A stretch of DNA of 49,814 nt from positions 31,619-81,432 of the forward strand of contig DTZW01000322.1 of assembly GCA_012961165.1 (NCBI GenBank), given 5' to 3'. Position 1 is the first letter of the stretch, and each line of letters starts with the position of its first letter. Shown here one piece after another: positions 1 through 49,814 of this stretch. The translations under genes were made by a program, and so were the position numbers. The notes beneath the pieces are model-generated. The model did not search any database. It worked only from the letters and a program-made list of their open reading frames with translations, and had not been told where the DNA came from. This DNA comes from Gammaproteobacteria bacterium (GTDB lineage: Bacteria; Pseudomonadota; Gammaproteobacteria; Pseudomonadales; Azotimanducaceae).

Positions 1-1098
1 GCCAATCACATGAGTCATTCCAAACCGGGCGCCTTCTACCTGGCGCTTATCCGCTTCACCACGAAGGTGCGTGCTGACCTCATAGATATTCGCAATGCCG
101 GTTGCGCCAAGGGGGTGCCCTTTCGAGAGCAATCCTCCGGATACGTTCACCGGAATCCTGCCACCAAGCGCGACTTCACCTTCATCTATCATTCGGCCTG
201 CTTCACCATCTTTACAAAGCCCCAGGTTCTCGTAATGAAGAATCTCAGCAGTCGCAAAACAGTCATGTAGTTCAACGAGGCTAACATCATCCGGACCAAT
301 ACCTGCCATTTCATAGGCTTCTTTTACAGCACGTCGGGTCACTGCATTTACATCAGGCATCACCAGATCACGATCGGAATAAGGGTCGCTGGTCAGAATG
401 GAAGCCTTAACCCTGACGGCACGAGCCATACCCAACTCTTTAGCTTTCTTTTCAGAAACCAGCACTGCTGCTGCAGCACCATCCACATTGACTGAACACA
501 TCAGTTTGGTATTCGGGTATGAAATCATTTCTGCGTTCATGACTGTTTCAAGCGGAGTTTCTATCTGGTACATCGCCTTTGGGTTTAAAGTCGAATGATG
601 ATGGTTCTTCACTGACACCTTTGCGAATTGCTCAAAGGTCGTTCCATAGTTGCGCGAATGTTCCATGCCCGCCTCGGCGAACACTGCAGGCATTGTGCCG
701 GAACCCAGCAGGCCTTCCTTTGGGATACCAGCGGCACCACCACCGCCCCCAAGTAATCCTCTGCCCATTTGCTCAACGCCGACTGCCAGAACAACGTCAT
801 TGACGCCGGCCTTGATAGACATCCATGCTTCCCGGAATGCTGTCGCACCAGTTGCACAGGCATTTGCGCAGTTCACAACACCAATACCTGTCTGGCCAAT
901 TTCCTGGAGGATTCGCTGCCCTACCATTGCACTAGCCTGACCCAGATTACCGCAATACAACGCCTGCATGTCCTGGATGGTTAATCCTGCGTCGTCCAGT
1001 GCCATTAATGCAGCGGTCGCACCCAACTGCGGAACTGTCTTATCGGGAAACCGACCAAACTTGATCATGTCGATACCCATTACATATACATCACTCAT
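1..1098 (-). CDS. Thiolase / SCP-x-like lipid-transfer acyl-CoA acetyltransferase, partial (runs off window start)
   Basis: Open minus-strand frame from ATG at 1096-1098 to position 1 (absent from the ORF track because no stop is in the window): MSDVYVMGIDMIKFGRFPDK..., CANACATGATAF nucleophile region, LHDCFA and GGLLSKGHPLGATG motifs. Confidence 0.9.
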   Translation of the reverse strand, partial: MSDVYVMGIDMIKFGRFPDKTVPQLGATAALMALDDAGLTIQDMQALYCGNLGQASAMVGQRILQEIGQTGIGVVNCANACATGATAFREAWMSIKAGVNDVVLAVGVEQMGRGLLGGGGGAAGIPKEGLLGSGTMPAVFAEAGMEHSRNYGTTFEQFAKVSVKNHHHSTLNPKAMYQIETPLETVMNAEMISYPNTKLMCSVNVDGAAAAVLVSEKKAKELGMARAVRVKASILTSDPYSDRDLVMPDVNAVTRRAVKEAYEMAGIGPDDVSLVELHDCFATAEILHYENLGLCKDGEAGRMIDEGEVALGGRIPVNVSGGLLSKGHPLGATGIANIYEVSTHLRGEADKRQVEGARFGMTHVIG

Positions 1099-1125
1099 AA
1101 GTCTCTCCTCGATTAATTGTTGCGC

Positions 1126-1554
1126 TCAAGCTGCTGGTTGGAAAAAATAGCTAATGTAACTGTTGCCGTCTTTGTCCTTTCGCCCAAGGGCGTCATCGAA
1201 CACGACATCAACTGGCATATCGAACTGGATCTTAGCTGGGTCCGGTTCAACATTGATCAGATTGCCCTTAACTGTACCACCACCATCAAGATCAACAATC
1301 GCGGATATGTAAGGAACTTCAATGCCTGGAAAGCTTCGATGAACAATACTGTAGACATACAGTTTGCCTTTATTGGACAGCCGGGTCGGTTTTAACTGAT
1401 CACGGGCACCACAACTTGAGCAGTTGTTCCTTTCGCCAAGAAAAATTGCTCCACATCCACATTTTTGACCTTCCAGGTACGGGTCATTTGTGCCGACACC
1501 TTTCAGCCAGGGTACAACTGGCAGCGGCCCCTCGTCCTTCGCTTGTTCAGACAT
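1126..1554 (-). CDS. DUF35 / OB-fold nucleic-acid-binding-like Zn-ribbon protein (thiolase partner)
   Basis: 142 aa; CxC...CxxC rubredoxin-like ribbon (GQKCGCGAIFLGERNNCSSCGA) followed by OB-like segment; next to a thiolase in the same orientation. Confidence 0.85.
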   Translation of the reverse strand: MSEQAKDEGPLPVVPWLKGVGTNDPYLEGQKCGCGAIFLGERNNCSSCGARDQLKPTRLSNKGKLYVYSIVHRSFPGIEVPYISAIVDLDGGGTVKGNLINVEPDPAKIQFDMPVDVVFDDALGRKDKDGNSYISYFFQPAA

Positions 1555-1642
1555 TCTTTACCTCAATGATAAATTGCAAAGGGATCAAGGGTAAACCTGA
1601 AGGCCCTTCTGTTTCAAGGAATTAGACCAATAGACCCGATAA

Positions 1643-1705
1643 TTTAAAGGGGACGGAGGGAATTAAAGCATTCTGTTCCATCTAATCCCCTCCGTCCCCT
1701 TTAAA
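1643..1705. repeat. Near-perfect 23-bp inverted repeat, REP/RAYT-type-like palindrome
   Basis: tttaaaggggacggagggaatta (1643-1665) / taatcccctccgtcccctttaaa (1683-1705), one mismatch, 17-nt loop. Confidence 0.8.
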
Positions 1706-1707
1706 AG

Positions 1708-2571
1708 TTAGCCAAAGACGCGGGTCATGGCCTTTTGGGCGCGTTCTCTAAGGGTATCCATCTTGGCAGCCATGACTGGCAATATCATCTGTTCGACGCC
1801 TAGCGCTTCAAACCGGCGCATATCGTCAAGCGACCTGACGCTAGCATGGGGGCTGGCATAAAGCTTGATTTCCGACATTGATCGACCGTTTTTCTCCAAT
1901 TGGCCATTCAGGTACTCCAGCCTCTCTTCAAACGAATCCGGCGTGAGGTTAAAGCCATACCAGCCCTGCCCAACCTGAGCTACTCGCCGCAATGCAGGAT
2001 CACTCTCGCCTCCAAAGATAATAGGCGGATGGGGTTGCTGGACAGGCTTCGGGTTCTGGTATGACGCCTGTACGGAATAGTATTTACCATCAAAACTGGA
2101 GACTTCGTCACACCAGAGTGTCTTCATCACAGCAAGGCACTCGAGCGTTCGGCCAGCCCGGTCTTCCCACGGCACACCCAGGGCATCAAATTCTTCCTTA
2201 AGCCAACCAATACCAACACCAAGTTCAAATCGCCCTCCGGACAAATAATCCAGATCCGCGCAGACCTTCGCCGTGTAAACAGGGTTCCTCTGCGGAACGA
2301 GACAGATTCCGGTGGCGAGCTTTATCCTGGAAGTATGTGCTGCCACAAAAGTCAGTGCACTGAACGGATCAAGCAGGCTTCGAGGCTCGCCCGCGATTCT
2401 GCCATCTTCTGTATACGGGTAACGTGATTCATATTCAGGAAAGAACATCACATGTTCTGGCACCCAGAAACCATAAAAGCCAACCTCTTCCACATGCTGG
2501 GCAGCCTCAATAATGTACGATGGACTTGTGTATTCGTTAAACGCCATCTGGCATCCGATTTTCATGCTCAC
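1708..2571 (-). CDS. LLM-class (luciferase-like, F420-type) oxidoreductase
   Basis: 287 aa; MKIGCQMAFNEYTSPSYIIEAAQHVEEVGFYGFWVPEHV..., ...ATGICLVPQRNPVYTAKVCADLDYLSGGRFELGVGIGWLKEEFDALG. Confidence 0.88.
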   Translation of the reverse strand: MSMKIGCQMAFNEYTSPSYIIEAAQHVEEVGFYGFWVPEHVMFFPEYESRYPYTEDGRIAGEPRSLLDPFSALTFVAAHTSRIKLATGICLVPQRNPVYTAKVCADLDYLSGGRFELGVGIGWLKEEFDALGVPWEDRAGRTLECLAVMKTLWCDEVSSFDGKYYSVQASYQNPKPVQQPHPPIIFGGESDPALRRVAQVGQGWYGFNLTPDSFEERLEYLNGQLEKNGRSMSEIKLYASPHASVRSLDDMRRFEALGVEQMILPVMAAKMDTLRERAQKAMTRVFG

Positions 2572-2672
2572 TCCTTTTTGTTACTAGGCAAATTGTTCAC
2601 AGGCGCGACTTGTCACGCCTATATTGCAACACCAGATTTTGAATCTACTCGCCACTATACCGCAGTGACACG

Positions 2673-3155
2673 GTGGTTGTAGACATACCTGACATCTCCG
2701 TTGGTGCTAAGCTCGCACTTATGGCCGATTGCAAACATAGCTGGATGTGCCACGGCAGAAAACTCGCGCTGGATACTATTCTGGATGACTGGCTGGGTCC
2801 CACCCTCGCACTGGTACATTGTGAGGAATGTGGTAACCCGGCGCTCCTTCACCTGGTTAGCTGGCGCGGAAACGGTCTGGCAGAGCGAATCTACGCCATC
2901 AGGCTTGTCGACTCCAGGACGAGGAATACCTACCTTGCCAATATCAACCGTGACTACTGTGACCTGACCCGAAAAGCTTCAGAAACTGAAGCACTCATTA
3001 GCGCCTGCAGTCAGAACGCCAGGCTGGTTCTGGTCACCGGTCCTGAAATGATAGTTGAAGCGTCTTCCAGGGACTTATTCAACCCTCCGGTCACGGACTG
3101 GCAGGATGTAAAAACAGAGACCTATGATGGCTGGATGAAATTTTTGCCGATATGA
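2673..3155 (+). CDS. Hypothetical protein (start uncertain; MADCKHSW at 2721 possible)
   Basis: 160 aa open frame, acidic, HCEECGNPALLHLVSWRG segment; no family recognised. Confidence 0.5.
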   Translation: MVVDIPDISVGAKLALMADCKHSWMCHGRKLALDTILDDWLGPTLALVHCEECGNPALLHLVSWRGNGLAERIYAIRLVDSRTRNTYLANINRDYCDLTRKASETEALISACSQNARLVLVTGPEMIVEASSRDLFNPPVTDWQDVKTETYDGWMKFLPI

Positions 3156-3500
3156 CCAATCGTGTATCCAGGTGTTTGTATGAGCTTGATTTCATCGCAG
3201 ACGTGATGGTCATTGCTGACCAGATCAATAAGGCCTGCTCCCAGAACGTGTTTGATGGAATCTGAGAGTACGTTCAGATTTAAATCCTTCAACCATGGTT
3301 CAACGTCCTCGGTTTCCTGTTCATCATTCACATAATCGAATTCAGTGCGCACAATCAGATAGCGCGCTTTCGGAAATGTGGGTACCCAAGTGTCGTTTAC
3401 CAGCATGGTATTCCAGCCCACATAGTCCGGGTGATGGAGAGTACACAAGTCAATGCGGTCTTCGTCGCAGGGATTGATGTGAGGAGGTATTCACGAAACG
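3122..3500 (-). pseudogene. Degenerate MBL-fold metallohydrolase remnant
   Basis: Frame reads IPPHINPCDEDRIDLCTLHHPDYVGWNTMLVNDTWVPTFPKARYLIVRTEFDYV...LIDLVSNDHHVCDEIKLIQTPGYTIGH; in-frame stop upstream, truncated both ends, metal-ligand motifs altered. Confidence 0.75.
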
Positions 3501-3576
3501 TTATCAATACTCAACATCTTTCGCCTTCTTTTTGAAAGTGCGAAACTGGGCGAGGTCGTAAAAATCCAGGAAAGCT

Positions 3577-4662
3577 ATGAAACCTCAATCAATCTCAGCC
3601 GTTATTTTGGGATTATTCGCGTCGGGTTGTTCTTCCTTGGTTTCGAGAGTATTTCCTCTTGATGACTTGCCACCGCCTTCTGGGCCCCACGTCGTCGGCA
3701 CACAGTTTTTTGAGTGGGTCGATGCGTCGCGCGAGGAACTGTTTACCGATGACCCGAGTGACCACCGCCGGTTGGCGGGTCAGGTTTGGTATCCAGCCGC
3801 TGCAACGAGTGGCGAGGCTCGCCAACCGTACTTGGATTTTCCGGAACGGCGTCTCGATATGATCGCTTATCAGTCGGGGCTACCCCGTTTCATGATCGCG
3901 CATATGCAGCGGGTTCAAACCAACGCTGTTCTGAATGCACCTTTTCTGGCGCAGGACCAGAAGACGCCAGTAGTTCTGTTTTCCCACGGCTTAAGCGGTA
4001 TGAAGAATCAGAACACCATACAGGCAGAGGTGCTGGCCAGCCACGGCATCACGGTCATCAGTGTAGACCACGCCTATGATGCTTTCCTGACGATTTTCGC
4101 TGACGGGTCCGAGGCGGATTACCGATCATCGGATACAGAAAACCGTACCGGGGAGGCATTTATCGCCTTTCGATTACCCCAATTAGACACCCGGGTTGCC
4201 GATCTTGTCTTTGTACTGAACGAAATAGAGCGGCGAAGTGACGAGACCGATAGCATTTGGGCCAACCTGCAGACTGACGCCGTCGGCGTGTTTGGACATT
4301 CTTTCGGTGGCGCGACGGCACTTATGTTGTTAACAAAAGACGATCGAGTGACCAAAGCTTTGGCCTTGGATGGCTGGATGGTTCCCGTGCCGCGAGAGGT
4401 TATTTCCGCTGGCACGGAGAAACCATTTTATTATCTTGGGCAGGCCGCATGGGACGACCCCATCAATTACAAAAAACTCGACAAGTTTTTGAAGGCGTCT
4501 CCCCAGGCCCGGAAACAATTGGTGCCAGGCACCAAGCACTTTGACTACTCGGATGCACCGCAGTTTTCTAACCTGGCCAAGCGGTTTGGACTGTCTGGAG
4601 AGGTCTCACGCCCAGAGCTCAGAAAACTTATTAACAAAGCGGTTCTTACCTTCTTTGAGTGA
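3577..4662 (+). CDS. Platelet-activating-factor acetylhydrolase-like lipoprotein esterase
   Basis: 361 aa; lipobox-like LFASGCSS, alpha/beta hydrolase motifs FSHGLSG and GHSFGG nucleophile elbow, C-terminal GTKHFDYSD. Confidence 0.82.
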   Translation: MKPQSISAVILGLFASGCSSLVSRVFPLDDLPPPSGPHVVGTQFFEWVDASREELFTDDPSDHRRLAGQVWYPAAATSGEARQPYLDFPERRLDMIAYQSGLPRFMIAHMQRVQTNAVLNAPFLAQDQKTPVVLFSHGLSGMKNQNTIQAEVLASHGITVISVDHAYDAFLTIFADGSEADYRSSDTENRTGEAFIAFRLPQLDTRVADLVFVLNEIERRSDETDSIWANLQTDAVGVFGHSFGGATALMLLTKDDRVTKALALDGWMVPVPREVISAGTEKPFYYLGQAAWDDPINYKKLDKFLKASPQARKQLVPGTKHFDYSDAPQFSNLAKRFGLSGEVSRPELRKLINKAVLTFFE

Positions 4663-5130
4663 CGCTAGAGCCAGTAGCGGTTGGGCCAGGGCAGTGCAAC
4701 CCTCGCTGACCGCCAGGATGCTGCCCTGAGTTCCGAAGGCGCTGGATCGGCGGAGAGGGCCACGACCGCGGTATCATCCTTGTGATCTATGCAAACGGCA
4801 ATGACATTGCCGCCGGGTTTGTTCGCCGAAAAAATCGTGGCTTCCATGATCATCGGCTTGGCGGGTATCCGGGCACTAGAGCTGCGCCCGGTGAAATAGA
4901 CGGTGCATCATTGATACCTAAGGGTCAAAACCAAACATGGGAATGATGCCAGCGACGCGAAAACATGTTTACCTTCCTTGGCTTTTTTTAATGTTAACGA
5001 GCAGCTTTGCAGGAAGAACAATGGCCTTTAGACTTGTAAATATCGAGGGCAGGTCCGCGCTGGCTTTATAGGATGGTTACGCTGATCCAGAAACCATCTC
5101 GAAGGGGCGCCTCTCTCCACCTTCCAACTA

Positions 5131-5160
5131 GACAATAACACCGCATTAGGTGTTATTGTC
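5131..5160. promoter_or_regulatory. Perfect 12-bp inverted repeat upstream of amidase
   Basis: GACAATAACACC (5131-5142) GCATTA GGTGTTATTGTC (5149-5160), 24 nt before ATG at 5185. Confidence 0.75.
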
Positions 5161-5184
5161 GATTCTTCTGCAGGGAGAATTGTT

Positions 5185-6651
5185 ATGTCGTCGATTGCAT
5201 ATTTGTCAGCTTTAGAACTAGCCAGCAAGCTTCGGGATAAACAGATCAGTTCGGTTGAAATCACCCAACACTACATTGATCGCATTGAAAAGTATGATGG
5301 CTCAATCAACGCAGTCGTCGTTCGAACCTTTGAGGATGCGTTGGAAAAAGCAGCTGCAGCCGATGCGGCACTTGGCGCGACAAAGGGTAGCTCCGGTCAA
5401 CCTCCAGGCCCACTGCATGGCGTTCCCATGACGATTAAAGAATCTTATGTTATGGCGAATACGCCAACGACATGGGGCATCGAGGGATTCAAAGAAAACG
5501 TATCCAAGACTGATGGCTTGGCGGTGCAGCGCTTTCGGAAAAATGGGGCACACTTTCTTGGTAAAACAAACGTGCCCGTCGAGCTTGCGGACTTTCAGAG
5601 TTATAACCCTATCTACGGAACCACAGGTAACCCCTTCGATACAACAAAAACACCAGGGGGATCATCCGGTGGTAGTGCTGCTGCATTGGCAGCGGGCTTT
5701 ACCGGGCTCGAGGCAGGTTCTGATATAGGTGGTTCGATACGTAACCCAGCCCACTTCTGCGGCGTATTCGGTCACAAACCGACCTACGGGATCGTACCGA
5801 TGCAAGGTCATGAACTGGTTGCCAATATGCCAGAGGCAGATCTGGCAGTGTGTGGACCCCTTGCAAGAACTGCTGAAGATCTTGAACTTGCTTTGAACAT
5901 CATGGCAGGACCAGCAGATCGAGAAGCAGTAGGTTGGCAGCTCTCGCTTCCCGCCGCTGACAAAAAAAATCTAAAAGATTTTCGTGTCGCGATATGGCCT
6001 ACTGATGAGATGGCGCCTGTTACCGCCGAGATCGCAGACCGGGCAACTATGGTGGGTGAAACCCTATCAAGGCTAGGTGCCACAGTTTCAGATTTAGCGC
6101 GCCCCGATATTGACCTTTACCGCGCGCAGGGCAACTACCATACCTTGCTTAATACGGTGATGACCGGCGCGATGGGTGATAGTGCTGTCGCCGAAGCGCA
6201 GGCAAACGCTGATCAATTTGATTCTTCTGACAACTCAATGGCGGCGATAGCTGCGCGATCAGTCGTCCTGTCGCACCGAGATTGGATGAGAAGTAATACC
6301 CAACGCGAACAACTTCGGCATGCATGGAGTGCATTCTTTGAAGAATGGGATATTTTGATCTGCCCGCAGATGGCAACCGCTGCTTTTCCTCATGATCATA
6401 GTCAGATGAGTGAACGTACTTTAAAAGTTGATAATGAAGAACAGGATTATTTCCAACAAATATTCTGGGCAGGTATGGCGGTGAATGCCTACCTTCCAAG
6501 CACTGTATTTCCAACGGGACTGTCCAGAGAAGGATTACCCATCGGCCTGCAAGCGGTAAGTGCACCTTACAGAGACTACCGAACGATAGAGTTTGCGCGC
6601 CTGATATCCCGTGAGATTGGCGGTTTTATACAACCAGACGGTTACGGCTAA
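5185..6651 (+). CDS. Amidase (amidase signature family)
   Basis: 488 aa; GVPMTIKES..., TPGGSSGGSAAALAAGFTGLEAGSDIGGSIRNPAHFCGVFGHKPT (Ser-Ser-Lys signature). Confidence 0.95.
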   Translation: MSSIAYLSALELASKLRDKQISSVEITQHYIDRIEKYDGSINAVVVRTFEDALEKAAAADAALGATKGSSGQPPGPLHGVPMTIKESYVMANTPTTWGIEGFKENVSKTDGLAVQRFRKNGAHFLGKTNVPVELADFQSYNPIYGTTGNPFDTTKTPGGSSGGSAAALAAGFTGLEAGSDIGGSIRNPAHFCGVFGHKPTYGIVPMQGHELVANMPEADLAVCGPLARTAEDLELALNIMAGPADREAVGWQLSLPAADKKNLKDFRVAIWPTDEMAPVTAEIADRATMVGETLSRLGATVSDLARPDIDLYRAQGNYHTLLNTVMTGAMGDSAVAEAQANADQFDSSDNSMAAIAARSVVLSHRDWMRSNTQREQLRHAWSAFFEEWDILICPQMATAAFPHDHSQMSERTLKVDNEEQDYFQQIFWAGMAVNAYLPSTVFPTGLSREGLPIGLQAVSAPYRDYRTIEFARLISREIGGFIQPDGYG

Positions 6652-6965
6652 TTATAAAAACGATAATCACAAATTAACATCACATCAGAGCAGCAGCACC
6701 ATATTTGCGATTAAATTTGATACACCACAGTCTGATGGCGACGACACTGACAACGATTCCAGATGGCCCAGTCACGCCTAACGGAATGACGATTGATGCC
6801 GATTATGTTTACCATATGGGTTTGAAGGAGACCTTATCAAACACCTGGCGAAGATTTGGAATGATACGATCAGCCGCCAGCAACTTGGTTGGGCCTAACC
6901 TGTCGCTATCGAGTTAAAGACGGCTATGTCATGCTATCTAAACGCAGAGGATAGAAATCAAACGT

Positions 6966-8393
6966 TCACACGTTGAATTCTGGCCACCTATCCATCCAGG
7001 GCCTCAACACGGCAATCAGCGCGGCCAGATCAAGCAATTCCTGCTCCGAATCCCAGCCGGCCATGGCATTGAGTCCAGTTGGAAGCGATTCCCCGATAAA
7101 ACCGCAAGGTATGGAAATTGCCGGATGTCCGGTCATATTGGCCAGCGCTAAATGGATCCACCAGCGACTCAAAGGAAGCATTTCGCCGCCAATATTGACT
7201 CGCTGCACCCCATCAGAATCTGCAGGTGGGGGTCTCGCCGTCACCGTGGGTGTAACAATAAAATCAAATTCACTGAAAATTGTTTCAACACGATCATATA
7301 ACCGGGATCGCTCTATGGCTTGTTGTTGAAGTTGGACACCGTCACTATGATAGTCGCTGCCCTCAAGTAACTGATGCAATCCTGGATCCAGAAGCGCTTG
7401 CTGCTGCTGAGTCATGGAACGAACTCTGGCGGCGAGATTAGTCGTCAACAGGTTCGAAAAGATACTCGAATCGAATTTTACGGGATCGGAACTGGCCACC
7501 TCGATATTCATACCGGATGATGCCAGAAGAGAGAGCATCGCCTCGACTGACTCAAGCATCTCCTGGTCGACCGTATTACCACCCATCGATGGAATCATTA
7601 ACAACCTTTTCCCCTTCAATTTGAGTTCGGGGTCTTTCGCAATCTCAACGGGTCTGCGCAGCCTTCTCGACAAGGGGTCAGAAGGGTGAGCACCCGACAT
7701 CGCATTTAACATGGCCGCCAAATCAGGCACTGTCCGGGAATTTATTGAAACCGAACTATTATTGCCAAAATGAAAGGGCCAGGTCTCATGGGGAATCGCC
7801 CCAAGGGTGGGTTTTAAGCCTAAAACCCCGCAGACCGCCGCTGGTATCCGAGCTGAGCCGCCCCCGTCGGTGGACACTGCCAGAGTTCCCATTCCTGTGG
7901 CTACGGCGACACCAGCACCACCACTGCTACCACCCGAGGTCAGTCTGGTATTCCACGGATTACGCGTAATGCCACAAAGCAGTGAATCTGTTGTGACTTT
8001 CACGGCAAACTCTGGGGTCGTGGTTTTACCCACCAAAATAGCGCCTGCCTGGCGCATCCTCGACACACCGACAGCATCAGTGTCTGGTATATAAGCTGCA
8101 AATGCTCTGGAACCGTAGGTAGATCGCACGCCAGCTGTATTAAGTAAATCCTTCACGGTAAAGGGCACGCCATGAAGTGCAGGAAGATCCTCCGCAGCAT
8201 TATCTGCAACCATTTGATCAGCCAGGCGCGCCTGAGTACGGGCTCCCGATACATCCAAATTCACAAAAGCGTTTAAATGCTGATCGACTTCTTTAATACG
8301 CGACAAGGTCGCTTCCAGCACTTCTGAGGCACTGGTTTCTCCGCTTTTAATGAGTCTGGCGAGCTCTACGCCAGGCAGCTTGACAATATCCAT
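6966..8393 (-). CDS. Amidase (amidase signature family), convergent to the preceding one
   Basis: 475 aa; GVPFTVKDLLNTAGVRSTYGSRAF..., LTSGGSSGGAGVAVATGMGTLAVSTDGGGSARIPAAVCGVLGLKPT. Confidence 0.95.
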   Translation of the reverse strand: MDIVKLPGVELARLIKSGETSASEVLEATLSRIKEVDQHLNAFVNLDVSGARTQARLADQMVADNAAEDLPALHGVPFTVKDLLNTAGVRSTYGSRAFAAYIPDTDAVGVSRMRQAGAILVGKTTTPEFAVKVTTDSLLCGITRNPWNTRLTSGGSSGGAGVAVATGMGTLAVSTDGGGSARIPAAVCGVLGLKPTLGAIPHETWPFHFGNNSSVSINSRTVPDLAAMLNAMSGAHPSDPLSRRLRRPVEIAKDPELKLKGKRLLMIPSMGGNTVDQEMLESVEAMLSLLASSGMNIEVASSDPVKFDSSIFSNLLTTNLAARVRSMTQQQQALLDPGLHQLLEGSDYHSDGVQLQQQAIERSRLYDRVETIFSEFDFIVTPTVTARPPPADSDGVQRVNIGGEMLPLSRWWIHLALANMTGHPAISIPCGFIGESLPTGLNAMAGWDSEQELLDLAALIAVLRPWMDRWPEFNV

Positions 8394-8501
8394 AGCCTAT
8401 TGTTCCGTTATGCAACAACCGGTTTATATCCCCAACGTGCACCTAACACCCATTTATAGAGATGCAATCGTAACTTTACGCTTCGATTATAGCTTACATA
8501 C

Positions 8502-8820
8502 TTACCAGGTTGATCCCCGCCTCATATTGTAAGCCAATACATGAAGACTCACTTCAGAAGTGACCCTAGCAGTGGTTTTAGTCAAAAAGTGAGTCGCACC
8601 CATCCAGTGACTCAACAGGTGCATCGAGTTGGTCCTTGATAGGTCGGGTCTCTTGAGAGGGTGCTTGTGCTTCGGTCTTAGACAACAGGGACAGGTATTG
8701 ATCAATGCCGGTATCAACTTCTTCAAGACGCCGTTTTATACCTCCCGTTTAAAGTTCTTGTTACGATTGTCAACTTCGATGAACTTGCTCAGTGGAAGAG
8801 ATTTATGCATCTTGGGTTGA
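8502..8820 (-). pseudogene. IS1182-like transposase remnant (frameshifted, internally deleted)
   Basis: Frame 1: KMHKSLPLSKFIEVDNRNKNFKREV*; frame 2: KRRLEEVDTGIDQYLSLLSKTEAQAPSQETRPIKDQLDA; frame 3: LSHWMGATHFLTKTTARVTSEVSLHVLAYNMRR (typical transposase C-terminus). Confidence 0.75.
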
Positions 8821-8916
8821 GAGGTTTTTGTTGTCTTTCCCCATAGCTTTCCCAATGGATTTAATGCCCTTTTCCGGGCAGAAAAGCGCGCACTACTCGA
8901 CCTTCGTAATGGATTT

Positions 8917-10629
8917 GTGGTCTTATTAAGCGAATCAATGAAAACGAGTACGCTGATGCCAAACTATCCGCCGATCTACCGATATGGATTGCCCGGGATA
9001 TTTCTGGCTGCAAGTCTGCTCGTGGGCTGTCAGCCAGGCCATGAGGCGACCCCTGGTACGGACACCCCACCTTCAACATCGCCAGCAATCAGCCTCGAGG
9101 TTATCGCGACGGGATCAAACATCGCCGGCGCTAATGGTGTGGCCATTGGCCCTGATGGATTACTCTACGTCGCCTCTGTACTGGGTTCCACCATTACCGT
9201 ACTCGACCCGGATAGCGGAGATGTGGTTCGTACCTGGGGACTTGAAGATGGAGTAATCGGTCCGGATGACCTCGCATTTGGACCGGACGGCAGCTGGTTC
9301 TGGACGTCCATCATGACCGGGGAGGTTGGAGGATTTGATGCCGACGGAAATAAAGTCATCGCCGCTCAGCTGACACCGGGCGTCAATCCAATTACGTTCT
9401 CTGATGACGGACGGCTGTTCGTTGCACAGTGTTTCTTTGGTGACGACCTGTATGAAGTTGATCCAAAAGGAATCAACGAAGCGCGCCTCATTTCCGATCA
9501 ACTCGGACCAGGCTGCGGCCTCAATGGAATGGACTGGGGGCCGGATGGTCGACTGTATGGTCCACGATGGTTTAATGGCGAAGTCATTAGTTTCAACGTC
9601 GATGACAATACTTATCGTCTGGAGGCTACAGGGTTCTCCACACCGGCCGCCGTAAAATTTAGTGCAACTGGAGAACTGCATGTGCTAGACACCGGTACCG
9701 GCGCTGTAATCAAGGTTGACGACGGTAAAATGACTGAAGTGGCCATGTTTTCACCGGGGCTCGACAACTTTGTCTTTGACAGTGACGGCAGATTGTTTGT
9801 TTCCAGTTTTGCAGACGGTTTTGTTAGTCGCCGTGACAACGACGGTACGGTGACTGAATTGCAACCGGGCGGAATGTCCCATTCAGGTGGCGTTACGTTC
9901 CATCAGGGAGAAATTATCACGGCTGACCTGCACGCGATCCGAGGCTATCATCTTGATGGCAGTGAAAGTTTTGTACAACGCAATGTGCTCCGCGTGGGTA
10001 TTATGGGCAGCGCCCTAAATATAGCGAGCGATGGCGATAACTTGCTCCTGACGTCCTGGGTGGATGGCGATGTCCGGGTGTGGGACCAGACTAACCAGCG
10101 TCGCGTCTGGCAAAAGGCAGCTCTTGCCGGTCCAGTTGCCGCCGTCCGCTATGCAGGGCTTGTTGTCGTTGCTGAACATGGTACACACCGTGTAGTAGGT
10201 TTTTCTGATTCAGATGATTCTGTGGAAATTGTATTCGCCGCTGAATTGCCAGCACCCACCGGACTGTTTGCAGTCGGTGAGACCTTGTATGTCTCTGACC
10301 GCGTACTTGGCCAGATATTGAAAGTGGCTGCTGCGGGCAAACCACTTGCCCTTCCTGAAGTAGTTGTCGGCGGCCTCACGACACCGGAAGGGTTTATCGT
10401 ACGTGACGGAAATTTCATCGTCGTTGAAGCAGATACCGGCGCAATCACCGAAATCGATGCGACTGGCAACCGGCGTCATCTAGGCACCATTACCCCGGGT
10501 AGCCAGGCAGCAAGCCCGGCGGAGCCCCCGTCGCAGGTATTTAACGGTATAGCTCAGGATAATGACGGTAATCTTTACGTCGCAGGTGAAACTGAACGTA
10601 AGCTTTTCCGCATCAAGGCCAACCAATGA
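8917..10629 (+). CDS. SMP-30/NHL-type beta-propeller lipoprotein
   Basis: 570 aa; lipobox ASLLVGCQ, repeated GxxxxPDGxLYV-type blades (GVAIGPDGLLYVAS, DLAFGPDGSWF, NDGTV, DNDGNLYVAGE); the true start is probably 8938 or 8956. Confidence 0.8.
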   Translation: MVLLSESMKTSTLMPNYPPIYRYGLPGIFLAASLLVGCQPGHEATPGTDTPPSTSPAISLEVIATGSNIAGANGVAIGPDGLLYVASVLGSTITVLDPDSGDVVRTWGLEDGVIGPDDLAFGPDGSWFWTSIMTGEVGGFDADGNKVIAAQLTPGVNPITFSDDGRLFVAQCFFGDDLYEVDPKGINEARLISDQLGPGCGLNGMDWGPDGRLYGPRWFNGEVISFNVDDNTYRLEATGFSTPAAVKFSATGELHVLDTGTGAVIKVDDGKMTEVAMFSPGLDNFVFDSDGRLFVSSFADGFVSRRDNDGTVTELQPGGMSHSGGVTFHQGEIITADLHAIRGYHLDGSESFVQRNVLRVGIMGSALNIASDGDNLLLTSWVDGDVRVWDQTNQRRVWQKAALAGPVAAVRYAGLVVVAEHGTHRVVGFSDSDDSVEIVFAAELPAPTGLFAVGETLYVSDRVLGQILKVAAAGKPLALPEVVVGGLTTPEGFIVRDGNFIVVEADTGAITEIDATGNRRHLGTITPGSQAASPAEPPSQVFNGIAQDNDGNLYVAGETERKLFRIKANQ

Positions 10630-11114
10630 CAAGCCAGCCTTTAACTCACATAAGTACACGACTCATGATCCGAAAACTTTTCTGTGCCCTATTGCTCTCA
10701 TTCCATGTTGCGGGTGTGTACGCTGATGATGATAACCAGACAGCGATTGCCCTGGCCATGGGAACACTCGACAAATTCATACTGGAATTCAACAACAGGG
10801 ATCTTGAGGCAGTCGCTGCAACCCTGAATTATCCGCATGTGCGCTTCGCTAGCGGTAATGTAGTGATATTCGAAGGCGCGAAATCGTTCACAGATCGCCT
10901 GCTTTACAAAACCCTTACCGACAGCGGTTGGGATCATTCACATTGGTTGAGCCGAGATGTTGTATTGTCTTCACCGGATAAAGTCCATATCGCCACGACC
11001 TTCCAGCGTTACAACGAATCCAATGAACCCATTGGCACCTATGAGTCGCTTTATATAGTGACTCAAAAAAATGGTCACTGGGGAATCCAGGCCAGATCGT
11101 CACTCGCCCCTTAG
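10626..11114 (+). CDS. Secreted SnoaL/NTF2-like protein
   Basis: Signal peptide MIRKLFCALLLSFHVAGVYA, then ALAMGTLDKFILEFNNRDLEAVAATLNYPHVRFASG...; ATGA overlap with upstream propeller gene. Confidence 0.65.
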   Translation: MTSQPLTHISTRLMIRKLFCALLLSFHVAGVYADDDNQTAIALAMGTLDKFILEFNNRDLEAVAATLNYPHVRFASGNVVIFEGAKSFTDRLLYKTLTDSGWDHSHWLSRDVVLSSPDKVHIATTFQRYNESNEPIGTYESLYIVTQKNGHWGIQARSSLAP

Positions 11115-11315
11115 CGCTTCATCTGCGCGTTAAGCAAACGCCAATAGTCGAGAATTCGTTACAAGTGGATGATGACGGTTTCTAGCATAGTGTTCGATAC
11201 GTTTGCTTTGCTCATTGGGGTGCTACGTAGCATAGCTGCTTCGCGCCGACCAAGCTGGCGTTACAGGTCGTTGTGAAAGTCGAACTCTAAACCTCTAACC
11301 AGGTACCTAGACACC

Positions 11316-12446
11316 CTACCCGTCTCGGCCCAGTTGCTCCAACTTATCTATTGGCAGACTTACCAAAAAACTCGTTCCCCTGGGCTTGTTACTTTTAACC
11401 TCAATCCTGCCATCAGCATAATCTACCAGCCCTTTAACGCGAGACAACCCTAACCCTATACTCTCATAGAGCTCCCGGGAAGAATAGAAAGGTTCAAAAA
11501 TACGAGACTGTGTTTCTTCATCCATGCCCACGCCAAGGTCTGAAACCTCTATTAACAATTCTTGTTGCGTCAATGAGCTTCTCAACAAAACAGGGGTTGG
11601 ATCAGCGATCACTGCCTGCAGTGCATTAACGACCATAGGCACGAGAATATCCAGCATCAATGTGGAGGGAACTTCGAGCAGAGCACTACTGTCATCGAAC
11701 TCAAAGACTAACGAGTTTTCTTTGCTGGTAATCGAAGAGCCTAATAGTCTTTGAATATTTTCAAAAACCGATTCAAGGCTACCTCGTTCGGTTTCAAGTT
11801 TAAAACCATAGCCAGCGTATCCTTGCAAGGCTTCGACAATTTTTACACACTCGTCCAGAGAATCTTTGATATCAATAACCCAGTCCGGCTCATAACCAAG
11901 CTCAGCTGAAAGGTAATCGACATTACCCTTAACGACAGTCAATCGATTGTTAAGGTTATGTGAAAGTCCCGCGGAAAGTTTCATGATAGATTGCTGCTTT
12001 TCGTTGTTAACGAGAATTTCAGTTTGTTCCTCTATAATTTTTTTAGCTTCTATCGCTTCAATTCGTTGTTCATACAGGTCAATAAATGTGCTCGCCTTGG
12101 CCCGGAGTTGTTTTGTATTGAATGGTTTGAACAGATAGTCGACCGCGCCGCAATCGTATCCCTCATCAATAAGATCGGTTGCATAAACGTCAGCCGTTAA
12201 GAACAATATGGGGGTGTGCTTATTTTTTCCTGTTTGCCTGATTTTCTTTGCGGCCTCAATGCCGTTGACCTTGGGCATGTGAACATCGAGAACAATAAAC
12301 GCAAATTCGATGCTTGCGCATAGGTCGACAGCTTCCATTGCACTTAAGCATTGGTGCAATTCAATATTGAGGACCCTAAAAGTGAGTTTCAGGACCAAAA
12401 GATTTTCGGGGGTGTCATCGACTATTAATATCGGTACTTCATTCAT
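11316..12446 (-). CDS. Response regulator receiver-histidine kinase fusion (REC N-terminal, HATPase_c C-terminal)
   Basis: 376 aa; ILIVDDTPENLLVLKL...FIVLDVHMPKVNGIEAAKKIR...LFKPF; LSAGLSHNLNNRLTVVKGN; VSDLGVGMDEETQSRIFEPFYSSRELYESIGLGLSRVKG. Confidence 0.93.
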   Translation of the reverse strand: MNEVPILIVDDTPENLLVLKLTFRVLNIELHQCLSAMEAVDLCASIEFAFIVLDVHMPKVNGIEAAKKIRQTGKNKHTPILFLTADVYATDLIDEGYDCGAVDYLFKPFNTKQLRAKASTFIDLYEQRIEAIEAKKIIEEQTEILVNNEKQQSIMKLSAGLSHNLNNRLTVVKGNVDYLSAELGYEPDWVIDIKDSLDECVKIVEALQGYAGYGFKLETERGSLESVFENIQRLLGSSITSKENSLVFEFDDSSALLEVPSTLMLDILVPMVVNALQAVIADPTPVLLRSSLTQQELLIEVSDLGVGMDEETQSRIFEPFYSSRELYESIGLGLSRVKGLVDYADGRIEVKSNKPRGTSFLVSLPIDKLEQLGRDG

Positions 12447-12815
12447 GTCTGATCAACAATAATTGGCTAACTAAACAGGGATACTTTTAGATACTTCCTG
12501 AATATTATGCCCATACTACCCGACCCTATTACACTTGAATTGCATGAGATACGTATTTTTTGTATTTTTGTGGGCTTTTTATGTATTTCTTAAATTTCAA
12601 TCATCGCACTTCAGGCGTATAAAAGCCTTTAGAAAGATAGAGAAAAACTGACCCGCACTCAAAAGGGGTATTGGGGAAGTTGCGGCATGCGCCGGTATTC
12701 GAGGATACACTGATGACGTCGGCTTCTTCGATAACAGCAATAAGTAATCCAATCCGAGGCCCTTGGCAAGTTTGCTCCACTTCCCTGGTCGCTCATGTGA
12801 GTCGCCAGCACGCGG

Positions 12816-14750
12816 TTAACTGTACATAGCGTAAAATAGCTCGTCTTGATCGATTGGTTTGCTAACAAATGCATTAGCGCCAGCGCTTATAGCCATTGCT
12901 CTATTTTCGTCAGCGATGAAAGCTGTGACTACTACAATCCTGGGTTGGGTGATTTTTGCATTTTCTCTGATGCACTTTATCGCCTCATAGCCGTCCATCA
13001 CTGGCATCTGCAGATCCATTAAGACTATATCAAATTCCTCAATACTAACTTGATCGACGGCTTCTTTGCCATTAACAGCAACGCTGGGGGAAAAGCCTTT
13101 CGTTTCCAGGATATGCCTTAGAAGGATGACATTTATATTGTTGTCGTCAACGATTAAAACATTTAGTGGCATTTCGGTGTGGTCATCTACAAGTGCCTTT
13201 TTCTTGATCAACTCAGCCCGTTCAAACGGAAACTCCAGCGTAAAGGTAGAACCTACTCCAAATTCGCTGACGACTGCAAGCGATCCACCCATCGCTTCGC
13301 TAATACGTTGAGAAATACATAGCCCTAGCCCAGTGCCTTGGAACCCTCTTGATAGTGATGAATCAATTTGTTCAAAGGCATCGAAGATTACCTTACAATC
13401 CTCCTCCTTGATACCAATTCCCTCATCCTCGACAGCAATACTAAGTCTTTCTGCATCGCCTGAAGCTTTCAACACGCATCTTAAAGTTATCGATCCATCT
13501 TCAGTGAATTTCAATGCGTTGCTAAGTAGATTGATTAAAATTTGCTTTAGGCAGACAGGATCTATGGCAATTGTACTAGGTACTGATTCAGCGATGTCGA
13601 GTTGAACATGAACTTTGGATTGTTTATTAGCGGCGCAAGCAAGCGAGACACAATCAGCAATATGTCCGCGCAGATCCACCACGACTATTTTTTGTACAAC
13701 TTCACCGTGCTCTATTTTAGAGAAATCCAGTATATCGGTAATCATCTCCAGGAGATGTTGCCCTGAACCGCCAATCGCTTGCACAAGCTCGATTTGTTCT
13801 TCATCGAGATTCTGCTCAATAAGCAGGTCCGATATTCCGATTACGGCATTCAATGGCGTTCTTATTTCATGACTCATATTCGCCAGAAACACGCTTTTAG
13901 CAGTATTGGCCTTCTCAGCATCTTCCTTTGCCCCTACCAGCACTATTGCTTGAGACTCTAGTTGTTCAGTTCGCTGCTTTAGTTTCTGAGTACGCTCAAA
14001 GACAGTCTCCTCAAGATTTCTCAATAAACTCAGAAGATGCTCGGTAAGTCCTTTGACCTCGACAGGTACCCCTCGACCATATAATACCTCGCTTGAATCA
14101 ATATCTTCAGCAGAGTCTATAGTCGCAAGCGCCATTATAGGTGTTGAGATGAGCCTAAGTGTCCGATTTGATATCAATAACGACAGTAGAACAAAGAGGA
14201 CGCCGCTGCTGATAACGAGTACGCTGTTACTTGTTTCGAACCGCCCGAACTCTACCCCTTCTTGAATCCCTTGAAGTTCTAACGATTTGGCAGATCCTTC
14301 ATAAGCGCTAATAAGAACCGCGATGCATTCCTCGTAAACAAGCATCGATTCTGCATCTGTACTTTTAACATCATCAGTTGCCCTGGCAGCTAATAGACGC
14401 CTTAATCCACTTAGTTCATCTGCAAGTAATTGCACCTCGGCATCATTATATTGGTTTTGATAATGGAAGCGGAATGACGCGAGTGACTCTTCAAGAGACC
14501 CTATTTGCTCGCGCACGGGACCTGCTAAATAAGTGACATCACTACCAAAAACAAGATCTGAAATTGTTATAAGAACGTCCAGCGGAATTTTAATTAGCGC
14601 AAAAGAAGTTTCAGCTGCAGCGGATTGTGTAAAGATTAATTGTTTCTCTCCCAGTCGGTCAGCCGTGAACTTGACTACTAACGAAAGTCCAATACCTGCA
14701 AGAAATGCCGATAGCAATACGGCTATGAGGTAGCTCCGTATTGAGTTCAT
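12816..14750 (-). CDS. Hybrid sensor histidine kinase/response regulator
   Basis: 644 aa; two TM segments, [19 protein letters not shown]-box, N-box [19 protein letters not shown]-terminal receiver [10 protein letters not shown]...[16 protein letters not shown]...SKP. Confidence 0.96.
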
Positions 14751-14792
14751 ATTCTTACCTTAAGACTGCTGGTGGGTATTATTCTTAAAGCA

Positions 14793-14828
14793 CTGTACTT
14801 ACTGTACTTACTGTACTTACTGTACTTA
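14793..14828. repeat. 9-bp tandem repeat x4 (ctgtactta)
   Basis: Four exact copies of ctgtactta directly adjacent to the stop codon (14829-14831) of the upstream co-oriented gene. Confidence 0.95.
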
Positions 14829-15410
14829 TTAAGAGTCCTGAACTCCAGGCCATAGAGCACTCGCAATAAACAAGGCTTTGACGGCAGAACCGACGATAGC
14901 TCTATCGCGATGATTTAAGTCGGGTTCCGTCTTCAGTACGTTCGTCACTTCCATCAGGTCTGCGCCTGCCAGCATCGTTGTCAGACGATGCATCATACTC
15001 TGGGAAATGGCGCCGCTTCTATTTTTCTGGTACTTGAATTCCGTCAGCGTCATATCTACACCCAAAATCCAAATAATTTCGTCAAGCCCAAAGAGTCCCT
15101 TTTCCGTTCTGGCCTGAACGAACCCAATGTGGGCCTCTCCCTGGTATACTACATAAAGGCTGTGAATGCCGAATTCCTGGAAGTGAGACTCTGGTAAAAC
15201 TTTTACAATCTCGTGCCGCACACTTTCATCGACTACCCCTTCCACGGTTTGAAATGAAGTATAGGTAGGGAAAAACTCTTGAATAATGGAAACAGGTTCG
15301 CGAATCGCACAATATGCGATGGCATAAGCCTTTGTTGCTGATAGTTGCAACAAGATTAGACTGAAGATCAACAAAATCGCGCGATCTGAATACGGTATAT
15401 TAAGCTTCAT
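14829..15410 (-). CDS. Periplasmic protein, possibly FMN_bind-like, in kinase cluster
   Basis: 193 aa; signal peptide ILLIFSLILLQLSATKAYA; LYVVYQGEAHIGFVQARTEKGLFGLDEIIWILGVDMTLTEFKYQ resembles FMN_bind core; family assignment tentative. Confidence 0.6.
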   Translation of the reverse strand: MKLNIPYSDRAILLIFSLILLQLSATKAYAIAYCAIREPVSIIQEFFPTYTSFQTVEGVVDESVRHEIVKVLPESHFQEFGIHSLYVVYQGEAHIGFVQARTEKGLFGLDEIIWILGVDMTLTEFKYQKNRSGAISQSMMHRLTTMLAGADLMEVTNVLKTEPDLNHRDRAIVGSAVKALFIASALWPGVQDS

Positions 15411-15411
15411 A

Positions 15412-16527
15412 CTATTCCCAACGATATTTTAACTGGAAATCAATGACATCCTGATCACCATTGTTCGTGAATGAGCTGAACTCTCTCGTATACTGGACTG
15501 CCCAGGTGAATCCGGCGATCCGTCCGAAGCGCGCTCCTATACTGGCACTTTTCGCTCGTTTCCAGCCAGATTGAAAATCCTCGTTGTAGCTCTTATATTG
15601 GATGTAGCCCACTTTAGCCTCGATCGAGTCGCTCCAATTTAGCTCTACCAAACCATTCCAGGCATCTCTGTCATCCGTATCGCCAAAGGAGAATTGTGAC
15701 ACCAACCCGAATCGATTGAAATACCTTACTCCATCCAGAGCAATTCGCTCCCTCTTGGAGATAATACCGTCGTTCAAAAGGACGTTTCCTCGAAAGATAG
15801 ATAACCCTAAGCCAGGTTCAGGTAGAAACCTCTGTCGGTTGATTGAGTGACCGACCCTTGCGGTAAACGACCATGGATCCTCATTGTGCCTATATTCGAT
15901 CCCACTGCCTCGCGAGAGCAATGCCGAATAATCAAACTTACCCAAGGTGCCATTAATACCCACGCCCCAATCAAGCTTCATGGCAAGATCTCTTGGGGTC
16001 AAAAGCGTCCGAAGACTTTTACTTGTAGAAACAGGCACTTCAAGACCAAAGGGTAACTCCGTATGGCCTATCAAAATATTTAATTTACCATCACCGCTAA
16101 CGTGAAAATTAACGGAGGCATTCCTTACAAGGGATTCACAATCATGGTCGTGTTCAAAAAATGGCGGTCTGCGGGCTTGGTTGTCAGTGCACCACATGTC
16201 GAGTTGAAGATTAACAGTCGCGACATTACGTTTATTTCCAGCAAAGACTTTTCGAGCGTCAATGCCCGTTGAGTAGAGAACGCCGAGCTTCTGAGAGTCG
16301 GCATCCACGAAATAGCTGCCGCGAGCAACGATTTCGAAGGCATTTCGCCAGCTGTTTTGGGCCTGAGCTGCATACAGGTTAGAGCACGACAAGCATAAGC
16401 CTACAAAAGACAGTAAAACCGCCTTTAGCGAATACGCATTGCGAAACAAAGTGTGCATTTTCAAAATATATTCAAGAAGCTTCATGCTCGTCACAGAGGA
16501 CAACCCTGGCAGACGCGCAGCCTCCAC
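15412..16527 (-). CDS. Outer-membrane beta-barrel/porin-like protein
   Basis: 371 aa ORF, likely start M at HTLFRNAYSL with signal peptide; alternating beta-strand pattern, ends in aromatic strand ...DVIDFQLKYRWE; stop is 1 nt upstream of the next gene's ATG. Confidence 0.7.
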   Translation of the reverse strand: MEAARLPGLSSVTSMKLLEYILKMHTLFRNAYSLKAVLLSFVGLCLSCSNLYAAQAQNSWRNAFEIVARGSYFVDADSQKLGVLYSTGIDARKVFAGNKRNVATVNLQLDMWCTDNQARRPPFFEHDHDCESLVRNASVNFHVSGDGKLNILIGHTELPFGLEVPVSTSKSLRTLLTPRDLAMKLDWGVGINGTLGKFDYSALLSRGSGIEYRHNEDPWSFTARVGHSINRQRFLPEPGLGLSIFRGNVLLNDGIISKRERIALDGVRYFNRFGLVSQFSFGDTDDRDAWNGLVELNWSDSIEAKVGYIQYKSYNEDFQSGWKRAKSASIGARFGRIAGFTWAVQYTREFSSFTNNGDQDVIDFQLKYRWE

Positions 16528-16776
16528 TCTTAAGAGCTCTTAGGCTAACTGGGCTAAATCACAAAATCAATGTCGTGCCATAAATTCAATCAATATTTTA
16601 ACCGCCCTCTTAACCAAAATCGAACTATTAATGACACCTATTTGGCGCCGTGTTGTGTGAACCCTTGCACAAAAAAACCCCTAATCAACGGAGGAATCTC
16701 ATGGATATATCCTCGAAACTAAAGGTTGGGCTTGCATTTATTGCGAGGGTAAGTAGACGATATGACACTGCAAATA

Positions 16777-17277
16777 CTAGCTGCGTTGCTCGCGCCACCA
16801 ATCTGGTACCTCAATCGGCATCGTTTGGCTGTTTTGTATCATTAACGGCGTTGCATCCTCTTGAGGTTCCTGCGGATTAGAGGGTACAAGACCCTTGGAT
16901 CCACGATCCATTGGATCCACCCATTTTACCCAATGGTCTTCAATGATTGCACCGAACTTCTCACCAAAGTCTTCGTGGTGATCGCTACTCTGGTGAATGA
17001 GGAATGCCTGAAAATCGTCAAACGAAAGAAGCGCATAATACTCGCCGCGCTCCGGGCCCCTATAGAACTCATAGCGACGGCATCCGGGTTCAGTTGCCCA
17101 GGTATCCCGATAAAGCACTGCCTGCATATCCTCATATGCGGTTTCTTGACCTGCTTTGACCTTTATATAAGAAAGTAGTGTTGCCACGATTTTCTCCGGC
17201 ATAAGTTGACGCGTATCTCTAGCCCCTAGGATATTGATGTGCACCTCAAAAAACCAATGTAAATGCAAACGAACCAA
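16777..17277 (-). CDS. Antibiotic biosynthesis monooxygenase (ABM)-domain protein
   Basis: MPEKIVATLLSYIKVKAGQETAYEDMQAVLYRDTWATEPGCRRYEFYRGPERGEYYALLSFDDFQAFLIHQSSDHHE; dimeric ferredoxin-like ABM pattern. Confidence 0.75.
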   Translation of the reverse strand: MVRLHLHWFFEVHINILGARDTRQLMPEKIVATLLSYIKVKAGQETAYEDMQAVLYRDTWATEPGCRRYEFYRGPERGEYYALLSFDDFQAFLIHQSSDHHEDFGEKFGAIIEDHWVKWVDPMDRGSKGLVPSNPQEPQEDATPLMIQNSQTMPIEVPDWWREQRS

Positions 17278-17655
17278 AGTTTCTGGTGACAGGTGTTTAC
17301 GGTACTGCCTTTCAGTCCTAATAAGGCTCCTAAACTCGCGGTCGGCAATGGCAGCTAGAGGTACGCAAGCACTTTAAATAATCGCAAACCAATTTGACAA
17401 ACTTCACCGGGAGCAGAACGTGGCCCGCAAGGGTGAACCTGCATTTTTGAGAAAACCAAACCAGGAGCTCTATTTACCCCGACATCATAGTCCTGGCAGT
17501 CAATCGGCATCTGGAAGGAACACTCCCCATCAACTTGCCTGAAAGGACTTTTGGGCATCAGAAATCGCTATACTATGATCACTCCTTAGAAAGTGATGCA
17601 GAATTTCTCTATACTCTGGTTATTGAGGTTTTCCTTTACGGATTAACAAGCAGCG

Positions 17656-18978
17656 ATGAAAACTTGGCTTAAATTTTTGCTGACAGGCACTCTGATTGGC
17701 CTCGTGTTTCCTGGCGCTGCGTTAGTCTGGATCGTTTACGTGCTAAATGAACCACAAACACCTGTTAGTTTTTGGCAGGTGCACGAGGCATTCCCGCTTC
17801 TTTTTATCCTTGATCTCGCGCCTTTTGTATTAGGTACTACCTTTTTTATTTTGGGTTTGAAGGTCGGGAAACTGAGAACCGACAGATTACTAATCGAAGA
17901 GGAGTACAGGGGCGCACTTTCGGTCGCTAACATCCCTATCATTATGATTAGAATCGGCGGCGTCGTGGAAGGGTGCAACGCGGCTGTCGAAAAAGTACTG
18001 GGATTACCCCAGGTAGAAATTATTGGGAAAAACATCCTGACAGATTTCGTGAAAGCTGATGCCCAAGATGAAATGCGAAGTATATTTACAGATTTGTTGC
18101 AGACTAAAGAGCTATATAATCTGGAAATACCCTTGATAGATGCCGTCGGTGATCTCAAGTTGGTTCTGATCAGCGCTAAGGTCAGACTGAACACCGCAAA
18201 AGAAGTCGATGGTTTTGTGATATTTGGACAGGATATTACACAATTACGAAATCAAGAGGCCGAGATCAACAGGAAGCAGCAACTTGCAAGAATTGGCCAA
18301 TTGACCGGAGGGGTGGTACACGACCTTAACAATATGCTCAATATTATTGCGGGAAACATAAGATTCCTTAAAGAGGAAGCCGCATATAAAGGTACAGACT
18401 CAGAGGAACTGATAGAAGATATAGAATCTGCAGCCTTCGATGCAGTCGAATTGATAAACAGACTCCTGTCGTTCAGCCGAGAACGCCCTGCAGCGCCCAG
18501 TGAGATGCCTGCTAAAACAATGATGGAAGAGGCTGAAAAGTTAGCGCGGCGTTTAATAAAAGAGCGCAATATTCTTTTAACCTTCGATCAGTTTAACGAT
18601 GATGTCCGGTTAAACATAGACTTCGTCTGGTTTAAAAACTGCTTGCTAAATCTGATCAACAACGCCGCAGACTCAATGAATACAGGCACGATCACTGTGA
18701 CAGCTACCGTTGAAACTTCGTCAAGCGGTAAGGTCGCGAGTTCGTCACCCACGGTACTTCGTATTTCAGTCACTGATGAAGGTTGTGGTATCCCTGACAC
18801 TGAATTAGCGAGGGTGTTGGAACCCTTCTACACAACGAAAGCACCCGATCAGGGCACGGGTTTAGGACTCGCGATGGTGGACAAATTCTGCCAGGAAAGT
18901 GGCGGATACTGCGCAATTTCCTCGGAAATCAACATCGGGACTAAGGTGTCAATGATTCTGCCGTTAATCAATGAATAG
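17656..18978 (+). CDS. PAS-domain sensor histidine kinase (NtrB-like class)
   Basis: 440 aa; two N-terminal TMs, PAS region, LTGGVVHDLNNMLNIIAGNIRFL, LLNLINNAADSM, DEGCGIPDTELARVLEPFYTTKAPDQGTGLGLAMV. Confidence 0.93.
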   Translation: MKTWLKFLLTGTLIGLVFPGAALVWIVYVLNEPQTPVSFWQVHEAFPLLFILDLAPFVLGTTFFILGLKVGKLRTDRLLIEEEYRGALSVANIPIIMIRIGGVVEGCNAAVEKVLGLPQVEIIGKNILTDFVKADAQDEMRSIFTDLLQTKELYNLEIPLIDAVGDLKLVLISAKVRLNTAKEVDGFVIFGQDITQLRNQEAEINRKQQLARIGQLTGGVVHDLNNMLNIIAGNIRFLKEEAAYKGTDSEELIEDIESAAFDAVELINRLLSFSRERPAAPSEMPAKTMMEEAEKLARRLIKERNILLTFDQFNDDVRLNIDFVWFKNCLLNLINNAADSMNTGTITVTATVETSSSGKVASSSPTVLRISVTDEGCGIPDTELARVLEPFYTTKAPDQGTGLGLAMVDKFCQESGGYCAISSEINIGTKVSMILPLINE

Positions 18979-19330
18979 CCGCATGGTCGAGGTGACGCGA
19001 GTACCAGTGAGTCATCAATCAATTCAGTCCGCAGATTCTCAGTGCACCGGTTCTGCTCGGCGATTACTTTCGTTTTAGTGGCCTCGCTACCGAAACCACG
19101 CAACAAGTCGGTCACTGACCGGTAAATACTAGTCAGTGGCGAGCAAAAAATTTGGTAGAACTGTCATTGTATCGGTAATCTCATCGTTCCGAGCACCACT
19201 TTCCTCGCCCTAAGACCGCCACCAAATAGCTGATTACAAGCCGCTTTCGGAAATAATTGTAGTCGGATATACATTTTGCGGTGAGAGGATTATTCTTTTT
19301 GAAAGAAACTTCCAAAATTCAAGGGTCCTG

Positions 19331-20683
19331 ATGAGGGCAGATGTGAAGCACCCACTGGCTATCGACGGGAAAAATCCCAACAATTTGCGTGGCGATCCAA
19401 TTCCCAGGGAAAGATATTACAGTCGTGAATTCATGGCCCGGGAATGGGAACGGTTATGGACCAAGGTCTGGCACATTGGTGGACGGGTTAATCAGTTGGT
19501 AGAGCCTGGAGATTTCATTGTTGACGACTTCATGCATGAATCAGTAATTATTACCAAGCAGAAAGATGGTTCACTGAAAGGCTATTACAACGCGTGTGGG
19601 CACAGAGCCCAGAGACTTGCGTGGGATAAAGGCTCTGTCGATCATTTTACTTGTTCTTATCACGGTTGGACGTGGGGCCTGGACGGCGGGCTTAAAGATT
19701 GCCCGGATAGAGATGATTTTCCACAGGGTGATCCGGTTGGTAAGTTAAAGCTGATCGATGTCCGCGTTGATACTTGGGCCGGACTAATCTGGTACAGCAT
19801 GGATAAAGAGGCGCCCGAGCTGATAGATTATCTCGCCCCATTACCCGAAGTGTACAAAAACCATCAGTTTGAAAAAACTGTGCGAGTGCAATGGATCCGC
19901 GTTGCACTCGATTGCAATTGGAAGTTTTGGTCGGACAACTTTGCCGAGTCCTACCACACAAGAACCGCTCATCCACAGGTTCCGCCCATCATTGATCAGG
20001 ATCATTTCACCTCCAGATATGAAATGTTCCCCATGGGCCATGCACGCATTATTCAGATGGGGCGGCCATCGCTAAGAGACCGCGTGCCGGAAGGCGAGCC
20101 GCATCCTTTTGATCAGGTGCTACAACGCTGGGGAATCAATCCAAAGAAATACCCTGATTATGAATCCAAAGTGATGCAGGGCTGGCTTGATCTTAAGAAA
20201 GCCAAGAAAAGCCTTTGGAAAGAAAAAGGCTACTTGCACTACGAAAACCTGACCGATGAAGAATTGACGGAAAGTCCCTTTGCAGAAATTTTCCCAAACA
20301 TCGCCTTTGGTGCATCCGCCGATTCGTTTTCTGTTTTTCGCTGGCTACCGCATCCAGATGATCCAGAGAAATGCTTTTTCGATATGTGGTCGATGGCCTA
20401 TCCGGTTGAGGGTGAGTCCGAATTTGTCAATCGCACCGCGTTAAATCCAATCGCCATTGAGGAAGCAGAGTTTGATTTTCGTGAATACAACAACGGCGAA
20501 GGCGTTCAAGACTTATCTGACCAGGTCGTTTACCAGGACTGGCAGTTGAACGCAGGTCAGAAATCGGGATGGCGTTCGCGCGGTTATCAGGAGCCGTATC
20601 TGGCTGCTCAGGAAACAAGGGTGCGGCGCTTTCATGATATTCTGAACGACTATCTGACTGGGAATCCGCCCAATCAACATTAA
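19331..20683 (+). CDS. Rieske non-heme iron oxygenase, alpha subunit (1)
   Basis: 450 aa; Rieske CGHRAQRLAWDKGSVDHFTCSYHGW; mononuclear iron motif DNFAESYHTRTAHP. Confidence 0.95.
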   Translation: MRADVKHPLAIDGKNPNNLRGDPIPRERYYSREFMAREWERLWTKVWHIGGRVNQLVEPGDFIVDDFMHESVIITKQKDGSLKGYYNACGHRAQRLAWDKGSVDHFTCSYHGWTWGLDGGLKDCPDRDDFPQGDPVGKLKLIDVRVDTWAGLIWYSMDKEAPELIDYLAPLPEVYKNHQFEKTVRVQWIRVALDCNWKFWSDNFAESYHTRTAHPQVPPIIDQDHFTSRYEMFPMGHARIIQMGRPSLRDRVPEGEPHPFDQVLQRWGINPKKYPDYESKVMQGWLDLKKAKKSLWKEKGYLHYENLTDEELTESPFAEIFPNIAFGASADSFSVFRWLPHPDDPEKCFFDMWSMAYPVEGESEFVNRTALNPIAIEEAEFDFREYNNGEGVQDLSDQVVYQDWQLNAGQKSGWRSRGYQEPYLAAQETRVRRFHDILNDYLTGNPPNQH

Positions 20684-20795
20684 GAGTCAACATTGAGGTT
20701 AACAAGCAAAACTAAAGACCAAGGATAGCCTTGGTAAACAATTTGGTTTCCACAACGTTTTGGAGGCCAACGCTAGCATCTAGAGGTAACGACAT

Positions 20796-21020
20796 ATGCG
20801 TATACGACACGCTTATAGCGGATTCATTTACGAATCCATGGACGACGGTAACGTCAGCGTAAAAGATCCAAAAACAGGTGACGCCGGTGTTTTCACCCGT
20901 GACGCTGTTTGGATTTCCGGCTCGTTGAAGTCTGGCGATCACCATATGATTGGACACGTGGGTGGAAAGACCGCAGAGGGTGCGACCAGCCTTGGCGAGT
21001 TTTTCAATCGACGCCGTTGA
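20796..21020 (+). CDS. Small hypothetical protein within Rieske operon
   Basis: 74 aa MRIRHAYSGFIYESMDDGNVSVKDPKTGDAGVFTRDAVWISGSLKSGDHHMIGHVGG...; located between oxygenase and ferredoxin, its stop overlaps the ferredoxin TTG start. Confidence 0.65.
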   Translation: MRIRHAYSGFIYESMDDGNVSVKDPKTGDAGVFTRDAVWISGSLKSGDHHMIGHVGGKTAEGATSLGEFFNRRR

Positions 21021-21322
21021 TTCAGGTTGAGCCGACAGGTGTCTCGTTTGAGGCAAATGAAGACGAGACAATTATGGCCGCTGCAATTCGCAACGGTTAC
21101 ACGTGGCCAACCATTTGCGGCGGACAGGGTACGTGTAAGACTTGTGTATTTTTGACGCTGGAAGGTAAGAGTAATCTGGCTGAGATTGAGCCCTGGGAAG
21201 AGCAAGCACTGGACTCAATCATTGATACCCTGCCGAAACGGAGCCAAGGCTGGCGACTAGCATGTCAGGCTAAAGTGACAGGTAACGTCAGATTAAGAAA
21301 AATTGGTGTAAGACAAGCATAG
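21017..21322 (+). CDS. 2Fe-2S plant-type ferredoxin
   Basis: IQVEPTGVSFEANEDETIMAAAIRNGYTWPTICGGQGTCKTCVF...RLACQAKVTG; Cx5Cx2C + C; TTG start proposed at 21017 (ORF track start 20909). Confidence 0.88.
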   Translation: MIQVEPTGVSFEANEDETIMAAAIRNGYTWPTICGGQGTCKTCVFLTLEGKSNLAEIEPWEEQALDSIIDTLPKRSQGWRLACQAKVTGNVRLRKIGVRQA

Positions 21323-21352
21323 ACAAGTGGCAACGAAATAGGAGGAAGCAAG

Positions 21353-22765
21353 ATGGCTATGACAAAACAGGAAATGGACAGTAAGCTGGCACCCGGTGAG
21401 GCTCGCTCCAGAGGAAAGCAGATTCAGGATCTGCTCGATGATGAGACTGTCGAGGTACCCTGGCAATTGCGCGACGCGGATTATACCTATCTCGGCTCCG
21501 AACCCCTGGACCGCGATCATTACATCTCTCAAGAATGGTGCGACAAAGAGACCGAAAATCTCTGGTCAAGAGTCTGGCAACTGGCATGCTTTGAACAGGA
21601 TATTCCCGAAGTGGGCGATCATATTGTTTACGATATCGTTGATTGGTCCTTTATCCTTGTTCGGACCGAACCCGATACCATTAAGGCATTTTATAATTCA
21701 TGCCTGCATCGAGGTCGCCGACTTTGTACCAATGAATTAGAGCCAGCCAACAAACCAGAATTTCGCTGTCCGTTCCACGGCATCTCGTGGAACATAAACG
21801 GTTCACTAAAAACCATACCGCCATCGATCGAATTCGACTTCCCGCACGTCAACAAAGATGAATTTGGTTTGCCTGAGGTCCGATGCGAACGATGGGACGG
21901 CTTTGTGTTTATCAATATCGATGACGATGCCGAGCCCCTGATGGATTTCCTTGGCGACATTACTAAACACTTTGAACGCTGGCCATTTGCGAATCGCTGG
22001 AAGGCGACGCACAGCGCCAAGATTGTCGACTCTAATTGGAAGCTCGCTCAGGAAGCTTTCATGGAGGCATTCCACGTGTTGGCTACACATCCACAAATGA
22101 GCATTGGTCTGCTCGGTGGGGATGGATCAAATACCGAGTACAACATTTATGACAACGGCGATGCTAATTGGAGCCGGATGACCATGGCGCCGCCTATGCC
22201 TAACCCTAATTTGCCCTATGAGCTTACTGAACAAGAGCTTATTGAAGAAATGTTCTTCCGAGGTGAAAGCGTTAGCGAAATGGGTGTGCAAAAAATGGCA
22301 GGCAGCGTTGATGACCTGCCAGATGGCATAACCACACGCAAGCTGCTCGCCGATTCCGCTCGCAAGAACGAACCAAAAGGCTTTGTGGGCAGCGAACCGA
22401 CGGACGTGGAGCTTACCTCTGCTATCCAATACCACATATTTCCCAACATCTCGCCGTGGCCGGGTCCGATTTTCTACCGGCATCGCCCCTACGGTCGTGA
22501 TCCCGATAAGTGCATTATGGAGATCATGATGATGGTGGCCTTGCCGGAAGGCGCCGAACGCCCACCAGCGGCAAAGATCAACTGGCTTGGACCCGACGAG
22601 CACTTTGGCAACATCTTTAATCAAGATGTAGAAAATGTTGCTCAGGTACAACGTGGCTTGAAGGCCGCCAAACCACCAGGAGGTTTGACCCTGGGGAATT
22701 ATCAGGACATCAAAGTCCGCTGGCACCACCGTTTACTTGAAAAATGGGTGAATCGCGAAATCTGA
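21353..22765 (+). CDS. Rieske non-heme iron oxygenase, alpha subunit (2)
   Basis: 470 aa; CLHRGRRLCTNELEPANKPEFRCPFHGISW; QEAFMEAFHVLATHP; RBS-like ggagga upstream. Confidence 0.95.
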   Translation: MAMTKQEMDSKLAPGEARSRGKQIQDLLDDETVEVPWQLRDADYTYLGSEPLDRDHYISQEWCDKETENLWSRVWQLACFEQDIPEVGDHIVYDIVDWSFILVRTEPDTIKAFYNSCLHRGRRLCTNELEPANKPEFRCPFHGISWNINGSLKTIPPSIEFDFPHVNKDEFGLPEVRCERWDGFVFINIDDDAEPLMDFLGDITKHFERWPFANRWKATHSAKIVDSNWKLAQEAFMEAFHVLATHPQMSIGLLGGDGSNTEYNIYDNGDANWSRMTMAPPMPNPNLPYELTEQELIEEMFFRGESVSEMGVQKMAGSVDDLPDGITTRKLLADSARKNEPKGFVGSEPTDVELTSAIQYHIFPNISPWPGPIFYRHRPYGRDPDKCIMEIMMMVALPEGAERPPAAKINWLGPDEHFGNIFNQDVENVAQVQRGLKAAKPPGGLTLGNYQDIKVRWHHRLLEKWVNREI

Positions 22766-22837
22766 GAGGTTCGCCTGACTATTGGTAACAATCTATCCCA
22801 GCGATAGGAACCCGACAATCCAGGCAACTTTTTTATA

Positions 22838-22989
22838 CCACGGGCTTTTTTTTGCGCCACGGGCTTTTCTTGCGCCACGGGCTTTTCTTGCGCCACGGGC
22901 TTTTCTTGCGCCACGGGCTTTTCTTGCGCCACGGGCTTTTCTTGCGCCACGGGCGTTTTTGCGCCACGGGCGTTTTTGCGCCACAGGCG
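22838..22989. repeat. ~18-bp minisatellite (ccacgggcttttcttgcg), 8 full copies plus partial
   Basis: 19-bp copy at 22838-22856, five 18-bp copies 22857-22946, two 17-bp copies 22947-22980, then partial ccacaggcg. Confidence 0.97.
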
Positions 22990-23037
22990 ATGTGATTGCT
23001 GGAGATACTTCGTGAAGGTCAAGGGAGATGCCACGGT

Positions 23038-23163
23038 TTAAGTCCAAAGGGCTACGCCGATCATTAGGCCACCGATGTGGTGTGCGGAACAAAAAAGACC
23101 AACGGCTATAACCATCCTGTAGTTTTCGCCGGCAAGGGACCCAAACAAGTCATAAATCAGCAT
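23038..23163 (-). pseudogene. Possible rhomboid-family C-terminal remnant
   Basis: Minus frame MLIYDLFGSLAGENYRMVIAVGLFCSAHHIGGLMIGVALWT*; AHHIGG resembles the rhomboid catalytic-His TM; upstream in-frame stop. Confidence 0.4.
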
Positions 23164-23235
23164 GCTCAAAATAGATGAGTGTCAATTTGTGCGCTATTAT
23201 GTGTTCTCTTCTATCCTACGCCAACTGAGAAATAC

Positions 23236-24228
23236 ATGATGGACATCTTAATAAACCTGCTCTCCAGCCCTATCGTCTGGATAGTTATTGTCATTTTCTA
23301 CACCCTAAAGAAGGGCATATACTTTGTGCCGCAGAACCGAGGCTATGTGATCTACACCTTCGGCAAATACGACCAGACTTTAAGCGCGGGTCTGAACTTC
23401 ATCATTCCCTTTGTCCAGAGGGTGGCCGCAGATCGCAACCTGAAGGAGCAGTCGCTGGACATTTCCTCGCAGTCAGCCATCACTAAGGATAATATCTCAC
23501 TCGCCATCGACGGTATCTTGTTCATGAAGGTAACCGATGCCGGCGCAGCAACCAATAACGTTACTGATTACAAGACGGCGGTCATCCAACTCGCTATGAC
23601 CACCATGCGTAATGCCATTGGTTCCATGGAGTTAGATGAGTGTTTCCAAAGTCGGGACGTAATCAACGCCACCATCCTAACGGCCATGACCGAGGCTACC
23701 CAGCCCTGGGGCGTGATGGTCACCCGTTATGAAATCAAGGACATATCGCCGCCCCAATCTATCCGCGAAGACATGGAAAAACAAATGACTGCAGAGCGCG
23801 AGAAGCGTTCGGTCATTCTGACAGCAGAAGGCGTTAAATCTGCAGCGATTACAGAAGCCGAGGGTCTGAAAGCGGCTCGGGTTCTCGATGCTGAGGCAGC
23901 CAAATCGGAACAGGTATTAGCCGCAGAAGCCAACAAAGAACAGCAAATACTCGAAGCCACAGGTAAAGCGGAGGCGATCCGGCTAGTCGCGGATGCTGAG
24001 GCCGCCGCTTTGACGACCGTCGGAGACGCTGCTAACACGGATTCGGGTGAAGCCGCGGTCTTACTGACGCTTGCGCAGGATGCCATCGGCGCTCATCGCC
24101 AGATCGCCGCTGAGAGCACTATTGTACTTACTGACGGTAAAACCAGCGATAACATCGCCAATACAGTGGCCCAGGCAATTGCCGTATCCAGTTCGTTGAA
24201 GTTGTCGAGCGCTGACTCGGGGATCTAA
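23236..24228 (+). CDS. SPFH/Band 7 (stomatin/QmcA-like) membrane protein
   Basis: ATG at 23236: MMDILINLLSSPIVWIVIVIFYTLKKGIYFVPQNRGYVIYTFGKYDQTLSAGLNFIIPFVQRVAADRNLKEQSLDI..., Ala/Glu-rich coiled coil. Confidence 0.93.
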   Translation: MMDILINLLSSPIVWIVIVIFYTLKKGIYFVPQNRGYVIYTFGKYDQTLSAGLNFIIPFVQRVAADRNLKEQSLDISSQSAITKDNISLAIDGILFMKVTDAGAATNNVTDYKTAVIQLAMTTMRNAIGSMELDECFQSRDVINATILTAMTEATQPWGVMVTRYEIKDISPPQSIREDMEKQMTAEREKRSVILTAEGVKSAAITEAEGLKAARVLDAEAAKSEQVLAAEANKEQQILEATGKAEAIRLVADAEAAALTTVGDAANTDSGEAAVLLTLAQDAIGAHRQIAAESTIVLTDGKTSDNIANTVAQAIAVSSSLKLSSADSGI

Positions 24229-24231
24229 GCG

Positions 24232-24705
24232 ATGGAAATCTTTGAGCTCATCAACGCTAATCATGATCGGGTTTTTTATGTTTTAGCCGGCACCAGTTTT
24301 ATTTTGGAATTGAGCCTACTGGGGTTAAGCGGGCCACTGCTTTTTTTTGCGATTGCCAGCCTGGTCACAGCTCTTTTAATCAGCGTTGGACTAATTTCAG
24401 GTTGGGAGGCAGAAATTTTGGTCGTGGGCGTACTGACAGTCCTGATTGCCTTACTCCTTTGGAGACCATTGAAAAAATTTCAGAATTCAGGTGGCGGCGC
24501 TGACACCAGCAGCGACATGATTGGTCGCGTGGTCACTGTGAGCAAGGACATTACAGCCGAGGAAGGCGCCATCCGTTATTCCGGAATCGATTGGCAGGCT
24601 CGCCTTGGCGCCAGTGCTAATGAAGCGTTTATCGCTGAAGGAGAACAATGCATTATCGCCTCGGTAAATGGCAATATCATGCTTGTTAAAGAGACCTCAC
24701 CCTAG
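24232..24705 (+). CDS. NfeD-family protein
   Basis: 157 aa; several TMs then small OB-like domain (MIGRVVTVSKDITAEEGAIRYSGIDWQARLGA); directly follows SPFH gene. Confidence 0.88.
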   Translation: MEIFELINANHDRVFYVLAGTSFILELSLLGLSGPLLFFAIASLVTALLISVGLISGWEAEILVVGVLTVLIALLLWRPLKKFQNSGGGADTSSDMIGRVVTVSKDITAEEGAIRYSGIDWQARLGASANEAFIAEGEQCIIASVNGNIMLVKETSP

Positions 24706-24846
24706 GGGGATTGCGCTTAGCCATTCTGGCAATATGCACGCTTTCCTATCCAATTTTGTCGACGATAATCGGAACTTTGGTAACTTAACCACGCCAGGTT
24801 TTTTTAACAGAGCAGAAACTAAACCAAAACGCCATATACGGTTCGC

Positions 24847-26277
24847 CTATTCAGCTCTACGCGCTGCGAGTTCAAGTTGTATTTCCGCAATTCGAGTCCT
24901 GTCCAGTCGATAACCAATATAAAAAGCCAGGATCGCCAGTCCTATAATTGACGTTGCCGGTCCCGCTATGATGCCCAGATTGAACAGAACCTCTGCAGAC
25001 ACCTCGCCCGGTGCCGCGCCTCTTGGGAAGTCGATCAAATCAAGACCGATTCCGCCCAGTATGGTCGCGAACGCACCACCGGCCTTGAAGGCAAACGACC
25101 TTGCGGAAAAAATAATCCCTTCCTGTCTTTCGCCGGTCAGCAGTTCCTGCTCGTCAGAAATGTCTGCAAACATTGAATTGAGTGTAATCATGATTGCTGG
25201 ACCAGCAAGGCCACTGGTAAAGATAAATGCCAGCAGCATCGCTAACAGCTCTACACTACCATTCTCTGGCAGCCAATCCGTAAACAGTCGCACGCAAATC
25301 ATCATGTTGTTGCATACAATTATGACAACAGACAAGCCGATTAACGTTCTACGTTTATCAAGGTGCTTCGTGAGAACTGGTGCGAGCAACACTGAAAAGG
25401 GTAATGCGCACAATACTGTCGGACCGATCCAGCGCATGTTTTCAGTTTCCATACCCCAGAAATGAACGTACATGTACACCATGAACGTCCCCTCTATTCC
25501 TAACAGGATTACAGCGCAGAAAAGTCCCCCTACCAGCATCCTGTATGAGTGGTTCTTAAAGGCGGTTGTGACCTCGCGGAACAGCCTCCGTGGATTAAGA
25601 CGCTCGACCGTTTTGAAGTTGGCAGGTGGAAGGTGTGGGATTTCCCCTAGGGTACCGGCAACGCAGAGACTGATGGAAACAAAAATCCCGATCGCGGCCG
25701 CGATGGAGAATGGTCCGTAACCATTAGTATTGAGCAGACCATGCGAAAATTCTTCGGTAGTAGGAAAAAATAATGTCAGCATCAGAAACCCAAAACCGGC
25801 AGACCCTACAGTGCCAAAGAACTGGCTAAAACTGTAAACCCGAGTCCGATCGAGATAGTCCTGCGCCATCTCTGCACCCAGGGCAAGATGCGGAATATGG
25901 TAAAGCGTCAAAAATAATCTTCCCGAAACGGCAAAGGTAACCAGCCAGCCAAAATAGAACATCTCCGACATGCCTGTTGGTGGGTTGAACAGCGCGATGA
26001 TAGAAATACCAAGTGGCAGCGCCGCACCCATCATCATCGGGTGACGTCTGCCCCATCGAGTCTCTAGCCGATCTGAAATGGAACCAGCTATCGGGTCTGT
26101 AATCGCATCACAAAACAGAGCGATGCCCAACGCAATACCCGTCAGGGTGCCCGACACCTGTAATATTTGATTGAAATAGAATAATAGGAATGTTGAAAAC
26201 GCGCCAAGGGTGATACCTTCGGCGAGCTGTCCGACGCCAAAACCGAGTTTCGAGGATAAAGGTAAAACGCGTATCAT
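24847..26277 (-). CDS. MFS transporter, MelB/GPH-type symporter family
   Basis: 476 aa; LGFGVGQLAEGITLGAFSTFLLFYFNQILQVSGTLTGIALGIALFCDAITDPIAGSISDRLETRWGRRHPMM. Confidence 0.93.
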   Translation of the reverse strand: MIRVLPLSSKLGFGVGQLAEGITLGAFSTFLLFYFNQILQVSGTLTGIALGIALFCDAITDPIAGSISDRLETRWGRRHPMMMGAALPLGISIIALFNPPTGMSEMFYFGWLVTFAVSGRLFLTLYHIPHLALGAEMAQDYLDRTRVYSFSQFFGTVGSAGFGFLMLTLFFPTTEEFSHGLLNTNGYGPFSIAAAIGIFVSISLCVAGTLGEIPHLPPANFKTVERLNPRRLFREVTTAFKNHSYRMLVGGLFCAVILLGIEGTFMVYMYVHFWGMETENMRWIGPTVLCALPFSVLLAPVLTKHLDKRRTLIGLSVVIIVCNNMMICVRLFTDWLPENGSVELLAMLLAFIFTSGLAGPAIMITLNSMFADISDEQELLTGERQEGIIFSARSFAFKAGGAFATILGGIGLDLIDFPRGAAPGEVSAEVLFNLGIIAGPATSIIGLAILAFYIGYRLDRTRIAEIQLELAARRAE

Positions 26278-26818
26278 AAAGACTCTGCTTACTTTATTTC
26301 AGTATCAATCCAATACGTCAAATGTGCAACAAACGCATAATCCATTCTAACGATCTCTGGTTATTGCTAATCTCATCATAGGCCCAATCCTTTCTTTAAA
26401 GCACTTAACACCTGAATCGTATATTCGTGATTACGATAGAACGTACAAGAAGTGTGGTATTTGCGGGCGCACCAGGTTTCGCGGCAATGACTGGACAAAC
26501 CTGGCCTATAGCACCTGGAAGCCCAACGCTTTCCAGCATGAGAAAGATACGGGAAATATTTGCGTGAGAAGGTAAACAAAATATTTTGCTGGAGTCATAG
26601 CGCATTATTGATAGGTTGAATCAGTCTTAGGAAACCTAAAACAAAATAAATGAATTGGACTATTCCGTTCTTGAGTATGTTAGATTTTCTTCATGCTGAA
26701 ATTTTTTGCGTTCTGCTAACACTCGAGTGCCGAGTTCATTCTGACCCGGCCTTGCGTTAACGGCGAATCTAAACAATGACCAAATTGGTCAACAACATAA
26801 ACAGACGGAAACGCAAAG

Positions 26819-27778
26819 ATGCAATCTGATGCATATAAGCCCTTCAAGTTAGGTTTAGCCGCCAGCTTTGCATTTTTTGTGGGTTATGTTTTATTTGGGT
26901 GGCAAGGTTGGGGCGCACCGGCGGCTGTAGAGCAAGCAGTAGGTGACGTTTCCAGGTGGTGTGAGCGTGTTCAACCCGGATTATTTCATGAACCAGTGAA
27001 TGCGCTCAGTAATCTTGGCTTTATGGTCGCAGGTCTTTGGATGCTTTGGCTGTTGGGACGGGATGTCGAGGCTGGGCGAACCGGGATCATGTTTGGTCAC
27101 AGCCCTATTGCGTTACTCTATTCGGGCGCGGCTATTTGGCTGGGCCCGGGATCGCTACTGATGCATGGTACCCACACGGCGTGGGGTGGTTGGGCCGATA
27201 ACCTGAGCATGGTGATGTACATTCTGATCCCCTGGATGATTAATGTTTCAACCATGGGACGCTGGCCGCCTCGACAGGTGTTAGGAATCTACGCGGCTTT
27301 GGTGCTGGTTTATGGCATCGGTCGCGCCGTGAATGGTTGGGGTTTAGGGATCAATCTCGACTTCTTTGGCCTGTCGATCGCCTTTTGGGTGATCAGTGAG
27401 GTTTTGTACCGGTTCTGGTCTCAGTGGCTACGAGTTCTCTCGGGATTCGTAGGCTTTATTGTTGCTGGGATCTTTGGCATTACCCCTTTCGAGATGTTGG
27501 CAGAACCTACACGTTTCTGGTGGGTTTTACTGTTCTGGCTGCCAGGTCTCCTTGCCACCGGTCCTGCCCCGACGCGACGCATCTATCTACCCTGGTTCGC
27601 TTTGGGTGTGGCCAGCTATTTGACCGCATTTACGATTTGGCAGACGGGCAAGGTAGGACACCCTTTATGTGATCCGGATACACTTCTACAGGCACACGGT
27701 ATTTGGCATCTGCTATCCGCAGCATCCACCGCCTGTTTTTTCCTTTTCTTGCGGACTGAGCGCCAAGCGCAATGCTAA
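26819..27778 (+). CDS. Ceramidase-like integral membrane hydrolase (CREST-type)
   Basis: 319 aa, multi-TM; WCERVQPGLFHEPVNALSNLGF, GSLLMHGTHTAWGGWADNLSM, HPLCDPDTLLQAHGIWHLLSA metal-site-like motifs. Confidence 0.8.
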   Translation: MQSDAYKPFKLGLAASFAFFVGYVLFGWQGWGAPAAVEQAVGDVSRWCERVQPGLFHEPVNALSNLGFMVAGLWMLWLLGRDVEAGRTGIMFGHSPIALLYSGAAIWLGPGSLLMHGTHTAWGGWADNLSMVMYILIPWMINVSTMGRWPPRQVLGIYAALVLVYGIGRAVNGWGLGINLDFFGLSIAFWVISEVLYRFWSQWLRVLSGFVGFIVAGIFGITPFEMLAEPTRFWWVLLFWLPGLLATGPAPTRRIYLPWFALGVASYLTAFTIWQTGKVGHPLCDPDTLLQAHGIWHLLSAASTACFFLFLRTERQAQC

Positions 27779-27800
27779 AGCTGCAACTGCAACGCTCTGG

Positions 27801-28085
27801 TTACAGGTTGCTATTTCTTGTCAACAGATAGTGAGCGACGTGCCACTCTTTGCCTTGGCTATAGGCTACGAGTTCCTGACAGGACATGACGAACATTCGC
27901 CATCGATTAAATTGTATGACTTTAGAAGCGGGATTGTCTGAACCACTAATAATGTCAAACGCCTCAGATTTCTTAAGATCGAGGTTTTTCAGCCAGCCCT
28001 CACAAGCTCCGGGGTAGTGCGGTCCATTTACTTCCCAGGCTTTCTGTTGATTTAAATAGTCATTGAAGTGTGCTGGTATAATAAA
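27801..28085 (-). pseudogene. C-terminal remnant of CFA-synthase-like SAM methyltransferase
   Basis: Frame without start: AHFNDYLNQQKAWEVNGPHYPGACEGWLKNLDLKKSEAFDIISGSDNPASKVIQFNRWRMFVMSCQELVAYSQGKEWHVAHYLLTRNSNL*; stop codon just upstream at ~28115. Confidence 0.7.
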
Positions 28086-28140
28086 GGGGCAGGACCGCTG
28101 TCCAGCCTTTACCTACGCCAAACCAACTGGTCCGTTAGCA

Positions 28141-28212
28141 AGACAATCGCTACGGCATTCAATAAGACAATCACGACGGCATTCAATAAGACAATCGTTA
28201 CGACAACCGTTA
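28141..28212. repeat. 24-bp tandem repeat x3 (last copy diverged) ending at the beta-lactamase gene stop codon
   Basis: agacaatcgctacggcattcaata / agacaatcacgacggcattcaata / agacaatcgttacgacaaccgtta. Confidence 0.9.
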
Positions 28213-29430
28213 TGACAATCTGTCAGTAATCACGTCCAACATCGGCAGGAAAATGTCGTCGAGCAACGTCGATGGTGCCTTTGGCGCTGAGCCAAACCGA
28301 CCTATGACCAATTCATTCGCAGGATCTACATATAAGACCTGACCATGTGCGCCCCGGGCCACAGCGCAATTTCTGTCTGCCAAGTGACGAATCCACCACT
28401 GAGATTTATACGACCAACCCGGCAAAGTCTTATAACCCGCCTTAGCGAACAGATCCTGGTCCCCACCGCGTAGGACCTTGTCGATAACCGCAGCAGGTAT
28501 AATCTGCTTACTCTCAATGGCACCTCCCGTTCTAACGAGTTCGCCAAACCTGACAAAATCTCGCAAGGTAAACCCACTGGATGATTCGGCACCCCCTGGA
28601 TCCATGATGTAGTATCCGTCGTGCTCAGCGCCAATATGCTGCCAAACGCGCTCGGATAATTGCGTCGTAAGGTCCTGCATCCCGGCCCGACGGACAATCC
28701 AGCCGAGGACAAATATATTCGGTTCACGATAAGCGAAAGCCTCGCCGTGACGCCCTGCTTTTTTTACTTTCGGGAGAACGTCAGCGACCAGTTCAAACTG
28801 ATTCATGCTCGAAGGCGGGGACATTCCGGTTGCACGATGAAATCGCCAAATTTCAGATTCCGGATCCAGGTAATCTTCGTAAAACTCCATACCGATAAGC
28901 ATATCCAGTACTTGTTGCACGGTCGCATCACCGTATGCTGAGTCGATCAGTTCTGGAATGATCACAGGGACCAAAGCATCCGCGTCCAGTTTTCCCTCAT
29001 AGATTAGGCTCTCGGCAAGTATGCCGACAAAAGACTTATTAGCTGATTGAATAATGTGGCGAGCATCTGGCGCACCAGCGCCAAAGTATTCCTCGTACAC
29101 CACTTCACCCCGATGAAGCACAAGCAAGCCATCGGTGTAACTTTGTTCAAGCGCATCATCCCAACAAAGTTCCGTTCCGTTCAGCGTTACAATCGTCGCG
29201 TCATCGAACACCCGCTGCCTTTGAGGCAACTCGCGACAAGGACCTGGCCCACGCCAGACCCTCTTCGTTGGCATAAGTTCGTCAATATGGCTAAGGCTCC
29301 AACGCAGTTGCGGCCAGGCGTAAAAGGATTTTTCCGCGAAGCGAACCACTTTCTCATGAGGCGGTGGGAAGCCTTTCATCCAGCCTAGCTTGCGAGGGTC
29401 GTGAACTTTGCTTTTAGGCGTCTTGTTCAT
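28210..29430 (-). CDS. Serine hydrolase, beta-lactamase (class C-like) family
   Basis: 406 aa; IIQSANKSFVGILAESLIYEGKLD (SxxK), FAYREPNIFVLGW (YxN), ARGAHGQVLYVDP. Confidence 0.88.
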   Translation of the reverse strand: MNKTPKSKVHDPRKLGWMKGFPPPHEKVVRFAEKSFYAWPQLRWSLSHIDELMPTKRVWRGPGPCRELPQRQRVFDDATIVTLNGTELCWDDALEQSYTDGLLVLHRGEVVYEEYFGAGAPDARHIIQSANKSFVGILAESLIYEGKLDADALVPVIIPELIDSAYGDATVQQVLDMLIGMEFYEDYLDPESEIWRFHRATGMSPPSSMNQFELVADVLPKVKKAGRHGEAFAYREPNIFVLGWIVRRAGMQDLTTQLSERVWQHIGAEHDGYYIMDPGGAESSSGFTLRDFVRFGELVRTGGAIESKQIIPAAVIDKVLRGGDQDLFAKAGYKTLPGWSYKSQWWIRHLADRNCAVARGAHGQVLYVDPANELVIGRFGSAPKAPSTLLDDIFLPMLDVITDRLS

Positions 29431-29545
29431 AGTCTTAATGGCTTCATCGGAAAATACCCTGCCTTATTAACGCGTGTGGACAAGCAAGAAAAGATACCAG
29501 GCTACACCTCACCCCATTGGGATCTGGCAAACCCATATTGATACC

Positions 29546-31843
29546 TCACGGCAAGACAATAGCTTTGGACGCAACAAGTTCATCCAGATCCCGACGCGAC
29601 ACCTCTTCGAGAATCGCGCCCGCATCGCTACCGGCAATAGATGCCGCGGTTCCAATATGGATTTTTGATCTGGAAAACCACGATCCGGGCCCAGTCGTAC
29701 GTAATTCACCTATCCCGGCATGCGGTCTTGTAACGATGAGCCCTCTATCCTGATTCGACTTGTCCGACGAGAAATCTTCGATCCATGAGAGCTTGTGAGC
29801 GGCACTTTTTCCAGTCGTTAGTTCCAACACTGCGTCTTCAAGGTTCCGCGCCAGACACCATCGTTCGATCGATGGTTCCAGCGCTTCACCATCGTTCAGA
29901 CCCACAATTTCCGGGATATTTGAGGTCTCGCTGGCGCCTAAAAACAGCCAGCCATCTGCACACTGATACAACCGTTGGAAACCAGAGGCACCTCGCGAGT
30001 ATGGCCCTGTGGGTTCATCCCATATTTTCCCCGCATAATCAATCAAGTGAACAGATTGGAGGGTGCCGGCGGTTCGGGCAAGCGCCGACGTAACGTGTTG
30101 CCCCTTGCCCGTCGACGCTTTAACAATTAACGCGAGCACGACACCAAAAGCACCGGCAAACCCTGTTCCATAGTCGTTAACAACCCCATAGGGCCACAGA
30201 ATCGGCCTGTCGTTGCCACCAAACCTGGTTTGCATACCGGTCAGTGCTTGTACCACTTCTTCATAACCGGGTTGATACTCCCAGGGGCCCTGATCGCCGA
30301 AAGCATTCAGTGACACGTAAATAACATTTGGCTTACGTGCCTTGATAGATTCGTAGTCGATCCCCAACTGTTCCACTACGCCACTGCGATAGTTCTGAAC
30401 AATGACATCGGCGTCGTCAACAAGCTGCCAAAACACTTCTAAACCGCCCGGCGTTTTCAAATCAATAAGTATGCTGCGTTTTCCGCGATTAATATCATGA
30501 TGATATAAAACACGACCTCGGCTGGGATCATCGATCTTAATGACATCGGCGCCAAGCTCTGCCAGGCTTCTACCGCAGGTAGGACCGGCCAGGATTATGC
30601 ACAGGTCCAGTACCTTGAGACCCGCGAGCGGGAAATCAACATTATCTTGATGATCTACTTGCTTCCTATCAACCGCATCACGCTGCTCAAGCGCTAACAG
30701 TTCACTCAATATTTTGTCGCGATGTTGATTCGGCGTGGGTGCCGGTGAGGTTATTTCACCGGGCGTTGCAAGTAACTTTACCTGCAAGCCGGGTTGTCTA
30801 GAGGGGCCCAACAATGGGTCTTCAATCGTGACCACAAGGTCACTTTCAGTCGCTTGCGGATGATCAAGCCACTCCTGCGACGAAAGACAGCGGGCACCAG
30901 GAATATCGAGCTCAACAAACAGACCCTCCCAGGCCAATGCCGTGCGGGTTTTGAAAACGTCTGTAAGGGTCTGGATAAGTAAAGTATTGAGTTCAGTCTT
31001 TGTTGCGAGGCCCCGTTTCGCCAGCCCTTTTTCGATCAGGTCACCGCGATTCACGGCATTCAAAAACGCCTCGGCATGACGAGGAACAGTCGCGACAATG
31101 TGCACCCACCGCCCATCAAGGCATTGATATTGGTGGTCAAAACCTGAAAAGATCGGTTTGGTGATGGCTCTAAAAGGTGGCCTTATCATCGCCAAAACCC
31201 CCACCGCCTGAAGCATTGCATCGTATAAAGGCACTTCTACAGCCTGCCCTACACCGCTTGTGTTTCGCTCAAATATCGCCGTCGTAATGGCAAGTGATGA
31301 AATCAGCGCTGCAAAAGCCGAAGCAACCATTTCAGAAGTGAACACGGGTTCTCCGACTCGCGTTGATAAATCACGATGCAACATTTGAACCATGTCACGA
31401 TAATCTGCAATTGGGCGAAATACATCGGTTGCCGCCATGATAATGCCTTCCCAACCTTGAAGGTTTGAACGTGAATCCAAATTCGAGAAGCCCGGCATGG
31501 CAGAATAAATCAGCTTTGGGTTTACTTTCGTCATCGCAACCGCGCCCAGCCCCAGTCGATCCATCACGCCGGGTCTGAAGTTTTCGATGATGACATCTGC
31601 CTGCGCTATCAGGCGTTTTGCGATATCCAGATCGGCGGCTGACTTCAAATCCAGATTGATGCTTTGCTTGCCACGATTCCAGGTCGCATTCGCGTGTGAA
31701 TTAAAGGTCGGCCCACCTGGCGGATCAACCTTGATCACTGTAGCTCCCTGATCTGCCAGTAACATCCCCGTTAACGGACCTGCGACGTAATGCCCGAAAT
31801 CGACTATTCGAATATCTGAAAGCGCGCCCATTGTATTCTCCAA
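29546..31843 (-). CDS. Fused tandem CaiB/BaiF (class III) CoA-transferase
   Basis: 765 aa; two homologous halves: MGALSDIRIVDFGHYVAGPLTGMLLADQGATVIKVDPPGG... and FPLAGLKVLDLCIILAGPTCGRSLAELGADVIKIDDPSRG... Confidence 0.92.
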   Translation of the reverse strand: MENTMGALSDIRIVDFGHYVAGPLTGMLLADQGATVIKVDPPGGPTFNSHANATWNRGKQSINLDLKSAADLDIAKRLIAQADVIIENFRPGVMDRLGLGAVAMTKVNPKLIYSAMPGFSNLDSRSNLQGWEGIIMAATDVFRPIADYRDMVQMLHRDLSTRVGEPVFTSEMVASAFAALISSLAITTAIFERNTSGVGQAVEVPLYDAMLQAVGVLAMIRPPFRAITKPIFSGFDHQYQCLDGRWVHIVATVPRHAEAFLNAVNRGDLIEKGLAKRGLATKTELNTLLIQTLTDVFKTRTALAWEGLFVELDIPGARCLSSQEWLDHPQATESDLVVTIEDPLLGPSRQPGLQVKLLATPGEITSPAPTPNQHRDKILSELLALEQRDAVDRKQVDHQDNVDFPLAGLKVLDLCIILAGPTCGRSLAELGADVIKIDDPSRGRVLYHHDINRGKRSILIDLKTPGGLEVFWQLVDDADVIVQNYRSGVVEQLGIDYESIKARKPNVIYVSLNAFGDQGPWEYQPGYEEVVQALTGMQTRFGGNDRPILWPYGVVNDYGTGFAGAFGVVLALIVKASTGKGQHVTSALARTAGTLQSVHLIDYAGKIWDEPTGPYSRGASGFQRLYQCADGWLFLGASETSNIPEIVGLNDGEALEPSIERWCLARNLEDAVLELTTGKSAAHKLSWIEDFSSDKSNQDRGLIVTRPHAGIGELRTTGPGSWFSRSKIHIGTAASIAGSDAGAILEEVSRRDLDELVASKAIVLP

Positions 31844-31852
31844 AGTTACATT

Positions 31853-32221
31853 TTATTTCACTTCACGGGATGGCAGCGCAATGCTTGCCAGCACTTGAAC
31901 AGGTCGCCGCATGATAGCGCCCGCGGTCGTAGCCTCACTTTCTGACACGACAATCTGCAGTTTCATGCTGACCAGATCAATTTTATACACATAACTTGCG
32001 AGTAATGTTAGACACTTATGGCCCTTTACTACGATTAGCCGATGATCAGGCGGCAGATATGTTCTCGAGGACGCTCGCAAATTACCGCTTCCGGTCAGTC
32101 GTCCAACAACCACCACATGACCTTTCGCCGTCGATGTTTCAGGCCGGAGAACAATCCAGCGGCTTTTAGTTTTATGATGTCGCCCTAACAAATCGTCGCT
32201 AAGAGACCTGTCAACTTGCAA
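31853..32221 (-). CDS. Hypothetical ORF, doubtful
   Basis: 122 aa, TTG start, no family recognised; fills the gap between the CoA-transferase and the divergent hydrolase. Confidence 0.25.
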   Translation of the reverse strand: MQVDRSLSDDLLGRHHKTKSRWIVLRPETSTAKGHVVVVGRLTGSGNLRASSRTYLPPDHRLIVVKGHKCLTLLASYVYKIDLVSMKLQIVVSESEATTAGAIMRRPVQVLASIALPSREVK

Positions 32222-32863
32222 ACCCTGAAACTGGATAACACCACGCTGTCTGCAATCTATTCGCCGGTTGGTAATGCCAGCGCCCTGCTCGTATTAGCTC
32301 ATGGGGCCGGCGCGAATCTTGAGCACGACCATATGAGCGCACTGTCGTTGGCCCTGAACAATGTGGGTATCAGCACACTGCGGTTTAATTTCCCTTTTAT
32401 GGAGGAAGGTAAGCGGCGAGTAGACAACCCTGATGTGTGTATCGACACCATCGCCCGCGCAGTTGCAACGGCGAATCGGCTCTGTCCGAAGGTGAAACTG
32501 TTTATTGGCGGGCATTCATTTGGTGGGCGGATGTCTACCCACTATGCAGTCGAGCAACCCACCAGCGCGGTCGGTATTATCCTGTTCTCTTTTCCACTTC
32601 ACCCCAGCAAGAAGCCAGCGATAAAAAGAGCGGCTCACCTGGGCGCGATTAATGAACCAATGTTATTTCTGTCGGGTGATCGAGACACGCTGGCGGAAGC
32701 AGCGCTGCTACAGTCAGTCACGGGTCCACTAGCCAACGCACGATTGCACTGGCTCGAAACCGCAGATCACAGCTACAAAATTCTAAAGCGAACACGAAAG
32801 TCCGCAGAAAATGTTTATGCCGAGGCAGCCAGAGTTACCTCGGCGTGGATTGAAGAACTCTGA
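32216..32863 (+). CDS. Alpha/beta hydrolase (KANL3/Tex30-like fold)
   Basis: 215 aa, TTG start; LVLAHGAGANLEHDHMSALSLALNNVGISTLRFNFPFMEEGKRRVD..., GGHSFGGRMST, TADHSYK. Confidence 0.88.
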   Translation: MQTLKLDNTTLSAIYSPVGNASALLVLAHGAGANLEHDHMSALSLALNNVGISTLRFNFPFMEEGKRRVDNPDVCIDTIARAVATANRLCPKVKLFIGGHSFGGRMSTHYAVEQPTSAVGIILFSFPLHPSKKPAIKRAAHLGAINEPMLFLSGDRDTLAEAALLQSVTGPLANARLHWLETADHSYKILKRTRKSAENVYAEAARVTSAWIEEL

Positions 32864-32879
32864 CGAGGCGCCAGAAGAA

Positions 32880-33770
32880 CTACTTCATGCTACTCAGGAA
32901 TTCCAGAGTCCGATCATAAGCACCCTCTTCCACATCCATGATGGCAGCATTGAAATCCGTGACACCCGCATCCTCGAAGCGTTTTATTTCACCGCGCAGG
33001 GTGTTTTCATCGCCTACAATCGCGATATCCTGCGGGCCCTCTACACCCTCACGGTCCAGCATTGCCCGGTAGCTGGGTAGCTGCCCGTACATCACAAGAT
33101 TTTTCCCAATGGTTTCACGCGCCTGGTCTATATTGGTCGTCAGGACAATGGGGACGCCACCAACTACCGTTGCATCACTTCGTCCTAAACCAGGCACGAT
33201 GTGCTTAGCCATGGTGTTGGGTCCGACCATCCAGGTATTCGTACCATCAGCCAGTTCACCCGCTATCTTTAACATGACAGGTCCAAGCGCCGCCACAACC
33301 ACCGGCATTCGATCAGCACCAGGAACATCAAGGGCCAGCCCGTGCACACTGTATTGGTCACCATCATAATTCACTGTTTCGCCACGTGTTAGCGGCATCA
33401 GCACTTCGAGATATTCCCGCATGTGCTTTGCTGGCTTGTCGTAAGACATACCCAACATGTTTTCAATCACCACCTGGTGTGACAGCCCAATACCCAGCGT
33501 AAACCGGTTTTTAGAGGCTGCTGCCGTGGTCAATGCCTGCTGCGCAATGGCTGTAGGATGCCGGGGATAAGTCGGGGTTACCGCCGTGCCAAGCCCAATT
33601 CGATCCGTCTCTCTACCGACGATTGCCAGGGTAGATATCGCGTCAAAGCCAAAGATATTTGCCAGCCAGACATTATCAAGACCGGCCGCTTCGGCTCGCT
33701 TGGCGACATTAACGATGTCATCCAATGTATTATTCGCGCCATCAGCGCCAATCATCGTTCCAATTCGCAT
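32880..33770 (-). CDS. LLM-class F420-type oxidoreductase
   Basis: 296 aa; MRIGTMIGADGANNTLDDIVNVAKRAEAAGLDNVWLANIFGFDAISTLAIVGRETDRIGLGTAVTPTYPRHP. Confidence 0.92.
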   Translation of the reverse strand: MRIGTMIGADGANNTLDDIVNVAKRAEAAGLDNVWLANIFGFDAISTLAIVGRETDRIGLGTAVTPTYPRHPTAIAQQALTTAAASKNRFTLGIGLSHQVVIENMLGMSYDKPAKHMREYLEVLMPLTRGETVNYDGDQYSVHGLALDVPGADRMPVVVAALGPVMLKIAGELADGTNTWMVGPNTMAKHIVPGLGRSDATVVGGVPIVLTTNIDQARETIGKNLVMYGQLPSYRAMLDREGVEGPQDIAIVGDENTLRGEIKRFEDAGVTDFNAAIMDVEEGAYDRTLEFLSSMK

Positions 33771-33871
33771 TACAGTCTTCCTGATTAATAAAAGACGCTA
33801 TCCTGAAGCATCGCTTGAACTATCTCAAGGTACCTGCGTGCTGTTCACTGGACCTGCCCCGGAACCACCAC

Positions 33872-35245
33872 TCAACCGATATCTATTACTTTTCCCGGGT
33901 TCATAATGTTCTTCGGATCAAAAGCTAACTTCACCTGGCGCATAAGATCCAGACTCGCACCATGTTCAAGCGCCATATAAGGCAACTTGCCGGAGCCTAT
34001 GCCATGTTCGCCGGTTGAGGTTCCGCCCATTTCGATGGCCCGCTTGACCAGTCTGTCATTGATGCCTTTGGCCGTGGCCATCTCATCCGGGTTATCGGTA
34101 TCAACCAAAAGCAGCAGATGGAAGTTGCCGTCCCCCACATGCCCAACAATAGGCGCAATGACGCCGGTCTCCTCAACATCGATCCTGGTTAGTTGTATAC
34201 ATTCGGTCAGCCTGGTGATGGGTACACAGACATCAGTCGGCCACCCACTACAACCAGGGCGGAGCGCCATCCCCGCATAATAAGCATCGTGTCTGGCCTG
34301 CCACAACTGGTTCTGCTCTTCCTGTTTGGTTGACCAGAGAAACTCACCGCCGCCGTACCCAGCAGTTATTTCTGCGACGCTCTCGCTTTGCTCAATAACC
34401 GAGGCTTCAGTACCGTGAAATTCAAAGAACAGGGTGGGCAGTTCTGCGTAGGATAATTTTGAATAAGCGTTCACAGCTCTTACCTGCACCTCATCAAGAA
34501 ACTCAACCCGCGCAACCGGAATGCCCATCTGGATAATGCTGATGACTGAATCCACAGCGCCTTCCAGCGTTTTAAAAGCGCAAACACCCGCTGAGTGCGC
34601 TTCAGGTAGCCCATAGACTTTGAGTTGGACCTCTGTAATCACCCCCAGGGTGCCTTCAGAACCACAAAACAGACGCGTCAGATCGTAGCCCGAGGCTGAT
34701 TTTCGCGCCCTGCCACCTGTCTGGACTATCTCACCGTTCGGCATAACGACAGTCAGACCAAGAGTATTTTCCCGCATGGTGCCGTATCTGACCGCATTCG
34801 TACCCGATGCACCGGTCGCCGCCATTCCCCCTAGCGTTGCATCTGCTCCGGGATCAACCGGGAAGAACAAACCATGCCGGGCTAGTTCTGCATTAAGTTG
34901 TTTTCGTGTCACGCCTGCCTGAACCCTGACATCAAGGTCACCCGGATTAATTTCAAGAACCTCATTCATCATTGAAAGATCAACGCATACTCCGCCATGA
35001 AGCGCCGCAACGTGTCCCTCAAGGGAGGTGCCAACACCAAATGGAATGACCGGGGTATCTGAATCCGCGCATTGTTTTACGATACTCGCGACTTCGTCAT
35101 TAGTGCCTGGAAAGACGACAAGGTCAGGCGGCGCCGATGCATGAAATGATTCATCGCGCCCATGACGGTCCAGAACATCTATGTTCCGGGTCGCCCTCTC
35201 GCCGAATTGTTCGTGCAATGTCTGGATCGGGTCAATCACTGTCAT
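33872..35245 (-). CDS. FAD-binding oxidase (GlcD / D-lactate dehydrogenase type)
   Basis: 457 aa; PDLVVFPGTNDEVASIVKQCADSDTPVIPFGVGTSLEGHVAALHGGVCVDLSMMNEVLEI...; C-term GTSTGEHGIGSGKLPYM...KLAFDPKNIMNPGKV. Confidence 0.95.
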   Translation of the reverse strand: MTVIDPIQTLHEQFGERATRNIDVLDRHGRDESFHASAPPDLVVFPGTNDEVASIVKQCADSDTPVIPFGVGTSLEGHVAALHGGVCVDLSMMNEVLEINPGDLDVRVQAGVTRKQLNAELARHGLFFPVDPGADATLGGMAATGASGTNAVRYGTMRENTLGLTVVMPNGEIVQTGGRARKSASGYDLTRLFCGSEGTLGVITEVQLKVYGLPEAHSAGVCAFKTLEGAVDSVISIIQMGIPVARVEFLDEVQVRAVNAYSKLSYAELPTLFFEFHGTEASVIEQSESVAEITAGYGGGEFLWSTKQEEQNQLWQARHDAYYAGMALRPGCSGWPTDVCVPITRLTECIQLTRIDVEETGVIAPIVGHVGDGNFHLLLLVDTDNPDEMATAKGINDRLVKRAIEMGGTSTGEHGIGSGKLPYMALEHGASLDLMRQVKLAFDPKNIMNPGKVIDIG

Positions 35246-35376
35246 TGACCTTCAGCGCCGGTAGCGAAAGTCGTCGATGGCATGCCCATCGACCCGATCG
35301 ATAATATCCACACAATTTCCGTAACCTTCATATTTACCTCCTATAGGTCTAATAGCCATGACCCGTTATGCCCTTG

Positions 35377-36072
35377 CTATTTCCGTGCTGTCTCAAAATT
35401 TATTGCCAGGTCCAGAATGTTACGAAGCTGATTATCCCGCGGGACACGTGCATGCCTGCCTATCAGTTGGCAGTCCATCCCAACACTCCTGGCACCTTTG
35501 TAGTCACGCTCGTAACTATCACCAATATAAATCGCCTGCTCGGCGGTCAACCCCAGTTTCTCTAGCGTAAGTTCAAATATCAAGGGGTGAGGTTTCGCCC
35601 AGCCCACCTCGACAGACAGAGTGACCACTTCAAACAGTCCGGTTAACGCCATGGCATCCAATAGTGCGTGGGCCATTGGTGGATAATGGGTGTTTGAAAT
35701 CAGCGCCAGGCGATAATGCTTCGAAAGACGTTTCAGCAGACCTGACGCACCCGGGACAGGCGAAACCAGGGCTGACCAGTCTTCCATGTATTGCCTGGCC
35801 AACTGCCCTTTCTCTGTCCGGGAGGTATCGAGCCTTAATTCGCCAACGACAAGATCACAGACTTCACTCAAGTGAAACTCGCTGCTATCTGGCGCAGTTG
35901 CCTGTTCCATTTTCAGGAAAGCGCTATCCCATACCTGGATATAGTCTGCATAACCGATGGCGCAGCCAAGTTCTGTCGCCTTTTTATAGCTACGGGAAAA
36001 ATCCTGTGAGGTACGCCCGGCCTCATACTCGACCAGCGTTCCAATCAGGTCGAATATCAGGCATTCAGGCAT
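35377..36072 (-). CDS. HAD-superfamily hydrolase
   Basis: 231 aa; CLIFDLIGTLVEYE, LALISNTHY, GWAKPHPLIFELTLEKLGLTAEQAIYIGDSYERDYKGARSVGM. Confidence 0.92.
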   Translation of the reverse strand: MPECLIFDLIGTLVEYEAGRTSQDFSRSYKKATELGCAIGYADYIQVWDSAFLKMEQATAPDSSEFHLSEVCDLVVGELRLDTSRTEKGQLARQYMEDWSALVSPVPGASGLLKRLSKHYRLALISNTHYPPMAHALLDAMALTGLFEVVTLSVEVGWAKPHPLIFELTLEKLGLTAEQAIYIGDSYERDYKGARSVGMDCQLIGRHARVPRDNQLRNILDLAINFETARK

Positions 36073-36083
36073 TTCTTGGCTAA

Positions 36084-37340
36084 CTAGATTCCGGGAACCG
36101 GAAACTTTTTGCAGAAGGTTTCGACGGCACCCTTGATTTCACCGATGACGGCTTCGTCATCAGGAGATCGCAGGCAACGATCAATCCACTCACCTAGCTG
36201 CTTCATGTCCACTTCGACCATACCTCGAGCGGTCGCGGCCGGGGTACCGATCCTGATCCCGCTGGGTCGCAGGGGCGGCAGTGGATCATCAGGAATGATC
36301 TGTTTATTGGTTGTGATATTCACCTTATCGAGCGTTTCTTCAGCAACCCGGCCATCAAGACCGTAACTCTCCATCGTATCAACAACCATCATATGATTGT
36401 CTGTACCGCCGGTGACCAGGCTTGCCTGCCGTTGCATCAGTTCATTCGCAAGCATTTTGCTGTTAACGAGCACCTGCTGCGCGTAATCCTTGAATTCCTG
36501 TGTCTGGGCACGCTTCAGGGTCACCGCAATGCCAGCAATAGCATTCATATGAGGCCCCCCCTGCAGTCCTGGAAAGACTGATTTGTCGATTTTGCTCGCA
36601 AATTCTTTCTTGCAGAGCACCATCCCACCTCGTGGACCTCGCAGGGACTTATGCGTCGTCGTCGTCACTACGTCAAACCCGAAATCGAAGGGGTTACGCA
36701 TCGCCTCACCCGCAACCAGCCCGCCAAAGTGAGACGCATCAGTCATGGTGATCGCACCGACCTCATCGGCGATCGCCTTGAAATTCTCGTAATCGATATC
36801 GCGGGGATAAGAGGTATAACCGCAAAGCACCATCTTGGGTTTGTGCTCAAGTGCGTCTTTTCGAACCTGGTCGTAGTCAATAGAACCATCAACGGGATTG
36901 GTAACATAACGGACGAAATTGAAGAGCTTACCCATGTGCGAAACCGGCGCGCCATGTGTCAGGTGACCACCGTGGGACAAATCCATCGCCAGAATGGAAT
37001 CTCCCGGTTCAAGCAACCCAAGATAAACCGCCTGGTTCATCGCAGAGCCTGACAGTGGCTGCACATTGGCGTGTTCACACTTAAAAACTGCCTTTGCCCG
37101 GTCCCTTGCCAGCGTTTCAATCTGGTCTGTGTATTCCTGGCCGCCGTAATAACGGCGCCCGGGATAGCCTTCTGAATATTTGTTGGTGAACACACTGCCA
37201 AGCGTGGACAACACTTCAGGGAAGGTATAGTTCTCCGAGGGGATGAGTTCGATGCCGGACTTCTGTCGCTGTTCTTCGCCTTTGAGAGCGGCGTATACGT
37301 CCGGGTCTTGTTGTTGCAGGATCTCTAAATTACTGGTCAA
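36084..37340 (-). CDS. glyA: Serine hydroxymethyltransferase
   Basis: 418 aa; SGIELIPSENYTFPEVLSTLGSVFTNKYSEGYPGRRYYGG, VVTTTTHKSLRGPRGGMV. Confidence 0.97.
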   Translation of the reverse strand: MTSNLEILQQQDPDVYAALKGEEQRQKSGIELIPSENYTFPEVLSTLGSVFTNKYSEGYPGRRYYGGQEYTDQIETLARDRAKAVFKCEHANVQPLSGSAMNQAVYLGLLEPGDSILAMDLSHGGHLTHGAPVSHMGKLFNFVRYVTNPVDGSIDYDQVRKDALEHKPKMVLCGYTSYPRDIDYENFKAIADEVGAITMTDASHFGGLVAGEAMRNPFDFGFDVVTTTTHKSLRGPRGGMVLCKKEFASKIDKSVFPGLQGGPHMNAIAGIAVTLKRAQTQEFKDYAQQVLVNSKMLANELMQRQASLVTGGTDNHMMVVDTMESYGLDGRVAEETLDKVNITTNKQIIPDDPLPPLRPSGIRIGTPAATARGMVEVDMKQLGEWIDRCLRSPDDEAVIGEIKGAVETFCKKFPVPGI

Positions 37341-37577
37341 TGGGCTGACTCCCGTGTTTGGTGGTGGGCGCCCAGGCGAACGGCTTCAATCTTGAATCAC
37401 ACTTCCCGGTGGTTGGATCCACCTTAATTATCGCCAGTCATGTGAAGCCCGAAATTCTAACCGTTGCCTCCCTTTATTGAAATGGTGGTTTGCGGAATTC
37501 TTCTCAATTGTGGACCAATCGGGCTCATCATGATGCTACATTAGGGCCTCCTAATGTGAACCAACAGACAAAAGACA

Positions 37578-38192
37578 TTGACTGACCAATTACCAGATCA
37601 TATGTTCAATCGTCAGGACGACTCTGCGGATGAAGCCTTCTATTCTACTCCCCGGATGGTGAATCATATTGATGACGCAACCATCAATGAAATCACAAGG
37701 TTCTATCGGGAAACCCTGGCCCCGGAGGATGAACTGCTGGACCTCATGTCATCATGGGTCAGCCACCTGCCTGTAGATGTCACCTACAGGAAAGTTACCG
37801 GACTAGGCATGAACCTTGATGAGTTGAACGCCAACGCTCTCCTGGACCAGGTCCTGGTCCATAATCTGAATAAAACGCCGGCCCTGCCTTTTTCTGACGC
37901 CAGTTTCAACGCAGTCATGATCGTCGTTTCAATCCAGTACCTGACTCGACCTTTTGAAGTCTTCAAAGAGATTCAGCGAGTTCTTAAACCTGGTGGTCGA
38001 TGTATCGTCGCCATGTCGCACCGCCTTTTCCCAACGAAAGCGATCTTTGCGTTTCAGACTCTGGCGCCGCAGGACAGGGTGCAGCTAGTGAAGGAATACA
38101 TGCGCCGGGGCGGTCTGTCCGAGATCGAGTTTATTGACCGATCACCCGAGAAGGCAGACCCACTTTGGATCATTCAGGGTATTAATTCCTGA
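37578..38192 (+). CDS. Class I SAM-dependent methyltransferase
   Basis: 204 aa; VTGLGMNLDELNANALLDQVLVHNLNKTPALPFSDASFNAVMIVVSIQYLTRPFEVFKEIQRVLKPGG. Confidence 0.88.
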   Translation: MTDQLPDHMFNRQDDSADEAFYSTPRMVNHIDDATINEITRFYRETLAPEDELLDLMSSWVSHLPVDVTYRKVTGLGMNLDELNANALLDQVLVHNLNKTPALPFSDASFNAVMIVVSIQYLTRPFEVFKEIQRVLKPGGRCIVAMSHRLFPTKAIFAFQTLAPQDRVQLVKEYMRRGGLSEIEFIDRSPEKADPLWIIQGINS

Positions 38193-38293
38193 TCTGGTCT
38201 GGACCAGTATGAAAAGGTCTTATCCTAACTAGTGAGAGGCAGCATAGTGAAGCCATAATCGGATCCGTCATCCTCTAATAAAGGTACATAAAT

Positions 38294-38511
38294 ATGGACC
38301 TGATAAATCAAGCAGAGAACCTGGCACCCCTATTACGCGAAGCTGCACGAGAAGCTGTTCTGCAGATCAGCGCAGAGACCGGTGCCAGGGCGGTCACTTG
38401 AGCAATCCCATCCAGCGAGCACTACGGGACATCTCCATTGCCACGAATCACGTGATCTTCTCAAAGACCAACCGATATGGCGATGTTGGGCGATCTTTAA
38501 CCCGACGGTAA
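38294..38511 (+). pseudogene. C-terminal remnant of acyl-CoA dehydrogenase/flavin monooxygenase-like gene
   Basis: MDLINQAENLAPLLREAAREAVLQISAETGARAVT* then shifted frame SNPIQRALRDISIATNHVIFSKTNRYGDVGRSLTRR*; resembles acyl-CoA_dh_2 C-terminus (NPLQRxxRDxxxAxxH...GR). Confidence 0.65.
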
Positions 38512-38530
38512 TGACCCAACACGAAGATAT

Positions 38531-38662
38531 AAAGACTATACGCACCAGGATTTGTAGATGATGGAAGACTATAGGCACCAGGATTTATAGATGATGAAAG
38601 ACTATAGGCACAAGGATTTGTAGATGATGGAAGCCTATAGGCACAAGGATCTATAGATGATG
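38531..38662 (+). repeat. 33-bp tandem repeat x4, each with SD-like sequence and ATGATG; overlaps MFS start
   Basis: Units 38531-38563, 38564-38596, 38597-38629, 38630-38662, consensus [ag]aag[ac]ctata[cg]gcac[ca]aggat[tc]t[ga]tagatgatg. Confidence 0.97.
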
Positions 38663-40003
38663 ACTGAACCAATACGAGCGTTACGGCTGGGCGCCTTTGC
38701 GTCACCGGCATTCACGATAGCCGCCCTCGGCTTACCTATCTCCATATTTTTGCCACCGCTATATGCCGAGCTTGGCATCAGCCTGACGGTCATCGGCATG
38801 GTATTTATGTTGACTCGCGTTTTCGATGTAATCACAGATCCATTGTTCGGTTGGCTGGGCGATAAGTTAGAGACTCGCTGGGGACGCCGGCGACCGGCAA
38901 TCATTGCCGCCGTACCGTTCCTGGGTGCGGGTGTCTATTTCGCTTTCTTTCCCGGCGAATCTGCTTCCGCGGTGACGTTGTTTCTATCTATGCTTTTGCT
39001 TTACGCAGGATGGACTGCGTTCACGATTTCCCATACTGCCTGGGCAAGTGAATTGTCAGAAAATTATGACGAACGTTCACGCATCATGGGCATGCTGCAG
39101 ATCTTCGGGTTACTTGGCACCTTACTGGTCGCGATACTTCCCACAATTCTGGATTTCACGACGCCTGGCGCGACAATGAGTCAAAGAACTGGTTTAACCG
39201 GCGCGCTGGTTCTAATCAGTTTACCTTTGCTTGCACTGTTAGCGGTATCGTCCGTAGGCGAACGCAAGCGAGTTCAGCAAAATGTGCCTATCGCCTGGCG
39301 TCAGGCACTGAGCTCCATCGTTAAAAACCATACACTAAGACGGTTGCTGCTCGCCGACCTACTCATGGGATTTCAGAGCGGTATCAATGGCACAGTCCAT
39401 TTCTTCTTTATCGCTGTCGTTTTACAAATGCCTGACTACGCCAGCTTTTATCTGGTGGCATTGTTTGCGACAGGATTACTATCAGCGCCCCTATTTGTAA
39501 AACTAAGTTATCGTCTCGGTAAGCATCGTACACTCTGCGTTGGCACGCTCATTTCCAGTGTCGGCACCTGTGCGTTATTTTTCATACCTGCAGGTGGATT
39601 CTGGCTAACGTTCGGCGCTTATCTATTTATCGGCCTGAATTTTGGTGCACGCGACCTTCTCATGCGATCCATCATGTCGGATGTTATTGATGAAGATACG
39701 GTGAATACGGGAAGAGAGCGCAGCGCTTTATATTTTTCGATGTTAACGCTCACCGCCAAATTGGGCGCAGCCCTGGCGATCGGCACGATCCTGCCGGTCC
39801 TTGATTGGGTAGGTTTTGACCCACGGGGCGAGAACACACAAGCCACTCTGGATGGGGTGAGGTTCGTCGTCGCGGCGACACCCACACTAGTGCTCTTTGC
39901 GGTCGCGGCAATCATGTGGCATTTTCCCCTGGACCGAGAGAGACAAAGTTCCTACAGAATTGAGTTGGATCGCCACAAGCATACAAACACAGATATTTCT
40001 TAA
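38657..40003 (+). CDS. MFS transporter, MelB/GPH-type family
   Basis: 448 aa; LTRVFDVITDPLFGWLGDKLETRWGRRRPAIIAAVPFLGAGVYF, 12-TM pattern. Confidence 0.93.
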   Translation: MMTEPIRALRLGAFASPAFTIAALGLPISIFLPPLYAELGISLTVIGMVFMLTRVFDVITDPLFGWLGDKLETRWGRRRPAIIAAVPFLGAGVYFAFFPGESASAVTLFLSMLLLYAGWTAFTISHTAWASELSENYDERSRIMGMLQIFGLLGTLLVAILPTILDFTTPGATMSQRTGLTGALVLISLPLLALLAVSSVGERKRVQQNVPIAWRQALSSIVKNHTLRRLLLADLLMGFQSGINGTVHFFFIAVVLQMPDYASFYLVALFATGLLSAPLFVKLSYRLGKHRTLCVGTLISSVGTCALFFIPAGGFWLTFGAYLFIGLNFGARDLLMRSIMSDVIDEDTVNTGRERSALYFSMLTLTAKLGAALAIGTILPVLDWVGFDPRGENTQATLDGVRFVVAATPTLVLFAVAAIMWHFPLDRERQSSYRIELDRHKHTNTDIS

Positions 40004-40079
40004 GTTAGATACAACTAAACAAAGCGAAACTAATAAAATCGTTATGTACTAACCTTTAATCACTGTTTTCGGAGAGACT

Positions 40080-40604
40080 ATGCAGAACCTACCTTCCAGG
40101 CTTCACCACAGTGCCGTGGTATCAAAAGACCTAGGTGCATCCAGAGAGTTCTATGAAGGCATCATGGGGTTGCCCCTGGTGGCAACATGGTGCGAATCCA
40201 ATGATGCACTTGGAGAGTTCTGTCACGCATTCTTCGGACTCGAAGACGATTCGGCTGTTGCCCTGTTCCAGTTTGCGGACCATGAAAAATACCAGGCGCT
40301 AAGAAAGCCGGACACGCTTTCACCCTTTCATCATCTTGCTTTGGCCGGAACCACCCAGGTTCAAGACAACGTTCGATCCCGTGCAGACGCGGCAGGCATA
40401 GCCCACTACACAATCAATCACGGTTACTGTGTCTCTCTCTATCTGGATGATCCTGATGGCCACAAAGTTGAGATAACGTGCGACACGCAGGAAGCCACAG
40501 ACAATGAGTCGCTCATTCGTAATCGCGCGTCTGAAGAGCTAAACCGATGGCTATCAGGGGATCATACAACCAACAACACTCTGCGTAGCGCTGCCGCTGA
40601 ATAA
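40080..40604 (+). CDS. VOC-family (glyoxalase/dioxygenase fold) protein
   Basis: 174 aa; LHHSAVVSKDLGASREFYEGIMGLPLVATW..., FHHLALAG, HGYCVSLYLDDPDGHKVEI. Confidence 0.92.
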   Translation: MQNLPSRLHHSAVVSKDLGASREFYEGIMGLPLVATWCESNDALGEFCHAFFGLEDDSAVALFQFADHEKYQALRKPDTLSPFHHLALAGTTQVQDNVRSRADAAGIAHYTINHGYCVSLYLDDPDGHKVEITCDTQEATDNESLIRNRASEELNRWLSGDHTTNNTLRSAAAE

Positions 40605-40751
40605 GGTATGCCTACTCCAACAAAAGGCAAATGATTAAGATTGCACGCGAACAAGCGCCAAAGAACTAAGCGCCGAAGACCTGGTGAAAGGGTCCGCTAA
40701 AGGGAAGCAACCACAACGAACCTCTACTGACGCATCATCTACTTAAATAGA

Positions 40752-41687
40752 TTAAAAAGGCAGGTCGGTTAGATCCACGTTTCCGCCGGTTAACAGTAAT
40801 CCCACCCTTTTACCCTCAAACAGGCCCGGATTACGCAGGACAACCGCAAGCGTCACCGCGGAGGAAGGCTCAATAATGAGCTTCATCCGGGTCCAGACCA
40901 ACGACATTGCCCGGATGGTCTCCTGATCACTCACCAGCAGAATGCTGTCTACTTTGTCGCGAATAATCTCAAAGTTACGTGTACCAAGGGTTGTCAAAAG
41001 GCCGTCACAGATAGTGTTGGGTGTATGGCGCAGAACCAATTCGCCGGTATCCACAGAACGACGAGCGTCGTCTGCACCTTCCGGTTCTGCCCCAATGATT
41101 TTTATTTGTTCGTGCTCCGCGACAAGGCCGCACCCCGCCAGCAAACCCCCGCCGCCAACGGGAACGATGACAATATCGAGGCCCTTAACCTGCTGGACTA
41201 GCTCCAGCATTGCAGTGCCCTGCCCGGCGATGATTTCTTCCTGATCATAGGGGTGAACAAATGTCGCACCGGTTTCCTTGAGTACAACTTCAAGTTTTGC
41301 TTCTCTGGCTTCAAGGGTCGGTTCGCAGAGAATGACCTGGCCACCATACGACAGGATCGCATCCTGTTTTACCTGCTTCGCATTGTCTGGAACCACGATA
41401 TAGGCGGTGGTATTTTTCAGGCCAGCAGCTCTGGCAAGTGCTGCGCCGTGGTTTCCTGAAGAATGGGTTGCAACACCTTTTGCCAGTACTGGCGCGCCAA
41501 GTGACATGATTGCATTAACGGCACCCCGGCTTTTAAATGCGCCGGCTTTTTGTAGATTTTCACACTTAAAAAACAGTGAGCAACCAGCGATGTTATCCAG
41601 CTTTTCACTGGTAATGACTGGGGTGTGGTTGATGAATGGCCCAATGCGTTTTGCGGCTGCCTGAACGCTCTCATAATCCGGATTCAT
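40752..41687 (-). CDS. PLP-dependent threonine/serine dehydratase (or serine racemase)
   Basis: 311 aa; [49 protein letters not shown] overlap with glnS. Confidence 0.93.
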
Positions 41688-43423
41688 GCGTTGCCCGATT
41701 GAACCATTTTCGCCCAGGTATCCCGCAGGCCAACGACACGATTAAAAACCAGCGCGTCCGGTGTTGAATGCTTACTATCGACACAGAAGTAACCTTCACG
41801 TTCAAACTGGAACCTTTCGTCCGACGACGCCTGTTTCAATCCAGGCTCAACAAAGCCCTGGTGAACCTTAAGTGACTCATCATTCAGCAACTCGTGATAG
41901 TCACGCTCATCAGCATCGGGGAAATCAACGGTAAAGAGTGGTTCGTATACCCGTATCTCTGCTGGCAGCCCTTCAGTTGCAGATACCCAGTGAATGACGC
42001 CACGCACCTTACGACCTTCCGGGTTTTTCCCCAGGGTATCCGGATCATAGCTCGCGCGAATCTCTACGATATCACCAGCGTCATCCTTAATGACCTGTTC
42101 AGCCTTAATCACGAATCCGTACCGAAGTCTTACTTCATTTCCCAGCACCAGGCGCTTGTACTTCCTGTTGGCTTCTTCCCGGAAATCCTCCCGGTCTATA
42201 TAAAGCTCCCGGGTAAAGTTCATCGAGCGTGTACCCATGGTTTCATCTTTAGGGTGGTTCGGTAGCTCAAGGCTCACACCCCCAATCGCACTTTCCCCTT
42301 CCGGGAAATTCTCAATGACCACCTTCACCGGGTTCAACACACCCATCACCCGAGGCGCCGAGGCGTCGAGTTCCTCACGGATACAGCTCTGCAAAAGCGC
42401 CAGTTCAACATTGTTATCGCTCTTTGTAACGCCTATACGGCGACAGAAGTCCCTGATAGAGGCAGAGGTATAGCCGCGACGACGCAACCCTGACAAGGTT
42501 GGCAAACGCGGATCATCCCAGCTGTCTACCATGTTTTCCTCGACCAGTTGTCGAATCTTGCGTTTACTCATTACCGTGAACTGCAGGTTCAACCGGGAGA
42601 ATTCGATCTGTTGTGGGTGGCAGTTCGTTGCCAGCTCATCCAGCACCCAGTCGTACAGCGGGCGATGATCCTCGAAGCTCAGGTCACACAGTGAATGTGT
42701 AATCCCCTCCAGGGAGTCCGACACACAATGGGTGTAGTCGTACATGGGGTAGATACACCATTCATTACCCGTCTGGTGATGCTCAATATGCCTGATGCGA
42801 TAAATCGCCGGGTCTCGCATATTGATATTCGGTGAATTCATATCGATCTTGAGTCGAAGGATGTGTTCTCCATCGCCGAACTCACCCGCTCGCATTCGTC
42901 GAAACAGGTCGAGGTTTTCATCAATCGTTCTAGATCGATAGGGGCTGTCCTTTCCAGGCTGGGTCAATGTGCCACGATATTCCCTTAGCTCATCTGCTGA
43001 CAGGGAATCAACGTAGGCCTTGCCTTTCTTTATCAACTGTTCAGCGAAATGGTACAACTGCTCGAAGTAGTCGGAGGCAAATCGCTCTTCTTTCCAGTTA
43101 AAACCCAGCCATTCAATGTCGCGCTTGATCGCATTAATATACTCAATGCTTTCCTTCAACGGGTTCGTATCGTCAAAACGAAGATTCGTAGCCCCCGTAA
43201 ACTCCTCGGCCATGCCAAAACTCAGACATATCGCCTTTGCGTGACCGATATGGAGATAGCCATTGGGTTCAGGAGGAAACCGGGTCATGACCTGACCGGC
43301 GTTTTTCCCATCCGCTACATCTTTCTCGATGATGCTTCGAATGAAGTTACTTGGATATTGTTCTTCGGTATTGCTCATTTCAGTATTACTCATTTCGGTA
43401 CTACTTGTTTCGGTACTAGTCAC
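41684..43423 (-). CDS. glnS: Glutaminyl-tRNA synthetase (likely native start at the last MSNTEE, 43378)
   Basis: 579 aa in the ORF track; [57 protein letters not shown]. Confidence 0.97.
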
Positions 43424-43425
43424 AG
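43366..43425. repeat. 15-bp tandem repeat (~4 copies) in the glnS 5' end, encoding (S/N)TE(M/T)S
   Basis: cggtattgctcattt / cagtattactcattt / cggtactacttgttt / cggtactagtcacag (+ strand). Confidence 0.9.
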
Positions 43426-43435
43426 AGTTTCATAT

Positions 43436-43474
43436 CAACTATCTAACAACTATCTAGCAACTATCTAACAACTA
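43436..43474. repeat. 11-bp tandem repeat (caactatctaa), 3.5 copies
   Basis: caactatctaa/caactatctag/caactatctaa/caacta; ends in the TauE/SafE gene stop codon (43472-43474). Confidence 0.95.
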
Positions 43475-44326
43475 AAGAAAAACGGCACCGGCGCAAGTGG
43501 CGATGACCATCACAAAGAGCAACCATTTTAACGTGTTTTGACTGACGTTAATGGCAAATCGAACACTGGCCATTGCACCGGCAATACTGCCAACGGCCAA
43601 TATCATGCCGGGGATCCACCAGACCTGGCCTCGCATCGCAAAAACAACCAGCGCAACACCTGAAAAGACCCCCGTGCACACAGATTTGAGCGCGTTCGTC
43701 CTGATCAGGTCATAACGAAGCCCCCCTGCTAGGGCGGCGATAAGAATGAACCCAACACCCGCCTGGACAAATCCACCGTAAACACCCGCCAGAAAAAGTC
43801 CAAGACCTGCAACCGGTCTATCCGCCAGCTTGTAGGGTTCGGTGCCGTCGACAGGAATGACGGCCTGCGGCCTAATCACCATCACCAATGCTATAATGAT
43901 CATCGAACCTAACAGTACGGGTTTAAGAACCCAGACGGGCAGGAAGGAAGCCAGCAGCGAGCCTGCCAGCGCGCCGACGAGCGCTGGAACCAAAACCGGT
44001 AAAATTGTCGACTTATCCAGCTTGTCCTGATCGCTAAAACCTTTTGCGCCCGTTATCGACTGCATTAAGACGCCGACCCGATTCGTGGCATTGGCAACAT
44101 CGGCCGGCATACCCAGCATCATCAACGCAGGCAAAGTCAGCATGGAGCCGCCCCCCGCCAGGGTATTGATGAAACCAGAAACCAACCCGGTAACCAACAG
44201 CAGGCAGATCATTAAAATTGAAAGTTCGTATTCCACTACTCTTAATCCGAAGGGAAAGCTGTCTGGTAGAAAAGGCAGCATGGTATAGCGGACACCAGCC
44301 GTTGTCACTGAGCAGGTCACTTGCAA
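43472..44326 (-). CDS. Sulfite exporter TauE/SafE-family permease
   Basis: 284 aa; GLVSGFINTLAGGGSMLTLPALMMLGMPADVANATNRVGVLMQS, second half LFLAGVYGGFVQAGVGFILIAAL. Confidence 0.92.
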   Translation of the reverse strand: MQVTCSVTTAGVRYTMLPFLPDSFPFGLRVVEYELSILMICLLLVTGLVSGFINTLAGGGSMLTLPALMMLGMPADVANATNRVGVLMQSITGAKGFSDQDKLDKSTILPVLVPALVGALAGSLLASFLPVWVLKPVLLGSMIIIALVMVIRPQAVIPVDGTEPYKLADRPVAGLGLFLAGVYGGFVQAGVGFILIAALAGGLRYDLIRTNALKSVCTGVFSGVALVVFAMRGQVWWIPGMILAVGSIAGAMASVRFAINVSQNTLKWLLFVMVIATCAGAVFL

Positions 44327-44356
44327 TCCCGCAGTAGAAGGCTATTATCCCCACCC

Positions 44357-44461
44357 ATGAAAATACGATTTACCCAGCGCTTTAGCAACCCAGCCAACCC
44401 GTCGACGGTGAATATCGTTGATGCGTGGTGGCTGGGCTATTACTTTTTCGTAAAAAGCTAA
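44357..44461 (+). CDS. Aromatic-rich leader peptide MKIRFTQRFSNPANPSTVNIVDAWWLGYYFFVKS
   Basis: 34-aa ORF (below the ORF-track cutoff) with consecutive Trp-Trp, Tyr-Tyr, Phe-Phe codons, followed by a terminator and the DAHP synthase gene. Confidence 0.85.
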   Translation: MKIRFTQRFSNPANPSTVNIVDAWWLGYYFFVKS

Positions 44462-44477
44462 ATCGCTCAACAATCTG

Positions 44478-44533
44478 GGCGGTTAATCCGCCTGAGAAAC
44501 CCCGACAGGCGGATGCCATCGGGGTTTTTTTTT
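44478..44533 (+). terminator. Attenuator: alternative hairpins and Rho-independent terminator
   Basis: Terminator AAACCCCGA (44497-44505)/TCGGGGTTT (44519-44527) + 9 T; competing ATCCGCCTG (44486-44494)/CAGGCGGAT (44506-44514); GGCGG/CCGCC hairpin upstream. Confidence 0.85.
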
Positions 44534-44577
44534 GCTTTTATAAGCCGAACAGCTAGCGACATAGACAGGACAACATC

Positions 44578-45678
44578 ATGAACGACATCAGACTGGATGA
44601 TTTAAACGTATTAAGCGAAGAAACCTTAATGAGGCCAAAAGCGCTGAAAGACAGTGTCCCAGCCTCCTCCCGGGCAATGGAAACAGTTGCAGGCGGCAGG
44701 CTTGCCATCAAAAAAATCCTGAACCGGCAAGATCCCAGGATTTTTCTGATCGTTGGCCCCTGCTCCATCCATGATACTGCCGCTGCGATGGAATATGCAC
44801 GGCGCCTGAAAACATTATCCGACGAAGTGGATGACTCACTTTTACTGATCATGCGTGTCTATTTTGAGAAGCCGCGCACAACAACGGGGTGGAAGGGATT
44901 GATCAATGATCCCCATATGGATGATTCATTCTGCATTGCAGAGGGACTAAAGTTGGGTCGAGAGCTGCTGGTCAATATTGCGGAGCTAGGATTACCAACT
45001 TCAACTGAGGCGCTCGACCCCGTAACCCCACAATATCTCCAGGATTTGATTTCCTGGAGTGCAATTGGCGCCAGAACGACTGAATCCCAGACTCACCGCG
45101 AAATGGCGAGTGGCCTGTCCTCTGCAGTTGGATTCAAAAATGGTACGGACGGTGGGTTTGACGTCGCGATTAATGCGCTGCAGTCAGTTTCAGCACCGCA
45201 CCGATTCCTTGGCATTAATCACCAGGGCCAGGTTTCGGTAATCCACACCCGGGGTAACGCGCACGCCCATATCGTGCTTCGAGGCGGTGGTGGACGAACG
45301 AATTATGATTCCGCCAGTGTGAGCCTCTGTGAACAGCGCCTTCTAAAGGCGAATATTCCGGCAAACATCATGATCGACTGCAGTCACGCCAATTCGAACA
45401 AGGACCCCGGCCTGCAGCGACTTGTGTCAAACAGCGCAGGTGACCAGATCGTCGGGGGGAACCAATCTATCATCGGCCTAATGGTCGAGAGCAACCTTGA
45501 ATGGGGAAACCAGCCTACTCCCGAAAACCTGGCTGATCTGAAATATGGCGTTTCGGTGACAGACGCCTGTGTAGACTGGGATACGACAGAGACAATGATT
45601 CGGGAACTGCGGGACAAGGTTAAGGATATATTACCGGGACGGAAACAGAACAAAACTCCTCCGACCCCGAATTCCTAG
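44578..45678 (+). CDS. 3-deoxy-7-phosphoheptulonate (DAHP) synthase, type I
   Basis: 366 aa; [79 protein letters not shown]. Confidence 0.97.
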
Positions 45679-46274
45679 GGCTGGTAGTAAGCGTTTTCCG
45701 TCACCGCATGGTCCGTGACATCGCGCACAGCAGTCAGTTCGGGCAGGCGCTCGAGCAAGGTTTTTTCAACCCCGTCTTTTAACGTCGTTTCAACCATGCC
45801 ACAACCCTGGCAACCACCTCCGAATTGAAGGATGGCAATTTCTGAATCAACCACCTCGACAAGGTTTACATTCCCTCCGTGTGACGCCAATCCGGGATTG
45901 ATCTCGCTATGCAGCACATAATTAATCCTGTCTTCAATCGGGCTGTCATCCGAGACATTCGGGATTTTGGAATTCGGTGCCTTGATGGTCAGCTGGCCGC
46001 CCATTCTGTCTTCCGCGTAATCTACCAGCGCGTCAACCAGGAATGGCTGGCTGCGATCGTCAATCCATGCAGGAAACCCTTCATACTCGATACGCTCATC
46101 ATCTGGCTGTTCTTCACCTGGCCTGCAATAGGCAATACAGGTTTCAGCCAGGGGCGTTCCAGGATCTGCGATAAATATCCTGATACCAATTTCGCCATCT
46201 TCCTGTTTGGAAAGGAGCTCAAGAAGGTAAGCCTGTGCAGAGGGCGTGATTTCAACCATGGGATTAACTTTCAA
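45675..46274 (-). CDS. nfuA: Fe-S biogenesis protein NfuA
   Basis: 199 aa; degenerate A-type N-domain + Nfu domain [25 protein letters not shown]...[22 protein letters not shown]. Confidence 0.95.
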
Positions 46275-46447
46275 TTGAATAGGCTCGTTATCTTAGCGGA
46301 AAGGCATGTTCGTAAAAACCATAAGTTTTATAGGGTCAGAGCTTACCTCCGTATGAGATCAGCTCATGTGAATAACCAATATCTTCAATATCGCTGAATG
46401 CCAGTATTGATAGAATTGGCGCCACTTTCAGCTACTAGAAGAAACCC

Positions 46448-49400
46448 ATGAACGCTGCTATTTCGACACAACTTCGAAACATTCTTAACCAAAGGGTGCT
46501 CGTAATGGATGGCGCCATGGGCACATCGATCCAGGACCTTAGGCTCGGGGAAGAAGATTATCGAGGGCCCCGCTTCCAGGACCACCCCAGCCCGCTGAAA
46601 GGTAACAATGAACTCCTCACGCTGACACGACCCGATGTGATCACGGATATCCACCTGAGTTACCTTCGGGCTGGTTCCGACATTCTGGAAACAAACACCT
46701 TTACGGCCAACTCCGTTTCCCAGGCAGACTATGGAACAGAATCGCTTTGCTATGAACTCAATCGGGATTCGGCAAGATTGTGTCGAGAGGCGATCGACAT
46801 TGTGCTGGCAGAAAACCCGGGGAAGCCTCGTTTCGTTGCAGGCGCAGTTGGGCCCACAACACGAGCCGCTAGCCTGTCTCCAGATGTAAATGACCCGGGC
46901 TATCGCAGCATTACTTTTGATGATCTGGTTGCAGACTACAGCACATGTGTTGAAGGGCTGATGGAAGGCGGTGCCGATATCATCCTTATTGAAACCATCT
47001 TCGATGTCCTGAACTCGAAGGCGGCCATATATGCAGCGCGAAAAGTGTTTGCGGAAAAGGGAACCTCACTACCAATCATGATCTCGGGCACCATTACTGA
47101 TGCAAGCGGCCGCCTGCTTTCCGGCCAAACCACAGAGGCGTTCTGGGCTTCGATTCGCCATTCAAACCCATTGTCGGTTGGTTTCAACTGCGCACTGGGT
47201 GCGGATGAACTCAGGCCATATATCGAAGAACTTTCCCAGGTTGCTGATTGCTTTGTCTCTGCCTACCCGAACCGCGGCTTACCTAACGAATTTGGCGAGT
47301 ATGACGAAACCATCGATCACATGGCCGATTCCATCAAGGATTATGTGGACTCCGGGCTCGTCAACATCATCGGTGGATGCTGTGGTACGACGCCGGAACA
47401 CATTGCCGCGTTCACTGAACTCGCTGCATCATCCGTCGTCCGCAAGCCAAAAGACCGCTCACGCGATTGCCTGTTATCCGGCCTGGAGCCCTTCTCGATT
47501 AATCAGGATTCCCTGTTCGTGAATGTCGGTGAACGAACCAACGTCACCGGTTCCGCGAAATTCGCCCGGCTCATTCGTGAAGAAAACTACGAGGAAGCAC
47601 TTCAGGTCGCCAGGGAACAGGTAGAAAACGGTGCGCAAATCATCGACATCAACATGGACGAAGGCATGCTCGACTCCAAAGCCGCGATGGTGAAATTCCT
47701 TAACCTCATTGCCGCTGAACCTGATATCTGTCGTGTACCCATCATGGTTGACAGCTCCAAATGGGAAATTATCGAGGCCGGGCTAAAATGTATCCAGGGT
47801 AAGTCTATCGTGAACTCCATCAGCCTAAAGGAGGGCGAAAAACCATTCATTGAACAGGCGAATATTTGCCTGAACCACGGTGCCGCCGTCATTGTCATGG
47901 CTTTCGACGAGGATGGGCAAGCCGATAATCTGCAGCGAAAACAGAACATCTGCAAACGTTCCTATGACCTTCTGGTTGACGTCGTAGGGTTTCCTCCTGA
48001 AGACATCATCTTTGACCCGAACGTCTTTGCTGTTGCGACCGGCATCGAAGAACACAATCTTTATGGCAAGGATTACATCGACGCATGCTCCTATATAAAG
48101 AAAGAGCTGCCGTACGCGCATATCTCGGGCGGCATTTCCAACGTGAGCTTTTCGTTCCGTGGCAACAATGCAATGAGGGAGGCCATTCATGCTGTTTTTC
48201 TGTACCACGCGGTGAAAGCCGGGCTGACCATGGGTATCGTCAATGCCGGCCAACTTACCATTTATGAAGATATTCCAGCAGATCTGCGGGAACGTATTGA
48301 AGATGTTCTGTTCAATAGAAGAGAGGATACAACCGAAAGACTAATAGAAGTCGCTTCAAGATTCGAAGGCGGTGAAAAGAAGGTCAGCAAGGAAGATCTA
48401 ACCTGGCGAGAAAAGCCAGCCCGGGAGCGACTTTCATACGCACTTGTTAAGGGAATCAACCAGTACATCGTTGATGATACTGAAGAAGCGCGCCTGGAGG
48501 CGACCCGGCCAATTGAAGTCATTGAAGGCCCGCTGATGGATGGCATGAATGAAGTCGGCGATCTTTTCGGTGCAGGTAAAATGTTCCTGCCGCAGGTGGT
48601 TAAGAGCGCACGAGTAATGAAACAGGCCGTTGCTCACCTGGTACCATTTATCGAAGCCGAGAAATCCGGAGTCGTAACATCCAAGGGTAAGATTCTAATG
48701 GCAACCGTGAAAGGCGACGTCCACGACATCGGGAAGAATATTGTCGGCGTGGTCCTGCAATGTAATAACTATGACGTCATCGACATGGGGGTGATGGTCC
48801 CTGCAGACCAGATCCTGAAAAAAGCCATCGAAGAAGACGTCGACATCATCGGATTGTCGGGATTGATTACTCCTTCACTCGATGAAATGGTTCACGTTGC
48901 CTCTGAAATGGAGCGACAGGGTATCCACAAGCCACTATTGATTGGCGGAGCCACCACCTCCAAGGCACATACATCGGTCAAGATTGATCCCTGTTTCCAT
49001 AAGGATATCGTCGCCTATGTTCCCGATGCATCAAAAGCAGTTGGCGTCACCTCCCAACTGCTGAACACGGAAAAGAAGCCATTACTGGCGGCGAGCCTGT
49101 CCGAGGAATATGAAAAAATCAGGATAAGAAACAGCAATCGGTCTGCCAAGAGCGATGCGCTGAGTTATCTTGCGGCTGTTGCCAACAAAGCAGCGCTAAA
49201 CTGGCAAGGATACAAGCCGCCCACGCCGACATTTACGGGAACTAAAACCATTACCGACTTCCCGCTTAAAGAGCTTCTGTCTTTTGTCGACTGGACTCCC
49301 TTCTTTATCGCCTGGGAACTCGCAGGGAAGTATCCAAAAATTCTCGAAGACGAAGTCGTTGGTGAACCCGCTCGGCAGCTATTCGATGATGCACAAAAAC

Positions 49401-49814
49401 TCCTGAATGAGATCATCGACGGCGACTTGCTCCAGGCAAATGCAATTATCGGATTTTGGCCGGCTAATTCAGACGGGGATGACATCATTGTTTTTGAAGA
49501 TGACACGCGCTCGACGATCAAAACGAAGCTTCATCATTTAAGACAGCAGACGAATAAACCAAACGATCAGGCCAACTTCTGCCTTGCTGACTATGTGGCG
49601 CCAACGGATACTGCTCTCAACGATTATATTGGCGGCTTTGTGGTCACCACCGGTCTTGGTGCTGACGAGTTGGCCAAAAAATACGAAGAACAAAACGACG
49701 ATTACAGCGCCATCATGGTCAAGGCCCTGGCAGACCGACTGGCAGAAGCTTTCGCCGAGAAGCTGCACCACCTGGTTCGCACCGAGTATTGGGGCTATGC
49801 AACTTCAGAATCGC
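46448..49814 (+). CDS. metH: Cobalamin-dependent methionine synthase, partial (runs off window end)
   Basis: Frame from ATG 46448: [24 protein letters not shown]...; [61 protein letters not shown] (B12 DxHxxG); no in-window stop, hence not in ORF track. Confidence 0.97.

Follow-up and report, generated by a model that had tools for sequence, protein, structure and literature searches.

The closest described counterparts of the locus are the MIRUs of mycobacteria, the 5'-leader VNTRs, and the bicistronic designs and nfORF boosters. The MIRUs of the senX3-regX3 intergenic region are short repeats located where a gene begins; they carry a small ORF coupled to the gene that follows, and their repeat make-up varies between strains (PMC12548453; PMC4213456). 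Direct repeats before a start codon, with a possible effect on translation and with copy numbers that differ between genomes, are described for 5'-leader VNTRs, e.g., the AGAT repeats of Moraxella uspA2 and the TAACTGA repeats of marine Beggiatoaceae (PMC4679880). In the bicistronic designs and nfORF boosters, a short ORF with an internal ribosome-binding site ends at the start of the gene (PMC13255528; PMC12548453). In synthetic constructs in E. coli, short upstream ORFs of at least 8–10 codons that end beside such an internal site raised translation by as much as 20-fold (PMC13255528), and genes spaced this closely are commonly coupled in bacteria (PMC12548453). Our search of the literature for tandem copies of a bacterial start region returned the MIRU and TAACTGA repeats and no identical case, nor was a serial version of coupled short ORFs, with tests, found in the literature searched.

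The locus described here lies in a window of 49,814 nucleotides (the whole stretch of DNA that was analysed) from the genome of an uncultured marine bacterium (G000), a draft of 480 contigs with an estimated contamination of 8%. It shares with the MIRUs the short repeats at a gene start and a small ORF placed for coupling to the gene downstream. However, the MIRUs are dispersed and apparently mobile and insert at start codons with a -4 nt overlap, whereas the array is a single-locus copy of the gene's own start. The ends of MIRU ORFs overlap the neighbouring start or stop, while the internal units of the array abut (TAG directly followed by ATGATG) and only the leader ORF at 38511 overlaps through its TGA. 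The identity with MIRUs was rejected, as the unit is not dispersed. The uspA2 and TAACTGA units measure 4–7 bp and precede the start; the 33-bp unit, by contrast, includes the start codon, a Shine-Dalgarno-like site and a stop. The bicistronic and nfORF cases resemble the ancestral 16-codon leader of the locus, but they are single units, often synthetic, whereas a natural leader is followed here by three more units in series.

Structure of the array

Four copies of a 33-bp unit lead directly into the start of a gene encoding an MFS transporter. The array was detected by TRF at 38532-38662 with a period of 33, 4.0 copies, 90% matches and a score of 206, and was alternatively called as two copies with a period of 66 (score 231). 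The features of the locus, all on the forward strand, are as follows:

38511..38561, +, 16-codon upstream ORF, MTQHEDIKTIRTRICR-TGA, the TGA of which (38559-38561) overlaps the first ATGATG of the array (sequence, three-species alignment and translation)
38531..38662, +, 33-bp tandem array, four copies, 132 bp in all (TRF; unique in the genome)
38547..38645, +, 99-bp insertion of three 33-bp units in the register AGGAT...CAC[C/A], missing from both sister species (its collapse gives a gap-free sister alignment)
38558..38590, +, micro-ORF 1, MMEDYRHQDL-TAG, with an AGGA Shine-Dalgarno-like site upstream (anti-SD duplex -4.1 kcal/mol)
38591..38623, +, micro-ORF 2, MMKDYRHKDL-TAG, with AGGA upstream (-4.1 kcal/mol)
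38624..38656, +, micro-ORF 3, MMEAYRHKDL-TAG, with AAGGA upstream (-5.2 kcal/mol); its TAG directly adjoins the MFS start
38657..40003, +, MFS transporter of 448 aa, similar to glycoside-pentoside-hexuronide:cation symporters (Pfam MFS_2, TIGR00792)

The earlier note, made from the letters of the window alone, had read three micro-ORFs in the frame of the MFS gene, with every stop adjoining the next ATGATG and a Shine-Dalgarno-like site near each start, and this reading was reproduced as quoted, up to the N-terminus of the transporter (MMTEPIRALRL...). The ATGATG motifs stand at 38558, 38591, 38624 and 38657, and an AGGA precedes each of them, 7 nt separating it from the first ATG. Before the last two starts the site is AAGGA instead of AGGA, with a slightly stronger predicted Shine-Dalgarno pairing (-5.2 versus -4.1 kcal/mol). 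The count of four repeats given in the note holds for the copies, but only three of them form complete start-to-stop units in the MFS frame, abutting each other and the MFS start. The first copy (38525-38557), which has no ATGATG, consists of the 3' part of the 38511 ORF in a different reading frame. Every unit contains a stop in each of the three forward frames, and a frame on the reverse strand is open because the period is a multiple of three.

Dinucleotide shuffles of 480 kb of the genome contained one array scoring at least 50 and none scoring at least 100; as such arrays are nearly absent from shuffled sequence, the 33-bp array is not a product of chance. The unit gave no BLAST match elsewhere in the 5.34-Mb draft, and only the four copies of this array match at up to three mismatches. 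A dispersed element was rejected, since the unit was found at no second locus of the genome. The plasmid records searched with the leader gave no match.

Against the Pfam profile MFS_2 (PF13347) the MFS protein scored 245 bits, with a cut-off of 27, and against TIGR00792 (gph) 163 bits, which is below the curated cut-off of 231. The gene is flanked by a methyltransferase-like ORF upstream and a gene of the glyoxalase family downstream.

Comparison with related genomes

DNA of the array region is carried by only three of the 17 genomes of the genus: that of the window, G004 (record JABJED010000228.1, isolate SI073_bin94) and G011 (record CALKBV010000020.1, isolate FRAM_RAS_EGC1617_bin11). The MFS proteins of the two sister species are 98% and 95% identical to that of the window. 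At the same site, and with matching flanks, the window genome has four copies of the unit and G004 and G011 have one each (one genome per species); the single unit reads ...ATAAAGACTATACGCA(C/G)CAGGATCTATAGATGATG... in both relatives. When 99 bp were deleted from the window, the alignment with the sisters was free of gaps across the junction. As exactly one unit is present in both sister species, the 99 bp were gained in the lineage of the window. The suggestion of the earlier note that the translation-initiation region had been tandemly copied is thus borne out by the sister species with one copy. The comparison of copy numbers and the search upstream of orthologues, which it had proposed, gave one unit in both sisters, while the more distant MFS relatives (36–67% identity) have no recognisable leader and no array, so that the reliable comparison of the leader covers three species. 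The array has the features of minisatellites or VNTR-type loci, i.e., head-to-tail units within the range of about 10–100 bp and a copy number that differs between related genomes. The MFS orthologue of G011 (L056 / L003) contains single-base indels and is split into several frames, being either a decaying gene or a result of sequencing errors.

The 16-codon ORF, which had also been correctly described as ending in a TGA within the first ATGATG, is common to the three species. Its sister versions are MTQHDDIKTIRTRIYR and MTQHEDIKTIRSRIYR, where the TGA overlaps the ATGATG of the MFS gene itself. The arrangement of a translationally coupled leader, with the TGA overlapping ATGATG and AGGA lying 7 nt upstream of the ATG inside the ORF, was found in all three of them. 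As the ORF is open with its TGA over ATGATG in each species, the ancestral state was one coupling-type leader and the array came later. The 16-codon ORF is, therefore, an older, shared element and, by its layout, a conventional translational-coupling leader.

Growth of the array and its substitutions

All three inserted units share a C-to-T change at position 6 and a C-to-G change at position 28 (register AGGAT...CAC), and the outer half-units are ancestral at these positions. Beyond the two common changes, the inserted units differ at four further columns, and the array is thus old enough to have gathered substitutions. Since two changes are common to the inserted units and the other differences are later, the array grew stepwise, by duplication, mutation and amplification; the simplest reading of this order is growth in two or more rounds.

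The earlier note had taken the preservation of the reading frame as a cue for selection, which turned out to be uninformative, as, of the 72 single changes that the eight internal codons allow, only 4 create a stop codon. The comparison of synonymous and non-synonymous changes between the units, which it had likewise proposed, gave two synonymous and four non-synonymous changes for the six variable columns in the frame of the micro-ORFs, against 13:55 possible in the eight internal codons. The changes in the micro-peptides look neutral and carry no sign of constraint, although they are few for a codon-based test of selection. The 14 nt of AGGAT, TAG and ATGATG are free of all six variable columns (hypergeometric P 0.024, with the nucleotides chosen post hoc), and for the start and stop codons alone P is 0.12, which is a weak hint that the initiation signals may be kept across the units.

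Tandem repeats in the genome and the genus

The density of tandem arrays was estimated from samples of 480 kb for the window genome, up to 1.06 Mb for G011, 300 kb for G013 and 100 kb for the more distant genome G041; the sample of G004 (55 kb) is too small to be rated. The window genome contained 57 arrays (11.9 per 100 kb), against one in the shuffles, a value that is approximate given the estimated 8% contamination and the inclusion of contig L111, which is dense in repeat-protein sequence. In G011, 19 arrays were found in 280 kb (6.8 per 100 kb), in G013 10 in 300 kb (3.3 per 100 kb), and the density in G041 was 2.0 per 100 kb. No excess of arrays was seen on the 5' sides of genes relative to the 3' sides, with 8 versus 13 in the window genome and 9 versus 13 in G011. 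ORFs with a copied start outnumbered those with a copied stop by 8 to 2, in a scan that is biased, as it allowed many candidate starts per ORF.

Other arrays also vary in copy number between the same species. A 32-bp array before a gene start (L064:15014-15112) has three copies in the window genome, two in G011 (L152) and one in G004 (L153). At glnS (- strand), where arrays occupy 43364-43422 and 43436-43474, an 11-bp array just upstream of the gene has 3.5 copies in the window and 14.4 in G004 (L094), and an in-frame 15-bp array over the N-terminus ([M/T]S[N/S]TE-like residues) has 3.9 copies versus 5.9 in G004. The starts of other genes were likewise duplicated in tandem. In G011, an 83-bp unit is repeated about 3.6 times (L082:1035-1333); each copy has an ATGAAAGTCGG... 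start, and the truncated copies end in a TGA that overlaps the next ATG. This unit holds the first codons of a phosphodiesterase-like gene (MKVGVVSDTHNNL...); the homologous region of the window genome is in L061, just before the window, and G003 matches the region as if it were single-copy. A 21-bp unit (about ACAGCCATGAGCGAGTAATAG) lies on the start of a TauD-like gene in G011 (L087:16112-16230) and in the window genome (L100:8641-8697), where the TauD-like frame lacks an ATG at the usual position. Repeats related to the 21-bp unit match many places in G013, G003, G004 and the window genome, which suggests a repeat family dispersed across the genus. The window also contains an 18-bp array of 8.4 copies at 22838-22988 (CCACGGGCTTTTCTTGCG; 96% matches, TRF).

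Explanations of the array

The array is probably a lineage-specific minisatellite expansion over a translation-initiation region, tolerated since its last copy is intact and affecting the gene modestly at most, by serial initiation. A tandem duplication would have taken in a 33-bp segment comprising the Shine-Dalgarno-like AGGA, the TAG-ATGATG stop-start junction and the first bases of the MFS gene. The extra copy would then have gained two substitutions and been amplified, giving three additional units ahead of the gene. The array would persist because the last copy keeps the native initiation region whole, and, since the last start stays whole when a gene start is duplicated, its survival can be explained without a function. 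The array is inferred to have arisen by replication slippage or unequal recombination, to be nearly neutral and to allow reinitiation. The sparing of the initiation signals by the variable columns, the slightly stronger predicted Shine-Dalgarno pairing before the last two starts and the age of the array speak against this reading. If the leader is transcribed and translated, ribosomes coming from the 16-codon leader or from an extra ATGATG would stop within a few nucleotides of the next AGGA and ATGATG and could restart there, giving a chain of coupled mini-cistrons. Judged from this layout, serial reinitiation between the units is plausible and the change in transporter output is expected to be modest at most.

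The earlier note had offered three options side by side, namely a copy-number-tunable translational rheostat, a leader-peptide regulator and a neutral slippage product. The product of slippage or duplication is the best supported of them, given that the array is confined to one lineage of an array-rich genome and that the same species differ in the copy number of other arrays; no evidence was found for the other two options. In a rheostat, the number of initiation and termination units would determine how many ribosomes reach the MFS gene, with slippage yielding heritable expression variants. The placing of AGGA 7 nt from ATGATG in each extra unit, the TAG adjoining the next start and the lack of mutations in the initiation and termination signals of all units speak for it, as do the boost of translation by short upstream ORFs in synthetic E. 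coli constructs (PMC13255528) and the expression of Moraxella uspA2, reportedly set by the number of leader repeats (as cited in PMC4679880). However, each sister species has a single copy, so this is no conserved device, and the arrays of the genome are not concentrated at gene starts. The predicted opening energy of the MFS start is 7.1 kcal/mol with four units and 4.6 kcal/mol with one; the former falls among the values for shuffled inserts (6.5 +/- 2.4), and G011 with its single unit has a higher one (7.7). A tuned rheostat is thus unlikely and unsupported. It is also quite unlikely that the genus repeatedly builds "start-site ladders", i.e., mutable translation control set by copy number through serial termination and reinitiation, of which the 33-bp MFS array, the 83-bp units of G011 with their ATGA overlaps, the 21-bp repeats before the TauD-like gene and 13-bp repeats before another gene would be examples.

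A regulator acting by attenuation or stalling, in which a ligand or the supply of an amino acid is sensed by the 16-codon leader, the micro-peptides or both, would fit the open ORF of each of the three species and the 91.5% identical columns over its 47 nt, versus 86.7% in the upstream region, a comparison of three close sequences. It is improbable, as no terminator-like hairpin was found in the leader, no Rfam match exceeded chance, the leader was not seen in the next relatives (at most 67% identity), and the micro-peptides have no run of a single amino acid and carry substitutions that look unconstrained. A riboswitch or known RNA was rejected, since the single Rfam hit is at chance level (E 0.65). 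The promoter scan returned one weak site (38232-38259), no more than in shuffles, and none in the array. We consider it very improbable that RNA structure explains the array, in that the ancestral junction is a near palindrome (ATCTATAGAT) whose copies would pair and hide the starts depending on copy number. The predicted fold of the 196-nt leader is somewhat better than those of shuffles (z -2.18; 7 of 200 shuffles did as well). In this fold unit 1 pairs with unit 4, enclosing units 2 and 3, and the extra starts take more energy to open when four units are present; the cost at the MFS start, however, is no higher than with shuffled inserts, and translating ribosomes would unfold the pairing. 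An assembly artefact is a concern in a metagenome-assembled draft with this number of contigs and this contamination, but it is barely credible for an array of only 132 bp whose four copies differ at several sites and whose flanks match the sisters without rearrangement.

Biological meaning

The MFS array looks like one of several such arrays in an array-prone group, i.e., an ordinary lineage-specific expansion. Lineage-specific tandem expansion explains it well, and regulatory tuning by the array is unlikely; the ladder of micro-ORFs could slightly alter the translation of the MFS gene. The locus shows clearly, and with the ancestral state known, how a minisatellite can grow over a gene start without loss of the gene, the last copy keeping the native site; what results is a natural row of mini-cistrons arranged for coupling. 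If output does change with the number of units, nature would have evolved a control of translation initiation by copy number, and one could directly measure what serial reinitiation does.

Follow-up and report, generated by a model that had tools for sequence, protein, structure and literature searches.

The window, by which the whole analysed stretch of 49,814 nucleotides is meant, contains at 44578–45678 on the + strand a gene for a class I (AroFGH-type) DAHP synthase of 366 amino acids. The identity of this putative regulated gene, proposed in an earlier note on the sequence, was borne out by matches to TIGR00034 (E 5e-142) and NF009395/PRK12755 (E 7e-153). Upstream, on the + strand like all the leader features described here, a small ORF of 34 codons, MKIRFTQRFSNPANPSTVNIVDAWWLGYYFFVKS*, occupies 44357–44461. 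As that note had described, it carries consecutive Trp, Tyr and Phe codons, TGG TGG (CTG GGC) TAT TAC TTT TTC, at 44426–44449. The ORF is preceded by a putative sigma-70-type promoter (44321–44348) with a -35 hexamer TTGCAA at 44321–44326, a 16-nt spacer and a -10 hexamer TATTAT at 44343–44348, which together give nine of the twelve consensus matches. An intrinsic terminator lies between the leader and the structural gene.

The six frames of the window were examined for runs of eight codons with at least six aromatic residues and all three kinds represented. The run at 44426–44449 was the only one found, with 0.27 such runs per window expected from first-order shuffles. Its rarity within the window alone is suggestive and gives modest, non-decisive support. 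The decisive point that the element is not due to chance is its conservation upstream of DAHP synthase orthologues, which is described below.

The RNA of the leader region can be divided into segments A to F following the scheme used for the attenuator of the his operon (hisL) of E. coli and Salmonella. In the minimum free energy fold, segment A (the GCGCTTTAGC region, 44376–44387) finds a partner in GCTAAATCGC, the region of the stop codon. Segment B (AATCGCTCA, 44461–44469), which starts on the final base of the leader stop, can pair with segment C (TGGGCGGTT, 44476–44484). Segment C can also pair with segment D (ATCCGCCTG, 44486–44494) by means of GGCGG (44478–44482) and CCGCC (44488–44492), the first small hairpin after the leader. 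The other partner of D is segment E' (CAGGCGGAT, 44506–44514) inside the terminator loop, a pairing written as D:E from here on. The terminator itself is made of segment E (AAACCCCGA, 44497–44505) as its 5' arm and segment F (TCGGGGTTT, 44519–44527), which runs into nine T residues at 44525–44533 so that F and the T run together span 44519–44533.

The competing pairs ATCCGCCTG/CAGGCGGAT and AAACCCCGA/TCGGGGTTT plus T9, which the earlier note had placed just before the DAHP synthase gene, are thus present and mutually exclusive. Its inventory of helices holds for C:D, D:E and E:F; it had overlooked the pairing partner B at 44461–44469. The same note had been unsure which stalled position would switch the structure, and this is answered by B, which starts at the stop codon and has C as its partner. 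The folding that it had called for gave, for the 206-nt leader region, a fold better than all of 200 shuffled sequences (z -5.4).

Conservation was examined in the upstream DNA of orthologous DAHP synthase genes from the GTDB family of the window, for which 78 loci had usable upstream sequence. At 69 of these, nine of them accepted by eye and one identical to another, a short leader closes with a cluster of aromatic codons and a terminator follows. The 69 loci come from 25 of the 26 genera. Some of the 69, for example L062 and L020, are degenerate or have no Trp at the expected place. Leader ends include CWLGYYFFVKS, WWLGYYFYVVS, FWQGYYFFIES, FWLGYFYFIDR and WWAGYYFFSG as well as SWQGFFTYFYM, GYWFFTS, FFWVRYFGRFTVA, GYWFAYPPR and GGNWYDYYDTR. 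Among the last 18 codons of the 57 distinct leaders, Trp is found in 53, Tyr in 56 and Phe in 51; all three are found in 46, and the remaining 11 miss one of them. The mean number of aromatic residues in these 18 codons is 5.6, and the other two frames average 1.9. Since the order of the aromatic residues varies, it is the type of codon that is conserved and not one peptide. The earlier note had reasoned that an aromatic run and competing stems without conservation in relatives would speak against an attenuator; conservation of both was found instead.

The element is absent at nine of the 78 family loci, one of which is a contig end. Within the genus of the window, the leader and terminator are lost at L012, L013, L014 and L016, which come from small or incomplete genomes (G006, G005, G012 and G007, respectively). 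Promoter-like sequence is still present at these loci, for example CTTGCAATCC...CTATTATTTC at L013.

Covariation was assessed by a permutation test on one sequence per genus from 22 genera. Cognate pairs of segments were better than reassigned pairs for B:C (z -6.6), D:E (z -6.6) and C:D (z -6.8), under a model in which relatedness between genera is not included, and none of 300 reassignments in the last draw was as good as the cognate pairing for any of the three. Segments used as negative controls in the same test gave z -1.1 for B:D and z +1.2 for B:E. The A:B helix is weakly supported across genera (z -2.1). Compensatory exchanges are seen as AUCGCUC/GGGCGGU, CUACCUUCC/GGAGGUAG, AACCACCU/AGGUGGUU and GCACUGuCCUCGAAC/GUUCGGAGGCAGUGC. 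The mutually exclusive antiterminator helices (B:C and D:E) and anti-antiterminator helix (C:D) are therefore each backed by covariation. In one genus, g47, the antiterminator of four loci (L075, L076, L084 and L087) apparently pairs with the 5' arm of the terminator (GCCUUCC/GGAAGGCCCCGC) and not with its loop.

The position of the codons relative to B is also consistent. By medians, the last aromatic codon starts 12 nt before the leader stop and B extends from +2 to +10 after it. The downstream edge of the ribosome was set 12 nt from the first base in the A site, a value known generally from toeprints. With this geometry, B is wholly free when the ribosome is held at 306 of 330 aromatic codons, while at least 70% of B is covered in 56 of 59 leaders when the stop codon is in the A site. 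The spacing from codons to stop to B therefore means that a stalled ribosome and one that has completed the leader give opposite accessibility of B. It is comparison between sequences that establishes this geometry, together with the leader, the type of codon, the B:C, C:D and D:E helices and the terminator.

Partition functions were calculated for the family leaders with the RNA ending just before F. With B free, the median probability was 0.86 for D:E and 0.00 for C:D, and with B covered these values were 0.32 and 0.43, respectively. For the window's own sequence before F, D:E was at 1.00 with B free and 0.98 with B covered at equilibrium, and once F was present E:F won whether B was free or covered. 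A pure equilibrium switch was rejected for the window sequence as D:E dominates in both states before F. Given that this dominance does not depend on B, the switch in the window must be kinetic. The C:D helix of the window is only 5 bp long, which accounts for the dominance of D:E; for the window sequence taken singly, this is a genuine weak point of the model.

The start of the leader shows a further regularity. In the window, the gap from the end of the -10 hexamer to the leader ATG is 8 nt and a Shine-Dalgarno sequence is absent before the ATG. Across the family a gap of 6–10 nt fits best; at 44 of 59 leaders both TTG and TANNNT are present, a combination seen at 4 of 323 control ATGs. Motifs resembling a Shine-Dalgarno sequence precede 2 of the 59 leader ATGs, compared with 45 of 59 DAHP synthase starts. 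The promoter spacing and the missing Shine-Dalgarno sequence suggest that the RNA on which the leader ORF is translated is probably leaderless or nearly so.

Applied to other genera, the ORF test turned up no leader of this kind among approximately 70 named loci (Pseudomonas, Marinobacter, Saccharospirillum and Microbulbifer are among the genera covered); one ORF among them, at L189, passed the filter with a Phe-rich run lacking Trp. No such leader was found at the loci tested from other families of Pseudomonadales, nor in approximately 60 other gammaproteobacterial loci (approximately 48 by the count for other gammaproteobacterial families), where a few other ORFs passed a loose filter. At L249 (genome G561, from another gammaproteobacterial family) a Tyr/Phe-rich ORF, MRPTYFSYYRYYRYTYFM*, is located shortly upstream of DAHP synthase. 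A hairpin follows the ORF but an evident terminator does not, and the locus was left out of the count. The loose DNA pattern TGGNNNGGNTAYTAYTTY was tried as a detector in 296 genomes of the order and dropped, since its matches were mostly scattered and roughly equalled in number those of the reversed pattern. Rfam gave no family at threshold in the window leader, and no amino-acid leader family (His_leader, Trp_leader and Phe_leader among them) was found even at E values up to 5.

Elsewhere in the genome of the window, inspection by eye showed no aromatic leader upstream of two chorismate-binding (trpE/pabB-like) genes, pheA or a second DAHP synthase. A second, partial DAHP synthase gene on contig G000:C443 (L004) is approximately 75% identical to that of the window and is possibly from another strain, the assembly being an estimated 8% contaminated. 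The window also contains a ZMP/ZTP riboswitch at 37363–37451 on the - strand (59.7 bits) just upstream of an ORF at 36084–37340 (- strand), which by eye reads as serine hydroxymethyltransferase (glyA); a ZMP/ZTP riboswitch before glyA is a known pairing.

The helices together fit a switch of the his type, in which B:C with D:E would give read-through and C:D with E:F would give termination. We infer the kinetics, the start of transcription and the response of the attenuator to amino acids, and these would be as follows. Judging from the position of the promoter, transcription would start at the leader ATG or a few bases before it and ribosomes would load on the leaderless mRNA. With all three aminoacyl-tRNAs plentiful, the ribosome would reach the stop codon and cover B, allowing C:D and E:F to form and transcription to terminate at the T run. 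If Trp, Tyr or Phe were short, the ribosome would stall at any of the six aromatic codons in 44426–44449, leaving B free to form B:C. D, released in this way, would pair with E', which lies in the loop of the terminator; F would not find a partner in time, and transcription would read through into DAHP synthase. In the absence of translation, an A:B helix may form and promote termination, a protector state for which the support across genera is weak, as noted above.

On these comparisons of sequence we consider it very likely that the element is a ribosome-mediated transcription attenuator controlling DAHP synthase, as the earlier note had suggested. Whether all three amino acids are truly sensed is less certain. 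The attenuator may effectively sense only one or two of them (Trp or Phe, for instance), in which case the remaining aromatic codons would be passengers. The aroR leader of Corynebacterium glutamicum, with Phe-Tyr-Phe, answers to Phe and not to Tyr (PMC11802643), and CW replaces WW in several leaders of the genus nearest the window. Against sensing of one or two amino acids, all three residues are kept together in 46 of 57 leaders despite the varying order and spacing, Trp is kept in 53 of them even though it is the rarest residue, and nearly every aromatic codon is placed such that a stall would expose B. We therefore regard such restricted sensing as possible but rather unlikely, and true sensing of Trp, Tyr and Phe, as three inputs, as moderately probable.

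A peptide effect of the TnaC type, where the nascent WxGYYFF would respond to some ligand, such as a free aromatic amino acid, by arresting the ribosome, is very improbable. Several genera keep the aromatic content with a different peptide (GYWFAYPPR, FFWVRYFGRFTVA, GGNWYDYYDTR, GYWFFTS), the residues directly before the stop are unconserved, and a biosynthetic gene would be regulated in the wrong direction by such a mechanism unless stalling led to termination. Arrest would account for the conservation of W-x-G in 16 of 22 genera and of W-x-G-[YF] in 13 of 22, which exceeds what codon sensing needs; RNA pairing, an effect of the peptide or shared descent are the candidate reasons for it. Intrinsic terminators and short ORFs are common, and a run of the kind seen is expected 0.27 times per window, yet a coincidental small ORF before an ordinary constitutive terminator has a negligible chance of being correct, being already contradicted by conservation in 25 genera, by covariation of three mutually exclusive helices and by the consistent geometry from codon to stop to B.

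Returning to the three-input attenuator, its broadest form, a family-wide, leaderless gate of the his type with codons for all three aromatic amino acids, controlling the enzyme with which the shikimate pathway begins and replacing repressor control in the style of E. coli, is in our estimation slightly favoured. Were this so, initiation at the leader would couple the gate directly to initiation conditions, and one RNA could integrate the signals from Trp, Tyr and Phe via stalling at any of the three types of codon. The varied order, number and spacing of the Trp, Tyr and Phe codons, together with compensating helices in 25 genera, form a data set suited to studying how codon position sets the response of an attenuator. 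The element is a candidate for a new cis-regulatory family in Rfam and approximately 70 small ORFs are worth annotating.

A literature search, in which subscription papers were mostly outside the coverage, returned no leader with Trp, Tyr and Phe for DAHP synthase and no such element in Pseudomonadales. The arrangement seems to be undescribed in the window's family, while the general type of switch is classical. As in hisL, a leader peptide with control codons is followed by the alternation of B:C/D:E with C:D/E:F, an E:F terminator and an optional A:B protector. Unlike hisL, the window element combines codons for three amino acids, precedes a DAHP synthase gene and has a predicted leaderless mRNA. 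The pheL and trpL leaders of E. coli also exert control through leader peptides, and the ilvG leader (ilvL) is multivalent, sampling several end products together. The element shares the leader-peptide logic of all three and the sampling of several products with ilvL. Among E. coli leaders, we know of none that covers Trp, Tyr and Phe at once.

The closest precedents are the aroR leader upstream of aroF in C. glutamicum and the uORFC-13-1 motif of Acholeplasma. For aroR, a Phe-Tyr-Phe leader is described that responds to Phe, Tyr availability being without effect (Neshat et al. 2014 as cited in PMC11802643; also PMC4046766). In that leader a Tyr codon is present although Tyr has no effect, so a codon does not in itself imply regulation. 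Both systems use a leader with aromatic codons for ribosome-mediated attenuation, predicted in the present case, of a DAHP synthase gene; the leaders described here have Trp, Tyr and Phe codons in place of Phe-Tyr-Phe, fall outside the aroR type and belong to a different phylum. The uORFC-13-1 motif, known from 24 sequences upstream of aroF in Acholeplasma and environmental samples, contains a stretch of U that encodes one Phe or more (PMC8632094). It resembles the window element in having a predicted uORF and terminator before a DAHP synthase gene, and differs in being described with Phe only. A 2009 scan of Shewanella lists a motif upstream of aroF and mentions that a Tyr-sensing attenuator had earlier been proposed for E. 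coli (PMC2659441). Attenuator ORFs of the leaderless kind are either established or under discussion for trpL of Sinorhizobium meliloti (PMC7298713) and ilvBNC of C. glutamicum (PMC11857589). The present leader ORF would likewise lie at or near the 5' end of its transcript, judging from the promoter spacing; trpL serves Trp only and ilvBNC the branched-chain amino acids, whereas this element has codons for three aromatic amino acids and is from a gammaproteobacterium. In E. coli, aroF and aroH are under the control of the repressors TyrR and TrpR (PMC11802643). E. coli employs isoenzymes with TyrR and TrpR for the one step that feeds three end products, whereas in the family of the window a single RNA may possibly serve.
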